A stretch of 48,593 nucleotides of DNA, taken from positions 1 to 48,593 of the IMG/VR virus record IMGVR_UViG_3300035698_017518. One strand, given 5' to 3'. Shown piece by piece: positions 1 through 48,593 of this stretch. A program made the position numbers and the translations under genes. The notes beneath the pieces are model-generated. The model did not search any database. It saw only the letters and a list, made by a program, of their open reading frames with translations, and was not told the origin of the DNA. The stretch comes from a virus. Positions within the stretch are counted from its first letter, which is position 1, and each line of letters opens with the position of its first letter.

Positions 1-384
1 ATGGTGGGGAGTAGTTACGGGGCCGCTGTCAACAAAAAAACTCCAGATGGAGTTAATTTCACTCCCTCCCCTCTCCCCTCTGGTAGGGAGTGGCTGGTCC
101 ACGGAAAGGTGGAGATTTGTCCGAAAAGCGGACGGCTTTATCTCAGGACCCAAACAACAGGCGCGCAGCGCGCCAACCTAGGGGGCGCAACAACCGAATG
201 GGAAATGGACGGCGAGAGGGCAACTGCCCAGCAAGTGACCCCATTTGTTCGTCGGCCATCGGCCTCTTCGAAACAAGCTGGCCACGGTATCGCCGAAAAA
301 GATCAAGTACAGGTCGCCACCTACGGGTTTGACTCTATCCACGGAGTCACAATAGGAGGGGAGCGTTTCAACGTTGTCGCCTAG
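1..384 (+). CDS. hypothetical protein at the window edge
   Basis: Open frame of 127 residues whose ATG is the first base of the window, so the true start may lie outside it. I recognise no domain; the product is hydrophilic and lacks signal or membrane segments. The main support is the strong plus-strand terminator that begins 11 bases after the stop codon. Other frames are also open here (90-332 plus, 178-393 minus), so coding is uncertain. The next gene begins 61 bases downstream. Confidence 0.35.
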   Translation: MVGSSYGAAVNKKTPDGVNFTPSPLPSGREWLVHGKVEICPKSGRLYLRTQTTGAQRANLGGATTEWEMDGERATAQQVTPFVRRPSASSKQAGHGIAEKDQVQVATYGFDSIHGVTIGGERFNVVA

Positions 385-395
385 CCAAACCATAC

Positions 396-425
396 GGGGG
401 GGCGGAAACGTCCCCCCTTTTTTTA
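396..425 (+). terminator. rho-independent terminator
   Basis: A run of seven G followed by CG pairs with CG-T-CCCCCC around a GAAA tetraloop (9-bp stem including one G-T pair), and eight T follow directly. It ends transcription coming from gene 1-384. The opposite strand lacks a T tract, so it works in the plus direction. It has the same GAAA loop as the terminator after the capsid gene. Confidence 0.85.
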
Positions 426-445
426 ACCGTAGAAAGTAAAGTAAA

Positions 446-916
446 ATGAAGTATTTAGATCAGTTTAAGGGTCGCTCGCGTTGCCAAGTTAGGGAACGGG
501 AGCTTGGGATTCGCCACGACATTTACGGTGGTGCGCCGTGCGAATGGTCGCGGTGTCGGGGCGCAACTCACACGCTAGACTGCGGGGAGGGGCCGGGGAA
601 GGGAACTCGGCCCGCCAAGCTACTCAAAACCGTTCTATACGTAGGGATGGGAGAGAACGAGGAGAATGGAGCTATCATATGGGAGAAGCGGGAGGTGTCG
701 CATCGGGCCCGATCCCCCGAATGGGAATCGGGTTTTACACTGGAAGAGGTGGAGAAGGCCCGCACTTGGATTAAGGAATGCAACTACGAGCGGGAGGGGG
801 TGGAGAATTGGGAGGTGGACGATATGTGGCGGGGTGAGGTGCTGGCCCTTGTCAAGAAAAATTATGATGGGGGGCTGTCAAATTTTAAATGTGATATTCT
901 CTTTGGCAATTTCTAG
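446..916 (+). CDS. hypothetical protein
   Basis: Predicted 156-residue soluble protein starting MKYLDQFKGR. I do not recognise the family. The C-terminal half is rich in acidic and aromatic residues (EVDDMWRGEVLALVKKNYDG near the end) and reads like a folded alpha-helical domain. The N-terminal third has scattered Cys residues (14, 32, 38, 46) without a clear zinc-ribbon spacing. There is no Shine-Dalgarno before the ATG, only an A-rich leader. It sits between the terminator at 396-425 and the repeat-rich gap that begins at 917. Confidence 0.5.
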   Translation: MKYLDQFKGRSRCQVRERELGIRHDIYGGAPCEWSRCRGATHTLDCGEGPGKGTRPAKLLKTVLYVGMGENEENGAIIWEKREVSHRARSPEWESGFTLEEVEKARTWIKECNYEREGVENWEVDDMWRGEVLALVKKNYDGGLSNFKCDILFGNF

Positions 917-923
917 AATCCGC

Positions 924-979
924 TTGACAGAATAAATCGAAATATAATTTGACAAGAAAAAATGAAAAATAATTTGACA
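924..979 (+). repeat. three TTGACA boxes at exact 25-nt spacing
   Basis: TTGACA occurs at 924-929, 949-954 and 974-979, that is with two identical 25-nt steps. The second and third boxes are each preceded by ATAAT, so the shared core is ATAATTTGACA. The intervening sequence is A-rich and not otherwise conserved. The arrangement looks like iterons, or promoter boxes repeated on one face of the helix. It lies directly after the stop of gene 446-916. Confidence 0.6.
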
Positions 980-1003
980 CGGTTCGATTCGAACCACCAT
1001 AAT
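974..1003 (+). promoter_or_regulatory. candidate promoter with palindromic operator
   Basis: The third TTGACA (974-979) is followed after 18 nt by CATAAT (998-1003). The spacer contains the 15-nt palindrome GGTTCGATTCGAACC at 981-995 (7-bp arms around a central T), a plausible repressor site between the -35 and -10 boxes. Transcription would run rightwards into the hairpin at 1059-1144, where no convincing plus-strand gene follows. Promoter and operator roles are inferred from sequence only. Confidence 0.4.
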
Positions 1004-1058
1004 TTCCACAACGCCGAAAGATCAGGCTTTCCATACTATCCATAACTGCCATACTATC

Positions 1059-1144
1059 CCCACTGGGTTTACTATAACTACCATAGGATTATAGGGGGCC
1101 CCCCTGTTTATGGTTTTTATAGTGGCTATAGTGGACCCAGTGGG
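1059..1144. other. large imperfect hairpin or cruciform
   Basis: CCCACTGGGT at 1059-1068 is the exact reverse complement of 1135-1144. Inside it, 1071-1085 pairs with 1109-1123 at 13 of 15 positions. The centre holds GGGGGCCCCCC near 1094-1104. The 3' arm carries an extra stretch of about 11 nt. The structure lies about 55 nt downstream of the candidate promoter box at 998-1003. It could be a small RNA, a replication origin hairpin or a protein-binding cruciform. No gene overlaps it convincingly. Confidence 0.6.
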
Positions 1145-1185
1145 CCGGGGGTATCCCATTTATACGATCCCAACCCAACCATTTT

Positions 1186-1407
1186 GACATATTTGAATCC
1201 CCGCGCGGCCACCCAAAAACCCGCACGGCCTCCCAGTCCCCAGCGCGGCCACCCAAAAACCCGCAAAGGCCACCCAAAAACCCGCAAAGGCCACCCAAAA
1301 AAGCAGCAACGCCACCCTCCCACAGACATATTTGAATCCCCGCACCCTACCCATCTCCAAACCCAAAATATAAAACTCCCCCGCCACAGACATATTTGAA
1401 TCCCCGC
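1186..1407. repeat. region of 19-nt and 21-nt direct repeats
   Basis: The 19-mer GACATATTTGAATCCCCGC occurs at 1186-1204, 1325-1343 and 1389-1407. Between the first two lie four copies of GGCCACCCAAAAA starting at 1207, 1247, 1268 and 1289; the last three are in a strict 21-nt tandem and three of the four continue as CCCGC. The plus strand is C-rich. Minus-strand frames stay open because the 21-nt period is a multiple of three, but their low-complexity Gly, Trp and Phe content does not look like a real protein. I see no gene in 917-1461. Confidence 0.7.
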
Positions 1408-1461
1408 AACGCTCCCACCCACCCCATCCAAATTGACAAAAAAACACCTCGCCGCCGCCAC

Positions 1462-1719
1462 CTAATCCCGCCGCCACCACCCGGGGTTGGTAACGCGCGT
1501 TTTCCGTTCGAAGTCGATGGACGTTTGGATGCGGGCGAATCTCCTGCGGATTTTCCAAGACAGATACCGGCCCGCCACCTTCGCCAGCCACGAACCTCCG
1601 GGCATCATTCCCGCCCACCACGAACCGTGAGCTTCATACGCCAGAGCTTGTATCTTGGTTGGGAAGTCTCTGCCCGAGACCGAAAATCGGACCGGGGCGG
1701 GTTTTTCTTTTTTACTCAT
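1462..1719 (-). CDS. hypothetical basic protein
   Basis: Predicted 85-residue basic protein beginning MSKKEKPAPVRFSVSGRDFP, with several Trp residues and an Arg-rich stretch near residues 58-63. I do not recognise it. Its ATG overlaps the stop of the methyltransferase fragment in an ATGA junction, so it is probably translationally coupled and is the last gene of the minus-strand block. The DNA here is GC-rich like the second half of the upstream gene, so these two belong to the resident genome. Downstream lies only the repeat region. Confidence 0.55.
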   Translation of the reverse strand: MSKKEKPAPVRFSVSGRDFPTKIQALAYEAHGSWWAGMMPGGSWLAKVAGRYLSWKIRRRFARIQTSIDFERKTRVTNPGWWRRD

Positions 1720-2126
1720 CTATTGTATTCTAGATAGTCTTCGTAGCTTTTTAAGAACGCGCGCGCCTCCCCCGCCCCGACCCGGTATTCCCGGCCGTAA
1801 CCGACCACGGTTATCGCGCCGCCCTCCGCCAGATCGATCCCTTCTATAGAGGGGAACCGGATCGCCACGCCTCTCCCGACATAGGTATCCGCGCGCCCCC
1901 CGAAACGCGGCAGTTCCTCGCGCAGGTCCAACGCCCGCGCAGCCTCCACCGGGGCCGGGACCAGATCGCCCGCCATATCTGCTAGGATTCCCCCCAGTTC
2001 TTTGAACATCTCGGTCCGGCTCATATCGTAGTATTCTTTTTCTTTCTCAATTCCAATGTATTGACGATTGAGGTTTTTGGCTGCAAGGCGCATTGTTCCT
2101 GAGCCAGCAAATGGGTCAACAACCAA
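1716..2126 (-). CDS. chimeric C-terminal fragment of an amino-methyltransferase
   Basis: The first part reads VVDPFAGSGT, the SAM-binding motif I that sits near the C-terminus of N6-adenine/N4-cytosine methyltransferases, followed by RQYIGIEKEKEYYDMSRTEM, typical of the family end. The frame stays open upstream for about 22 codons to a TGA with more family-like residues (IIKNSSNIGDL) but no ATG; the best start is TTG at 2124-2126. The DPPY catalytic half is absent, so methylation by this protein alone is unlikely. The first part (above about 2030) is AT-rich and the rest strongly GC-rich, which suggests a recombination joint inside the gene. A good promoter lies just upstream. Confidence 0.6.
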   Translation of the reverse strand: MVVDPFAGSGTMRLAAKNLNRQYIGIEKEKEYYDMSRTEMFKELGGILADMAGDLVPAPVEAARALDLREELPRFGGRADTYVGRGVAIRFPSIEGIDLAEGGAITVVGYGREYRVGAGEARAFLKSYEDYLEYNR

Positions 2127-2173
2127 ATCGCCAATATTACTTGAATTTTTAATTATTTTAACTTTCTTTAGAT

Positions 2174-2202
2174 ATTTTAGATTATCGGGTAGCAGTTGTC
2201 AA
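2174..2202 (-). promoter_or_regulatory. sigma-70-type promoter
   Basis: On the minus strand TTGACA (2197-2202) and TAAAAT (2174-2179) are separated by exactly 17 nt. It would drive the methyltransferase fragment and the 85-residue gene after it. The -35 TTGACA includes the in-frame TGA that closes the open frame upstream of the fragment. Confidence 0.65.
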
Positions 2203-2267
2203 CCCTCGTTGGTTCTCGCCGCAACCCTGACCGGGCGCAATTAATTTATCAAATGTGAGAATTCCGT

Positions 2268-2447
2268 TTAGATTCCTAACTTGCTGTCCTCGTCGCTCTC
2301 TTTGGCGTGCCGCAGACCAAGTTCGTAGGCCTTGCGACACAGGACCTCTATGTCCCTGTGTTGGGCGGGGTTAAGCAATGGGTCACCCGAACTCCACCAC
2401 GGAAGGCGCACCCTTCTCCACCATTTTTGAAATCGTTCTTTTTTCAT
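2268..2447 (-). CDS. small hypothetical protein
   Basis: A 59-residue frame beginning MKKERFQKWWRRVRLPWW and ending KLGI. It has a basic, Trp-rich N-terminus followed by a predicted helix with an acidic end (HAKESDEDS). An AGAAAGAGA purine stretch precedes the ATG. It starts 10 nt after the stop of the small membrane protein upstream, so the two are probably cotranscribed. I do not recognise the family. About 70 nt of non-coding sequence separate it from the promoter at 2174-2202. Confidence 0.55.
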   Translation of the reverse strand: MKKERFQKWWRRVRLPWWSSGDPLLNPAQHRDIEVLCRKAYELGLRHAKESDEDSKLGI

Positions 2448-2457
2448 TCTCTTTCTT

Positions 2458-2601
2458 CTAATTTTTAATAGTTTCGATTATCCACACAAGTGCTGCGGCG
2501 GGTATACCCACCAAAACGGCGATGAAAACCCCAAGACCCACCAGAGCCCCTAGAACACAGGCAATGAACGCGAACCACTCTTTAGTCCCTCTGTAGTTCA
2601 T
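2458..2601 (-). CDS. small membrane protein
   Basis: A 47-residue frame starting MNYRGTKEWF followed by a hydrophobic stretch over roughly residues 10-42 rich in Ala, Val, Gly and Leu, enough for one long or two short membrane helices. It ends in a short charged tail (ETIKN). The ATG lies 1 nt after the stop of the upstream gene, implying coupling. Small inner-membrane proteins in phage early regions often act in superinfection exclusion or lysis control, but nothing here fixes the role. Confidence 0.55.
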   Translation of the reverse strand: MNYRGTKEWFAFIACVLGALVGLGVFIAVLVGIPAAALVWIIETIKN

Positions 2602-2602
2602 A

Positions 2603-3010
2603 CTAAACCTTAACCTTGTCGATTGCTCTTTGAAGTTTAAAGCGTGATGAAAGGAGATTGGTCACAGTATTTTTCTCCAACGCTCCCTGTGGGCCGTTCT
2701 GGACAAATGCGATCTCCCCGCTCCACGCATCAAGAAGGTCGTAGAAAGGTTGCAGCTTCGTGTTGTCAGCTTCCTCCGGGACAAAAAGGCTCTCCAGACC
2801 CACGAAAGCCTCGGGGTGGCAACTCCCGTGGCAACTGGTGTGGTAAAAAATCTTCTTTCTATTCATTACCACCATGTCCTCCCCCACCTCGTAAAACCAT
2901 ACATAGTCCCCCTTTTCTGCCGAAGACCGATCTTTGTAACCTAGCCGGAGTGCCGTATCGGTGATTATTTTAGCGAGCTTGTCGTTGCCGTATGTTCTGA
3001 ATATTCTCAT
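2603..3010 (-). CDS. hypothetical protein
   Basis: A 135-residue soluble protein beginning MRIFRTYGNDKLAKIITDTA. It contains a compact Cys/His segment (YHTSCHGSCHPEAF, about residues 56-69) that could bind a metal. The rest predicts as mixed alpha/beta. I do not recognise the family. It belongs to the tightly packed minus-strand operon, with the next gene starting almost at its stop. Confidence 0.6.
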   Translation of the reverse strand: MRIFRTYGNDKLAKIITDTALRLGYKDRSSAEKGDYVWFYEVGEDMVVMNRKKIFYHTSCHGSCHPEAFVGLESLFVPEEADNTKLQPFYDLLDAWSGEIAFVQNGPQGALEKNTVTNLLSSRFKLQRAIDKVKV

Positions 3011-3029
3011 AGTATAGTTCCCTTACAAC

Positions 3030-3566
3030 CTAGCAGCAAAACGGGTCTCCGTCAAAGGTTATTTTTCTCGAATGGAATTTATTGTAAATCTCCCAAAATT
3101 CCGACCAGTCTACCCTGTGGACGGTTTCCAAATTTGGTTGCGTGCCGCCACAGTCAGTCCCGTATTCTTCGACATGTCTGATGGCATCCTCGATAACGCC
3201 CCTCCCGCAACCCAAGATTTCGGCAACACTGTCGAGATACTCAGACCAGTTAGAGAATTTTTCGGACGCCCCTTCTGGGACGGGCTCGATGTCAGGGTGT
3301 CCCCAGACGTGCCTCACGCTGGTTGTGGATTTGGGTAGGAGGATAACGTTTACGGGCTCCCCCGGACAGGCGTCATCCGGGAGGAACGGATCGACGACGC
3401 CGACCGTCTTTCCGAATGAGGTAGACCGGCCACTGATCCCCACCCTCTCCCCCGGTTCCAAGTAGGCGTGGGCAATCACGCAGATCACGGGGACGTGCAA
3501 CGCGTCCCGGCCTCCCACAAGATCTTTGTGCGGCCTCTCTCCTAGTGTAAATTCTTGGTTTTTCAT
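3030..3566 (-). CDS. hypothetical protein
   Basis: A 178-residue protein starting MKNQEFTLGERPHKDLVGGR. The N-terminal half is beta-rich (HVPVICVIAHAYLEPGERVG), like a small barrel or binding domain. The C-terminal half has a helical segment around LDSVAEILGCGRGVIEDAIR that resembles a helix-turn-helix only superficially. It ends with a paired Cys. No family was recognised. It lies 4 nt from the stop of the first member of the paralog array. Confidence 0.55.
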   Translation of the reverse strand: MKNQEFTLGERPHKDLVGGRDALHVPVICVIAHAYLEPGERVGISGRSTSFGKTVGVVDPFLPDDACPGEPVNVILLPKSTTSVRHVWGHPDIEPVPEGASEKFSNWSEYLDSVAEILGCGRGVIEDAIRHVEEYGTDCGGTQPNLETVHRVDWSEFWEIYNKFHSRKITFDGDPFCC

Positions 3567-3570
3567 TTTT

Positions 3571-4098
3571 TTAGACTGTTGGATACGTCGTCGCGGGGCG
3601 GTTATATCTGATAAAATCTACCAAGTGAACCAAATCGTTGTGGGAGACAAACCGGTCTTTCACCTTTATGGTATTCACAAAAACGCCCTCTCCCATGTCC
3701 AGAAGGAGACCCTCGATAAGAGAGGTGGGCGCTTTCACCGACTGTTCTCCGTTTGGCCCCACGGAGAGAAACTCCACCGCGTTATCCGAATAGTCTACTT
3801 CGAAACTGATCTGGGAGTCCGGCAATACTGATTTTTTTATGGGACGTCTGGATAAAATTCTCTCAAGTGTTGTTTTCCTGTGATTTACGAAATCAGACTC
3901 TTTAGGGGAAAACATGAGGTGGCTCCCGTCATACCCGACAAACTTACCCGGGATATCGCTAGAAAGGATCACGGCCTCGTTGGATCTCCCAGAGAGCCAT
4001 TTGAGACCATGCTCTTTTAGAAGAGAATCTAACACGACCAGCGCCACCTTTTCGTCGGGGACTCTGAAGTAGAATTTTTTGTTTGATGTATTTTCCAT
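3571..4098 (-). CDS. paralog array member 1, two-domain hypothetical
   Basis: I take the ATG at 4096-4098 (MENTSNKKFYFRVPDEKVAL) because the longer frame would overlap the upstream gene and its first 22 residues look non-coding. It has 175 residues. The N-terminal domain has the pattern basic-aromatic strand, then a helix ALVVLDSLLKEHGLKWLSG, then an acidic loop. The second half (ISFEVDYSDNAVEF through VHLVDFI) matches the second halves of 4486-5121 and 6864-7391 in pattern. The first-domain pattern recalls small phage proteins of unknown role. Function unknown. Confidence 0.6.
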   Translation of the reverse strand: MENTSNKKFYFRVPDEKVALVVLDSLLKEHGLKWLSGRSNEAVILSSDIPGKFVGYDGSHLMFSPKESDFVNHRKTTLERILSRRPIKKSVLPDSQISFEVDYSDNAVEFLSVGPNGEQSVKAPTSLIEGLLLDMGEGVFVNTIKVKDRFVSHNDLVHLVDFIRYNRPATTYPTV

Positions 4099-4108
4099 GT
4101 TATTGTGT

Positions 4109-4309
4109 CTAGTTCCCCCACGGGGCAAGCGAAACTTTAACGGCGAGAAAGACCAAAATCGCAACAGATATTAAATTGGCAACCGCTTGCGCTATTCTGT
4201 TTCTGAGTTCCATCTTTTTAAGAGCGGTCAGCGACTGGTTGTAAGAAGCGAGAGTTCTCTCTACGAAATCCCGTTCCCCTCTTCTTAGAGCATCTATTTG
4301 TTCTTTCAA
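4109..4309 (-). CDS. coiled-coil protein with C-terminal membrane anchor
   Basis: From the TTG at 4307-4309 this encodes 66 residues: a charged helix (KEQIDALRRGERDFVERTL) and then a membrane segment near the C-terminus (LISVAILVFLAVKV). The same frame stays open upstream to about 4445 without an ATG and reads plausibly (IQSEKPEKTRNLIHGEDLEE). The 26-residue ORF at 4374-4454 lies in another frame just upstream. Either initiation is at TTG or ATT, or a +1 frameshift or sequence error joins the two. Confidence 0.5.
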   Translation of the reverse strand: MKEQIDALRRGERDFVERTLASYNQSLTALKKMELRNRIAQAVANLISVAILVFLAVKVSLAPWGN

Positions 4310-4373
4310 TTCTTCCAGATCTTCGCCGTGAATAAGATTTCTCGTCTTCTCGGGCTTTTCTGACTGGATATCG

Positions 4374-4454
4374 TTATTTCCGCCAATAGTTCGCCCCTTC
4401 TGCCAATTTAATTGTAAGCTTCTTGTGTTCTTCGTCCAACATAGTATTTTTCAT
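4374..4454 (-). CDS. short ORF upstream of, or N-terminus of, the anchored protein
   Basis: ATG-initiated frame of 26 residues beginning MKNTMLDEEHKKLTIKLAEG, positioned correctly just after the promoter at 4462-4489. It stops at TAA inside the open frame of the next gene. It could be a leader peptide coupled to gene 4109-4309 or the real N-terminus of that protein read through a +1 frameshift. The residues look like a normal amphipathic helix. Confidence 0.35.
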   Translation of the reverse strand: MKNTMLDEEHKKLTIKLAEGANYWRK

Positions 4455-4461
4455 TTGTGGT

Positions 4462-4489
4462 AATATAGCACAACCGCGACACTTGTCAA
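4462..4489 (-). promoter_or_regulatory. sigma-70-type promoter
   Basis: TTGACA (4484-4489) and TATATT (4462-4467) on the minus strand are 16 nt apart. The -35 box contains the TGA stop codon of gene 4486-5121. The ATG at 4454 follows closely after the -10 box, giving a very short leader. Confidence 0.65.
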
Positions 4490-5121
4490 CCCGGTTTTAC
4501 AAAAGGATGCCCCCAAGCCGCCTTCAGACCATGCAAAATGCGGTCAATGCGATAGGAACCCGTAAGGTTAACCGCGACAAGGTCCGGGATGACAGCTTTT
4601 TTCGCAATGACGGAACCGGTGGCCCGCTGTTTGTTTTCGGAATATTCTGCCAGCTTACTGATTCGCAAAAGTTCCTCCCTCTTCACAGAGAAACCCGCAA
4701 TATTTACAGATTCTACGCAGAACGACGCATGGATCAGAGATTTGAATTGTGTTATCGGGTATCGGAGAACACTCAACGCTGATGTAAATACTACGGTTTG
4801 ATCTCCGGAACAGACCTCGACGGACAGATCGCCGCCAGCAACCCGGAAACCCCGGTTCAGGAAAAAAATCTCCTCCAAAGAAATGGCGGGCACGTCTTTG
4901 TAATCCACGACTCTGGGGCATTCTGTTAGCTCCAGCTCTTTATATGAATTTAAAAAATAGTAATGGCCCCTCCCGCTGTAGTGACAACAGGAGACCACTT
5001 GCTCGTTTGTATCGTCACTCGCCCATGTAAAGCCGAAATTGTCGGAAAGAAAATTCAGCGCGACGGTGGCGATTTCCTTATTGGGTGCGTAAAAATAAAC
5101 GTTGTCCTTTTTGATGTCCAT
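4486..5121 (-). CDS. paralog array member 2, two-domain hypothetical
   Basis: A 211-residue protein starting MDIKKDNVYFYAPNKEIATV. The N-terminal domain shows the family pattern: aromatic strand, helix TVALNFLSDNFGFTWAS, Cys-containing loop, and a closing ISLEEIFF motif at about residues 80-87. The second domain (DLSVEVCSGDQTVVF onward) resembles that of members 1 and 5. A C-terminal extension of about 45 residues, ending HPFVKPG, is unique. The closing motif and helix resemble T4-type phage early ORFs of unknown role, which is a pattern judgement from memory. Its stop forms part of the downstream promoter. Confidence 0.6.
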   Translation of the reverse strand: MDIKKDNVYFYAPNKEIATVALNFLSDNFGFTWASDDTNEQVVSCCHYSGRGHYYFLNSYKELELTECPRVVDYKDVPAISLEEIFFLNRGFRVAGGDLSVEVCSGDQTVVFTSALSVLRYPITQFKSLIHASFCVESVNIAGFSVKREELLRISKLAEYSENKQRATGSVIAKKAVIPDLVAVNLTGSYRIDRILHGLKAAWGHPFVKPG

Positions 5122-5127
5122 TTTGGT

Positions 5128-5580
5128 TTAGAGTGTTGTTTCGGCGGCATTCCAGCCCGCTTTGAAAGTTTTGAATTTCGCGACGGTGATGGCGAAGTCG
5201 CCCTCCTCGCAGTATTTTCTCCATCCTCCGAGGAGGTCGGGAGATTCTTCTTCCGGGTTATTCTCCCGAGAAAACAGAGACTCCAACGTGAGTTCTATTG
5301 GACTGGTACCACAAAAATCCATTCCTCCAGAGGAAATCTCGTTCCTCATCCAACTTTCCGAACTGTATGTCAACGATACAGGAGTGCCGTCATTAAATTT
5401 CAAAAAAATTGCCACCCTATCATTTTCTTGGGAAGAACCCTCTTTGTTGAAGTTGCGAAAAGCACCCCCTTCTTCGAACGGGAAGCCAAGGGATTTAAGC
5501 CTAGACACGACCGCATCCGCGACTCTGTTTTGCCTTGTGACAACGAAGGAACTCTTATCTCTTTCTATTTTTGTAATCAT
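5128..5580 (-). CDS. paralog array member 3, single-domain hypothetical
   Basis: A 150-residue protein starting MITKIERDKSSFVVTRQNRV. It carries the first-domain pattern: strand SFVVTR, helix ADAVVSRLKSLGFPF, long variable loop and a closing ELTLESLFS motif at about residue 100. The rest is a charged linker and a short tail that may be a shrunken second domain (DFAITVAKFKTF). It starts only 19 nt after the zinc-ribbon gene. Function unknown. Confidence 0.55.
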   Translation of the reverse strand: MITKIERDKSSFVVTRQNRVADAVVSRLKSLGFPFEEGGAFRNFNKEGSSQENDRVAIFLKFNDGTPVSLTYSSESWMRNEISSGGMDFCGTSPIELTLESLFSRENNPEEESPDLLGGWRKYCEEGDFAITVAKFKTFKAGWNAAETTL

Positions 5581-5599
5581 ATTTATAATTATACTCGAA

Positions 5600-5755
5600 T
5601 TATCTGCCGCACCCCGGGCAGATCGCCCGACCTTTTGATGTGTAGTTGACCCGCGCGTAGCAGTTGGGACAAATTCCTGCGAAATGGAATATTTTTCTCT
5701 TGTAATACCTGAACCGGTAGCCCAGCCTTATGAAGAATTGCCCGTAGAATTTCAT
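5600..5755 (-). CDS. 51-residue zinc-ribbon protein
   Basis: The frame begins MKFYGQFFIRLGYRFRYYKR and ends with CPNC (residues 29-32) and CPGC (46-49) separated by 13 residues, a clear rubredoxin-like zinc ribbon. The N-terminus is basic and aromatic, suggesting nucleic acid or membrane contact. A GGGGA purine stretch precedes the ATG and a TTGACA/TAGATT promoter lies just upstream. Such mini zinc ribbons are common in phages and usually uncharacterised. Confidence 0.65.
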   Translation of the reverse strand: MKFYGQFFIRLGYRFRYYKRKIFHFAGICPNCYARVNYTSKGRAICPGCGR

Positions 5756-5763
5756 TTTCCCCT

Positions 5764-5791
5764 AATCTACTCTACTTTTCTTAATTGTCAA
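5764..5791 (-). promoter_or_regulatory. sigma-70-type promoter
   Basis: TTGACA (5786-5791) and TAGATT (5764-5769) on the minus strand with a 16-nt spacer, immediately upstream of the zinc-ribbon gene at 5755 and just after the stop of gene 5796-6119. Confidence 0.55.
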
Positions 5792-5795
5792 GCGG

Positions 5796-6119
5796 TTATC
5801 CGGAGTTTGTCGGACTGATGTAGATAGGTGGTAAAGACAGGTGGTCGGCCATCAATTTGACCCTAGACTCCTCCTCGTCTATGTAGGCCAAGAAATCTTT
5901 TTTAAGCTGTTCTAAATTATCGCTTATCAACGTCCGGTCGTTTATAAATATCCACGAGGCCATCCAACAGAATATGACTTCTTTATCATTGACTCTAGTC
6001 TGACACATATAAAAACCGGGGCGGTTTGGATTGGGGACGATCCTATATTTGTAGGGGAAAACTTCCGGGGTGTCGTTCCGGACCGGTTTGGAGCACAGTT
6101 TTTTGAAAAAAGCAATCAT
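5796..6119 (-). CDS. hypothetical protein
   Basis: A 107-residue protein starting MIAFFKKLCSKPVRNDTPEV. The central part (YKYRIVPNPNRPGFYMCQTR through VIFCWMASWIFIND) reads as a beta-rich domain with many aromatic residues. A charged helix follows (LEQLKKDFLAYIDEEESR). It has no signal peptide and is not an obvious member of the flanking paralog family. The 38-nt gap before it contains a spurious-looking 12-codon frame whose TGA overlaps this ATG. Confidence 0.5.
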   Translation of the reverse strand: MIAFFKKLCSKPVRNDTPEVFPYKYRIVPNPNRPGFYMCQTRVNDKEVIFCWMASWIFINDRTLISDNLEQLKKDFLAYIDEEESRVKLMADHLSLPPIYISPTNSG

Positions 6120-6157
6120 GGTGATTCAAATATAATTTTGTTCCAGTTCTTCATGTT

Positions 6158-6679
6158 TTAGTAAGAAAAAAGTTCTTCCAGCGAAATCTCTTTTTTGTCA
6201 TCTGGATTGGTTGACGACCACGTAAGTCCCCCTTTCTCTGAAGTATTGAGAAAAACAAAGAATTTCTGCCGCTGCCGCCTGAAGATAAATTCATGAGCAT
6301 CCACCCCAGACCAAGAAAAACCGAGCTTGTCTATCAAAAAGTTCAACGCAACCAAGGCGGTTTTGTCATTAGAAAGACGCACGCACACATTCTCTTTTTT
6401 TAGGGGGCCGTCCGGTTCCATCGCCATCAGGTCGTCGATTAGTAGCGGTTCGCAACCCCTCAAAGGGAACATCGAATAAGAATATGAGACCTGACCGTCG
6501 TTATAATTGCCGACATTTATCGAGATATCTCCCTCCGCCACTCTTGTTCTAGTGGACGATGCAATATGATGGGTTCCGGAGCACCCGAGCTTTTTAAGCT
6601 GGGACAAAACCGCAGATACTACCGTGTCTGGCATATCTTTCGCCACCAGAATCGAAAATTTACCTTTTAAAATATCCAT
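6158..6679 (-). CDS. paralog array member 4, duplicated single-domain protein
   Basis: A 173-residue protein made of two copies of the first-domain pattern. Copy A runs from KFSILVAKDMPDTVVSAVLS to LLIDDLMAM (about 6-87). Copy B runs from NVCVRLSNDKTALVALNFLI to ISLEELFSY at the end (about 97-173). Each has strand, helix ending in a Gly-Phe or Gly-Cys turn, a variable loop, and a closing acidic-leucine motif. It follows the structured RNA-like element by 24 nt, so that element may be its 5' untranslated region. Function unknown. Confidence 0.6.
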   Translation of the reverse strand: MDILKGKFSILVAKDMPDTVVSAVLSQLKKLGCSGTHHIASSTRTRVAEGDISINVGNYNDGQVSYSYSMFPLRGCEPLLIDDLMAMEPDGPLKKENVCVRLSNDKTALVALNFLIDKLGFSWSGVDAHEFIFRRQRQKFFVFLNTSEKGGLTWSSTNPDDKKEISLEELFSY

Positions 6680-6703
6680 GTTTCTCTAAATTGAATTGTT
6701 TTG

Positions 6704-6847
6704 GCCCCATGTGGGGCGATAACTAGTCTGCCGCCGTCGCCTCCCGTCTCCACGGGTAGTAACGGTATAGCGCGCTCTCCGCGACTGCGGTGCTTACGCT
6801 GTAGACCAACTGCACACGTTACCACGCAGCTCGCTAGTTATCGCCCC
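6704..6847 (-). ncRNA. candidate structured RNA or 5'-UTR switch
   Basis: A perfect 14-bp stem (6834-6847 with 6713-6726; arms GGGGCGATAACTAG and CTAGTTATCGCCCC) encloses 107 nt. Read on the minus strand the interior contains CCGC-AGTC-GCGG nested in AGCG/CGCT, CCCGT-GGAG-ACGGG, and a weak CTGC/GCAG hairpin with G-T pairs. The 3' end of the closing stem can instead form GCCCC-ACAT-GGGGC (6717-6704), which excludes the big stem. No gene fits here. The ATG of gene 6158-6679 follows after 24 nt. I match it to no known RNA family. A mobile inverted-repeat element is the main alternative. Confidence 0.6.
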
Positions 6848-6863
6848 ATCCGAACAGAAAAGA

Positions 6864-7391
6864 TTAGACCGAAGTGGAATCTTCCACAAATTTCAAAACC
6901 TTATTGATCTCTTCCTCCCCGAGGGTCTTGCACCCGACCTTGATTTTCAAAACCTGAATCTGAAAATTGCCGGCTTGCCCCGTGAGAAGTCCCACAACCT
7001 CTTCTTTTGACAACGAGAGTTTTTCACCGTAGCCAGTTGATTCGAACTCGAAACGATGTTCTTTGTAATCGACCGTAAGACCCCCGTCGAGAAGTGTCAG
7101 TTTAGAAACGACCTTCGCGTCGAGAAGTGTCAGTTTAGAAACGACCTTCGCGTTGAAAAGTTCATCGATAGTCAGGTGGGTCGCGTTTGACGGGATGCCC
7201 TGAGAATTGCTATAACTCCCCACGTCGCTATATTCCGGTCTTAAAATGATCACACAATTGCCGGAGTCACAGGCTTCGTCCTTCACTCCAGCAGGAACCC
7301 CGAACCCGAGTTCTTCCAACTTTTCTACAATCAGCGGCCCGATTTCTTTGGTCGGAACCCTCACCGCGTATCTTTTGTCTTTGAATTTCAT
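6864..7391 (-). CDS. paralog array member 5, two-domain hypothetical
   Basis: A 175-residue protein starting MKFKDKRYAVRVPTKEIGPL. The first domain has the strand RYAVRVP, helix GPLIVEKLEELGFG and closing motif LTIDELFN at about residues 73-80. Between the domains the 11-residue unit AKVVSKLTLLD is present twice in tandem. The second domain (GLTVDYKEHRFEFE to EINKVLKFVED) matches member 1 best. A weak promoter lies upstream and the structured element lies downstream of its stop. Function unknown. Confidence 0.6.
   Translation of the reverse strand: MKFKDKRYAVRVPTKEIGPLIVEKLEELGFGVPAGVKDEACDSGNCVIILRPEYSDVGSYSNSQGIPSNATHLTIDELFNAKVVSKLTLLDAKVVSKLTLLDGGLTVDYKEHRFEFESTGYGEKLSLSKEEVVGLLTGQAGNFQIQVLKIKVGCKTLGEEEINKVLKFVEDSTSV
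7085..7150. repeat. 33-nt perfect tandem duplication inside a gene
   Basis: Units 7085-7117 and 7118-7150 are identical. The period is a multiple of three, so the duplication adds 11 residues to member 5 and keeps the frame. The perfect identity suggests a recent event. Confidence 0.9.
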
Positions 7392-7427
7392 TATCTTATT
7401 TGACTTAGTTAATTTTGGCTTCGCCCC

Positions 7428-7455
7428 ACCTTAGCACAGTTTCACATTGGTGCAA
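7428..7455 (-). promoter_or_regulatory. weak candidate promoter
   Basis: TTGCAC (7450-7455) and TAAGGT (7428-7433) on the minus strand with a 16-nt spacer, in the 77-nt gap between the C5 methyltransferase stop and the ATG at 7391. Both boxes deviate from consensus. Confidence 0.35.
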
Positions 7456-7468
7456 GCGTTATTGGCAT

Positions 7469-8383
7469 TTATTTTTCGAGGGCGGATAAAATGTGGGAGA
7501 TCACGTCTACGGTCCAGCCGTTCCCCACAGCCCGGTGCCTCTGATAATCACTGAGACAGTCCGTATAGCCGACCGGGAGCGTTTGCAGCAACTCTACTTC
7601 GGTGGCGGACAGTTTTCTGATACCCCCTTCCTGAAACAGAGAATACCCCTTCCTCTTGTAGCGACCCCCTTCCATTGTCAGTAACCCTTTGTCCGTCACC
7701 ACGACATTGTCTTTTTGCACGGTGGTCAAACAGTTACTTTTACCGTCGTTCCGGACTTCGATGTATTGTCTAGTCTTCCCCGCCGTAGCCCCTTTCCCGT
7801 CCTGCCTCACGCCATCTATCAGGTAACGACCCCTCATCGCCCCGACAATTTCTTGATCGTTCTCCAGAATACTGCCCACGAATATCTTTTTGTCTTCCGG
7901 GGGGGTCACGCCGGGTATATTTGTCCAATACAGCCTCTCCCTGTTCTGTGCGGAGACCAGTGACGAATTGATAACAATGGGTTCTACCCCGAGATGTTCG
8001 CTGATAACATCTTGGTTCTTCTTCGCCATCTTGACGTTTTCGAGTAAAAAATATGTCGGGTTCAACCTGTCCTTAATCCTGACATATTCGAAGAACAGCT
8101 TCCCACGGGGATCGTCGAAGTTGAGCTGTTTCCCCGCGAAGCTGAACGACTGGCAGGGGCTCCCGCCCAACAGGAGATCTATCTCACCCAAATCATCGCC
8201 CGCGACATCCCGGACATCGCCTATCTGTGTTATGCCCGGGAAATTCTTCCGTGATACCCGCATCGCATTCTCGTCTATTTCTGACGAAAAGTATTCCCCG
8301 ACCCCGATCCCGGCACGTTCCAGAGCCAAGCGGCCGCAAGAAATCCCGTCAAATAAACTTAAAACTCTGATTTCGTTTCCCAT
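7469..8383 (-). CDS. DNA (cytosine-5-)-methyltransferase
   Basis: Complete 304-residue enzyme that transfers a methyl group from SAM to C5 of cytosine. Motif I is VLSLFDGISCG (7-17). Motif IV is GSPCQSFSFAG (74-84) with catalytic Cys77. ENV lies at 115-117 and QNRERLYW at 146-153. The end has the family motif RHRAVGNGWTVDVISHI. The short length and the LFDGISCG and QNRERLYW variants fit the Dnmt3-like group common in phages. No restriction enzyme is adjacent, so self-protection or regulation is likelier than a restriction system. It starts 26 nt from the divergent gene at 8410. Confidence 0.93.
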   Translation of the reverse strand: MGNEIRVLSLFDGISCGRLALERAGIGVGEYFSSEIDENAMRVSRKNFPGITQIGDVRDVAGDDLGEIDLLLGGSPCQSFSFAGKQLNFDDPRGKLFFEYVRIKDRLNPTYFLLENVKMAKKNQDVISEHLGVEPIVINSSLVSAQNRERLYWTNIPGVTPPEDKKIFVGSILENDQEIVGAMRGRYLIDGVRQDGKGATAGKTRQYIEVRNDGKSNCLTTVQKDNVVVTDKGLLTMEGGRYKRKGYSLFQEGGIRKLSATEVELLQTLPVGYTDCLSDYQRHRAVGNGWTVDVISHILSALEK

Positions 8384-8395
8384 ATTTTAAAATAA

Positions 8396-8401
8396 GTGTA
8401 A
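8396..8401 (+). promoter_or_regulatory. GTGTAA motif
   Basis: AGTGTAATAATAAT lies in the divergent gap upstream of gene 8410. It belongs to the set of eight GTGTAA motifs found in plus-strand intergenic gaps. Confidence 0.4.
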
Positions 8402-8409
8402 TAATAATT

Positions 8410-8598
8410 GTGAATAAAATTTGTAAAAAGTGTAGCGCCTCGAAACCTGTCGATGAATTCGTCTACAGCCCACATACGAGAGACAGTCTCCAATCTTACT
8501 GCTGTTCTTGTCAAAAAGACTATTCTCGCGCCTATTACCTTAAAAACCGTGAAAAGTTGAAAGAGCGTGCTAAAAAAAGAAAAAGCGACGATCAGTAG
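8410..8598 (+). CDS. small zinc-ribbon protein, HNH-associated type
   Basis: A 62-residue protein from a GTG start (MNKICKKCSASKPVDEF). Two CxxC pairs (5-8 and 32-35) form a zinc ribbon, followed by a strongly basic helix (NREKLKERAKKRKSDDQ). This layout resembles the N-terminal zinc-binding part of many phage HNH endonucleases, here without the nuclease. The DNA is AT-rich like the following phoH and unlike the packaging genes. It may be part of the incoming cassette, as a remnant or as a stand-alone DNA-binding protein. Confidence 0.6.
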   Translation: MNKICKKCSASKPVDEFVYSPHTRDSLQSYCCSCQKDYSRAYYLKNREKLKERAKKRKSDDQ

Positions 8599-8603
8599 TG
8601 TAA
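8598..8603 (+). promoter_or_regulatory. GTGTAA motif within a palindrome
   Basis: Part of the 15-nt inverted repeat AGTGTAATCTACACT (8597-8611, 6-bp arms), placed between the stop of gene 8410-8598 and the ATG of phoH at 8613. It could be a promoter element, an operator or both. Confidence 0.4.
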
Positions 8604-8612
8604 TCTACACTG

Positions 8613-9335
8613 ATGGGAAATAAAAAAGACACTTCAATTTACGTTCACCAAAGAAGAAAAATAGCTCCCCAGCTAAAAATCAAAGAAAAAATTCCTTGGA
8701 CCGAGAAGCAGCTTGAGTTTATAAGATTAGCTCAAGACAAAAATACCAAAATTATATTTGTATCGGGTCCGGCGGGCACATCAAAAACAATTCTCGCTAC
8801 CTACTGTTCTCTTCATCTGTTGAACGAGAAGAAGATAAGCGATATAGTTTACATAAGGAGTGTTGTCGAAAGCGCATCTAGTAAAATGGGTTGTCTGCCC
8901 GGTTTAGCGGGGGAAAAGTTCTCTCCATACGCCGAGCCATTTTTGGATAAGTTAGACGAGCTTTTGTGCGCCGAAGATTACAAAAAGATGCTGAGCTGTG
9001 ATTTGGTAGATTTCCGTCCAGTCAATTACCTCAGGGGGTGCCAATTCAGCGGTAAGGCAGTCACACTGGACGAGGCGCAAAACCTTAACCGCAAGGAACT
9101 GACAACGGTCTTAACGAGAATTGGTGAATTTTCCAAAGTCTTTATATTGGGTGACCCGATGCAAAGTGACATAGGGGACAAAAGCGCATTCGTTCCATTT
9201 TGTGAGGCCTTCAACAACCAAGACTCTGCCTCTCGCGGCATACATACCTTTGAGTTCGGTAAAGAGGATATCGTTCGCTCTGAGATTTTGAAACATATTG
9301 TGAGTGTTTTAGAAAGTATAAAAGAAAAGTGTTAA
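8613..9335 (+). CDS. phoH: PhoH-like ATPase
   Basis: A 240-residue P-loop NTPase. Walker A is GPAGTSKT (52-59). Walker B is TLDEAQN (151-157). GDPMQSDIG (about 184-192) is the family's sensor-like motif. PhoH proteins are frequent in marine and other long-tailed phages; the cellular role is unsettled, with RNA helicase/ATPase activity known for relatives. Codon use is AT-rich, unlike downstream genes. A second, diverged copy of its last 30 codons survives at 9505-9618, which indicates that this gene replaced an older phoH. Confidence 0.92.
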   Translation: MGNKKDTSIYVHQRRKIAPQLKIKEKIPWTEKQLEFIRLAQDKNTKIIFVSGPAGTSKTILATYCSLHLLNEKKISDIVYIRSVVESASSKMGCLPGLAGEKFSPYAEPFLDKLDELLCAEDYKKMLSCDLVDFRPVNYLRGCQFSGKAVTLDEAQNLNRKELTTVLTRIGEFSKVFILGDPMQSDIGDKSAFVPFCEAFNNQDSASRGIHTFEFGKEDIVRSEILKHIVSVLESIKEKC

Positions 9336-9479
9336 TCCCGGCAACTGAGTGTCATTGTAAAGAAATACACGACGACACATACAAATTGCTGTGCGTTGGC
9401 TAGGGAATACGGAGTTCATGACTCGTCAGTTAGGAGCATTTTGTTAAAAAGAGGCGATTTCTATATCGACAGGAAGTAA
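9336..9479 (+). pseudogene. remnant of homing nuclease DNA-binding tail
   Basis: Directly after the phoH stop, and in the same frame, 47 codons encode a helix-turn-helix-like tail: CALAREYGVHDSSVRSILLK and then GDFYIDRK and a TAA. This resembles the C-terminal DNA-binding repeat of HNH homing endonucleases (NUMOD/HTH type). There is no start codon or nuclease domain, so it is a fragment. It lies between the new phoH and the old phoH end, where an inserted nuclease gene would be expected. Confidence 0.55.
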
Positions 9480-9504
9480 GATAAATACAAAAAGTGGTGT
9501 TCTT

Positions 9505-9618
9505 CTTGACACAGAGGAGTCGAGGGAAAAGGGGATCTACTGCCTCCGGTTCGGGGAAGAGGACATTGTGAGGTCCGAAATCCTCAAACATATCGTCTCC
9601 GTGATCAAAGATCTGTAA
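9505..9618 (+). pseudogene. 3' remnant of the original phoH
   Basis: 37 codons ending GIYCLRFGEEDIVRSEILKH IVSVIKDL align with the end of the intact phoH (GIHTFEFGKEDIVRSEILKH IVSVLESIKEKC). The nucleotides differ throughout and are GC-richer, with codons like the packaging genes. It has no start of its own. It is best read as the displaced end of the resident phoH, left behind when the 8.4-9.5 kb cassette recombined in. Confidence 0.75.
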
Positions 9619-9669
9619 TACACCGCAAAAAGCGTTTCGTATTTAAATTTATATTTTAAGCTTTTTTTC

Positions 9670-9675
9670 GTGTAA
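9670..9675 (+). promoter_or_regulatory. GTGTAA motif
   Basis: CGTGTAAGTCGTAATAAG follows an AT-rich stretch (TATTTAAATTTATATTTT) in the 87-nt gap before gene 9706, at the start of the packaging operon. A promoter for the late block is needed somewhere here. Confidence 0.45.
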
Positions 9676-9705
9676 GTCGTAATAAGTGTGTGTAGGCACA
9701 TCATT

Positions 9706-10053
9706 ATGACTAAGATATCGCAACAAGAATTTATCTCTCAACCGAAAGGGTTGCTCTCGCAAAACTCATTTTGGGTAGCAACGCCCGACAGGTGTATCGA
9801 ACTATACCCCTCCTCTGAGCGTGTCGCTTATTCGAAGCGGGTCGAGTCACTCAAATCCTCCAAACTCATTGTGGGGAAAAGATGTGGGAACCTCAGAAGC
9901 GGGGGAGAAGAAACGGCGGGGGGCGAGGCGACCGACAGGGGCGAGGAACTGCTCCGAAAACTATTCGAGGACACCCGCTCGATGAATATGGCTCAGGTCA
10001 AAGAACTTTTGAAAATCAAGCTGAGAGGAGATTATGAGAACATTTTGCGTTAA
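9706..10053 (+). CDS. hypothetical protein
   Basis: I prefer the ATG at 9706 (MTKISQQEFISQPKGLLSQN); a GTG six codons earlier is also possible. It has 115 residues. The N-terminal part is beta-like (SFWVATPDRCIELYPSSERV). A Gly/Glu-rich linker (SGGEETAGGEATDRGEE) follows, then a helix (LRKLFEDTRSMNMAQVKELL). I do not recognise it. It is the first gene of the packaging operon and overlaps the next gene by 20 nt. Confidence 0.6.
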   Translation: MTKISQQEFISQPKGLLSQNSFWVATPDRCIELYPSSERVAYSKRVESLKSSKLIVGKRCGNLRSGGEETAGGEATDRGEELLRKLFEDTRSMNMAQVKELLKIKLRGDYENILR

Positions 10054-10399
10054 TTGTGGCCAGCTCCATGAATTCGAAGCTGCAAGACCCAAATTTTGCG
10101 GCGGGTGCGGCATAGCCTTCGGTTCGACATCTGTCCAAGCACAAAGCCAACCGGCACCACAAACGAACCACGCGGGGTATCACGGGCAAAGGTCTTACGG
10201 GAATATCGTTCTCGAAGTGGACGGTGAAGCTGTGACAGACAATTTGACACTGGGGGACGTGTCCTCTGGCAGGAAAACAGCTTATGACCCGGTCTCGAAA
10301 AGGGTCGAAGATCCCAAGGCAGAAGTCAGGAGGTTTTCGCAACGGATTCATAACATGCCCCGGTTGGACTACGGGAGTGAACAACTGTCGAAAGAGTAA
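10034..10399 (+). CDS. zinc-ribbon protein
   Basis: A 121-residue protein starting MRTFCVNCGQLHEFEAARPK. CVNC (5-8) and CGGC (22-25) form a compact zinc ribbon like the zinc-ribbon domain of many bacterial and phage proteins. The remainder has a Gln/Pro linker and a region of unknown fold (YDPVSKRVEDPKAEVRRFSQ). It sits directly before, and shares one base with, the sigma-like gene, so it could assist late transcription. That role is inferred from position only. Confidence 0.65.
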   Translation: MRTFCVNCGQLHEFEAARPKFCGGCGIAFGSTSVQAQSQPAPQTNHAGYHGQRSYGNIVLEVDGEAVTDNLTLGDVSSGRKTAYDPVSKRVEDPKAEVRRFSQRIHNMPRLDYGSEQLSKE

Positions 10400-11091
10400 T
10401 GCCAGACGCTGTTTACGAAGACAAAACCGAAGATATAGAGTCCGCAATCTCCAAAGCGCGGTCCCAGTGGAGACTCAGCTCTTTGAGTTACATGGACTAC
10501 TCTGACGTATCTCAGATCGTCCGCCGCCATATCTATTTGCAGTGGGAGAAGTGGGACCAGAACAGACCAATCGGCCCTTGGCTCAACACTCTTGTAAAAA
10601 ATCAGATTATCAACATGGTGAGGAACAACTACGGGAGGTTGGCTCCACCGTGTTCTACCTGCCCCTGTAACCAAGGAGGGGGTCTGTGCAGTATAACAGC
10701 ATCCGGGAGGCAGGACCAAGAGTGTCCCAAATACGACAAATGGACGAAAAAGAAAAGGATCGGTTATGAATTAAAATTCGCAAAGCCGATTGACGACTGC
10801 GGTCATGTCCACTCTTCCGCCGATAACTCTATGGAACCGTTAGACTTCATAAAAAGCGCGGAGAAGCTACACGAGATGGTGGCACCGAAACTGAACGCTA
10901 TACAAAAAAGTGTATACAGGATGGTTTTTATCCAAAATCTCTCGGACGAACAGGCGGCTAAGATATTGCAGTTTAAAACATCCGAACAGGACAGGTTCCC
11001 CGGCTACAGGCAGATGAACAACATAAAGAAGCAGATAATGGTGAAAGTCCGCAAAACCGCTTCTGAGATGGATATAACCTACCACACATAA
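10399..11091 (+). CDS. sigma-70-family RNA polymerase sigma factor, gp55-like
   Basis: A 230-residue protein. Residues 30-80 match sigma region 2: DVSQIVRRHIYLQWEKWD, then PWLNTLVKNQIINMVRNNY. Residues 165-218 read as a region-4-like helix-turn-helix (NAIQKSVYRMVFIQNLSDEQ AAKIL). Between them is an unusual Cys-rich insert (Cys85, 88, 90, 97, 109) that may bind zinc. Its position ahead of the terminase and its short length suggest a late-gene sigma like T4 gp55. It shares one base with both neighbours, which implies translational coupling. Confidence 0.75.
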   Translation: MPDAVYEDKTEDIESAISKARSQWRLSSLSYMDYSDVSQIVRRHIYLQWEKWDQNRPIGPWLNTLVKNQIINMVRNNYGRLAPPCSTCPCNQGGGLCSITASGRQDQECPKYDKWTKKKRIGYELKFAKPIDDCGHVHSSADNSMEPLDFIKSAEKLHEMVAPKLNAIQKSVYRMVFIQNLSDEQAAKILQFKTSEQDRFPGYRQMNNIKKQIMVKVRKTASEMDITYHT

Positions 11092-12185
11092 TGAAGTCAG
11101 ATCAGGAGGATAAAGTAGAAGAGGCAATCGTCAGATATGTTTACAAGCTCAGCCTGAGTCAGGCCAATTTCGTCCGGGACAAATTCGACAGGATGTCTCT
11201 ACTGGAACTGACTAGGGGTGTCTTTGACAATGACGAACTCTCCACAGAAAGCGACGAGTATGGGAACGTAAGAAAATTCCTCGCCTCTCTGAAGAGGGGG
11301 GCGAAATATATTGAACTGACGGAAGATCAGATCGAGACGGTGAGGAACAAGGTGGGTCTTATGACGCCTTTCGAAATGGCGAAAAACCTGTTTCCGGAGA
11401 AGAAAATCAAGCCCCTTTCAAAAGAGACAAAGGAGATTACACTTTTCATCAAGGCGATGAGTTGGGACCTGAGCGGACCGAGGGATATCGAGGATGCGGA
11501 CGGCGATTATTCACCCCCGAAAGCCGACTCGAAAATAATATTTAAAATTAATTCCGCCGACCCCAACGCCCGTTATGACTCGGACAGGCTGACACCGTTC
11601 CAGCGCAAATGCGTCGATAACCTCAGGGGTTATTTGAACTACAAAAGGTTCACGTTCAATATCAACGCCATTAAAAGGGCGAGTATGAGAGACCTGTTCG
11701 AGCACGTTTTCGTATCCTCTATCCACGATAAGCCGGACCTTAACATGGAGGAGCTTAACATGTATATTTCCCTGTGCGGGGACTATATTCTATTGGCAGA
11801 GATCAAAGAACAGATCGAGGCTTTAAATACGAGACTGAACCTCGCTGTGGAGGACACGGACGGGAGCAGCAAACTCTCCATCGACCTCTCGAAAGCTCTG
11901 AGCGATAAGATCAACGAACTGGACCGGTGCCAGAGACGAATGAAAGACGCTCAGGAATCTCTGAGTTCAAAGCGTTCCGACAGGATACAGAGGAATGTGG
12001 AGAGCAACCAGTCCCTGACGAAGTTCGTGGAGCTTTGGAGAGAGAAGGAGTCGCGGGATATGTTAATTATATCCGCAAAGGCAAGGGCTGCGGAACAGAG
12101 GAAAGAGATCGGTAGGCTCGCGTCGTTCTCCGACATAATAGCCAAGGTGGTCGGTCTGGACGAAGAGGAGGCTGTCCCCCGATAA
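11091..12185 (+). CDS. hypothetical helical protein upstream of terminase
   Basis: A 364-residue, mainly alpha-helical protein starting MKSDQEDKVEEAIVRYVYKL. Residues about 240-340 are strongly coiled-coil-like (LLAEIKEQIEALNTRLNLAV, then KINELDRCQRRMKDAQESLS). It has no enzymatic motif. It lies between the sigma and ERCC4 genes in a chain of overlapping starts leading to the large terminase, the usual place for a small terminase or packaging accessory. No small terminase was otherwise seen, so this is one candidate. Confidence 0.6.
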   Translation: MKSDQEDKVEEAIVRYVYKLSLSQANFVRDKFDRMSLLELTRGVFDNDELSTESDEYGNVRKFLASLKRGAKYIELTEDQIETVRNKVGLMTPFEMAKNLFPEKKIKPLSKETKEITLFIKAMSWDLSGPRDIEDADGDYSPPKADSKIIFKINSADPNARYDSDRLTPFQRKCVDNLRGYLNYKRFTFNINAIKRASMRDLFEHVFVSSIHDKPDLNMEELNMYISLCGDYILLAEIKEQIEALNTRLNLAVEDTDGSSKLSIDLSKALSDKINELDRCQRRMKDAQESLSSKRSDRIQRNVESNQSLTKFVELWREKESRDMLIISAKARAAEQRKEIGRLASFSDIIAKVVGLDEEEAVPR

Positions 12186-13111
12186 TGGATATTTTTTGTA
12201 AGGTATGCGAAGAGCGTTTCGATGACAGGGGTAAGCTCCACCGTCATTTGAAGAAGCATTCGTTGCTTGTAGCCTCTTACTATGAGAAGCATTTCCCCAA
12301 GAGGGACATGCACACTGGCGAGAAGATCAAATTTTCTTCTTATGACAAATACGTATCGCAAGATTTTGTTAAATCCGAAAACCTGATATCGTGGCTACAG
12401 TCAGACGGTGAAAAAGAGGAGAAGTCTTCTTTCTTGTTGGGGCTGTTAACATCAAGGGCCGAAGACCCGGAGGTTGTTTTATCTTGGAGTGAAAGCGAGC
12501 TTCTTTCCCGTCCGTTGCCCGGTGTCGAACTCATTGAGGCTACTTGTCACGACTACCACGCTCTATGCTCCAAGCTGGGGCTCAAAGAAAGGTTCAACTA
12601 TACCAAAGGGTTCCCCAAAGAACTCCCCGACTTTTCCAAGGGGTCGGTTATTGTAGACTCTCGGGAGCAGACACCGTTCTCTTTCCCGGATGGTGTCGCC
12701 GTTGTGAGGAAGCTTGAGTTCGGGGACTATGCACTTGCACAAAATGAGGACATTTGCGTAGAGAGGAAGAGTCTCCCCGATTTTTGCTCTACTCTAGTGA
12801 AGGGTAAAGAGCGCTTCGAAAAGGAAATTGTCAGGTGCCAAGAGGCGGGGGGTTATATGGTCGTTCTCACGGAGGCGTCAGTCGAAACCGCCCGGTCTTA
12901 CACAGGGGTCAATTCACGGATGAAGATAGGGCATTCCGCCCTGAAAACAATGAGGGTTCTGATTCAGAAATACCCGTGCGTCCAGTTTCTTTTCGCGGAC
13001 AACAGGGCTTCTGCCGAGAAATGCTGCCACTCTATCTTGAGGATAGGTGAACTGGCGCGCAATTTGGATTTGCAATACCTTTACAACAAAAGTTCTAGAA
13101 ATGTGGGATAG
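12185..13111 (+). CDS. zinc-finger ERCC4-type nuclease
   Basis: A 308-residue protein. A C2H2 zinc finger lies at residues 5-25 (Cys5, Cys8, His21, His25). The C-terminal half is an XPF/ERCC4 nuclease: VDSREQTPFSF (157-167), LEFGDYAL (177-184), VERKSLPDF (192-200), then KGKERFEKEI. Asp158, Asp181, Glu193 and Lys195 fit the metal-binding set of this fold. Family members cut branched or flap DNA. The position directly before the terminase suggests that it resolves branched replication products for packaging (inference). It overlaps the terminase start by 11 nt. Confidence 0.88.
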   Translation: MDIFCKVCEERFDDRGKLHRHLKKHSLLVASYYEKHFPKRDMHTGEKIKFSSYDKYVSQDFVKSENLISWLQSDGEKEEKSSFLLGLLTSRAEDPEVVLSWSESELLSRPLPGVELIEATCHDYHALCSKLGLKERFNYTKGFPKELPDFSKGSVIVDSREQTPFSFPDGVAVVRKLEFGDYALAQNEDICVERKSLPDFCSTLVKGKERFEKEIVRCQEAGGYMVVLTEASVETARSYTGVNSRMKIGHSALKTMRVLIQKYPCVQFLFADNRASAEKCCHSILRIGELARNLDLQYLYNKSSRNVG

Positions 13112-14972
13112 AGGAAATCATTTTACACCCGAGGACCGCCTAGAGAGTTTCAACGAGGATATGTTGAAGGTGGAGGGCGAGCTGAACATGCGTGAGGCGC
13201 AGATAACTTTCGCCAAGTTCTGTAGGAATAATTTAAATTTCACCTCCCAGTTGCTAACGGGGAAGAACCTTTACCCGTTCCAAGAGATAATGCTCCGGGC
13301 GATGATGCACAAAGACTACTCTTTGGCGGTGTGCGGCCGTGGTATGGGCAAGACTTTTCTAGGGGGTATGCTCGCTGCCATGTATGCTATTTTCTACCCC
13401 GGTGTCAAAATAGGAATATGTAGTGCGAGTTTCAGACAGGCGAGGATGATATTCCAAACCATAGAAGACTTCGCCATGGGCAAGAAGGGGGTTTTCCTGA
13501 AGCAGTGTTTCAACGGAGAACCGAAACACAGCTCGGATGAATGGATTCTACGCATCGGTTCTTCAAAAATTTACGCGCTCCCGCTGGGGGCTGGGGAAAA
13601 GATCAGGGGTTATCGTTTCAACCTGATGATTATCGACGAACTTCTCCTTATGAGCGAGAAGGTTGTCAATGAAGTTATCCTTCCGTTCATGACAACCCAG
13701 CAGGACCAGAGAGAGAGGGAGGACTTCAGGGACATCCAAGACAAGCTTATCGCGTCGGGTGAGATGGAAGAGGACGACAGGATTATCTTCCCGAGCAACA
13801 AGCTCGTGGGACTTACATCTGCGAGTTATGAGTTCCAGTATCTCTACCAGCTTTACACCAGCTACGAAGACCTTATATTTGACAGGAATATGGAGCCGGG
13901 GCGAAAAACACGGGATGTCTCCCATTGTATTTTCCAGTTTTCATACGAGATGGCCCCGAAGGGCATGTATGACCAAAAGAACTTGGACCAAGCAAAGACA
14001 GTGTCTACGGCGGCGCAGTTTAACAGAGAATACGGCGCGCAGTTTACGGGGGAGAGTTCTGGTTATTTCAGTGCCAGAATGCTGCACGACAGAACCCTTA
14101 AGGAAGGTGAGGAACCCCACGTCCTGATAACGGGGAGAGAGGAATTTGAGTATGTTTTGTCTGTTGACCCAAACTTCAACGACTCCGAGGCTTCGGACGA
14201 CTTCGGGATGGCACTGTTCGAGATGAGCCCCGAGGGGATCGATATTCTTGTCCACCCGTACGCCGTGGCAAAGGGCGACATAAAAAAGCGTGCAGAATAC
14301 CTCAGATATCTTTTTGACAACTTCAATATCGTCTATGTTATCGCAGATAGTCGCGGCGGGACCCGTTTCTTTAATGATCTGGCGGAACTGAAGCTTATCG
14401 ACAAAAAAATTGTTCCGTTCGAACACGATTTCGACAACAAGGACGAGAGGGAGGGTGCCGTCAACAGCAAGGAGAGTTACTGCCTTGCGTCTGGAAAGAT
14501 ACTACACCTTCAGGTATTCAGTTCCAACTGGATCAGGACGGCAAACGAAAAACTGCAAAGTTCTCTCCACGAGGGGAAAACCCTGCTTGCATCGAATATA
14601 GTTTCGGAGGAAGACGTGAACACTTGCGTGGCGAAAAACAGTCTGGTCAAACCAGAACAGTTATGGTATGCGAACAATAAGCCTAAGGAAAGAACGATGT
14701 TCGATTTCATTGAAAACCTCAACTTTCAGATGGACAGGACTAAAAAACAGATTTCTCTAATCGAAATCAGAGTGGGTGCGACGGGGAACCAGACTTTCGA
14801 CTTGCCGTCAAACCTCCTCAGGGACAAAAGCCCGAAAAGGGCTAGGAAAGACTCCTATACTGTGTTCTTCATGGGGAAATGGGGATGCGAGTGCTACCGG
14901 AAAATACAAAACCTCCCAGAGCAGAAGAAAACTTTTAGTTTCATGCCATTTTTCGCAGGACCTAGGCACTAA
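13101..14972 (+). CDS. terminase large subunit
   Basis: I choose the ATG at 13101 (MWDRGNHFTPEDRLESFNED), 623 residues, rather than a start 54 nt earlier that lies deep in the ERCC4 gene. Walker A is CGRGMGKT (78-85) and Walker B with catalytic Glu is LMIIDE (175-180). The C-terminal RNase H-like nuclease has VLSVDPNF near 355 and IADSRGG near 416 as acidic motifs. It is the ATP-driven DNA packaging motor and headful or site nuclease. The stop codon lies in an inverted repeat (14967-14987). Confidence 0.93.
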   Translation: MWDRGNHFTPEDRLESFNEDMLKVEGELNMREAQITFAKFCRNNLNFTSQLLTGKNLYPFQEIMLRAMMHKDYSLAVCGRGMGKTFLGGMLAAMYAIFYPGVKIGICSASFRQARMIFQTIEDFAMGKKGVFLKQCFNGEPKHSSDEWILRIGSSKIYALPLGAGEKIRGYRFNLMIIDELLLMSEKVVNEVILPFMTTQQDQREREDFRDIQDKLIASGEMEEDDRIIFPSNKLVGLTSASYEFQYLYQLYTSYEDLIFDRNMEPGRKTRDVSHCIFQFSYEMAPKGMYDQKNLDQAKTVSTAAQFNREYGAQFTGESSGYFSARMLHDRTLKEGEEPHVLITGREEFEYVLSVDPNFNDSEASDDFGMALFEMSPEGIDILVHPYAVAKGDIKKRAEYLRYLFDNFNIVYVIADSRGGTRFFNDLAELKLIDKKIVPFEHDFDNKDEREGAVNSKESYCLASGKILHLQVFSSNWIRTANEKLQSSLHEGKTLLASNIVSEEDVNTCVAKNSLVKPEQLWYANNKPKERTMFDFIENLNFQMDRTKKQISLIEIRVGATGNQTFDLPSNLLRDKSPKRARKDSYTVFFMGKWGCECYRKIQNLPEQKKTFSFMPFFAGPRH

Positions 14973-14987
14973 AGCTGTTTTTTAGTG
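14967..14987. other. inverted repeat at the terminase-portal junction
   Basis: CACTAAA (14967-14973) pairs with TTTAGTG (14981-14987) around a 7-nt loop. It covers the terminase stop and ends in GTGTAT, one base off the GTGTAA motif. It has no T tract, so it is not a clear terminator. It may be an mRNA processing or regulatory site. Confidence 0.35.
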
Positions 14988-15001
14988 TATTAGAAACTAG
15001 T

Positions 15002-16867
15002 ATGGCGAAGAAAAAGATCACTACCGCGATGAGTGCGGTCACTAACGGAGAAAATAGCGACAGAAGTCTCCTTAATTTAGCGGACAAGCCCGCTGTTAAG
15101 CACCACGGGCCCGAGATGACGGCTATGGGGTCGTATTCTAGGGCGGGGAGCAGCGCGGGATACAGTCGCCAAGGTCCGATGAACGGCGAGCTACAGAATA
15201 TAACAAGTGGAGTTATACCTTTCCAAGACGCGGACGGGGGTCTGAGTGTAAAAGATTCCATTATCCTGTGCCAGAAGGCTTACTGGAACGTGGCCATTTT
15301 CCGGTCTACGATAGATATTATGACCGAGTTCTGCAACTCTCCCATCCACCTGAAGGGCGGCACGGAAAGTTCTAGGAAATTTTATAGCGAATGGTTTAAC
15401 AGAGTTAGGTGCTGGGATCTCGGTGACCAGTTCTTCAGGGAGTGGTTCCGTTCGGGTAACGTATTCCTCTACCGCTTTGACGGTTCAACGACGATAGGGA
15501 GAAAAAGGACTGTGCCTATCCGCTACGTTCTCCTCAACCCGGCAGATATCCAGTCGGACAGTGCGGCCTCCCTTGTTGGCGCGCAGTATTCAAAGGTTTT
15601 GAACGACTACGAGATAAAAAGGCTAAAAAACCCGAAGTCGGCAGAGGAAATCGAATTCAAACAAAGCCTACCAGCCTCGACCCGGAAGTCTATCGATTCG
15701 GGACAGAGGGCCTCCATGATACTGGAACAGGAAAGACTCCGCGCCGTTTTCGCTAAAAAGCAGGATTACGAGCCACTTGCTGTCCCTATGTATTTCCCCG
15801 TTCTGTTCGATATCGATTTAAAGCTAGAGTTCAAGAAAGTAGAGAAGGTCATCGCGCGCACTACCGACTACCTTATCCTCCTTATCACAATGGGGGACCC
15901 GGAACACGGGGGAGCCGATCCCGCAATCATGGCGGCTACCAACAACTTATTCGCGAGTGAGAGTGTCGGAAGGGTTCTCGTCGCCGATTACAGCACGAAG
16001 GCAAACTTTGTCATGCCCGACCTCAAGAAAATCTTGGGTCCGGAAAAATATCAGGTGGTGAATGCCGATATCGCGAGCGGCCTGATGAATATTTTCTACG
16101 GTGACCAGAAATTCGCAGACTCCATGGCGAAGATCAGTGTCTTCATGGAGAGGTTGAACGAGGCCCGCAGGTCGTTCTTGGAGAACTTTTTGAAACCGGA
16201 GATGAAGAAGCTCGCCGACGAATTCGGCATCAGATCCATCCCGGAGCCAGTATTCGAGTCCGTGAACCTCAAAGACGAGGTCCAGTACCTCAAGGTTTAC
16301 ACCAGACTGTCGGAACTCGGTCTACTGACCCCAGAAGAGACAATGGAAGCTTTTGACAACGGGCAATTGCCTAGCGCGGAAGCATCTATCGAGTCTCAGA
16401 AAAAGTTCAAAAAACAGAAAGACGCGGGGTATTACTCACCCCTAATCGGTGGCGGGAACAAAGAGGATGGTCGTCCGGCAGGGGCGAAAGCACCGCAGAC
16501 AACCAAAAACGTCCAACCCCAAGGGGGCGGCGCTAAAAACGCTTCTTTCAATTTCGAGTCTATCAAGAAGACTTATGAGAAGATCGGCGAGCTGCGGTCT
16601 GAAATTTTCTCTTCCTACAAGGGGATCAGGGGGGTTCAGAGGGTGAGCAAAAAAAACCAAGCGGAAATCAGCGAGATCCTGTCCTCCATTGTTTGCAACG
16701 TCCCGAGTTCCGAATGGGGAGGGGAGACTATAGCCAGATACATCGAGAACCCCGCCGAGAGACTTGTAGTGACCGACTTTTCCCAGCTCACCACGGAGAT
16801 GGAGAGCGAGCATGGTGTGGACGAGATGTTGGCGGGTATTTTGGCGCAGAGTGTCGAATCTGATTAA
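15002..16867 (+). CDS. portal protein
   Basis: A 621-residue protein directly after the terminase and of portal size. The core between about 85 and 430 has features expected of portals: KAYWNVAIFRSTIDIMTEFC, FRSGNVFLYRFDG, a VRYVLLNPADI-like strand, and a long helix region (LNEARRSFLENFLKPEMKKL). The tail after about 460 is Gly/Ala/Gln-rich and then helical. It would form the dodecameric DNA gate of the capsid vertex. Assignment rests on size, position and these patterns rather than a signature motif. Confidence 0.8.
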   Translation: MAKKKITTAMSAVTNGENSDRSLLNLADKPAVKHHGPEMTAMGSYSRAGSSAGYSRQGPMNGELQNITSGVIPFQDADGGLSVKDSIILCQKAYWNVAIFRSTIDIMTEFCNSPIHLKGGTESSRKFYSEWFNRVRCWDLGDQFFREWFRSGNVFLYRFDGSTTIGRKRTVPIRYVLLNPADIQSDSAASLVGAQYSKVLNDYEIKRLKNPKSAEEIEFKQSLPASTRKSIDSGQRASMILEQERLRAVFAKKQDYEPLAVPMYFPVLFDIDLKLEFKKVEKVIARTTDYLILLITMGDPEHGGADPAIMAATNNLFASESVGRVLVADYSTKANFVMPDLKKILGPEKYQVVNADIASGLMNIFYGDQKFADSMAKISVFMERLNEARRSFLENFLKPEMKKLADEFGIRSIPEPVFESVNLKDEVQYLKVYTRLSELGLLTPEETMEAFDNGQLPSAEASIESQKKFKKQKDAGYYSPLIGGGNKEDGRPAGAKAPQTTKNVQPQGGGAKNASFNFESIKKTYEKIGELRSEIFSSYKGIRGVQRVSKKNQAEISEILSSIVCNVPSSEWGGETIARYIENPAERLVVTDFSQLTTEMESEHGVDEMLAGILAQSVESD

Positions 16868-16882
16868 ATATTAGAATATTCG

Positions 16883-16888
16883 GTGTAA
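16883..16888 (+). promoter_or_regulatory. GTGTAA motif
   Basis: CGGTGTAATTGTTTGTG in the 30-nt gap between portal and holin. A small AATATT inverted repeat precedes it. It could allow separate timing of the lysis cassette. Confidence 0.4.
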
Positions 16889-16897
16889 TTGTTTGTG

Positions 16898-17164
16898 ATG
16901 AAACAATTCGTTAAGCTGAACCCGAACTGGAAAACTAGTTTTTACGGTATAGTCATGTCCGTCGGTCTCTTGATCGCCACAGACGAGGAGATACTCGATT
17001 TTCTAAGCCCTCACTGGGAAGACAAAGTCCGGGGGGTTGTTAAACTAGTTGCCGCGATCTCGGGTATTATGTTCGCCCACCACACGAAAAGCAAAAATGT
17101 CACCGGGGGCACTGTCGCCGCAAGCGGGGAGGCAGAAAAAAGAATACACACACCATCTCAATGA
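16898..17164 (+). CDS. holin-like membrane protein
   Basis: From the ATG at 16898 (MKQFVKLNPNWKTSFYGIVM), 88 residues; a TTG 9 nt upstream is an alternative. Two hydrophobic segments, about 14-27 and 47-62, flank an acidic loop, and the C-terminus is charged. Size, two-helix topology and position ahead of an endolysin fit a holin that permeabilises the inner membrane. The next ATG overlaps its stop (ATGA), so the cassette is coupled. Confidence 0.65.
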   Translation: MKQFVKLNPNWKTSFYGIVMSVGLLIATDEEILDFLSPHWEDKVRGVVKLVAAISGIMFAHHTKSKNVTGGTVAASGEAEKRIHTPSQ

Positions 17165-17652
17165 AACTACACTTAACACTTGCCACAGTAATCGCAATCT
17201 CTCTGGCGTCTTGCGTATCACCCGGTGGAGGAGACTCTCCCGATATTAACCCGATCCTAGCCGAAACTGCTAGTTATGTAGCTACCAACCATGTCCTTTC
17301 CCTCGCGGAAGGGGACGTGGACAGGGAGAAAAAGGCGGAGGTGGTCTACGAGATAACACAGGCTATAAGGTCGGTCGGTGAGGGGGAGTTCCCTACACCC
17401 GAAGGTCTAAGTTCTACCCTGACCGAAGTTGTCCCCGCCAAATCTCACTGGTTCGGTCTTGTCGCACAGATAGTGAAGGTTTACGGCGACCATTACCTCA
17501 GGAGCATGAGCCCGTCCTCCGAGTCCGAGCTGCTCGACTCTATAGCAAATGGGTCGGAGTTGGCGGCGAAGCAATATCTGGACAATGATTTTTTGGAGAA
17601 ATACGAAAAGGGTGTTATCGCCCCGTTCCGCGCCTCAATGTCTAAGAACTAA
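17161..17652 (+). CDS. predicted lipoprotein in lysis cassette
   Basis: A 163-residue protein with a signal peptide and lipobox LASC (acylated Cys18), then a Gly/Pro-rich linker and a helical domain to the end (YVATNHVLSLAEGDVDREKK and after). It should be anchored in the outer or inner membrane of a Gram-negative cell. It is larger than typical outer-membrane spanins, and no partner with an N-terminal anchor was found. A spanin-like or envelope-protecting role is possible but unproven. The stop overlaps the next ATG by one base. Confidence 0.65.
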   Translation: MKLHLTLATVIAISLASCVSPGGGDSPDINPILAETASYVATNHVLSLAEGDVDREKKAEVVYEITQAIRSVGEGEFPTPEGLSSTLTEVVPAKSHWFGLVAQIVKVYGDHYLRSMSPSSESELLDSIANGSELAAKQYLDNDFLEKYEKGVIAPFRASMSKN

Positions 17653-18377
17653 TGAAAAAGTTTAAGAAAATCAGCGGTGAAAAAATTGTCGCAAAACCTG
17701 TGACAAACCCCGAACCCAAGCCGGTTCTTGTCGATTTGGAAGAAGGTAAGGGACGTGGTGCCCGTCTCCAGAGCGACGAGAGGGACGAGTCTTTTCCTAT
17801 GCGCTCCTCCTACGATGGGAGTGGGTATAAAAGCTACACCAAAGTCCATGGGATAGGGGGGATCATGGATCAGGGCAAGTCCCCCATGTGTGTCGCCTAC
17901 GCTTGGTCCCTTTTCATGGCGAGCGTCCCGAGTCCTTTCGTGAAGGATATGGACATAGAAAGTTTTTATGCAGATATTCTCGACGTGGACGAATTCCCCG
18001 GCGACGACCCCGGTTTGGGAACTACTGTCAGAGGAGGCGCGAAGGCGCTAAAAAAGAAGGGTCTCATCAAGTCTTATATCTGGGGGACTGACGCCGGAGA
18101 GGTTTGGCAATATTTGGCAATGCGGGGCCCTGTCGTTGTAGAGTGTGGGTGGTCTTCCGGCATGAACAATCTCAAGGACGGCTTTTTACAGGTGGAAAGC
18201 AGCAAGTCCGGACACGCGTTTCTCGTTTACGGGATACTCGAAGATGAGGACGCGTTCCTCTGTGCTAATAGCTGGGGTGAAAAATGGGGGGACAAGGGGC
18301 GCTTCAAAATCTCCAGAAAAGACATGGACAGGTTACTGTCGAACAACGGGAGAGCATGTTCGGCGATAAAAGCTTAG
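17652..18377 (+). CDS. papain-like (C1 family) cysteine protease
   Basis: A 241-residue protein. The papain catalytic set is complete: oxyanion Gln74 and nucleophile Cys80 in IMDQGKSPMCVAYAWS, His188 in SGHAFLVYG, and Asn206 in NSWGEKWGDKGRFKI. The N-terminal 55 residues are basic and Pro-rich, without a signal peptide, and may be a propeptide. No other Cys pair suggests disulfides. It lies between two lipoprotein genes and before the endolysin, so it may attack an envelope or host protein at lysis, or process virion proteins. Such proteases are unusual in phages. Confidence 0.85.
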   Translation: MKKFKKISGEKIVAKPVTNPEPKPVLVDLEEGKGRGARLQSDERDESFPMRSSYDGSGYKSYTKVHGIGGIMDQGKSPMCVAYAWSLFMASVPSPFVKDMDIESFYADILDVDEFPGDDPGLGTTVRGGAKALKKKGLIKSYIWGTDAGEVWQYLAMRGPVVVECGWSSGMNNLKDGFLQVESSKSGHAFLVYGILEDEDAFLCANSWGEKWGDKGRFKISRKDMDRLLSNNGRACSAIKA

Positions 18378-18622
18378 TAATAGTTCTGGCGGTTTTCCTT
18401 TCGTTCTCTGCCGGTTGCGAGAGTCTCGATAGCCTTATCGGCCGTGGCGGCGACAGAGATGTGTATGTCGTAGAGGTTATTTCGGATTCGGGGAAAACGA
18501 AGAAAAATTATGAGGTCAAAGAAGACTCCGCCAAATTCGGCGACTACGGGAGTATCAAATTTAAAGACTCAAAAGGAAAGAAACACCAGTTTGAGGAAAA
18601 CTATTCCTACAACAAAAGATAA
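18356..18622 (+). CDS. second small lipoprotein, o-spanin candidate
   Basis: The start at 18356 (MFGDKSLVIVLAVFLSFSAG) is chosen because it gives a clean signal peptide with lipobox SAGC (Cys21). It overlaps the protease end by 22 nt. The 88-residue product ends in a charged, Lys/Glu-rich region (GKTKKNYEVKEDSAKFGDYG). Size and lipobox fit an outer-membrane spanin; an inner-membrane partner was not identified. It shares one base with the endolysin gene. Confidence 0.65.
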   Translation: MFGDKSLVIVLAVFLSFSAGCESLDSLIGRGGDRDVYVVEVISDSGKTKKNYEVKEDSAKFGDYGSIKFKDSKGKKHQFEENYSYNKR

Positions 18623-19425
18623 TGGCTGAACCAACTAACAATTTACACGTAACAGTTTGTCAGACTGTTCTGAAGGGCGAGGGACTATATACCGGGAAGA
18701 TAGACGGGGACTACGGTCCTCTGACAAAGCGGGCTATACGTTCTTACCATGAATTCCCGAGCAATTGGGACAAGGACAGACTCGTCAGCGGCTGCATCCA
18801 AGCTATTTGCTCGAAAAAAGGAATCGGTGCCGGGTCGATAGACGGGTGGTGGGGGAAGAATACTGAACGGGGTTTTACGGCGCTGATGGCTTCTCTAAAT
18901 TTGGAGAGCCCATCTTTGCCAAAAGATAAGGAGGTCACCCTTAGGCTACATGACAATAACTGGCCGAGGCAGAGATATAGAGAACTGGTAGATTATTTTG
19001 GACCCGTTGGGGAAAACCAGACTTTATTGACTTTGCCTTACGATATGGTTCTCGCTTGGGACACAAACACCAAAGTTACTAAAATGTCCTGTAATAAGAA
19101 GGTGAAAGACTCTCTCGGCAGAATATTCGAGGGGATTTTAGAACATTACGGCAAAGACGGAATCAGTGACCTTAGGCTAGATCACTTTGGAGGATGCTTA
19201 AATGTCCGCAAAATGAGGGGCGGCTCATCTTGGAGCATGCACGCTTGGGGTATCGCTGTTGATTTAGACCCCGACAGGAACAGGCTTAGGTGGGGGAAAG
19301 ACAAAGCTTACTTCGCGAGACCTGAGTATCTTCCATTTTGGAAAATAGTGGAGTCGGAAGGCTGGGTTAGTTTGGGAAGGGAAAAGAACATGGATTACAT
19401 GCACACGCAAGCGGCAAGATTATAA
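18622..19425 (+). CDS. endolysin: peptidoglycan-binding domain plus M15 peptidase
   Basis: A 267-residue enzyme. Residues 8-95 look like one or two PG_binding_1-type repeats (GLYTGKIDGDYGPLTKRAI, then GIGAGSIDGWWGKNTERGF). The C-terminal domain is an M15 D,D/L,D-peptidase: SMHAWGIAVDLD supplies His207 and Asp214, and DYMHTQ supplies His261 as zinc ligands. It would cut cross-links or stem peptides in the cell wall. There is no signal peptide, so it needs the holin. Codon use is more AT-rich than the head genes, and a homing HNH gene follows 6 nt later. Confidence 0.9.
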   Translation: MAEPTNNLHVTVCQTVLKGEGLYTGKIDGDYGPLTKRAIRSYHEFPSNWDKDRLVSGCIQAICSKKGIGAGSIDGWWGKNTERGFTALMASLNLESPSLPKDKEVTLRLHDNNWPRQRYRELVDYFGPVGENQTLLTLPYDMVLAWDTNTKVTKMSCNKKVKDSLGRIFEGILEHYGKDGISDLRLDHFGGCLNVRKMRGGSSWSMHAWGIAVDLDPDRNRLRWGKDKAYFARPEYLPFWKIVESEGWVSLGREKNMDYMHTQAARL

Positions 19426-19431
19426 TAAATT

Positions 19432-20007
19432 ATGCTGAATAGACCAAAATTCCCAGAAGGAGTCTCTTCTTGGTGGAATGAAAAAAGATCTGACATGAAT
19501 CCTGAACAGCTTGAGGCTCGTCGAAAATACGACAGAGAGCTGAGGGCTTTTCATCGTCAAGACCCGAATAAAAAAGAGAGGGATAACGAAAACTATTTAC
19601 GTTGCGTTAGAAAAAACAAAGACAAAGTTTACAAAAGAAATGCGGAGTGGAGAAGGGACAATTGGAAAGCTGTATATAAGCAGAGAAGGGGTAATACCTA
19701 TTATCGGCTGAGTACGGCGCTAAGGAGTCGCCTTGCCGATTTTTTAAAAGGAAGCGGAATCACAAAAAAAAGCAAGGATCTTGTGGGCTGCACAATAGAA
19801 AGACTCAAGGAACACCTCGAAAACAAATTCACTGACGGAATGACGTGGGATAACTACGGGTTACATGGCTGGCATATCGACCACCGAGCCCCCTGCTCCT
19901 CCTTCGATCTATCCGACCCCGAACAGCAAAAAAAATGCTTCCACTACACCAACCTACAGCCTTTATGGGCGGCGGATAACCCTGCAAAAGGTTCTAAATT
20001 AATCTAG
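19432..20007 (+). CDS. HNH homing endonuclease
   Basis: A 191-residue protein. The HNH core is HGWHIDHRAPCSSFDL with His148, Asp150 and His151, then YTNLQPLWAADNPAKGSK with Asn174 and Asn183. It lacks the usual zinc CxxC pairs. The N-terminal half is very basic and helical (YKRNAEWRRDNWKAVYKQRR). This is a free-standing homing nuclease type common in long-tailed phages. It sits between the lysis and capsid genes and is AT-rich, which suggests late insertion. It would promote its own spread, and that of flanking DNA, into related phages. Confidence 0.85.
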   Translation: MLNRPKFPEGVSSWWNEKRSDMNPEQLEARRKYDRELRAFHRQDPNKKERDNENYLRCVRKNKDKVYKRNAEWRRDNWKAVYKQRRGNTYYRLSTALRSRLADFLKGSGITKKSKDLVGCTIERLKEHLENKFTDGMTWDNYGLHGWHIDHRAPCSSFDLSDPEQQKKCFHYTNLQPLWAADNPAKGSKLI

Positions 20008-20032
20008 CCACTCAAAATAACCAATTCCCTCA

Positions 20033-20239
20033 ATGGGAACAAACAACATTATAATATTTCACCGGCACGAGGACCTGTGGTCGTTCTGTCCCCTCTGTTT
20101 CTCTGAAGAGTATGATTTCGACACGGTAGACCACGAGGGGACTCTGGTATGTTGCTACCACTGCAAGCAATGCTTTACCGGGTGGCTAAATTTTATAAAA
20201 ACCTCCGAAGTAACCAAACAACGTGTATCCCTAATGTAG
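20033..20239 (+). CDS. small zinc-ribbon protein
   Basis: A 68-residue protein starting MGTNNIIIFHRHEDLWSFCP. CPLC (19-22) and CYHC/CKQC (41-44, 44-47) form a zinc ribbon. Aromatic residues around the knuckles fit a binding surface. It ends 3 nt before the head protease gene. No function can be assigned. The 25-nt gap before it holds no motif. Confidence 0.6.
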   Translation: MGTNNIIIFHRHEDLWSFCPLCFSEEYDFDTVDHEGTLVCCYHCKQCFTGWLNFIKTSEVTKQRVSLM

Positions 20240-20242
20240 ACT

Positions 20243-21763
20243 ATGAAAGATTTTAAGCACAAAATGACTATTACCGCCAGCGGCGTAGCCTACTCTGGCA
20301 AGGATTTGCTAAGAGAGGAAATTTACGCCTCTGCCTCCTTAGAGGGATTACGCGGTATCCTTCCCGACAAATCGGTTATCGAAGCCAACAGCGACCTTTT
20401 GTATGTCGCCTTTAACATGGCCGCCGTCAACATCGTTAACAAAAACGAGGCTGCGGTGATGACAGAAGACGCGGTCGGGGCGAAAGACAAGTGGATCAAC
20501 CGACCCCTCAACGTAGAACACAACCGTGACTACGTGGTCGGTCATATGATTTCCTCAGGCTTTTCTACTTTTGGGACAAATAAACTTCTAGAAGAAGTGG
20601 ACCCGGGGCTATCCCCATTCAATATTACCGTAGCGGGGGTGGTATACAAAACAATCGCCCCTTATCTGGCGGAACACATGCAGGAAGAGGGCAACCAGAT
20701 ATCTGCGTCTTGGGAGGTCGGTTTCGATGATTTTGTCATCGCCGCAGGGAGCAAGCTGTTGAAGAATGCTAAGATTATCGACGACCCGGAAAAAGTGGCG
20801 GAACTTACTCCACTACTTATGGCGAAGGGTGGTGACGGCTATATGGAAGACGGGACACCTATCTATCTTGTCGCTAAAAACTGGCAACCGCTAGGCGGGG
20901 CTTTGACATTCAATCCGGCAGGTGCCGTCAAGGGCGTTTTGACTGCCGCGATTGACGCGATGGACATAGAGGAGGAGTCAAGGAGCATAGATGCTATCTT
21001 CAAGAAAGTTGTGGAGGAGAAGGTGAAAGAGGAGACCGAGGAACTCGCAGCATCTGTTATCGAGACGCTCCCCGCCGACAGCGGTGAAAAGGTGGAGGGG
21101 GGAGACTCCATAGAGGCCTCCACTACAGAAATAGACGGCGAGAGTGAAAAAATACATAAAAAAAATTCACAATTAGAAAAAAAACATGTAACACCCATTG
21201 ATATGATCAAAAGTGTTAACGATATCCAGCAGGATAAACTATCTGAGATGCAAGCGAGTTCTATCCGTGATTTTCTCACGGACGAAATCACTAAAGTTTC
21301 AGAGCAGTATGAGGCAAAAAAGACAGAGGCCTCAAGCAAAGTTCAGGAAATGGAAACCAAAGCGAACGAAGCGGCTACTAAGCTCTCCGAGGCAGAGGCC
21401 AAATTGACGAGCTTAGAGAATGAAGTTTCCCAGCTCAAGGCTACTGCCGACGCTGCTGCGAAACAAACCGCGCTAGACAGTCGCCTGACTGATCTTACAT
21501 CCCAGTTTGAACTTAATGATGACGAGCAGACTCTCGTTGCTGGTCAAATCAAAGATCTCTCCGATGAGGCATACGCCACTTGGAAAAGCACATTTAGCAC
21601 ACTTATCGCGAACCGGAAGCCCGCAGACAAAGAGGAAGACCCAGAAGTCACTCTCGCCAGCGTGGTCCCCAACAAAAACACGGAAGTGCCAAACACGCCG
21701 TCCAGTCAAGAAGACAAGTACGCGAAAGTCCGTGCGAGTTTCGAAGCTGACGCAAAAGTATAA
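20243..21763 (+). CDS. prohead protease fused to scaffold
   Basis: A 506-residue protein in two parts. Residues 1-230 fit a head maturation protease: WINRPLNVEHNRDYVVGHMI gives the conserved His context, and QISASWEVGF the probable Ser. Residues 260-506 are acidic, Ala/Glu-rich and coiled-coil (KKTEASSKVQEMETKANEAA), as expected for an internal scaffold. Fused protease-scaffolds are known in other phages and release the scaffold during maturation. The A8 run (21158-21166) and the A run at 21177-21184 lie at the junction between the parts. Confidence 0.8.
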   Translation: MKDFKHKMTITASGVAYSGKDLLREEIYASASLEGLRGILPDKSVIEANSDLLYVAFNMAAVNIVNKNEAAVMTEDAVGAKDKWINRPLNVEHNRDYVVGHMISSGFSTFGTNKLLEEVDPGLSPFNITVAGVVYKTIAPYLAEHMQEEGNQISASWEVGFDDFVIAAGSKLLKNAKIIDDPEKVAELTPLLMAKGGDGYMEDGTPIYLVAKNWQPLGGALTFNPAGAVKGVLTAAIDAMDIEEESRSIDAIFKKVVEEKVKEETEELAASVIETLPADSGEKVEGGDSIEASTTEIDGESEKIHKKNSQLEKKHVTPIDMIKSVNDIQQDKLSEMQASSIRDFLTDEITKVSEQYEAKKTEASSKVQEMETKANEAATKLSEAEAKLTSLENEVSQLKATADAAAKQTALDSRLTDLTSQFELNDDEQTLVAGQIKDLSDEAYATWKSTFSTLIANRKPADKEEDPEVTLASVVPNKNTEVPNTPSSQEDKYAKVRASFEADAKV

Positions 21764-21773
21764 TTAAAAAAGT

Positions 21774-22352
21774 ATGAATGTTACATCAAAACCAAACCTT
21801 AAGCCTTGGAGGCAGATCGACCAAAATGAAGTCATCAACCTCTATGCGCACACGGAAGCGACTGTCAACAAAGGAACTTTTGTAAAACTATCCGTAGCGG
21901 ATGGTAATACGAGCGTTGCTGACGGAAGCGGAAGTGCCCACCTAGGTTATGACACCGCGTTTGCAGGGTTTAACGACCCTTCCCGTGCCACTGTCCTACG
22001 CCCGGTTGTTAACTGGAAAGTCGCCACTGCCGACTCTGGATCTGTCGTTCTCGGGGTGACCCTGTTCGACGTTGTGGAATCAAACGCATTCGGCGAAAAG
22101 TATATCTTCCGTCCTTGGCACGAGCGTGCCAGAGATCAAGTCGTTCCTTCCGGGGGCGCAGTCCCTATTCTCGCCCGTGGTTTCGTGAAGCTTAACGCTA
22201 TCAACGGAACGGCAGGTCCGGGTTCGGGTGGAGCAGTTCGTAACACTTCGGGAACCCTCGATGTTGTCGCCTACTCTTCGACTGATACGGTTGGCAAGTT
22301 CCTTTCGTCTACCGACGCACAGGGATACGCAATCTTCAAAGTTGAACTCTAA
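21774..22352 (+). CDS. head decoration-like structural protein
   Basis: A 192-residue beta-rich protein starting MNVTSKPNLKPWRQIDQNEV. It has Gly/Ser/Thr-rich loops (SVADGNTSVADGSGSAHLGY) and a later strand segment (VPSGGAVPILARGFVKL). Its position between protease/scaffold and major capsid gene, and its size, fit a capsid decoration or stabilising protein. The start has an A-rich leader without Shine-Dalgarno, as for the capsid gene itself. The assignment rests mainly on position. Confidence 0.6.
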   Translation: MNVTSKPNLKPWRQIDQNEVINLYAHTEATVNKGTFVKLSVADGNTSVADGSGSAHLGYDTAFAGFNDPSRATVLRPVVNWKVATADSGSVVLGVTLFDVVESNAFGEKYIFRPWHERARDQVVPSGGAVPILARGFVKLNAINGTAGPGSGGAVRNTSGTLDVVAYSSTDTVGKFLSSTDAQGYAIFKVEL

Positions 22353-22370
22353 TTCACAGAATAAGAAAAT

Positions 22371-23474
22371 ATGAAAAAATTCAATCTACAAAAAGACGAC
22401 GCGAAGCTTGCGCTTTTGGCAGACCTCGGTTCTCGTGACCGTTCTGTGTCAGAATACGCCCAAGAGGTATTCGCCGCGCTAGTAGGCCCTGTGGCTGATG
22501 TGGTTCTTGATCAATCTTCTACATCCTCGCTGGTGTATAAGACGATGAGTTACGACTTTGACACGATGCCTTCTATCCCACTTCATCCGCTCGACGCGAA
22601 CGATGAAGGTTTGTTTGACGTGTGGTCCCAAAGCGCACCGGGTGGTCTAGCGACCAACCAAGTGTTCGGGGGCGACGAGTACAGGTTCGTAACGTTCCGT
22701 CTCGACTCCGCTGCAAGTATGCTTAAACGCTACATGCGCGACGGTCAGATCGACGCTGTGAACATTGTCCTTAACCGTCTCGTGCAGGAGCTTCTTCTCA
22801 AGCGTGAGTATAACGCATGGGTGCCGCTTATGAGCGCATTGGCAGGTGCAACCGATAGCAGTGGGAACGCCCACGTCATCGATGCGACTACCATTAACCA
22901 GTTTTCTCCTGACGACGTTTCGCGTCTGATCACGAAAGCTAAAAGGCTCCGCACTTCGTTTGTTGGAGGAACCCCGACCGTACGTCCTTACCGTGGTGTT
23001 ACCCACTTGGTTTGTTCGCCGGAGATCATGCAAGAAATTCGTGGTTTCTCTTACAACCCTGTGAACACCCGCCCGGGATCGATCACTTCTAGTGGCGCAA
23101 CTGCCGTTCCCCTTCCGGACTCAGTCCGTATGGATATCTGGAACAGCGGTGGTCTACCAGAGATCTTCGGTGTGAAGTTCATCGAGCTTATGGAGTTCGG
23201 CGTAAGCAGACCTTACAACATCCTGTTCGACACGAACTACACCGGTTCTACCCCTGCATTTGACTATGCTGCGGACGAGCTTGTTATGGGTCTTGACCTC
23301 AGCACCGACGCATTCGTCAGGGCTACGGCTAACAACCCAGAAACTAACGCTTCTGTCACCATCGAGCCAGACGACCAGTTCGTCCGTCGCTCTGAGCAGG
23401 TTGGCTGGTTTGCTACCTTGGAAGAAGGTTACGTTGTAACAGACTCAAAAAGCCTCACGGGGCTGGTCGTGTAA
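22371..23474 (+). CDS. major capsid protein
   Basis: A 367-residue protein after protease/scaffold and decoration genes, followed by a strong terminator, which fits the most expressed gene of the head module. The length fits the HK97 fold. Segments such as YMRDGQIDAVNIVLNRLVQE (a possible spine-helix region) and TRPGSITSSGATAVPLPDSV are of the expected type, but no single residue motif proves it. The codon choice looks restricted, as expected for high expression. The leader is A-rich with no Shine-Dalgarno. Confidence 0.8.
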   Translation: MKKFNLQKDDAKLALLADLGSRDRSVSEYAQEVFAALVGPVADVVLDQSSTSSLVYKTMSYDFDTMPSIPLHPLDANDEGLFDVWSQSAPGGLATNQVFGGDEYRFVTFRLDSAASMLKRYMRDGQIDAVNIVLNRLVQELLLKREYNAWVPLMSALAGATDSSGNAHVIDATTINQFSPDDVSRLITKAKRLRTSFVGGTPTVRPYRGVTHLVCSPEIMQEIRGFSYNPVNTRPGSITSSGATAVPLPDSVRMDIWNSGGLPEIFGVKFIELMEFGVSRPYNILFDTNYTGSTPAFDYAADELVMGLDLSTDAFVRATANNPETNASVTIEPDDQFVRRSEQVGWFATLEEGYVVTDSKSLTGLVV

Positions 23475-23500
23475 TTAACATAACTTAAACATTAATAATA

Positions 23501-23532
23501 GAGGGGACGGGAAACCGTCCCCTCTTTTTTTT
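23501..23532 (+). terminator. rho-independent terminator after capsid gene
   Basis: GAGGGGACGG (23501-23510), GAAA loop, CCGTCCCCTC (23515-23524), then eight T. The 10-bp stem is perfect. It separates the capsid transcript from the connector genes. Confidence 0.95.
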
Positions 23533-23572
23533 ATCTAGACCTGATTTAAATATTCACACAAGACAAGAAGGG

Positions 23573-23578
23573 GTGTAA
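23573..23578 (+). promoter_or_regulatory. GTGTAA motif
   Basis: GGGTGTAAACCC, itself a 5-bp inverted repeat, lies between the capsid terminator and gene 23589. A promoter is expected here because the terminator should end the upstream transcript. Confidence 0.5.
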
Positions 23579-23588
23579 ACCCAAGTGT

Positions 23589-23915
23589 ATGAAAAAATTC
23601 GAAAATGTAATGGACGGCAGGGTAGCAGGTGGAGCTTCACTTACAAATGCAAGTGCGAGAGGGAGTGTAGACGCGGGGGATTACGAAGCCTACCTCAGAA
23701 AGACTAACGTTGTAGACCTACAGCAACTCTGTATCAACAACCAGCTCAAACCAACCTACGACAGGGTCCAAATGATAGCCAGACTCGTAAGGGACTATAA
23801 CAAAAAAAGGTGTTCTTACCTATCCGCCCTCAAGGACGACGGGGTGGCCCCGGAAGACTCTAGCCAAAGTGCCAAGGAGGCTCGCGCTAGGCAGGTAATG
23901 AGGGCGGCCAAATAG
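23589..23915 (+). CDS. SAP-like domain protein
   Basis: A 108-residue protein. Residues about 36-70 (YLRKTNVVDLQQLCINNQLK, then YDRVQMIARLVRDY) follow the two-helix SAP motif pattern, a small DNA-binding fold. The N-terminus is Gly/Ala/Ser-rich and the C-terminus a basic helix. Placed first in the connector operon, it may be a virion or capsid-completion protein. The next start follows its stop after one base. Confidence 0.6.
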   Translation: MKKFENVMDGRVAGGASLTNASARGSVDAGDYEAYLRKTNVVDLQQLCINNQLKPTYDRVQMIARLVRDYNKKRCSYLSALKDDGVAPEDSSQSAKEARARQVMRAAK

Positions 23916-23916
23916 T

Positions 23917-24462
23917 ATGTCTACCACTACGCTGGGACAACAAAGCGGTTGGGCGGGAGACCTACTGACCAGTGTGGGCGATAGCACGAGTTCTACGGGC
24001 AGCGTAGTAAGCTGGCTACAGAACAACCTAGGCAACCTCAACGGCGCGATAGGGACAAGCTACAGCCTCTCTGGCGACGATCTGTCGCCGGGTCTGAGCA
24101 TGGAGTCGAGCGGTGTGTATACAGAAATGTATTACTGCTACTTTCTGGCGAGGCAAGCTACCCGTTCTATCGGGGAACTCTCTTTTGACTGGGTAAGTAT
24201 ACAGGGCGACGACCAAGGTTCCGTGAGGAGGGTCACCGGCAACGAAAAGGCGAAAACTTACGGTAGCCTAGCGAAAGACTGCCGCGAGAGGCTTTCCGAG
24301 CTTATCGACTGGTATAACCAACACGCTAACCCGTCTTTGCCGTGTCAGACACTTTATAACTCAAGATCGGGCTCGGCCGCGAGCGGGATCAGGGAATACG
24401 GGAGTTATTACCCGCCAGAATCCCTCTTCTCTAATTATAATGTAGTCTGGACATCGGCATAG
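23917..24462 (+). CDS. head-tail connector protein
   Basis: A 181-residue protein starting MSTTTLGQQSGWAGDLLTSV. A Ser/Gly-rich N-terminus is followed by a helical part (YTEMYYCYFLARQATRSIGE, then GSLAKDCRERLSELIDWYNQ), which resembles helical adaptor proteins that bind beneath the portal. The assignment depends on gene order: capsid, then this, then the stopper-like gene. It could be any small connector. Confidence 0.55.
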   Translation: MSTTTLGQQSGWAGDLLTSVGDSTSSTGSVVSWLQNNLGNLNGAIGTSYSLSGDDLSPGLSMESSGVYTEMYYCYFLARQATRSIGELSFDWVSIQGDDQGSVRRVTGNEKAKTYGSLAKDCRERLSELIDWYNQHANPSLPCQTLYNSRSGSAASGIREYGSYYPPESLFSNYNVVWTSA

Positions 24463-24463
24463 C

Positions 24464-24919
24464 ATGGCTTTAAGCATCCCCAACATATCGGAGGTTAAAA
24501 CCGCCGCGAGAGATGCTATGAAGCTGGTGTTCGATACGTGGGCTAGGGACACACAGATACGTATCTACAAGTCAGAGAAGAAGACGTTCACGGTTGTTGA
24601 CCCAAACTATAGGCACTCTCTCGGGGGAAACCAGAACAACACCATCACGACGACGCCCACATATGATGATTTCACGGCGAGAATCATCTATATCAACCCC
24701 GGCGACCTTACGAGGTCTCTCTCGGGTGGCGCGCCGACAGTGTTTCAGGGCAACCAGACTATAAAGGTGCAGTTCGAACTTGACGGCCACACTTATTTGG
24801 AAGGCGCGGAGAGGGTTACTTTTCTTAGCGAAAAGTTCAAAATGGTTGGAGATGTCCAAAAAATAGGGATAATGGGAGACCCGCAGTTCTACCAGTATGT
24901 ATTCGAGGCGGTAAGCTAA
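24464..24919 (+). CDS. head-closure or stopper-like protein
   Basis: A 151-residue protein starting MALSIPNISEVKTAARDAMK. A helix precedes a beta-rich domain (TYDDFTARIIYINPGDLTRS, then TIKVQFELDGHTYLEGAERV). This fits head-closure proteins, which are small beta barrels. Its stop shares one base with the next gene's ATG. Assignment is by position and fold impression. Confidence 0.5.
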   Translation: MALSIPNISEVKTAARDAMKLVFDTWARDTQIRIYKSEKKTFTVVDPNYRHSLGGNQNNTITTTPTYDDFTARIIYINPGDLTRSLSGGAPTVFQGNQTIKVQFELDGHTYLEGAERVTFLSEKFKMVGDVQKIGIMGDPQFYQYVFEAVS

Positions 24920-25500
24920 TGGTCGGCAGGTTTGCTAAAAACATAATCAAAAGGATAACCCCTATCGCGCTCGGGGTGTCTGTGAAGAAGGCAGACCGGG
25001 CGTTTTTGCGTTCCAAAAGGGAACTTTTGTCTTATGTCCGCTCCCACCCTGTCAGCGTAGCCCTTATAACTGGGAAGTCGTCGGCATACACCGGCCCCGG
25101 AACTTTAAAAGGTTTTTTGGGCTTGATCGGAGACGGGGCTGACCACATAAATGCACTGATAGGCTTTCTGGACAGGAACATACAACACAAGAGGCTTTCC
25201 GTAGCGGGTAGGATAATCGTATCCAAAACAAGCATACCGGGTAAGGCGGAGTTTAGAAACGGGGAGTTCGGGCTCCCTTGGGAACCGGGCAAGAGCTGGC
25301 TTGAGGCTGTCGAGGACGGTCTGAACAACTATGCTTACTATCTTCCCATAAAAGGTCTGGGGGAATCAAAAGAGGGTATCCAAGGCACATCCCCGCAGAA
25401 AGGGAGGACGGATTTCAAGACGACACCCTTCCCGTCAGACTTTATTGGACAGTTTAGAAAACTTATGGCCAAAAATTTAGATATAGAAAAACGCCGTTGA
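24919..25500 (+). CDS. tail-completion or neck protein, gp10-like position
   Basis: A 193-residue basic protein starting MVGRFAKNIIKRITPIALGV. The N-terminal helices, the central LGLIGDGADHINALIGFLDR and Lys/Arg-rich C-terminus fit the neck proteins that occupy this slot in long-tailed phages. It overlaps the next gene at TTGA. I found no decisive motif. Confidence 0.5.
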   Translation: MVGRFAKNIIKRITPIALGVSVKKADRAFLRSKRELLSYVRSHPVSVALITGKSSAYTGPGTLKGFLGLIGDGADHINALIGFLDRNIQHKRLSVAGRIIVSKTSIPGKAEFRNGEFGLPWEPGKSWLEAVEDGLNNYAYYLPIKGLGESKEGIQGTSPQKGRTDFKTTPFPSDFIGQFRKLMAKNLDIEKRR

Positions 25501-26345
25501 TAGCATCCTACGACATTGACTTATTGGACAGTTTCGTCTTGTGGTTCGAACACGAACTCCTAGACACTGGACAGGCGTATACAAACCATACGGACCAGCC
25601 CCTTTTCGAGGTTCCTGATGGGGACAAGGACATTACGGCCTCCGTTTACGCGTCACCACACAAACAGTGGGTTTTTGACTCTTCTGTAACTGGTGCGACA
25701 GTCCCGACAAGTGTAAAGGTGGATGCGGTGGCCACATCCCGTGGAACCGACGGCCTAACTTTTGACTTCCATAAGGGGAGGGTCTTTTTCGACGACGGGG
25801 ACAATGTCGGGTCTGCCGTGACCGCCAGCTACTCATCCAAAGATTTTAACGTTTACACGAGGACGGAGGGGGAAGAGAAGCTCCTGTTCGAACAAAATTT
25901 CGAAACCAGTCCTGATTATGCCCCCCTCAGCGGTCTGAAACATAACGATATCGTCGCCCCCCTCATTTTTGTGGGGATGGGAAGGGCGAGCAACATGCCT
26001 TTGTGTTTCGGTAATACAGTAACAAGTTCGAACAGGATTCGCGCGCTGATCTTTTCCGATGACCTTTACAAGCTACAGGCTACAGGGGGGCTGTTCAGGG
26101 ACAAGATGTCCAAGTATTTCCCTATAATAGGTGCCTCCGACAGCCCGCTGAACCCTTACGGGGACTTGAAAAGCCCCCCGTGGAACTACGAGACCCTTCT
26201 CGCGGCCGGGAACACGCCGGGGAACATTGTGCGTGTCGATGAAGCGGTGTTCTCCCCCATAGAAAGTGCTGCCGTATCCGAGGCACACCCGGGGTTATAT
26301 GTCGGGGTGGTCGAGTTTTATCTATCGAAAGCCCGGTCTGTTTAA
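25497..26345 (+). CDS. neck or tail-terminator structural protein
   Basis: Starts at TTG 25497 (MIASYDIDLLDSFVLWFEHE), overlapping the preceding TGA, so it is coupled to that gene. It has 282 residues and is beta-rich, with Asp/Gly turns (RGTDGLTFDFHKGRVFFDDG). This slot just before the tail tube is normally a tail terminator or neck protein, but 282 residues is longer than most terminators. No ATG gives a better start. Confidence 0.5.
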   Translation: MIASYDIDLLDSFVLWFEHELLDTGQAYTNHTDQPLFEVPDGDKDITASVYASPHKQWVFDSSVTGATVPTSVKVDAVATSRGTDGLTFDFHKGRVFFDDGDNVGSAVTASYSSKDFNVYTRTEGEEKLLFEQNFETSPDYAPLSGLKHNDIVAPLIFVGMGRASNMPLCFGNTVTSSNRIRALIFSDDLYKLQATGGLFRDKMSKYFPIIGASDSPLNPYGDLKSPPWNYETLLAAGNTPGNIVRVDEAVFSPIESAAVSEAHPGLYVGVVEFYLSKARSV

Positions 26346-26372
26346 AACTTTTCTAAAAACTTACAAAAAGTC

Positions 26373-26378
26373 GTGTAA
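26373..26378 (+). promoter_or_regulatory. GTGTAA motif
   Basis: CGTGTAAATGATAACGAG in the 65-nt gap before the tail tube gene, which should be strongly transcribed. Confidence 0.5.
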
Positions 26379-26410
26379 ATGATAACGAGACACAAACACT
26401 TTTAAACACT

Positions 26411-27481
26411 ATGGCAACACGCACTACCTCCCAGCAGCAGACTCTTTTCGTAGGACCTTCACCGGCTACGGGGACCCACGACACCGCCGATATCCTAGAG
26501 CTTACAAGGCTTACGAGCATGTCGTTCGATTACGCTAAAAACAATGAGAACGTAGTTACTTTCGGTCAGGGTGCGGTTATAGACAGAAAGGCCAACAGTT
26601 CCCCGGACGTGAACATGTCTATCAGTTACTATGTGACAGATATGGCCAACGAACTTAAGCTAGGTTTCGATATCAACACGGGGGCTTCGGCACTCGGGAG
26701 CATTCTCTCCAAGGTGAGCGATGACAAAAACTATTTCAACCTTATCAGCGCAGAGGGCACCGATGTTATCGGTCAGAGTGGCGCGGGCAACCCTGTCAGG
26801 GCTATCGGGAACGGGTTCGTTAACAGTTACAGTGTCAGGGGTTCTGTCGGTGGCTTTGCAGAGGCTACCGTTGACGTGCAGGGTCTTAACTTGGTCGCCT
26901 ATGCAAGCGGCGTATCGGAAGTGATCCCTGCTATCAACCCCGAGAACGGTGTCAGAGCTGTGGCGACATTCACTCTACCGACCTCCGCAGCTCCCCACGC
27001 AGACCAGTCTACGTCCATCGGTCAGGGGGATATCACCGTCAACTTGGACGCTGGTGCCGCACCGTTCCAAAACATTAGCGGCGCGTGTATCCAGTCGTTC
27101 GACATCTCATATGATTTGGCGAGGGAAGACATCAACTGCCTCGGTTCCAAATACGCACGTTCTCAGGAAGTCACATTCCCTGTCGATATCAACGTTACTA
27201 TCGAGGCACTCGTGGGTGACCTCACAACCGGTGACCTCGGGGACTACCTCTGCGACGAAGTCGGTTACGACATCTCTGTCCTGATGAACAAGCCACAGTG
27301 CGGTGCGGGTTCCGCAACGCTCGCGGCCCGATATGACGTTAAGAACGCCAAGCTAGAGTCCGCTAGTTACTCTCAGGGAACCGGCGATAACGAAACTGTT
27401 ACTGTCAACTTTATCGGCTCCATCGGCGGAACGGGTGATACGACCAACGGTATCGTGATGAGTGGTATTACCGGATACTAA
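26411..27481 (+). CDS. major tail tube protein
   Basis: A 356-residue protein rich in Gly, Ser, Thr, Asn and Val. Its biased codon use resembles the capsid gene. Order (neck genes, this gene, chaperone-position genes, tape measure) and own upstream motif identify the tube protein that polymerises around the tape measure. A C-terminal beta-rich part (VSGACIQSFDIS-like strand, then DINCLGSKYARSQEVTFPVD) could be an added immunoglobulin-like or pseudo-duplicated tube domain. No Shine-Dalgarno precedes the ATG. Confidence 0.75.
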   Translation: MATRTTSQQQTLFVGPSPATGTHDTADILELTRLTSMSFDYAKNNENVVTFGQGAVIDRKANSSPDVNMSISYYVTDMANELKLGFDINTGASALGSILSKVSDDKNYFNLISAEGTDVIGQSGAGNPVRAIGNGFVNSYSVRGSVGGFAEATVDVQGLNLVAYASGVSEVIPAINPENGVRAVATFTLPTSAAPHADQSTSIGQGDITVNLDAGAAPFQNISGACIQSFDISYDLAREDINCLGSKYARSQEVTFPVDINVTIEALVGDLTTGDLGDYLCDEVGYDISVLMNKPQCGAGSATLAARYDVKNAKLESASYSQGTGDNETVTVNFIGSIGGTGDTTNGIVMSGITGY

Positions 27482-27488
27482 TAAACCA

Positions 27489-27501
27489 GCCGCTGTGCGG
27501 C
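27489..27501 (+). other. short hairpin after tail tube gene
   Basis: GCCGC-TGT-GCGGC, 5 bp, in the 38-nt gap after the tail tube stop. No T run follows. It may trim or partly attenuate the tube transcript. Confidence 0.35.
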
Positions 27502-27519
27502 GCAACAAGGAATAAGGAA

Positions 27520-27777
27520 ATGAAAGAAGTGGATGCGTCCGAAAGGCGCGTTAGTGCAATGGCGAAGTTTTGTCTTGAGGTCTTGGAGGACTTGCAAGAC
27601 AGGTCGAAAAGAAATAAAAGGATCGTCGGCGAAGCTCTCGCAAACTTGGGGTTAGAGAAAAAGAAGGTAGACGCCCTTATGTTGATCGCGGACTCTCTCG
27701 ACCACGACACGGTCCAGCGCTGCCGCAAGCGTATTTTAGACCGTGCGGGTGACCTCAACAGGGGAGGCGCGGTATGA
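27520..27777 (+). CDS. small helical protein in chaperone position
   Basis: An 85-residue charged helical protein starting MKEVDASERRVSAMAKFCLE. It lies between the tail tube and the next chaperone-position gene, whose ATG overlaps its stop (ATGA). Its composition fits a small assembly factor. A GGAATAAGGA leader gives a modest Shine-Dalgarno. Not otherwise recognised. Confidence 0.55.
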   Translation: MKEVDASERRVSAMAKFCLEVLEDLQDRSKRNKRIVGEALANLGLEKKKVDALMLIADSLDHDTVQRCRKRILDRAGDLNRGGAV

Positions 27778-28532
27778 GATTGCACGTATTTGAAGAAGAC
27801 GGTTGCAAATGGGCACTGGTAAAGCCCACCCGCTCGGAGCTTGAAGATATCCAAATGTTCTACGCCCGGGAGTACCACAAGTGTCTCCGCGCTGGGATAG
27901 GGACCAAAGCCCAGTTGCGCAAACACTTTTCGTCCGGTGGCAGTATCCTGACCGATGTGGAGGAGGAGGAATATTCCAAATCTTACAGCGATTGGGAGGC
28001 AAAGCAAAACGAACTGCTCCGGCTGAGCGTCTCAAAAGAGGCGGGCGCGAAAAAACGGGTTGGAGAAATCCAGAAGGGTCTTATTTCTCTTTTAGTGAAG
28101 ATCCAGACCTTTGAGACCATGAAGGCTGAGGTTTTCCAGCACACCGCAGAGGAAATCGCCAAATCCAAAACATCGGTGAAAGCGTTCTTCAACCTTTTCA
28201 ATAAACTGGAAGGTGAGGGGGAGGAAACGGAAATAAGGTTTTTCGACCACCGCGACCACAACGAGAACTTGGACCAGTATGACAAGGATGCTGACGGCGA
28301 GTTTTCCAAATCTATCGAGATGGGGCTCCTATACTCTTCCATGTGGTATGCCGGACGTGCTTCAACACCGGAAGATTTTAAATACCTCGACTCTATCCTC
28401 AATAATGTAGAAGAGGCGGAAACAACAGGGGAGACGGCAGCAGAATCCGAAACAGAGGAGGAACTGGCGGACACCCCTCGGGAAACGCCCGAAGAAGAAA
28501 AGGATGAAGTCGGACAAGACACCGGTTCTTAG
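27774..28532 (+). CDS. putative tail assembly chaperone
   Basis: A 252-residue protein with an N-terminal alpha/beta part (LHVFEEDGCKWALVKPTRSE), a central helical part and a very acidic C-terminus (EEAETTGETAAESETEEELA). Position before the tape measure is that of the lambda G-type chaperone. The next gene starts inside it in the +1 frame by its own ATG, a 29-nt overlap. I did not see a convincing -1 slippery heptamer, so a G-GT fusion by frameshift is not supported. Confidence 0.55.
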   Translation: MRLHVFEEDGCKWALVKPTRSELEDIQMFYAREYHKCLRAGIGTKAQLRKHFSSGGSILTDVEEEEYSKSYSDWEAKQNELLRLSVSKEAGAKKRVGEIQKGLISLLVKIQTFETMKAEVFQHTAEEIAKSKTSVKAFFNLFNKLEGEGEETEIRFFDHRDHNENLDQYDKDADGEFSKSIEMGLLYSSMWYAGRASTPEDFKYLDSILNNVEEAETTGETAAESETEEELADTPRETPEEEKDEVGQDTGS

Positions 28533-29376
28533 GGACATCTCTCGCGGATACAGCCACAACGGATATTACTTTGCCCACGAGACAGCTATACAAAAAGCGG
28601 GATCTGACCACTACTACAACGTCAAGCTAAAGGAGCTTGTAAAAAATGGTGTACCCGACGAGGACGGTGCCCTCGCCACAGCAGAGGCAAACGGGGACTG
28701 GACTGCGGAGCAAGAAAAATCTTATAACTCGGTTATAAATTACATAAAGAATCTCAGGCGCGGCAGGGAAAACGCACTCTACGATAGGGAGAAAGAGGAG
28801 TTTGACAAATCTATACTAGAGAAGCGCTGCGACCTAGCGATAATGTCGAAAGGGAGGCGCGAGATAATCGGCTCTACTGCCGAGGAGATGGCTAATAATT
28901 TTTCTTACGAGAATTCAGTCATACTGAGGACATACGAAGACCCCTCTCTGAAAACCCGGGTGTTCCCCGACCCCGACCGTTCAGACACAGATATCGTCTC
29001 GGACGCGGTCGAAAGATACTCGGAGTGCCTACATGACTTCGACGAGCTTTCCATACGGCTGTGTGCCATATCCCCGGAAATGCAAATGGCGGTTACAAAA
29101 GACACGCCCCTGTTGGGGTTTTTTAGCCACCTGCCCGTTATCGAAAACACCCACTACCAGATCTGGCTTTTCAGGACTACGAAGAGATTTTTGTCCCTAA
29201 TGGCGGCACTCCCCGAAAACCCTCCGGACGAGGCGTATTCCGATCCCGATCTCCTAGAGTCTATTGTTCTCGGGAAGAAAACTATCACCGACACGGGGAG
29301 GGGCAAAGATATAAAACTCGGTCTCAAGGGCAAGGGGGAGATGTCGGGAGAAGACGCGGCCAAATTCTTTAATTAG
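28504..29376 (+). CDS. putative second tail assembly protein
   Basis: A 290-residue protein starting MKSDKTPVLRDISRGYSHNG. It is mostly helical and charged, with a Trp/Phe-rich middle (YQIWLFRTTKRFLSLMAALP). It fills the gap between the chaperone and tape measure, the lambda T position, though it is much longer than T. Its start lies in the +1 frame within the upstream gene, with an AAGAAGAAAAGG stretch directly before ATG. Function is inferred from position only. Confidence 0.5.
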   Translation: MKSDKTPVLRDISRGYSHNGYYFAHETAIQKAGSDHYYNVKLKELVKNGVPDEDGALATAEANGDWTAEQEKSYNSVINYIKNLRRGRENALYDREKEEFDKSILEKRCDLAIMSKGRREIIGSTAEEMANNFSYENSVILRTYEDPSLKTRVFPDPDRSDTDIVSDAVERYSECLHDFDELSIRLCAISPEMQMAVTKDTPLLGFFSHLPVIENTHYQIWLFRTTKRFLSLMAALPENPPDEAYSDPDLLESIVLGKKTITDTGRGKDIKLGLKGKGEMSGEDAAKFFN

Positions 29377-29382
29377 GTGTAA
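29377..29382 (+). promoter_or_regulatory. GTGTAA motif
   Basis: GGTGTAAATATCAC right after the stop of gene 28504-29376 and 19 nt before the tape measure start, which also has a good AAGGAG Shine-Dalgarno. Confidence 0.45.
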
Positions 29383-29401
29383 ATATCACTAAGGAGTAAG
29401 G

Positions 29402-32400
29402 ATGGCTGACGAAATTTTTAATATAGCGCTCGATACGCGCAAAGCGGAGAGGGATGCTGCCCGTTTGGACAACCAGATGCGCAAGCGTCTCTCCCGCCCG
29501 ATCTCCATAGGCATCGACTCTTCCGGGATAAACAAATTCCAGAGTCAACTCAGGGGTCAACCCCTCGGCAAAATCACCGGAGACCTGAGCGATTTCGACA
29601 AGTCTCTCGCCGCCTCTAACGCGCGGGTTATCGCTTTCGGAGCTAGTGCCGGAATATTTGTTGCTGTCAGAAAGGCATTCGGTGCTCTGGTCGGTGACAT
29701 GATAGAGGTCAACAAGGCACTTACAGATATCAAAGCCATCTCGGGCGGGACGAACGCAGAAATCAAACAACTGGGAGCCTCTCTTTTTGACACCGCCTCG
29801 TCAGCGGGACAAAGCTTTACCACAGCGGCGACAGCAGCGGCCGAGTTTTCGAGACAGGGACTACGTGCGAACGGAATTATAAAAGCTACCAGCGCGGCGC
29901 TGATCCTTCAAAGGATTTCTGGTCTGGAAGCGGCAGCTTCTGTAGAAGCCCTTACGGCGGGGGTTAATAGCTTTAGCAAAGAGGGTCTTTCCCACATAGA
30001 TATCGTCGATAGGATCGTGGCTTTGGATACGGCCTATGCAGTTTCCGCACGGGACCTTGCAGAAGGTCTCAAGCGTGTTGGTTCGACAGCACTTGACGCG
30101 AACGTTAGTTTCAACGAACTCGCTTCCGGTATCTCCGCTGTCCAGCAGCTAAGTGCCCGTGGTGGTGCGGTTATCGCTAACGGTTTTAAAACGATCTTCA
30201 CCAGACTACAAAGAAATAGCGTAGGGGAAATACTTGGAGAAATCGGTGTGGCCACAAGGGATTTGAGCGGTGATTTCCGTGGTGCCTTCCCTATCCTTCA
30301 GGATATGGCGCAAGCTTTCAAGGAACTGGGTTCAGCCCAGCGTGCTCAGATATCTGAGAGCGTGGCGGGTGTGTTCCAGATCAACACGTTAAAAACCCTT
30401 CTGAATGACCTGTCTAGCGAGCAGAGTATCTACTCGGAGGCGCTCAACAAAACAACCCTCGCCTCGGGCGGTGCGGAGCAAAGGATCAAAACGCTCAACA
30501 AGAGCTACGCGGACCAGATTCAGACTTTACAAAATGCTGTAAAAAGTTTAAGCGCCGGTTTCGGCGAAGATATTTTTGGCGGTCTCGTTTCGGGGGGTGC
30601 TCCAATCGCGACCGCCATAGCAAAAAGTTTTGACGACAAGGCGGAGTTCGACAATATATCCGAAGACATCACCGCCGCGATAGTAAAGGGTGTCGCGGGT
30701 GGTCTCGCCAATGTACTAGAGGGTCCGGCTATCGCAGCTATTGCCGTGACTTTAGTCAAATTGGGGAAACTGAGCGGTGGTGCTTTGATTGACGCCCTCA
30801 AGTCTATCAACGCGATAGGACAAAAATCTACAGAACTTAACTCTACCACGAGCAGGGGGAGAGCTTTAATAGAAAAGAATACCTTTCAAAGAAACAAAGA
30901 GTTCGGTATCGTACAAAAGATCGTCAATGCGGAAAATGCTGTCGGTGCCGCAGCAAGGAGAACCCTTGCGACAGAACAGCTAAAAATACGGTCCGCGCAG
31001 ACACTACTTTCCCTAAAGCAAAAAGAGGCAACGGCTTCTGCTAACGGCCTTGTCGCCCACAGAAAGCCACTGCCTCCACGCCCCGATTTCATAAGACAGC
31101 CTCTGGGCCCCAAGGAGCCGTCGCGTCTTCAAAAAACCAAAGGGGTCGCGTCCCGTTTTGCGGGGAGTACAAGGGGGGTAGCTGGTGCTAGTTTTGCGCT
31201 TCCACTCGCCATAGGGGGTATTACCAATAACATCAAAGACCGTGGTGAGGGTGCCGACTTTGCCGACAGCTTGGCTTCCGCAGCGGGAACTTTTGGTATC
31301 TTGGCTACTCTGGGACCTTTCGGTGTAGCTATCGGGGGTCTTATCGGTGGCGTCCAACTGCTTCACGCCTCAATCGACTTTGCAACCCAGTCATCCACGG
31401 AACTCGCCGAAGAAATCGAGAAATCTAGGGAGGAAGCTCAGGAACTAACTGCGGCGATATCATCGTTCACGGGCGCGGCCAACTCTCTTGAAGAACTCGT
31501 TGACAGCGGGACAGCTTCCGCCTCGGCGGTGACAAAAGCGACTCAGGATTATGTTGCCAAACTGGGTAACATAAAAGACAATAATCTCAGGGGGGAACTC
31601 GCATCCGCAAGCGGTCCTGATGAAAGGTCTGATATCCAAAGAAATTTCGAACGGTCTCAGGGACGCGACCAGAGTCTTCAAAACGTAGAACTTCTTCTCC
31701 TCAAATCAGCAGAAGACAACTCTGCTTCTATCTCCGGAGACTTCGGAAGTTTCGGAGAGACGCTGAGGCAGATATTGAGTTTTGGAGACTCGGAGACCCT
31801 CTACGGTCTGGAGTCTACCCTAGGGCAAAAAGGTCAAATTGACGCCAAGTCTTTGGGCGCTGCCGTAGATAGCGTAGTTTCCACTTTGGACATCTCCTCG
31901 TTCATACAACAGGACCCCTCTAACGCAAAAACTGTAGAGGAGCGGGACACTATCCAAAAACGGAACGAAGAAGCATCGGCAAACGTTCTGGGGCTCAGGG
32001 GGAACATAGACGATAGAACAAGTAAAGCCGACCTGTCAAAATTCAAGATAACCCGCGAACAACTAGATTCGATAGACCAGTTCAGCGAGTCTCTCGACTT
32101 ACAGCAGGGTAAGTTTGGCAAACTGACGGCCGAGGGTGCCCTCGCGGCTATCGAAACAGCTAATTTCGCAACATCTATACAGGGGATGAGGAAGGCGACG
32201 GCTCAGGCGTCTCGTAATTTTGCCGACTCTATAAAACTTTTCACCAACGAAAGAAAGAACCTTCTATTGGACAGCGGGCAAGAGGACAAAGACTCGCTCT
32301 CTGACAACAAAAATCGCGTCAGTATATTGTCCGCGCTCACGGGACAGACATCCCCGGACTTGAAGAAGCTCATCGCGATACAAGAGACTCAGGTTAACTT

Positions 32401-34876
32401 TTCGGCGTCTCTCCTCGATATCCAGTCCGAAGCTCTCAAGGAAGTAGAAAAGGCGGCCACAACGGCAAGCACACCTCAAGCAAAAAAGGCTATTTTAGAC
32501 ACTTTAACCGCCGTTAAAGAAGGGGACAAAAACATCGTCCAAGCTCTGGTTGATCTCAGGAAAGAACAGTCTCTGTCCCAAGAGGATGGTGTAATACAAG
32601 AGCTGCGGAACGTGGGAGAGTCCATGAGGAAAGCGCAGGAAGAGGCGGAGAGGACTCGCATCGCCGCACTAAACGAAGCTAGGAAAGATTACGAGACACA
32701 GATCAAAATCGAAGAGAACACACGCTTCCAAGGCAAGGCGGACGCATTCAATATAGATTCTTCCGAGTTCGCTAGGGCTCAGGAGGAGTTCTCCTCTGCA
32801 CTTTTCGAGTTCGCTCGCGGCGGCCTCCAAAAAACTATACGCGACAGAGAGAGAGAGTCCCCCCGCTCGTTCACCAAAAACGAAAGACTATCCTTTTCTC
32901 AGGGTCAGAGTGATCTTCGCAATGAGAAGGGTGACGAGGAAGGTTCGGCTAGGAGGTTGATTAACTCTGTCCAAAAACTCGTTTCCCTAGGGTTGTTCGA
33001 CGCGAAAGACAAAGGACAAAAAGACTCTATCCGAGAGGATATTGTAAACGCCCACCGCGTGATTTTCGAGAACCAGACAAGAGAGGGTGCTCTCGGCTCT
33101 ACAAAACAAAGCCTGAAAGAGGCTTCTGACGCGGGAGGGGGTTTTGACCCGACTAGAATTATAAACGCCAACACCAAGGATATCCTCAAAGAAGTCGAAT
33201 TTGGCGATATAAGCAAGGCCATCTCTCGCGTAGAATCCCTTCTCGCAAAGGGTTTGGGCAGCAATTCTTCTCCTATACTGAGGGATTTGATCGACGGGCT
33301 GAAGGGGGCTGAAAAAGACCTGTCCGAGGCTCGTGGAGTCGGCGAAACCGGTGCTGCCAGAATATTACCCGATTTTGATCCAGACACGAAACGCATCAGG
33401 AAAGGCATCGAGAGCATAGACGCTAAAATAAAAGACTTCACAGCGCAAAATCCGTCGCTTTTCATCGACACGAAGGGTGCTTCGGGGGATGTCCTAAACG
33501 CCGACCTCGGGGCTGTAAATGGGAAAATAGACGAAAATATTAAAAAATTAATAGCCGCGAGACAAGAACAGGGCGGTTTTGATTTATCTGAAATAAGCCC
33601 GTTCAACAAAGGGAGATCGGAGAGGGTCGCTTCTTTGGAGAAGGTTGATTTCAACACCGATGTAGTAAAGACAGAAAAACCTATAGCGGAGCGAGAATCC
33701 GAAGAGTCGAGTAGAGACTTTAGAGAAAGAAACTTAGGGCTTGGCTTCGGTGTCAAAAGGGAAATTTTAGAGGCGTATCTTGACGGGTTTGACAAAGACG
33801 AGATTATATCGCAGGTTTCGGAGGGGAAAACCCTTAGCCAGTCCGGGGTAAACACCGAAAACAACATAAAGACAGCAAAGGATATTTTCGAGAACTTGCA
33901 GGGACAGTTCGTGTCTCTCGATGATACCGACGAGAATGATATCGACGCGGTTCAATTCAGGGATGCGATAAGCAAATTCGACGAACTTACAAGAGTAATA
34001 AAACAACTCGAAGTTGACAGAATTAAACTAAGCGACGAGAAGGGTGCTATAACCGCTAAACTCAGGGAGGGGAGGCAAGCTTCTGTTTCCGGGAGTTCTG
34101 CTCGAATATCGGAAACCGTCACGTCCAGATTGGACGAAAGCTCCGTGAGACGTTCTGACGAACTTCCAAAACGCACAGCACAAAAAGATGTGCCGGAAGA
34201 AATACGCAGCTTTGAATCACAGTTTCTTGCCCCTCTGAGAAACGAACAGAAAGCTAGGAAAGAAGCTATACAGATCCAAAATTTAGAGAAATTTAGCACG
34301 CCCGCGAACCCAGTAGGGACAACCGGGAGGCTAAGTCTATTCGGCGGACAACAAAGCGAGGAGGAGAAATACAGAATCCGTAAAATCGGAGAACCTGATG
34401 CCACCCCTCCGCCCGCGTTCCAAAAGATCGTTCCGAAGCTGGTTATTATTAGTTCCAAACCGCGCAATACAGAAGGTCAGGGAATAGACTCGTCCAATGC
34501 TAAAATAGACGCCCTACAAAAGCGAAGAGCGCAACAGGAAAAGGACAAAGAAAGCCCTACCGACACAAAAGAACAGCCGTCCCGGGACAACAGGGAGATC
34601 GAACGTGCGTCCGAGTCTAACCTAGAGTCCTCCAAAGCTTTACTTGAGTCCTCTAACGCAATGGCAGAGGCATCGAAAACACTCGCCTCTTCTAACATAA
34701 AAGTGTCGCAGGATCTGAAAATCACTATCGAGAGTCTACCCGGAAAAGGTGGGAAGGACGGTAGTGATTTATTCGAAAGTGCTCTGTTCGTTTCTAAGCT
34801 CAAAGCTCTGGTGGAGGAGACGAGGAAAGAGGCGGAGACTAGAACGAACGGGGTTTCCATCGGGAAAATAGCTTAG
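29402..34876 (+). CDS. tail tape measure protein
   Basis: An 1824-residue protein, the longest gene. The first 350 residues show the tape-measure core (IAFGASAGIFVAVRKAFGAL, then LTDIKAISGGTNAEIKQLGA). A hydrophobic stretch at about 590-660 (FALPLAIGGITN, then LATLGPFGVAIGGLIGG) could insert into the host membrane during DNA entry. Residues after about 700 are helical, charged and Ser-rich coiled coil. By the rule of about 0.15 nm per residue, it predicts a tail near 270 nm. A strong Shine-Dalgarno precedes the ATG. It shares one base with the next GTG. Confidence 0.92.
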   Translation: MADEIFNIALDTRKAERDAARLDNQMRKRLSRPISIGIDSSGINKFQSQLRGQPLGKITGDLSDFDKSLAASNARVIAFGASAGIFVAVRKAFGALVGDMIEVNKALTDIKAISGGTNAEIKQLGASLFDTASSAGQSFTTAATAAAEFSRQGLRANGIIKATSAALILQRISGLEAAASVEALTAGVNSFSKEGLSHIDIVDRIVALDTAYAVSARDLAEGLKRVGSTALDANVSFNELASGISAVQQLSARGGAVIANGFKTIFTRLQRNSVGEILGEIGVATRDLSGDFRGAFPILQDMAQAFKELGSAQRAQISESVAGVFQINTLKTLLNDLSSEQSIYSEALNKTTLASGGAEQRIKTLNKSYADQIQTLQNAVKSLSAGFGEDIFGGLVSGGAPIATAIAKSFDDKAEFDNISEDITAAIVKGVAGGLANVLEGPAIAAIAVTLVKLGKLSGGALIDALKSINAIGQKSTELNSTTSRGRALIEKNTFQRNKEFGIVQKIVNAENAVGAAARRTLATEQLKIRSAQTLLSLKQKEATASANGLVAHRKPLPPRPDFIRQPLGPKEPSRLQKTKGVASRFAGSTRGVAGASFALPLAIGGITNNIKDRGEGADFADSLASAAGTFGILATLGPFGVAIGGLIGGVQLLHASIDFATQSSTELAEEIEKSREEAQELTAAISSFTGAANSLEELVDSGTASASAVTKATQDYVAKLGNIKDNNLRGELASASGPDERSDIQRNFERSQGRDQSLQNVELLLLKSAEDNSASISGDFGSFGETLRQILSFGDSETLYGLESTLGQKGQIDAKSLGAAVDSVVSTLDISSFIQQDPSNAKTVEERDTIQKRNEEASANVLGLRGNIDDRTSKADLSKFKITREQLDSIDQFSESLDLQQGKFGKLTAEGALAAIETANFATSIQGMRKATAQASRNFADSIKLFTNERKNLLLDSGQEDKDSLSDNKNRVSILSALTGQTSPDLKKLIAIQETQVNFSASLLDIQSEALKEVEKAATTASTPQAKKAILDTLTAVKEGDKNIVQALVDLRKEQSLSQEDGVIQELRNVGESMRKAQEEAERTRIAALNEARKDYETQIKIEENTRFQGKADAFNIDSSEFARAQEEFSSALFEFARGGLQKTIRDRERESPRSFTKNERLSFSQGQSDLRNEKGDEEGSARRLINSVQKLVSLGLFDAKDKGQKDSIREDIVNAHRVIFENQTREGALGSTKQSLKEASDAGGGFDPTRIINANTKDILKEVEFGDISKAISRVESLLAKGLGSNSSPILRDLIDGLKGAEKDLSEARGVGETGAARILPDFDPDTKRIRKGIESIDAKIKDFTAQNPSLFIDTKGASGDVLNADLGAVNGKIDENIKKLIAARQEQGGFDLSEISPFNKGRSERVASLEKVDFNTDVVKTEKPIAERESEESSRDFRERNLGLGFGVKREILEAYLDGFDKDEIISQVSEGKTLSQSGVNTENNIKTAKDIFENLQGQFVSLDDTDENDIDAVQFRDAISKFDELTRVIKQLEVDRIKLSDEKGAITAKLREGRQASVSGSSARISETVTSRLDESSVRRSDELPKRTAQKDVPEEIRSFESQFLAPLRNEQKARKEAIQIQNLEKFSTPANPVGTTGRLSLFGGQQSEEEKYRIRKIGEPDATPPPAFQKIVPKLVIISSKPRNTEGQGIDSSNAKIDALQKRRAQQEKDKESPTDTKEQPSRDNREIERASESNLESSKALLESSNAMAEASKTLASSNIKVSQDLKITIESLPGKGGKDGSDLFESALFVSKLKALVEETRKEAETRTNGVSIGKIA

Positions 34877-36570
34877 TGAACATAGAATGCGCAGAATTAC
34901 TTTCTTACGGCAATGTCTACCAATACCTCGGTGGGCAGACCGGGCTTTTCCGCGTAGTCCGTAGTTTTGTTATCTCGGGTTTCGTCGAATCTAGCACTTT
35001 TGAGGACCCCGCTTCTATCTGGACAAGCTCCGGAGACGTAGTGGCGTCTGCTTATGACTGGTCCGACTTTACCGTCAACGGCATTCTCGTTGCGAACGCC
35101 CGCCTCGTTTCCGTAGATTTCGAGTCCGGTCAAGACATTTCTATCAAAAGGTATAGGATGACCATCGAGTCGGCGCGCGATATCGATGTTTCTTACCTTT
35201 CTACCCCGGAGGGCAATTCCCAGTTCGCGTCCGTGTCGTCTTCGGACTGGGGTTACATAGAAAGCATCTCGGAGACGTTCGAGTTTTCGAGCGAAGGCAA
35301 AACACCATCCGGCGACGGCCGCAACTCGTCTTCGAGGGGTTTACAGCTACAGCTCTCCAACGAGAGCGGCGAACAAGCAATAGTTTTGGCGAAGTCTTTG
35401 ATGACGACCCTTTTTATAGAGGACGACTTTTCCATACAGTTCATTAATACGAGCTACCCCACTTTTTACGAGACTGCCAGAAGGGACTTTTCCGAGACCT
35501 ATGACCTGCAAAACTTCTCGTTTTCTATAGCGGAGAACTTTATTTTTTCAAGCCAGACGGCAGAATACGACTGGGACCACTCCGTAGAAACTGTTATAGA
35601 AAAGAACGGTCTCGCGAACGTGAAATCTTCCGGGCAGTTGACGATGCTGAGTTCGACCCCGGCGGTGACACTCTCTGATGTATACATTTCTTTGTCATCT
35701 GAAATCTACGACCTTGCGGACGGTTCTTACACGGACATAGCCGGGGGGCTGGGGACCGATACGGCGACATGCACGCTAAAATCGACGCCGGTATCCGAAA
35801 CTATCGGTATCAATAAATCTACCCATACGCTCGACTACAGCAAAACTTTTACAAATGACCCTTCTATAAACGCCGGTTATATTTGGAGATATTCCCACGC
35901 GGGTTCGGGAGAGAACAGGTATTACAACATATCAGAGTCTGGCAATATATCTTCTTATGTTTTGGCTGGCGATGACTCGGATGACCTGTTCGGCGGTGTC
36001 CTGTCTTTTTATAGAGCGTCCGTCCTACCCGGCGTGGCTGCGAGGGTTTTGACCTTTTATCAAGACTACATCTCTCTGGTCTTCAACAAAGAGGCGGAAG
36101 CGGCTATCTCCGAGACACTTTCGGAAGAAAACTACGAAGAGACGGGGGGCTCCATATCCTATAACTTCTCATATACAGACGACCCTTCTTGGGTAAAGCC
36201 GGTAGATTCTGCAAATTTTTCGAGTATCGCGGTATCTGTTGAGAACAGTTCCCCTGTCCATATGGTTACTCTATTCGACGCCCCCAGCGCCCCCGGCAAC
36301 ACACAGATAAGACAAAATGAGAGACAGTCAACAATGGGGTCTTTCCAATACACCGTCACCGTCACGGGTTCTCGCGGGGGGATTTTGATAGGGGATTACT
36401 ACAGGGAGGCTTTGGAACACTCTGTGGACAAGCACTCCCCTTATTCGAGTGACTACATACAGTCAGAAACTTATTCTTTTCAGCCCCAGCAAAACTCTTT
36501 CTCTATGACGACGGTTCACAAATACAGCCGTTACAGGGGGTCGTCCAACACAACGTTTAGAATAGACTGA
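34876..36570 (+). CDS. tail-tip structural protein
   Basis: Begins at GTG 34876, which overlaps the tape-measure stop. The 564-residue product is beta-rich, Ser/Tyr-rich and acidic. Segments such as YIESISETFEFSSEGKTPSG and repeated SISYNFSYTDD-like strands suggest several jelly-roll or immunoglobulin-like domains. It is the first gene after the tape measure, where distal-tail proteins lie. Its general composition resembles gene 36570-38354, so the two may be paralogs. No enzymatic motif was seen. Confidence 0.55.
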   Translation: MNIECAELLSYGNVYQYLGGQTGLFRVVRSFVISGFVESSTFEDPASIWTSSGDVVASAYDWSDFTVNGILVANARLVSVDFESGQDISIKRYRMTIESARDIDVSYLSTPEGNSQFASVSSSDWGYIESISETFEFSSEGKTPSGDGRNSSSRGLQLQLSNESGEQAIVLAKSLMTTLFIEDDFSIQFINTSYPTFYETARRDFSETYDLQNFSFSIAENFIFSSQTAEYDWDHSVETVIEKNGLANVKSSGQLTMLSSTPAVTLSDVYISLSSEIYDLADGSYTDIAGGLGTDTATCTLKSTPVSETIGINKSTHTLDYSKTFTNDPSINAGYIWRYSHAGSGENRYYNISESGNISSYVLAGDDSDDLFGGVLSFYRASVLPGVAARVLTFYQDYISLVFNKEAEAAISETLSEENYEETGGSISYNFSYTDDPSWVKPVDSANFSSIAVSVENSSPVHMVTLFDAPSAPGNTQIRQNERQSTMGSFQYTVTVTGSRGGILIGDYYREALEHSVDKHSPYSSDYIQSETYSFQPQQNSFSMTTVHKYSRYRGSSNTTFRID

Positions 36571-38354
36571 TGGTAGAGATTCGTTATGGAGGAGTAAACC
36601 CGTTCAAAGATTTGGCTCCTGCACCGCTGGTGGGGAGAACGAATACTGCTGTACGGGCGGGTAACAGGTGGAACCAGCTAGAACAGATTACTCTGAACGG
36701 AGAGATCACGGGAGACTGTGACGGGTTTTCCTCCCTTTTCAGCAAGACACAACAGCTAGAGTCTAACTTCGCATCGGGCTTTCAAACTCTTCAGATCTAT
36801 GACGTGTCCGCGTCCTCAGAGATTTACGGCGCTCCGTATTCTGTGATAAGGTCGATAAATTACAGCGACAGCACCTACCATGGAAACGTTCCGTTTTCTG
36901 TCGTTCTCGACTCTTACCCAGCGGGTCTTAACTCAGGGACTTTTGGTGTTCTCGACCCTGTCAGAAATATAAGCTTTAAAAAAATAGGAGACAACAGGGT
37001 CGAGATAACAAACTCCGTTTCTGCCAAGGGCTTTAACACGGACAGCTCTTCCGGTGACGCTTTGTCTAACGCAATCTCGTTCGTGTCCAGCTACAGCGGG
37101 TGGTCGAACCAAGTCATACCGCTGGGTATCGCCACCCCTTCTGGGGAACATATCATCCTCAAAAGCGTTTCCGAATCTATAGATAGGAACTCCGCCTCTT
37201 ACGGTATTGTAGAACAGTATATCTATGACCCTTCCGGAATCGCCCCGACGGGGGTTTTGTCCTATTCTATCGACATTGGCGACAGCGCACCATATAAATC
37301 CGTCACTGTCCAAGGGAATATAGATGGTGGCCTATATTATTCTGGGAAAGCACTCAGGGACTCCTACAATTCCATTGACTTGAGGGCTCTGGCGCAGAGT
37401 GCCTACTCCGACCACTACCCCGGACAGCTATCGTCACAGCCCGATTCCCTTTCTATATCGGAGGGGGGGCGGGGAAATATCTTATCGTTTTCTTGTCTTT
37501 TCAGTGACTCCCCGACAGGCAACCCCTATGTCGTAGAAAAGTTTTCCGTGACGAAGGACAACGGGAAGGGCGTTTCGTGCTTGAACTACACGGCCGATTT
37601 TATTTCGAGGGGTTCTGTTTGCAGCGGGTCTTGGAACTCCCTTTCCGGGTATTACTCAAGCTACGACTTCTATTCTCAGGCGACGGGAAAATGGGATTAT
37701 TACAGCGGTGACGGAACCCTTGTCCAAGAGCCAAAAAACGTTTCTGTTTCCGAAAACCGTTCAGAAGGGGTTATCAGCACCTCGTATACTTTTTGTAATG
37801 AGTCCGGGAGCATGTTCGGGGATTGCTTAAAAAATATCGAATATTCGTTGGGCTTCGACAGACCCCTAACTATATACAAAGAGTTCCCTTTGCTCGCCGG
37901 GAATGGTAGTGTTGACGTCCAGAGTCTACAAACAAAAAAAAGAGGTTCATTCTCGGTCAATGGCAGTGCGAATATCAGATCCGGGTGTTCCGAAGCATAT
38001 GCTGTAGCCGAAGTAAGCCAGCACATGAACCAGCTAAACGCCACCTACAACGGCAGCGCTAACTACATGGTCTCCCAGAGTCTAGTCACGGGGGATAATG
38101 GTTCCGTGTCCTTTAGCGCGACATGGTCTTCCGCTAGGGACTTCTATTTCCCACAATCTGTCCCTATCGAGATTCCCGTCGAGACAAGCGGGAACGGGTG
38201 GATCGTCGCAGGGGGTCTTCTTTTACCGAACGGGGAAGAAATAGAACAAGGAATGTGGGGATACGACGCTAACGGGAACATCTATTTAAGTGATTCTAGC
38301 CAGTCGGACGAGGATTGGACCTACGACAGCGTAAATGTTTTCCCCAGCAGCTAA
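36570..38354 (+). CDS. tail-tip structural protein, possible paralog of the previous gene
   Basis: A 594-residue protein starting MVEIRYGGVNPFKDLAPAPL. An early segment (WNQLEQITLNGEITGDCDGF, then FQTLQIYDVSASSEIYGAPY) is reminiscent of distal-tail or minor tail proteins. The rest is beta-rich with many Tyr, Ser and Gly. One shared base with the previous stop indicates coupling. It is followed by a 36-nt gap that holds a GTGTAA motif. Confidence 0.55.
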   Translation: MVEIRYGGVNPFKDLAPAPLVGRTNTAVRAGNRWNQLEQITLNGEITGDCDGFSSLFSKTQQLESNFASGFQTLQIYDVSASSEIYGAPYSVIRSINYSDSTYHGNVPFSVVLDSYPAGLNSGTFGVLDPVRNISFKKIGDNRVEITNSVSAKGFNTDSSSGDALSNAISFVSSYSGWSNQVIPLGIATPSGEHIILKSVSESIDRNSASYGIVEQYIYDPSGIAPTGVLSYSIDIGDSAPYKSVTVQGNIDGGLYYSGKALRDSYNSIDLRALAQSAYSDHYPGQLSSQPDSLSISEGGRGNILSFSCLFSDSPTGNPYVVEKFSVTKDNGKGVSCLNYTADFISRGSVCSGSWNSLSGYYSSYDFYSQATGKWDYYSGDGTLVQEPKNVSVSENRSEGVISTSYTFCNESGSMFGDCLKNIEYSLGFDRPLTIYKEFPLLAGNGSVDVQSLQTKKRGSFSVNGSANIRSGCSEAYAVAEVSQHMNQLNATYNGSANYMVSQSLVTGDNGSVSFSATWSSARDFYFPQSVPIEIPVETSGNGWIVAGGLLLPNGEEIEQGMWGYDANGNIYLSDSSQSDEDWTYDSVNVFPSS

Positions 38355-38359
38355 CGGCG

Positions 38360-38365
38360 GTGTAA
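38360..38365 (+). promoter_or_regulatory. GTGTAA motif
   Basis: CGGTGTAAGAAATAAAG in the 36-nt gap before gene 38391. Downstream are two AGGTAAAA repeats that may serve ribosome binding. Confidence 0.4.
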
Positions 38366-38390
38366 GAAATAAAGAAGGTAAAAGGTAAAA

Positions 38391-40112
38391 ATGTCGGCGT
38401 TCCGTGATTTATATACAGATCTGGGGTATTTCTCAGGGTCTATTGATTTCTTGTATGAGTTTACCTCCTACACGGGTGTCAGCAGCGTCTCAGGAGCCTC
38501 TGGGGACATTTGGGTGAACGACGAGTCCTACTACAGCAACAGGGACGGGAGACCCCTAGGAGGGGGTATACAGGGCAGTGGTGACGGGTATTACAACTTT
38601 CAAAACAACCGGCTGTTCGTCTCTAACCTGACCCACGAGAACAAGAACCACAACTTCTCCAATACTATAATCTTCGACACGGAGAGGGTGGGGTATGACC
38701 GTTCTGTCTTTTTCCAAGAAACTTGGGCGGGTGGTCTGAGATATACCTTCGGGTTTACGGATAACTATAGAGTTTTCGTCCATTATGAAAACGGCATTGG
38801 CAATTCTAACTACCATGTATTTCAGGACGTGCAGATCCCCAACAGGGCGATATTCTCTATCGACAAAACAGAATCGTCGATCCGGGTTAACTACTGTGAC
38901 CCTTGGTCCCAGAAGCTTTATTCAGAAGACTATTACGTCCCGGGGGGAAGACCTGAGGGGGACTTCAAGTCGCCGAGACTCGTATTAGGAGGACCGGGAG
39001 CCAGCTCTTATCTTACAGAGAATTCAATAAATTCTTTCAGCGGCCTTTTCCATAAAGTTGTCGGTTTCAACACACTTTTGGACATTTCCCAGACAGAGTC
39101 CTTGTTGAAAGGGTTCCTACCCGTATCTTCCCCTGCCGTGTCCGGGTATCAAATCTCCGGTTCTGGAGTAGACCTGAACTACATAGGTAACACCGGCTCG
39201 CTCTCGTCCCGTTCGGGCAACCCGATATCTCTCATGTCCGTTGTTTCGGACGCTTTCCTCCTCGGGGCGGTGAGCGGGAACTATACGGGATATATAACGG
39301 GTTACAGGCCAGCGTCGGGAGACTATATTTACGGCTATTCTCTTGTAAATGGTGCCTCCACGCTTGCGGGGACAGGGTCTTTTGCCTCTTCGTATGTCTC
39401 TTCGGAAAACTCTTCCGTCTGGGGTTACTATGACGGGACAAATGCGGCATATTACAATTATACGATGTCTATAACAGACACGGGCGTCCAGCCCGGTCCG
39501 TACTCTTTGTTCGCATCTGTCAGCGAGGGGTGGGAATCTATAGTGACATCTTCCACACAGTTCGGGGAGTCCTCTGGGACATATACAATGGACGGGGTGT
39601 CTATTATTTCTCCGAGCGGGACACCGGTTTCCTATTCGTTGGAAAGGGTTACCGGCCAAGGGGGCGAAACGATATTGCCATCCGGGTATGGGATATCGGC
39701 AGTTTTGGACAAATCTAACGGTAAATTTTGGACCGATCAGGGTAACTTCCTAACACCTTTCGTCAATGGTGTGGAGTTCGGCGGGGGTATAGTCGCCGAC
39801 AGCCTCGGGCATATAACGACCGACGGGTCCACTTACGAACTTACTGACAAATGTATTTTCGACACGGGCAGCGGTTACGCGGCAGACGAGGATGGCATCG
39901 CCGATTATTTTATCGAATACCCACATTTCCCGCGTAACTATGCCGTTTTCGACAATGGGACAACGAGGGAGAGGATCTCCCCCAGATCTTCCGGCTACGT
40001 GTCAACGGCGAGTGGCGATCTGATACACGGGACTGGTGTGGACGGATTTACCGTATACGGTGAATCCTTCGTTTACAACAATGACACGGACAACCTTTTT
40101 TGGACAATTTAA
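38391..40112 (+). CDS. tail fibre-like protein with LamG-like N-terminus
   Basis: A 573-residue protein. Residues 1-230 have the layout of a concanavalin/LamG-like lectin domain (DFLYEFTSYTGV, then RVFVHYENGIGNSNYHVFQD, then FSGLFHKVVGFNTLLD). From about 240 on it is Gly/Ser/Tyr-rich with YITGYRP- and YIYGYS-type repeats similar to those in gene 42452-44062. Such proteins usually bind host surface sugars. No chaperone or peptidase domain was seen at its end. Confidence 0.6.
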   Translation: MSAFRDLYTDLGYFSGSIDFLYEFTSYTGVSSVSGASGDIWVNDESYYSNRDGRPLGGGIQGSGDGYYNFQNNRLFVSNLTHENKNHNFSNTIIFDTERVGYDRSVFFQETWAGGLRYTFGFTDNYRVFVHYENGIGNSNYHVFQDVQIPNRAIFSIDKTESSIRVNYCDPWSQKLYSEDYYVPGGRPEGDFKSPRLVLGGPGASSYLTENSINSFSGLFHKVVGFNTLLDISQTESLLKGFLPVSSPAVSGYQISGSGVDLNYIGNTGSLSSRSGNPISLMSVVSDAFLLGAVSGNYTGYITGYRPASGDYIYGYSLVNGASTLAGTGSFASSYVSSENSSVWGYYDGTNAAYYNYTMSITDTGVQPGPYSLFASVSEGWESIVTSSTQFGESSGTYTMDGVSIISPSGTPVSYSLERVTGQGGETILPSGYGISAVLDKSNGKFWTDQGNFLTPFVNGVEFGGGIVADSLGHITTDGSTYELTDKCIFDTGSGYAADEDGIADYFIEYPHFPRNYAVFDNGTTRERISPRSSGYVSTASGDLIHGTGVDGFTVYGESFVYNNDTDNLFWTI

Positions 40113-40115
40113 AGT

Positions 40116-42452
40116 ATGGCTATCACTAACGTCGGCAGAATAACGGGTCACCTTTCAACGGGGATTGAATTTTCGTATACATCTGGGGGGATGGAGTCCC
40201 CCGCGCAGTCAACTATCACCTACCCCGGTGTCCACAGACCTACCCTTTCTTTCAAGTCGAGCCATAACCTGAAGGTCGGGAGGACTTCTCTCGCCATGTT
40301 CGCTGTGAAATATTCTATCTCGGAGACGAACAGCGGAGACACCACCGTGGTTACTTATGTAGACGGTAGCTTCATCCTTGATAAAATTCACATCGGGCTT
40401 TTTAACTCCCACGGTGTGGAGACAAAAAGGGGCAGCCCGCTCATTATCGTTGGCTCAGAAATAGACCCCTGTATCGACATCAGCCCTGAGGAAAACGACC
40501 CCTGTTCTCCGTGCAAGGATGAGGAAGGGACTTTATTGGAAAGGAAACTTGAGTGCGAAGAGAGTAAGTTTTTAAAGATTCTAGACTCCGACTACTCCAT
40601 AAGCGAACTCGACGCCGCTGTTTCCAAAATCAGTCTCAACTTGTCCTCTGTCCGCGTGCCTAGCAGTTATAGAATAAACTACACGGGTTCTCTCAGGAGC
40701 GTGTTGAACAATATCTGTTCTGACTTGGGTCTGGTATATATTTGGAAAAACGGTATCGTCAAGTTCAAGGACGCACTGACACTGTCATCTCTCCCCGACC
40801 CGAACCCCGACAAAAAACTATCTAGATCAGAAACCCACTCTATCATGGATCGGGGCGCAAAAGGAAGTGTTTCCAAATTCGCCCAAGAAGGTTACGAACT
40901 AGACTACAAATGCGAAGAGGACTGGGGTAAAAGACTAAATCTTTCTCCAATTACTCTGGAGGAGGTCTTCGACAGAAATGTCGTAAGGAGTATATACGGC
41001 CCGAATGATTATTGGAAAAGGTTTTTCGGAATGGTCTGCCTATCTTATTACGGGAAATCTATAAGGGACTATTATGCTTGGTTCAATACTTCTGGTATAA
41101 TAAGCGCGGAAGCTGCGAAAGGTGAAATAGGGATACCGATCCCGTCTATGGGCAACCTGACAATAACAGAAGTTATAGACAAGGAAGAAAAGGGTAGCTA
41201 TGCTGGCTTGATGAGGGGATTTTCCGACGAGGAAATAAGCGAATACACTCTGGCAGAAGCGTTTTTTGTAAAAGCAAAAGTGAGTGAATCTGCTTGGGAC
41301 ACAACCTACCAGAACGAAAACCGCATCGCGAATAACTTTATAGGCAAATATTGGATAAGGAGAATTTCGAATAACTATTTATCTCGGGACGGGTCTAGTA
41401 TACTGACTCCGGGTTCTGAAAATGTTACTATATTCACAGAAGAGGAGCCTGCGTCACTCCCGTTTTCAAACCTTCTCGTGGGGTCGTCCAAAGAGTCTGG
41501 AGCATTTCTCAGGGGTGTCACAGACCGGTCAACGGGAGCATCTACCGGACAGTTTGTCCTCTTGGAAAGAGAGGGCCTATGGTCGCCCACGTCTTCCTCT
41601 ACAGAATCTACTGACATAAACGCTTATGCAGAACTGTCCACACCCAAAATTTTGGGTAAGGGTCAAATTACAGATACGCTTGGAACAGAAGACGATGAGG
41701 TGATAATCTTATGCTTCCCCGAAGAATATAAAAAAATACGAATAGGGAATATAACGGTAGGGAACAACACAGAGGAGAACGACGATATACCCGTCACCGC
41801 GTTTAACTACTCCACGACCTATGGTCTGAGAGGAATCCGCGCTGGAAAGATACCCATTTCCTACAGCGTGTCATCGTTTGATATCATCGCCCCCGCACAG
41901 GGACATGGCTTTTCGGGGTCTCCCGCTGGATACAATATTATCCTGAGGAAGTCGGGCTCCTTCTCCACCAAAGTGAAAATTCCCAAAACCCTTTTATTCG
42001 ATAACAACCTCCCGTCTTTGAACTCGGAGTTTGGTTCGTTGAGCATCGAATATAAAGACGAGACAAAAGCGGTGCTTTCGGAGATGGAGTTCGAGGACGA
42101 GGGGTCTACCTGCACCCCCGACGTCGATTCTATAAAAACAAATCTTGAGGAGGTTGTGGAGGGGTCTTCTTATGTCATCGAATCACCCAGAAAGGAAATC
42201 TCCTACGAGATATCCGGGTTTCCGGACAGTAATATTTTCGAGTCTTATGAGATTTACAAGATCAACGTGCGCTCTGGTCCGAGTGGGATAGTTTCTACGA
42301 TAAGTGTGAGTAACCAACCAGAAAGAATTCCCGCCAGAGAAGACTTTTACGAAAAGTTAACGCCCTATGTCCAGAGATCTTCCCCTTCTTTGGGTTATCA
42401 CTCTACGGCCCTGAGACTCAAAAATAGGCCACCATCAATACCAGAACACTAA
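40116..42452 (+). CDS. tail hub or baseplate-like protein
   Basis: A 778-residue protein starting MAITNVGRITGHLSTGIEFS. Residues about 190-230 (SLRSVLNNICSDLGLVYIWK NGIVKF) match the pattern of tail hub proteins of the gpD/gp27 type. A CxxC (CSPC near residue 129) may bind a metal. The C-terminal half includes beta-rich, Gly/Ser-rich parts. Position among the tail-tip genes fits a central hub through which DNA exits. Confidence 0.6.
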   Translation: MAITNVGRITGHLSTGIEFSYTSGGMESPAQSTITYPGVHRPTLSFKSSHNLKVGRTSLAMFAVKYSISETNSGDTTVVTYVDGSFILDKIHIGLFNSHGVETKRGSPLIIVGSEIDPCIDISPEENDPCSPCKDEEGTLLERKLECEESKFLKILDSDYSISELDAAVSKISLNLSSVRVPSSYRINYTGSLRSVLNNICSDLGLVYIWKNGIVKFKDALTLSSLPDPNPDKKLSRSETHSIMDRGAKGSVSKFAQEGYELDYKCEEDWGKRLNLSPITLEEVFDRNVVRSIYGPNDYWKRFFGMVCLSYYGKSIRDYYAWFNTSGIISAEAAKGEIGIPIPSMGNLTITEVIDKEEKGSYAGLMRGFSDEEISEYTLAEAFFVKAKVSESAWDTTYQNENRIANNFIGKYWIRRISNNYLSRDGSSILTPGSENVTIFTEEEPASLPFSNLLVGSSKESGAFLRGVTDRSTGASTGQFVLLEREGLWSPTSSSTESTDINAYAELSTPKILGKGQITDTLGTEDDEVIILCFPEEYKKIRIGNITVGNNTEENDDIPVTAFNYSTTYGLRGIRAGKIPISYSVSSFDIIAPAQGHGFSGSPAGYNIILRKSGSFSTKVKIPKTLLFDNNLPSLNSEFGSLSIEYKDETKAVLSEMEFEDEGSTCTPDVDSIKTNLEEVVEGSSYVIESPRKEISYEISGFPDSNIFESYEIYKINVRSGPSGIVSTISVSNQPERIPAREDFYEKLTPYVQRSSPSLGYHSTALRLKNRPPSIPEH

Positions 42453-44062
42453 TGCTTGTAACAACCCAAACACAGCGCCCTACGATGGGGCAGTCTGGAG
42501 AGTTTTCATTACATGGTAATTTTTCCGCAGACACCGGGGTAACGAGTGCCTTCATAGGGACAACTGGTTCATCGGCTCCCTCCGGAGGCCCCAGCGTTTC
42601 ATTCGGGATAAACCTCTCCAACGAAAGCGTTTACGATCCGAACGGGAACTTGATAGGGTCACACAAGAGCAACGAAAGCAATTCGTTTGTGCTTTCTGTG
42701 GCGGAGGTTGGCGTATATGATATGTGGCTCAATGATAAACTCGTAGCCGCGAAGCAAACACACTCTTTCAGCGAGTATTATTACGATTATATCTCCGCGT
42801 CCGCAGAAGGTGGTGTCGTTGATCTGAATGTCTCCTTGATGGGCTCTGTCCCGACGGTAACATCGACCCCTTCATCGGAAGTCGTTGGGACAAACACATC
42901 AGCGGCTATCACTTACGGTGGGGATCAGATATTGAAAATATTCAGCGGAGAAATCGTCGGGAAAAACTCCCCTAATGCAACGGTGTATATTGACAGCTAC
43001 GACGCCGCCATAACGGGTAGTGGCGATGTAAATTTCGGGACACTGACGACGGGGAGCAGCGGACAGTTTTCCTACCGGCTTTACACCAACATGGGTAACT
43101 TGGTATTCGATCATACTTACGAGAGAGACTCCCTGAACCCATCTTATTCTTTGTCCCTTTTCGGCAACAACGGTAAACATTTTATCAAAAGAGATATCGG
43201 TGCGGGCTACTATACTTCATCCCTGAGGCTAAACGACAGCGGGACAGACTATCTCAGAGTTTCCTTGGAACACATTTCAGGTTCCGGAGAAGTTTTCGAG
43301 GAACTTTATTCCTCGGGGGCTGGTTCCGGGATCTATTCCGGATACATAACTGGTTCTGGCTATTTGCACGGCGACAGCTTTACAGGAAATGGTTTCTATA
43401 CCGGGGGTTCTTATGGCTCTGGAACAGGCTATGCCAACTTTGTATCAGGAGAGTCAGACTTTTATTATGTCGCATCCGGCAGCGCTCCTTACTCTGGTTA
43501 CGTATGGGCTTACGGTTCGCACTACATTGAGTCTGCGGGGCAAACTTTGGCGACTAGCGGTCAGTTATTCGTGACAGGGGAGGCATATGTGACATCTCTG
43601 GACGGGGGCTACGTAGTCGCCAACGGTTCCGTTACAGGAACTCCAAGTCAGGCTTTCCTTTCCGGGACGGGGATAGGAACCGCCACAGGAGACTACATCG
43701 GTTCCTACTCTATAACAGCACTGGCAACGGGTTATTATTCTGTAGATTCCTCGGGTTTTGCGACGGGCATTTCTACAGTCTGGGCAGGTATAAAAACATT
43801 TCAAACTTCTTGGGACCTAGGGACAGGTGAACATCCTACATCTTTGTCTTACTACGGTGTAAAGGGTTGGACATCCGGTATATCGGGTTACAAAAATGAT
43901 CTCCATGTGGCAGATGCCCCATATTCCGATCAGGATATCTACACACACATTAGAGTCTCCTACGAGAATTTGTTTCCCAACATAAGTAACACGGACGTAG
44001 CCCGCCTGACAGTTTATACAGACGTGTCATCGGAGTCGATAGACATAACAGGAATTCTCTAA
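42452..44062 (+). CDS. repetitive Gly/Ser/Tyr-rich fibre-like protein
   Basis: A 536-residue protein. Residues about 285-450 are a Gly/Ser/Tyr/Thr repeat field (GYITGSGYLHGDSFTGNGFY, then SGSAPYSGYVWAYGSHYIES) of the kind that folds as a beta-solenoid or stacked loops. The N-terminus is Ser/Gly-rich with short beta strands, and the C-terminus is a small separate domain. It likely contacts the host or other fibres. The similar repeat in gene 38391-40112 suggests a shared module. Confidence 0.6.
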   Translation: MLVTTQTQRPTMGQSGEFSLHGNFSADTGVTSAFIGTTGSSAPSGGPSVSFGINLSNESVYDPNGNLIGSHKSNESNSFVLSVAEVGVYDMWLNDKLVAAKQTHSFSEYYYDYISASAEGGVVDLNVSLMGSVPTVTSTPSSEVVGTNTSAAITYGGDQILKIFSGEIVGKNSPNATVYIDSYDAAITGSGDVNFGTLTTGSSGQFSYRLYTNMGNLVFDHTYERDSLNPSYSLSLFGNNGKHFIKRDIGAGYYTSSLRLNDSGTDYLRVSLEHISGSGEVFEELYSSGAGSGIYSGYITGSGYLHGDSFTGNGFYTGGSYGSGTGYANFVSGESDFYYVASGSAPYSGYVWAYGSHYIESAGQTLATSGQLFVTGEAYVTSLDGGYVVANGSVTGTPSQAFLSGTGIGTATGDYIGSYSITALATGYYSVDSSGFATGISTVWAGIKTFQTSWDLGTGEHPTSLSYYGVKGWTSGISGYKNDLHVADAPYSDQDIYTHIRVSYENLFPNISNTDVARLTVYTDVSSESIDITGIL

Positions 44063-44832
44063 TGTACCGCTACGATAGCCTCAATATAGACATTCCCCCT
44101 TTCACTGTCGTAAGCTACAGGGACAGTGGTCTGAATAGTTTTATTTCCGTTCACAGGGGGGGGATTATTGACTCACACGACAATAGCAATGTTTACCCGA
44201 CAATAAACGGAGAGGAAATCGGACACGTTTATTCGGAGGATAATTTTATAGAGATAACCACACCGGGCTATGTTTACATCAAGCTCGAACACGAAGACCG
44301 TGGGAGCGCAAACCCAGATTTGGTGGGAAACGGTATCCCTTTCAGGCGAGGCCCTATCCCGAATCAATTCAACAGTATCAAAATAGACAAGGCGGAAATA
44401 GTGTGGACGGAAGACGAACTTTACGGCGGGTATTTTTTTTCCTACATTCTCTTGGCGAAAGTCAGCAAGGAGGGCGATGCCGTCAGTATAGATCAAAAAA
44501 TAAATTCCAACTTTTCTTATGAGGTCAACGGGTGGTCTGTGGACGAGAGTATCGCGGGTCTCCGCCTCCATGTAGACACACAACTTTATTACAACGTGGA
44601 AAATCCAGACTTTACAGACCAGATGCCTGAGGTGGTTGACGGTATTATGGTCACCCCGTTCGCGGACGGCAGGATTTCTGTTAAATTTTTAATAGTCGGT
44701 CTTTATTTCCCTCCCGTGACATCCGGGACTATTTACGTAGAGAAACTGAAAAGAGAAACTAAAGAAATCATAATAAGCGCCGACGGGCAATCTGCGGTGG
44801 GTAATAATGGTGTTAATTTTTTGAACGATTAG
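44062..44832 (+). CDS. tail accessory paralog A
   Basis: A 256-residue protein starting MYRYDSLNIDIPPFTVVSYR. It has the family pattern: an N-terminal strand, HRGGIIDSHDNSNVYPTING, a block with ITTPGYVYIKLEHE, then KAEI and an SYILLAKV-type segment followed by IDQKINSNFSY. The same order of motifs appears in the next two genes, so the three are diverged tandem copies. It probably forms part of the tail tip. Exact role unknown. Confidence 0.6.
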   Translation: MYRYDSLNIDIPPFTVVSYRDSGLNSFISVHRGGIIDSHDNSNVYPTINGEEIGHVYSEDNFIEITTPGYVYIKLEHEDRGSANPDLVGNGIPFRRGPIPNQFNSIKIDKAEIVWTEDELYGGYFFSYILLAKVSKEGDAVSIDQKINSNFSYEVNGWSVDESIAGLRLHVDTQLYYNVENPDFTDQMPEVVDGIMVTPFADGRISVKFLIVGLYFPPVTSGTIYVEKLKRETKEIIISADGQSAVGNNGVNFLND

Positions 44833-44836
44833 GGAC

Positions 44837-45526
44837 ATGGCAACTTTCAATAAACTAACGCTAGAGTATCTCAGACCGTTTTCCGTTATTCTAGACGAAC
44901 CCTACGGAGACGAGGACGGACAGGAGGATATAAAGGTGAAGGTCCACAAGGGTTATGTTTTAGACATGTGCAACAACCGTTTGGTCGGAGTCACGATGGG
45001 AGGGAAACTTCTGGACGACGCAGAAAACTCCGAGAACATACTATCCGTTCCGGGCGGGCATTCTGTAATTTTGAGGCTAACCCATCCCAGCACAGACGCC
45101 GCACTCGACCATGACAGGGTTCCTATAGGAAAGGCGGAAATCATTGCGGAAGCCTCAACCCCTTCGAGCGAAGGGGGGGGCGAGGAGACCGAGGAGTCGG
45201 TAGCGGTGGCTCTAACAGAGACCCGCATTACAATAGCGGACATTTCTATAGACGGGCTACTTGTTTCTATCGAACAGAGGGTCAGTTCTGACGTGGTGAC
45301 TTTTATAAAAGCCTCGAAAAGAGTTATCCCCGGTGTAAGCGACGATTCCCTATCTCAGTCAAAATTTTTGTCCAAGGTCAATATAAGTGTCTCCGAGGGC
45401 GGAGAGATTGTCACGGAGAATAAACATACAGTAAAAACAATTTCCGTAGACGATCATACATATTCTATTGGTGGTTCATTATCCGCAACAACCTCGACGT
45501 TCAGAATCAGAATGCCTTTGATATGA
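44837..45526 (+). CDS. tail accessory paralog B
   Basis: A 229-residue protein starting MATFNKLTLEYLRPFSVILD. Pattern: KVHKGYVLDMCNNRLVGVTM, then LSVPGGHSVILRLTH, KAEIIAEA, ITIADISI and LVSIEQRVSSDVV. It has an acidic Gly/Glu-rich insert (SSEGGGEETEESVA) absent from the others. The next gene's ATG overlaps its stop. Confidence 0.6.
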   Translation: MATFNKLTLEYLRPFSVILDEPYGDEDGQEDIKVKVHKGYVLDMCNNRLVGVTMGGKLLDDAENSENILSVPGGHSVILRLTHPSTDAALDHDRVPIGKAEIIAEASTPSSEGGGEETEESVAVALTETRITIADISIDGLLVSIEQRVSSDVVTFIKASKRVIPGVSDDSLSQSKFLSKVNISVSEGGEIVTENKHTVKTISVDDHTYSIGGSLSATTSTFRIRMPLI

Positions 45527-46347
45527 GTAACTATATATCCAAATTCATAAAAAACCCGCCCCCTTTTTTTGTCGCCAAAATCGGTGAAGGAGAATACGTT
45601 GTGAACCATGGTTTGGTCTACGACCTTCACAACAAGAATACTGTCACCCCGACCGTAGGGGGGATACCGCTTATCCCCTTGGCGGAGGAAGGAGTTCACG
45701 AATCTGTCTTCGCCGGTCCCGAAGAGTCCATAGTCATCAAAATTAACTACTCTCCTTCCCAAGGGGGCGTGACGATAGAGAGCTTCATCGAAAGTGCCGA
45801 AATTACAACTATTTCATCTACTCTGGTTTTAAGCGGAGCCGCATCTGTTTCCCCAGACATCCAATATATACCCCTCGCGGAAATAATAGGGCAAGGGGAA
45901 GAAAGAGCACCATCGGTGATACAAAAGCTCAACTCGGATCTATTTCTTAGAAAACCCAACTCCCAGTTTCTAGTCGGGGACGGAAACCGTGTCTCCAACC
46001 TACTCCCAAGAAAGGGGGATTATCTAGACGTAGAGCCCGAGGATATCCCGGAGAAACTATTCTATTATCTTGCCCATTTTTACGAACCTTTGGTCAAAAA
46101 TTATTCTGTGACCAAAAGGGAGGTCGCCGACGAAAACAAGCTCATCAGCAGCCCCATTTCTTCCATACAGTTTACTCTCGTCAAAACTGCGAAATACTTA
46201 AAAAGAAAAGGAGGCAGGACGACAAACCTAACGTACTTTTTCGACTACTCTACTGTCCCCGAGGAGGACCTAGGGGGGGGCGACCACTCCATAGAGGAAA
46301 CTTTTGTCTTAGACTTTCCGTTAACCCTTGGGGAGGGCGCTGAGTAA
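45523..46347 (+). CDS. tail accessory paralog C, last gene of the late block
   Basis: A 274-residue protein starting MSNYISKFIKNPPPFFVAKI. Pattern: YVVNHGLVYDLHNKNTVTPT, then PEESIVIKINY, SAEITTI, IQYIPLAEIIG and VIQKLNSDLFL. It has a longer C-terminal arm than A and B. Its stop lies inside the convergent minus-strand gene (27-nt overlap of 3' ends), and I see no terminator between the two. Confidence 0.6.
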   Translation: MSNYISKFIKNPPPFFVAKIGEGEYVVNHGLVYDLHNKNTVTPTVGGIPLIPLAEEGVHESVFAGPEESIVIKINYSPSQGGVTIESFIESAEITTISSTLVLSGAASVSPDIQYIPLAEIIGQGEERAPSVIQKLNSDLFLRKPNSQFLVGDGNRVSNLLPRKGDYLDVEPEDIPEKLFYYLAHFYEPLVKNYSVTKREVADENKLISSPISSIQFTLVKTAKYLKRKGGRTTNLTYFFDYSTVPEEDLGGGDHSIEETFVLDFPLTLGEGAE

Positions 46348-47100
46348 TGCCAAAGCTTGCATCGGCGGGATCTCGTCAACAGAATCGACAGTAATTTCAA
46401 TCCCTTTCGACGGTGCCCAAGCCTTCAACTGGTCAAAGGAACGACCCTTCTTTTCCATATAAGCTTTGATCGTGTCAATCGGACTTGACCCCTTCGCCTT
46501 ACCGGGAACCTCCCCACGGTCTACGTAGGTGACGTCTTCATCGACCTTAACCTCAAGCTGACCCAGTGTTTCGATACACAAGAGGTTTTTTACCGCGCGG
46601 ACGAAAGCGCGGTTTTCCGCGATAGTTTCGAGGTAATTTTTGAAGATACCTCCCACCGTATTGCTGTTCGCGCTTGCGATTGCACTGACGCTTGATTCTA
46701 CGCCGCCCTCCTCATAGTAAGTTATTGTATACTTGATAACAACGCTGCTCTCATCCCACCTAAGTAGTTCGGAATCCAAACGGGAGAAACCGTGTATTGC
46801 GAGCACGTCCTTGAAACCTTGGAGTTTAATGAGCTTAAGGTGCTCCTTGTCTCCTTCTAGAATTTCCCTCTCCCCCTCTTCGTCCAAATCGCCAATATTG
46901 ATACCCTCCCGGTCTAGGGCGTCTTTGTTTAGGACAATGTGTTCCGCTGGGATCTTGGAGCGCCAATACTTGCCCTTAAAGGCAAAAGGGGGTGGGGTGT
47001 TCTCCGCACCCTTTTTCGCCCTCTTCCTTTTTACTACTGGCTTTTCTGCGACTGGAGAGTCTACTGCCGATACATCTGCTGCTTCTGTTTTTTCGCTCAT
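46321..47100 (-). CDS. possible single-strand-annealing protein
   Basis: A 259-residue protein. The N-terminal 35 residues are acidic then Lys/Arg-rich (KRKRAKKGAE). The core from about 41 to 175 ends in AIASANSNTVGG IFKNYLETIAENRAFVRAV, a pattern seen in Rad52/ERF-like annealing proteins and in uncharacterised proteins of T4-like phages. If correct, it would bind single-stranded DNA and aid recombination-dependent replication. The C-terminus (IDTIKAYMEKKGRSFDQLKA) is helical. Identification is by motif memory only. Confidence 0.45.
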   Translation of the reverse strand: MSEKTEAADVSAVDSPVAEKPVVKRKRAKKGAENTPPPFAFKGKYWRSKIPAEHIVLNKDALDREGINIGDLDEEGEREILEGDKEHLKLIKLQGFKDVLAIHGFSRLDSELLRWDESSVVIKYTITYYEEGGVESSVSAIASANSNTVGGIFKNYLETIAENRAFVRAVKNLLCIETLGQLEVKVDEDVTYVDRGEVPGKAKGSSPIDTIKAYMEKKGRSFDQLKAWAPSKGIEITVDSVDEIPPMQALALLSALPKG

Positions 47101-47104
47101 ATAT

Positions 47105-47497
47105 TTATTTTGTTGCTGTTTTTACGACGGCACGAATATCCTCAAACGTTGTCGTTTCCGCATCGTTAAACTCTGCGATTGGCATGTTTTTCCCGGTTCG
47201 TTTCTTGATCGCCGCTGAAATTTTACTTACTAGCCTCTCCCTCTCGGACGAGGAGATAGGGGAATGGAGTAGTCTCTCAGTGTCTTTTTCGGAGAGTAAA
47301 TCTTTGTCCGGCATCCTCATGCCGCAAGATGTAAAAAGAGCGACCGCGTCATGCAGTGAAAGGGCGCTGAGTTCCCTGTATACGCTCGGGTTCTCTATGT
47401 TCATCTCCGAAATCTGAAGGTTAGACCCGTCTCTGAGCAAGCACCCTCTCCCCTTTTTCCATTTTGTCTCCCTATCGAACCAGCGGTAAAGTGTCAT
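47105..47497 (-). CDS. hypothetical protein
   Basis: I choose the ATG at 47497 (MTLYRWFDRETKWKKGRGCL) because it overlaps the glycosyltransferase stop as ATGA; a longer frame would extend further into that gene. It has 130 residues, mostly helical (LSALSLHDAVALFTSCGMRM, then SSSERERLVSKISAAIKKRT). The C-terminal part could bind nucleic acid. No family recognised. Confidence 0.55.
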   Translation of the reverse strand: MTLYRWFDRETKWKKGRGCLLRDGSNLQISEMNIENPSVYRELSALSLHDAVALFTSCGMRMPDKDLLSEKDTERLLHSPISSSERERLVSKISAAIKKRTGKNMPIAEFNDAETTTFEDIRAVVKTATK

Positions 47498-48593
47498 TTT
47501 GTTATGTAGTGATAGTCTTGGTCCGCCCAAAAAAGTTTAGAATTAACCGCCCCGCCGATTTCCGTAGAAACGTTTTCACAGCTATCCAAAGGATCTATCT
47601 GGTTAGACCAATGATACGCGGACCTATAGATATTCTTTCCGGAAATGTAATATTTCTTTGTTTTGAACATACTCCTTTTCGTCACGGGGATTTTTGGCTT
47701 TGTCTTTTTGCCGAACAGTGTGGGCGAGCAGTGCCCGAACAAGTCGAGCCTTGCCTTTTTTAGTTTGGACGGCGAAAGTGTCATTACCCTCATGGGTATT
47801 TTAAGACCGCTTATCGCCTTGCAAAATTTAACGCTAGGAGAGGGGGAGATATAGTCTATCATCGCGATGTTGTTACCGTGAGAGGAAAGGAGATCCACAT
47901 TGATGGGCCTCTCTGTCGTTATTGTGCATCGGCCATGGGACAGGAAGAACGCGAGGTTTTCTTCAGAAAAATGGAGGTCCATCCGGATATCCGGGACACC
48001 CTTGTCATTGACGGGCGCGGCGATAACGTCGGGGACAATGTCTAGGTAGGTAGAGGAATACCTTTCTCCCACCCAGATTGTCTTCTTCTTTACTTCTGAC
48101 CACCCGAGGAGTCCGCACGCCTCATTCACGATCTGTTCGGGAAGAATCAAATCTATCGTCCTTTTCTGTTCGTTCGGGTTGTTGGTAGCCCTTTCTCCAT
48201 TCCTGTGGCTCTCTACAGTCCGGATTTTGCCCCCGAAGCTCGGAGAACAGACATTTGCAATAGTGGGTCCATAACATATAACGGCGGGGATATCAACCCC
48301 ACCTGCATAGTGTGCCCACAGAGAGTCGTTACCGATATGGCAGATTCCATTTTTAACAATATATGCCGCCTGTCTCAGGTCCGGTCCCCCTTGGAACTCA
48401 AAATATCCCGAACCACCCTGATACTGGTAACACCCCGGGACCGGTTCTTCGTCGTAACCGCCGACCTGAACAAATTCCACACCATCGTTATCCGGGTGGT
48501 TCTTCAGCATATAGACAACCTCTTCGTAAAAGGGGTAGTTTTTAGCTGGCATACCAGAACCGGCATGGACGGTAATGTAACCCGAGTCGGGAC
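47494..48593 (-). CDS. GT9-type glycosyltransferase, 5' end cut by window
   Basis: The frame runs off the right edge; the first visible residues (PDSGYITVHAGSGMPAKNYP) continue the gene upstream of the Met at 48552. YITVHAGSG and IGNDSLWAHYAGGVDIPAVI CYGPT are the hallmark regions of GT9 (heptosyltransferase-like) enzymes, which transfer sugars from nucleotide donors to LPS. The second half, about 200 residues, has no clear GT9 motif. In a phage it could alter host LPS, or glycosylate DNA or a virion protein. A GT9 fusion with an unknown domain is also possible. Confidence 0.65.
   Translation of the reverse strand, partial: PDSGYITVHAGSGMPAKNYPFYEEVVYMLKNHPDNDGVEFVQVGGYDEEPVPGCYQYQGGSGYFEFQGGPDLRQAAYIVKNGICHIGNDSLWAHYAGGVDIPAVICYGPTIANVCSPSFGGKIRTVESHRNGERATNNPNEQKRTIDLILPEQIVNEACGLLGWSEVKKKTIWVGERYSSTYLDIVPDVIAAPVNDKGVPDIRMDLHFSEENLAFFLSHGRCTITTERPINVDLLSSHGNNIAMIDYISPSPSVKFCKAISGLKIPMRVMTLSPSKLKKARLDLFGHCSPTLFGKKTKPKIPVTKRSMFKTKKYYISGKNIYRSAYHWSNQIDPLDSCENVSTEIGGAVNSKLFWADQDYHYITK

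Follow-up and report, generated by a model that had tools for sequence, protein, structure and literature searches.

What is the stem-closed, G+C-rich sequence that fills the gap between two minus-strand genes of this tailed-phage genome: an RNA element, a mobile DNA or an accident of sequence? We analysed a virus record of 48,593 bases, referred to here as the window, which carries tailed-phage genes, among them those for a terminase, a portal-sized protein following the terminase, PhoH, a sigma-like protein and an M15-type peptidase. The 184-nt gap between genes 6864-7391 and 6158-6679 is filled by an inverted repeat element (Table 1), and it sits within a run of minus-strand genes whose other gaps are short. 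No convincing gene was found in this region, which agrees with the preliminary description of the locus. The G+C content of the element (6712-6848) is 61%, compared with 38-40% in its flanks and 8-47% in ten other intergenic gaps of the window.

Table 1. Positions of the element, its parts and the adjoining genes in the window.
Feature	Position	Strand	Remarks
Whole stem-closed G+C-rich element	6712..6848	-	137 nt; strand given is that of the flanking genes, as strand of action a convention only
Left arm of the 15-bp perfect inverted repeat	6712..6726		3' arm on a minus-strand transcript
Right arm of the 15-bp perfect inverted repeat	6834..6848		5' arm on a minus-strand transcript
Interior	6727..6833	-	G+C 64%; many possible hairpins; fold no better than shuffled sequence
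Small hairpin GCCCC-ACAT-GGGGC	6704..6717	-	Overlaps five pairs of the long stem; no U-tract after it
Upstream gene	6864..7391	-	175 aa, no known family; stop codon 15 nt before the element
Downstream gene	6158..6679	-	173 aa, no known family; start codon 32 nt past the element

The minus-strand run (3571-7391) consists of genes of no known family, none of which gave a Pfam match or a significant PHROG match, and some of their products are weakly similar to the 6158-6679 protein (22-42% identity by alignment). Within gene 6864-7391, a perfect in-frame 33-bp tandem duplication (7085-7150) encodes DAKVVSKLTLL twice; it is either a recent duplication or an assembly artefact. Two further features lie elsewhere in the window: a 136-aa open frame (1716-2126) whose match to N6_N4_Mtase is confined to the final 35 positions (185-219 of 221) and which is apparently a truncated DNA methylase, and a region without a clear gene (1176-1417) that carries short tandem and dispersed repeats (GGCCACCCAAAAACCCGCA; GACATATTTGAATCCCCGC).

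The end stem and the stability of the fold

The two arms of the element, TGGGGCGATAACTAG (6712-6726) and CTAGTTATCGCCCCA (6834-6848), pair at 15 of 15 positions with a duplex energy of -26.6 kcal/mol. The arms lie where they had originally been reported and are perfect as claimed, the stem being one pair longer than the 14 bp first given. No other perfect inverted repeat in the window with its arms within 250 nt is as long, and a repeat of at least 15 bp within that distance appeared in 3 of 400 dinucleotide-shuffled versions of the full window; the length of the end stem probably exceeds chance. A count of perfect inverted repeats of at least 15 bp with a spacing of 60-300 nt gave seven in roughly 2.7 Mb of phage DNA, the element's own included, so that about one window in eight would be expected to contain one. 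The remaining non-coding long repeats listed from this DNA are mostly A+T-rich simple sequence, unlike the element. Finding a repeat this long somewhere in a 48-kb window is not rare, but finding one of mixed sequence exactly in a gene gap is, and the stem-closed architecture by itself is uncommon rather than unique.

The whole 137-nt element folds better than shuffled sequence (z of -4.7 for the minus and -5.2 for the plus strand). Because the 105-nt interior alone (6728-6832) folds no better than shuffles on either strand (z of -0.34 and -1.05, respectively), this excess stability resides in the end stem; the internal hairpins of the preliminary description do exist as sequence, but they do not go beyond chance. 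Moreover, the plus strand folds equally well, as expected of any inverted repeat, and folding therefore does not single out RNA over DNA. Single-sequence folding proves little in any case, since a coding stretch (29380-29560), located where the 1824-aa gene 29402-34876 begins, contains a strong RNA hairpin with a z of -3.5. A second long-range repeat in the window (4170-4412, 12 bp) gave fold z scores of just -2.1 and -1.3, and a window-wide fold scan was uninformative on the element, as its frames never contained both arms.

These measurements bear directly on the plainest explanation, that the element has no function and that its inverted repeat arose by chance in an intergenic patch rich in G+C. 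Consistent with this explanation are the seven comparable repeats in 2.7 Mb, the shuffle-like interior and the lack of any conservation found; the rarity of 15-bp repeats among the shuffles, the mostly A+T-rich simple sequence of the other listed repeats and the placement of this one exactly between two genes argue against it. We consider chance an unlikely account, albeit one with appreciable weight. What is plain is that the inverted repeat is genuine and the hairpin mildly unusual.

A different proposal was that the locus is a switching 5' leader (a riboswitch or attenuator) of gene 6158-6679, in which the small hairpin GCCCC-ACAT-GGGGC and the long stem would be mutually exclusive. The hairpin is present and shares sequence with the 3' arm, and 32 nt separate the element from the start codon of that gene, which lies downstream. 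Forcing this hairpin to form, however, makes the fold less stable by 7.0 kcal/mol (minus strand) or 9.4 kcal/mol (plus strand), and even then 10 of the 15 pairs of the stem persist, so the element makes no convincing switch: rather than two mutually exclusive folds of similar energy, as expected of a riboswitch, it has one weak alternative compatible with most of the stem and an interior at the shuffled level. In addition, the alternative hairpin has no U-tract, the start codon lies outside it and Rfam is negative. Taken together, these results make a switching leader highly improbable.

Known RNA classes, retrons and integron sites

No Rfam family matched anywhere in the window, and near the element there were merely two hits below the gathering threshold (15.3 and 14.0 bits); the earlier statement that the element could be matched to no known RNA class thus held up when Rfam covariance models were applied. 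ARAGORN reported 0 tRNA or tmRNA genes. An intrinsic terminator was also rejected: the small hairpin is followed by AAAACAATT or GATAACTAG on the two strands, neither of them a U-tract, and no terminator-like site is listed at 6700-6850. Just past gene 22371-23474, by comparison, a hairpin (AGAGGGGACGG/CCGTCCCCTCT) followed by a T run makes a good intrinsic terminator (23500-23533), so this phage seems to employ U-tract terminators at the places that call for them. No sigma-70-type promoter is listed near the element, a weak test in the case of this phage and its host, and the window contains no match to a Bacteroidota-type promoter pattern. Reverse-transcriptase, integrase and transposase families were absent from the window proteins scanned, which included those of all genes beside the element.

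A separate small non-coding RNA of the phage, about 137 nt long and arising from this locus directly or by trimming, would suit the closed multibranch fold and its size, the G+C richness against an A+T-rich background and a z of about -5. It would do so, however, with neither a listed sigma-70-type promoter (subject to the weakness of that test) nor a U-tract terminator nearby, with no Rfam family and with an interior that is not specially structured, and we regard it as rather doubtful. The more specific idea of an undescribed, discrete RNA of this size working in trans, which might for instance regulate a host RNA or defence system or serve as its decoy, seems less probable again.

Retron RNAs (msr-msd) and integron attC sites are of similar size to the element. 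The length of the arms recalls the long a1/a2 closing stem of a retron, and on the minus strand a TAGC motif adjoins the 5' arm; an a1/a2-like stem followed by TAGCGAG is, we presume, reminiscent of the start of the Ec86 msr. The attC comparison draws on size and on the position just after a gene. Neither comparison extends further: no reverse transcriptase or integrase was matched among the window proteins scanned, no Rfam family exceeded its gathering score, and the RT-17 match is at chance level and falls outside the element's interior. Moreover, the stem is perfect here and imperfect in attC sites, and the arms read GTTATCG where the attC core requires GTTRRRY (PMC8876359). Both readings are largely refuted in the window, and the probability that we would still assign to them is very small.

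Further copies and relatives of the phage

Similar to miniature inverted-repeat elements (MITEs), the element is about 137 bp in size, has perfect terminal inverted repeats and lacks coding capacity, and it could be a decayed or non-autonomous DNA insertion between two accessory genes. The perfect, blunt 15-bp ends, the G+C content above that of the surroundings and the accessory character of the region, whose genes did not turn up in the relatives that were searched, all fit such an insertion. In contrast to MITEs, the element is single copy in the window and neither edge shows a target-site duplication, as the flanks (...CCCCATG and TCCGAAC...) share no common direct repeat; no related copies were found, and no transposase was recognised among the window proteins scanned. 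Arm-pair patterns had no match in IMG/VR (12-bp and 10-bp arms) or in GTDB genomes (10-bp arms), although these scans require exact arms and diverged copies could escape them. Identical copies flanked by target-site duplications, which the preliminary description had named as the mark of a mobile element, were therefore found neither in the window nor by the arm-pair scans of these two collections. The lone 15-bp arm occurs once each in 47 genome and 19 viral stretches, scattered among unrelated organisms, and only four of these carry a loose second arm (4 mismatches) within 400 bases, which is about the chance level by our own estimate. As with chance, we consider an insertion unlikely, albeit with appreciable weight.

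Homologues in related phages, which the preliminary description had suggested looking for, were likewise missing from searches by blastn, covariance model and arm pattern. Among phage and plasmid records, blastn gave no match covering more than 15% of the query. The phage belongs to a little-known lineage of tailed phages of which hardly any members have been sequenced. In a set of 50,697 phage records, megablast matched nothing to the window's first 25 kb, tblastn matched nothing to the 22371-23474 protein, and terminase matches were below 28% identity among the matches listed. Terminase alignment instead led to nine IMG/VR contigs, newly found relatives with 33-47% terminase identity. Eight of the nine have the gene order PhoH, sigma-like, unknown, ERCC4, terminase, and in eight the portal follows the terminase. 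Neither blastn nor a single-sequence covariance model detected the element in any of the nine. The neighbouring genes of no known family were not found in them either, as far as searched (nearly the whole length of the three largest, at 148-179 kb, was covered), and since the flanking genes are missing there too, the absence of the element from these relatives is not evidence against its conservation. So far, then, the element is a private intergenic hairpin with no detectable relatives.

Several other features emerged from these genomes. The terminase genes of two relatives (L106:8699-10000 and L097:10244-10915) have long in-frame insertions whose sites differ: one interrupts the Walker A motif (GSGKC...HNT), and the other, which starts with C and ends with HN, precedes LRGYR. 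From their sequences, both read like inteins. Relative G013 carries a 172-nt stretch (L254:17478-17649) with a 12-bp perfect stem, 61% G+C within a 43% region and a z of about -5, which overlaps a 37-codon open frame and for which neither phage records nor Rfam gave a good match. As a counterpart of the element it was rejected, because it shares no sequence with it and is not matched by the covariance model; it can be no more than an analogue. The same holds for a 126-nt stretch closed by a 17-bp perfect stem (L022:3131-3256; z of -5.2), which adjoins further A+T-rich palindromes in an unrelated phage that has a DNA methylase gene.

A tentative reading as an intercistronic hairpin

Tentatively, and at less than even confidence, we favour the reading that the element is an intercistronic mRNA hairpin between two co-directional genes, serving message stability or double-strand processing. 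We favour it because a perfect 15-bp stem is unlikely by chance, because the element lies wholly within a gap of a same-strand gene run, because the whole element has a fold z of -4.7 and a stem duplex energy of -26.6 kcal/mol, and because its G+C content stands above that of its flanks and of the other gaps. Against it count the lack of any homologue that could be aligned for covariation, the unremarkable interior and the equal folding of the plus strand. Our confidence is modest because a decayed, repeat-bounded insertion and plain chance remain as alternatives.

The stem, the tight co-directional position, the G+C richness and the missing U-tract can be read directly from the DNA. By analogy with known RNase III sites in bacterial messages, we infer that the minus-strand cluster would be transcribed through 6864-7391 and 6158-6679 as one message, and that the RNA of the gap would fold in the cell into a hairpin closed by 15 perfect pairs. 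The upstream message may then have its 3' end shielded by this stem, the stem may be cleaved by an RNase III-type enzyme specific for double strands, or both may occur, and the two genes would be expressed separately as a result. RNase III cleavage in bacterial messages is established either to speed decay or to stabilise the message that remains (PMC5371410).

If the element is merely an intercistronic hairpin, it has little consequence beyond annotation; should RNA data reveal a discrete transcript, it would instead count as a new small RNA, from a phage lineage of which very few members have been sequenced. The known systems closest to the favoured reading are the intercistronic RNase III or mRNA-stabilising hairpins of E. 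coli and phage T7. Those are simple hairpins, whereas the element encloses a multibranch interior of 105 nt. Like them, it places a long double-stranded stem between co-directional genes, with no U-tract.
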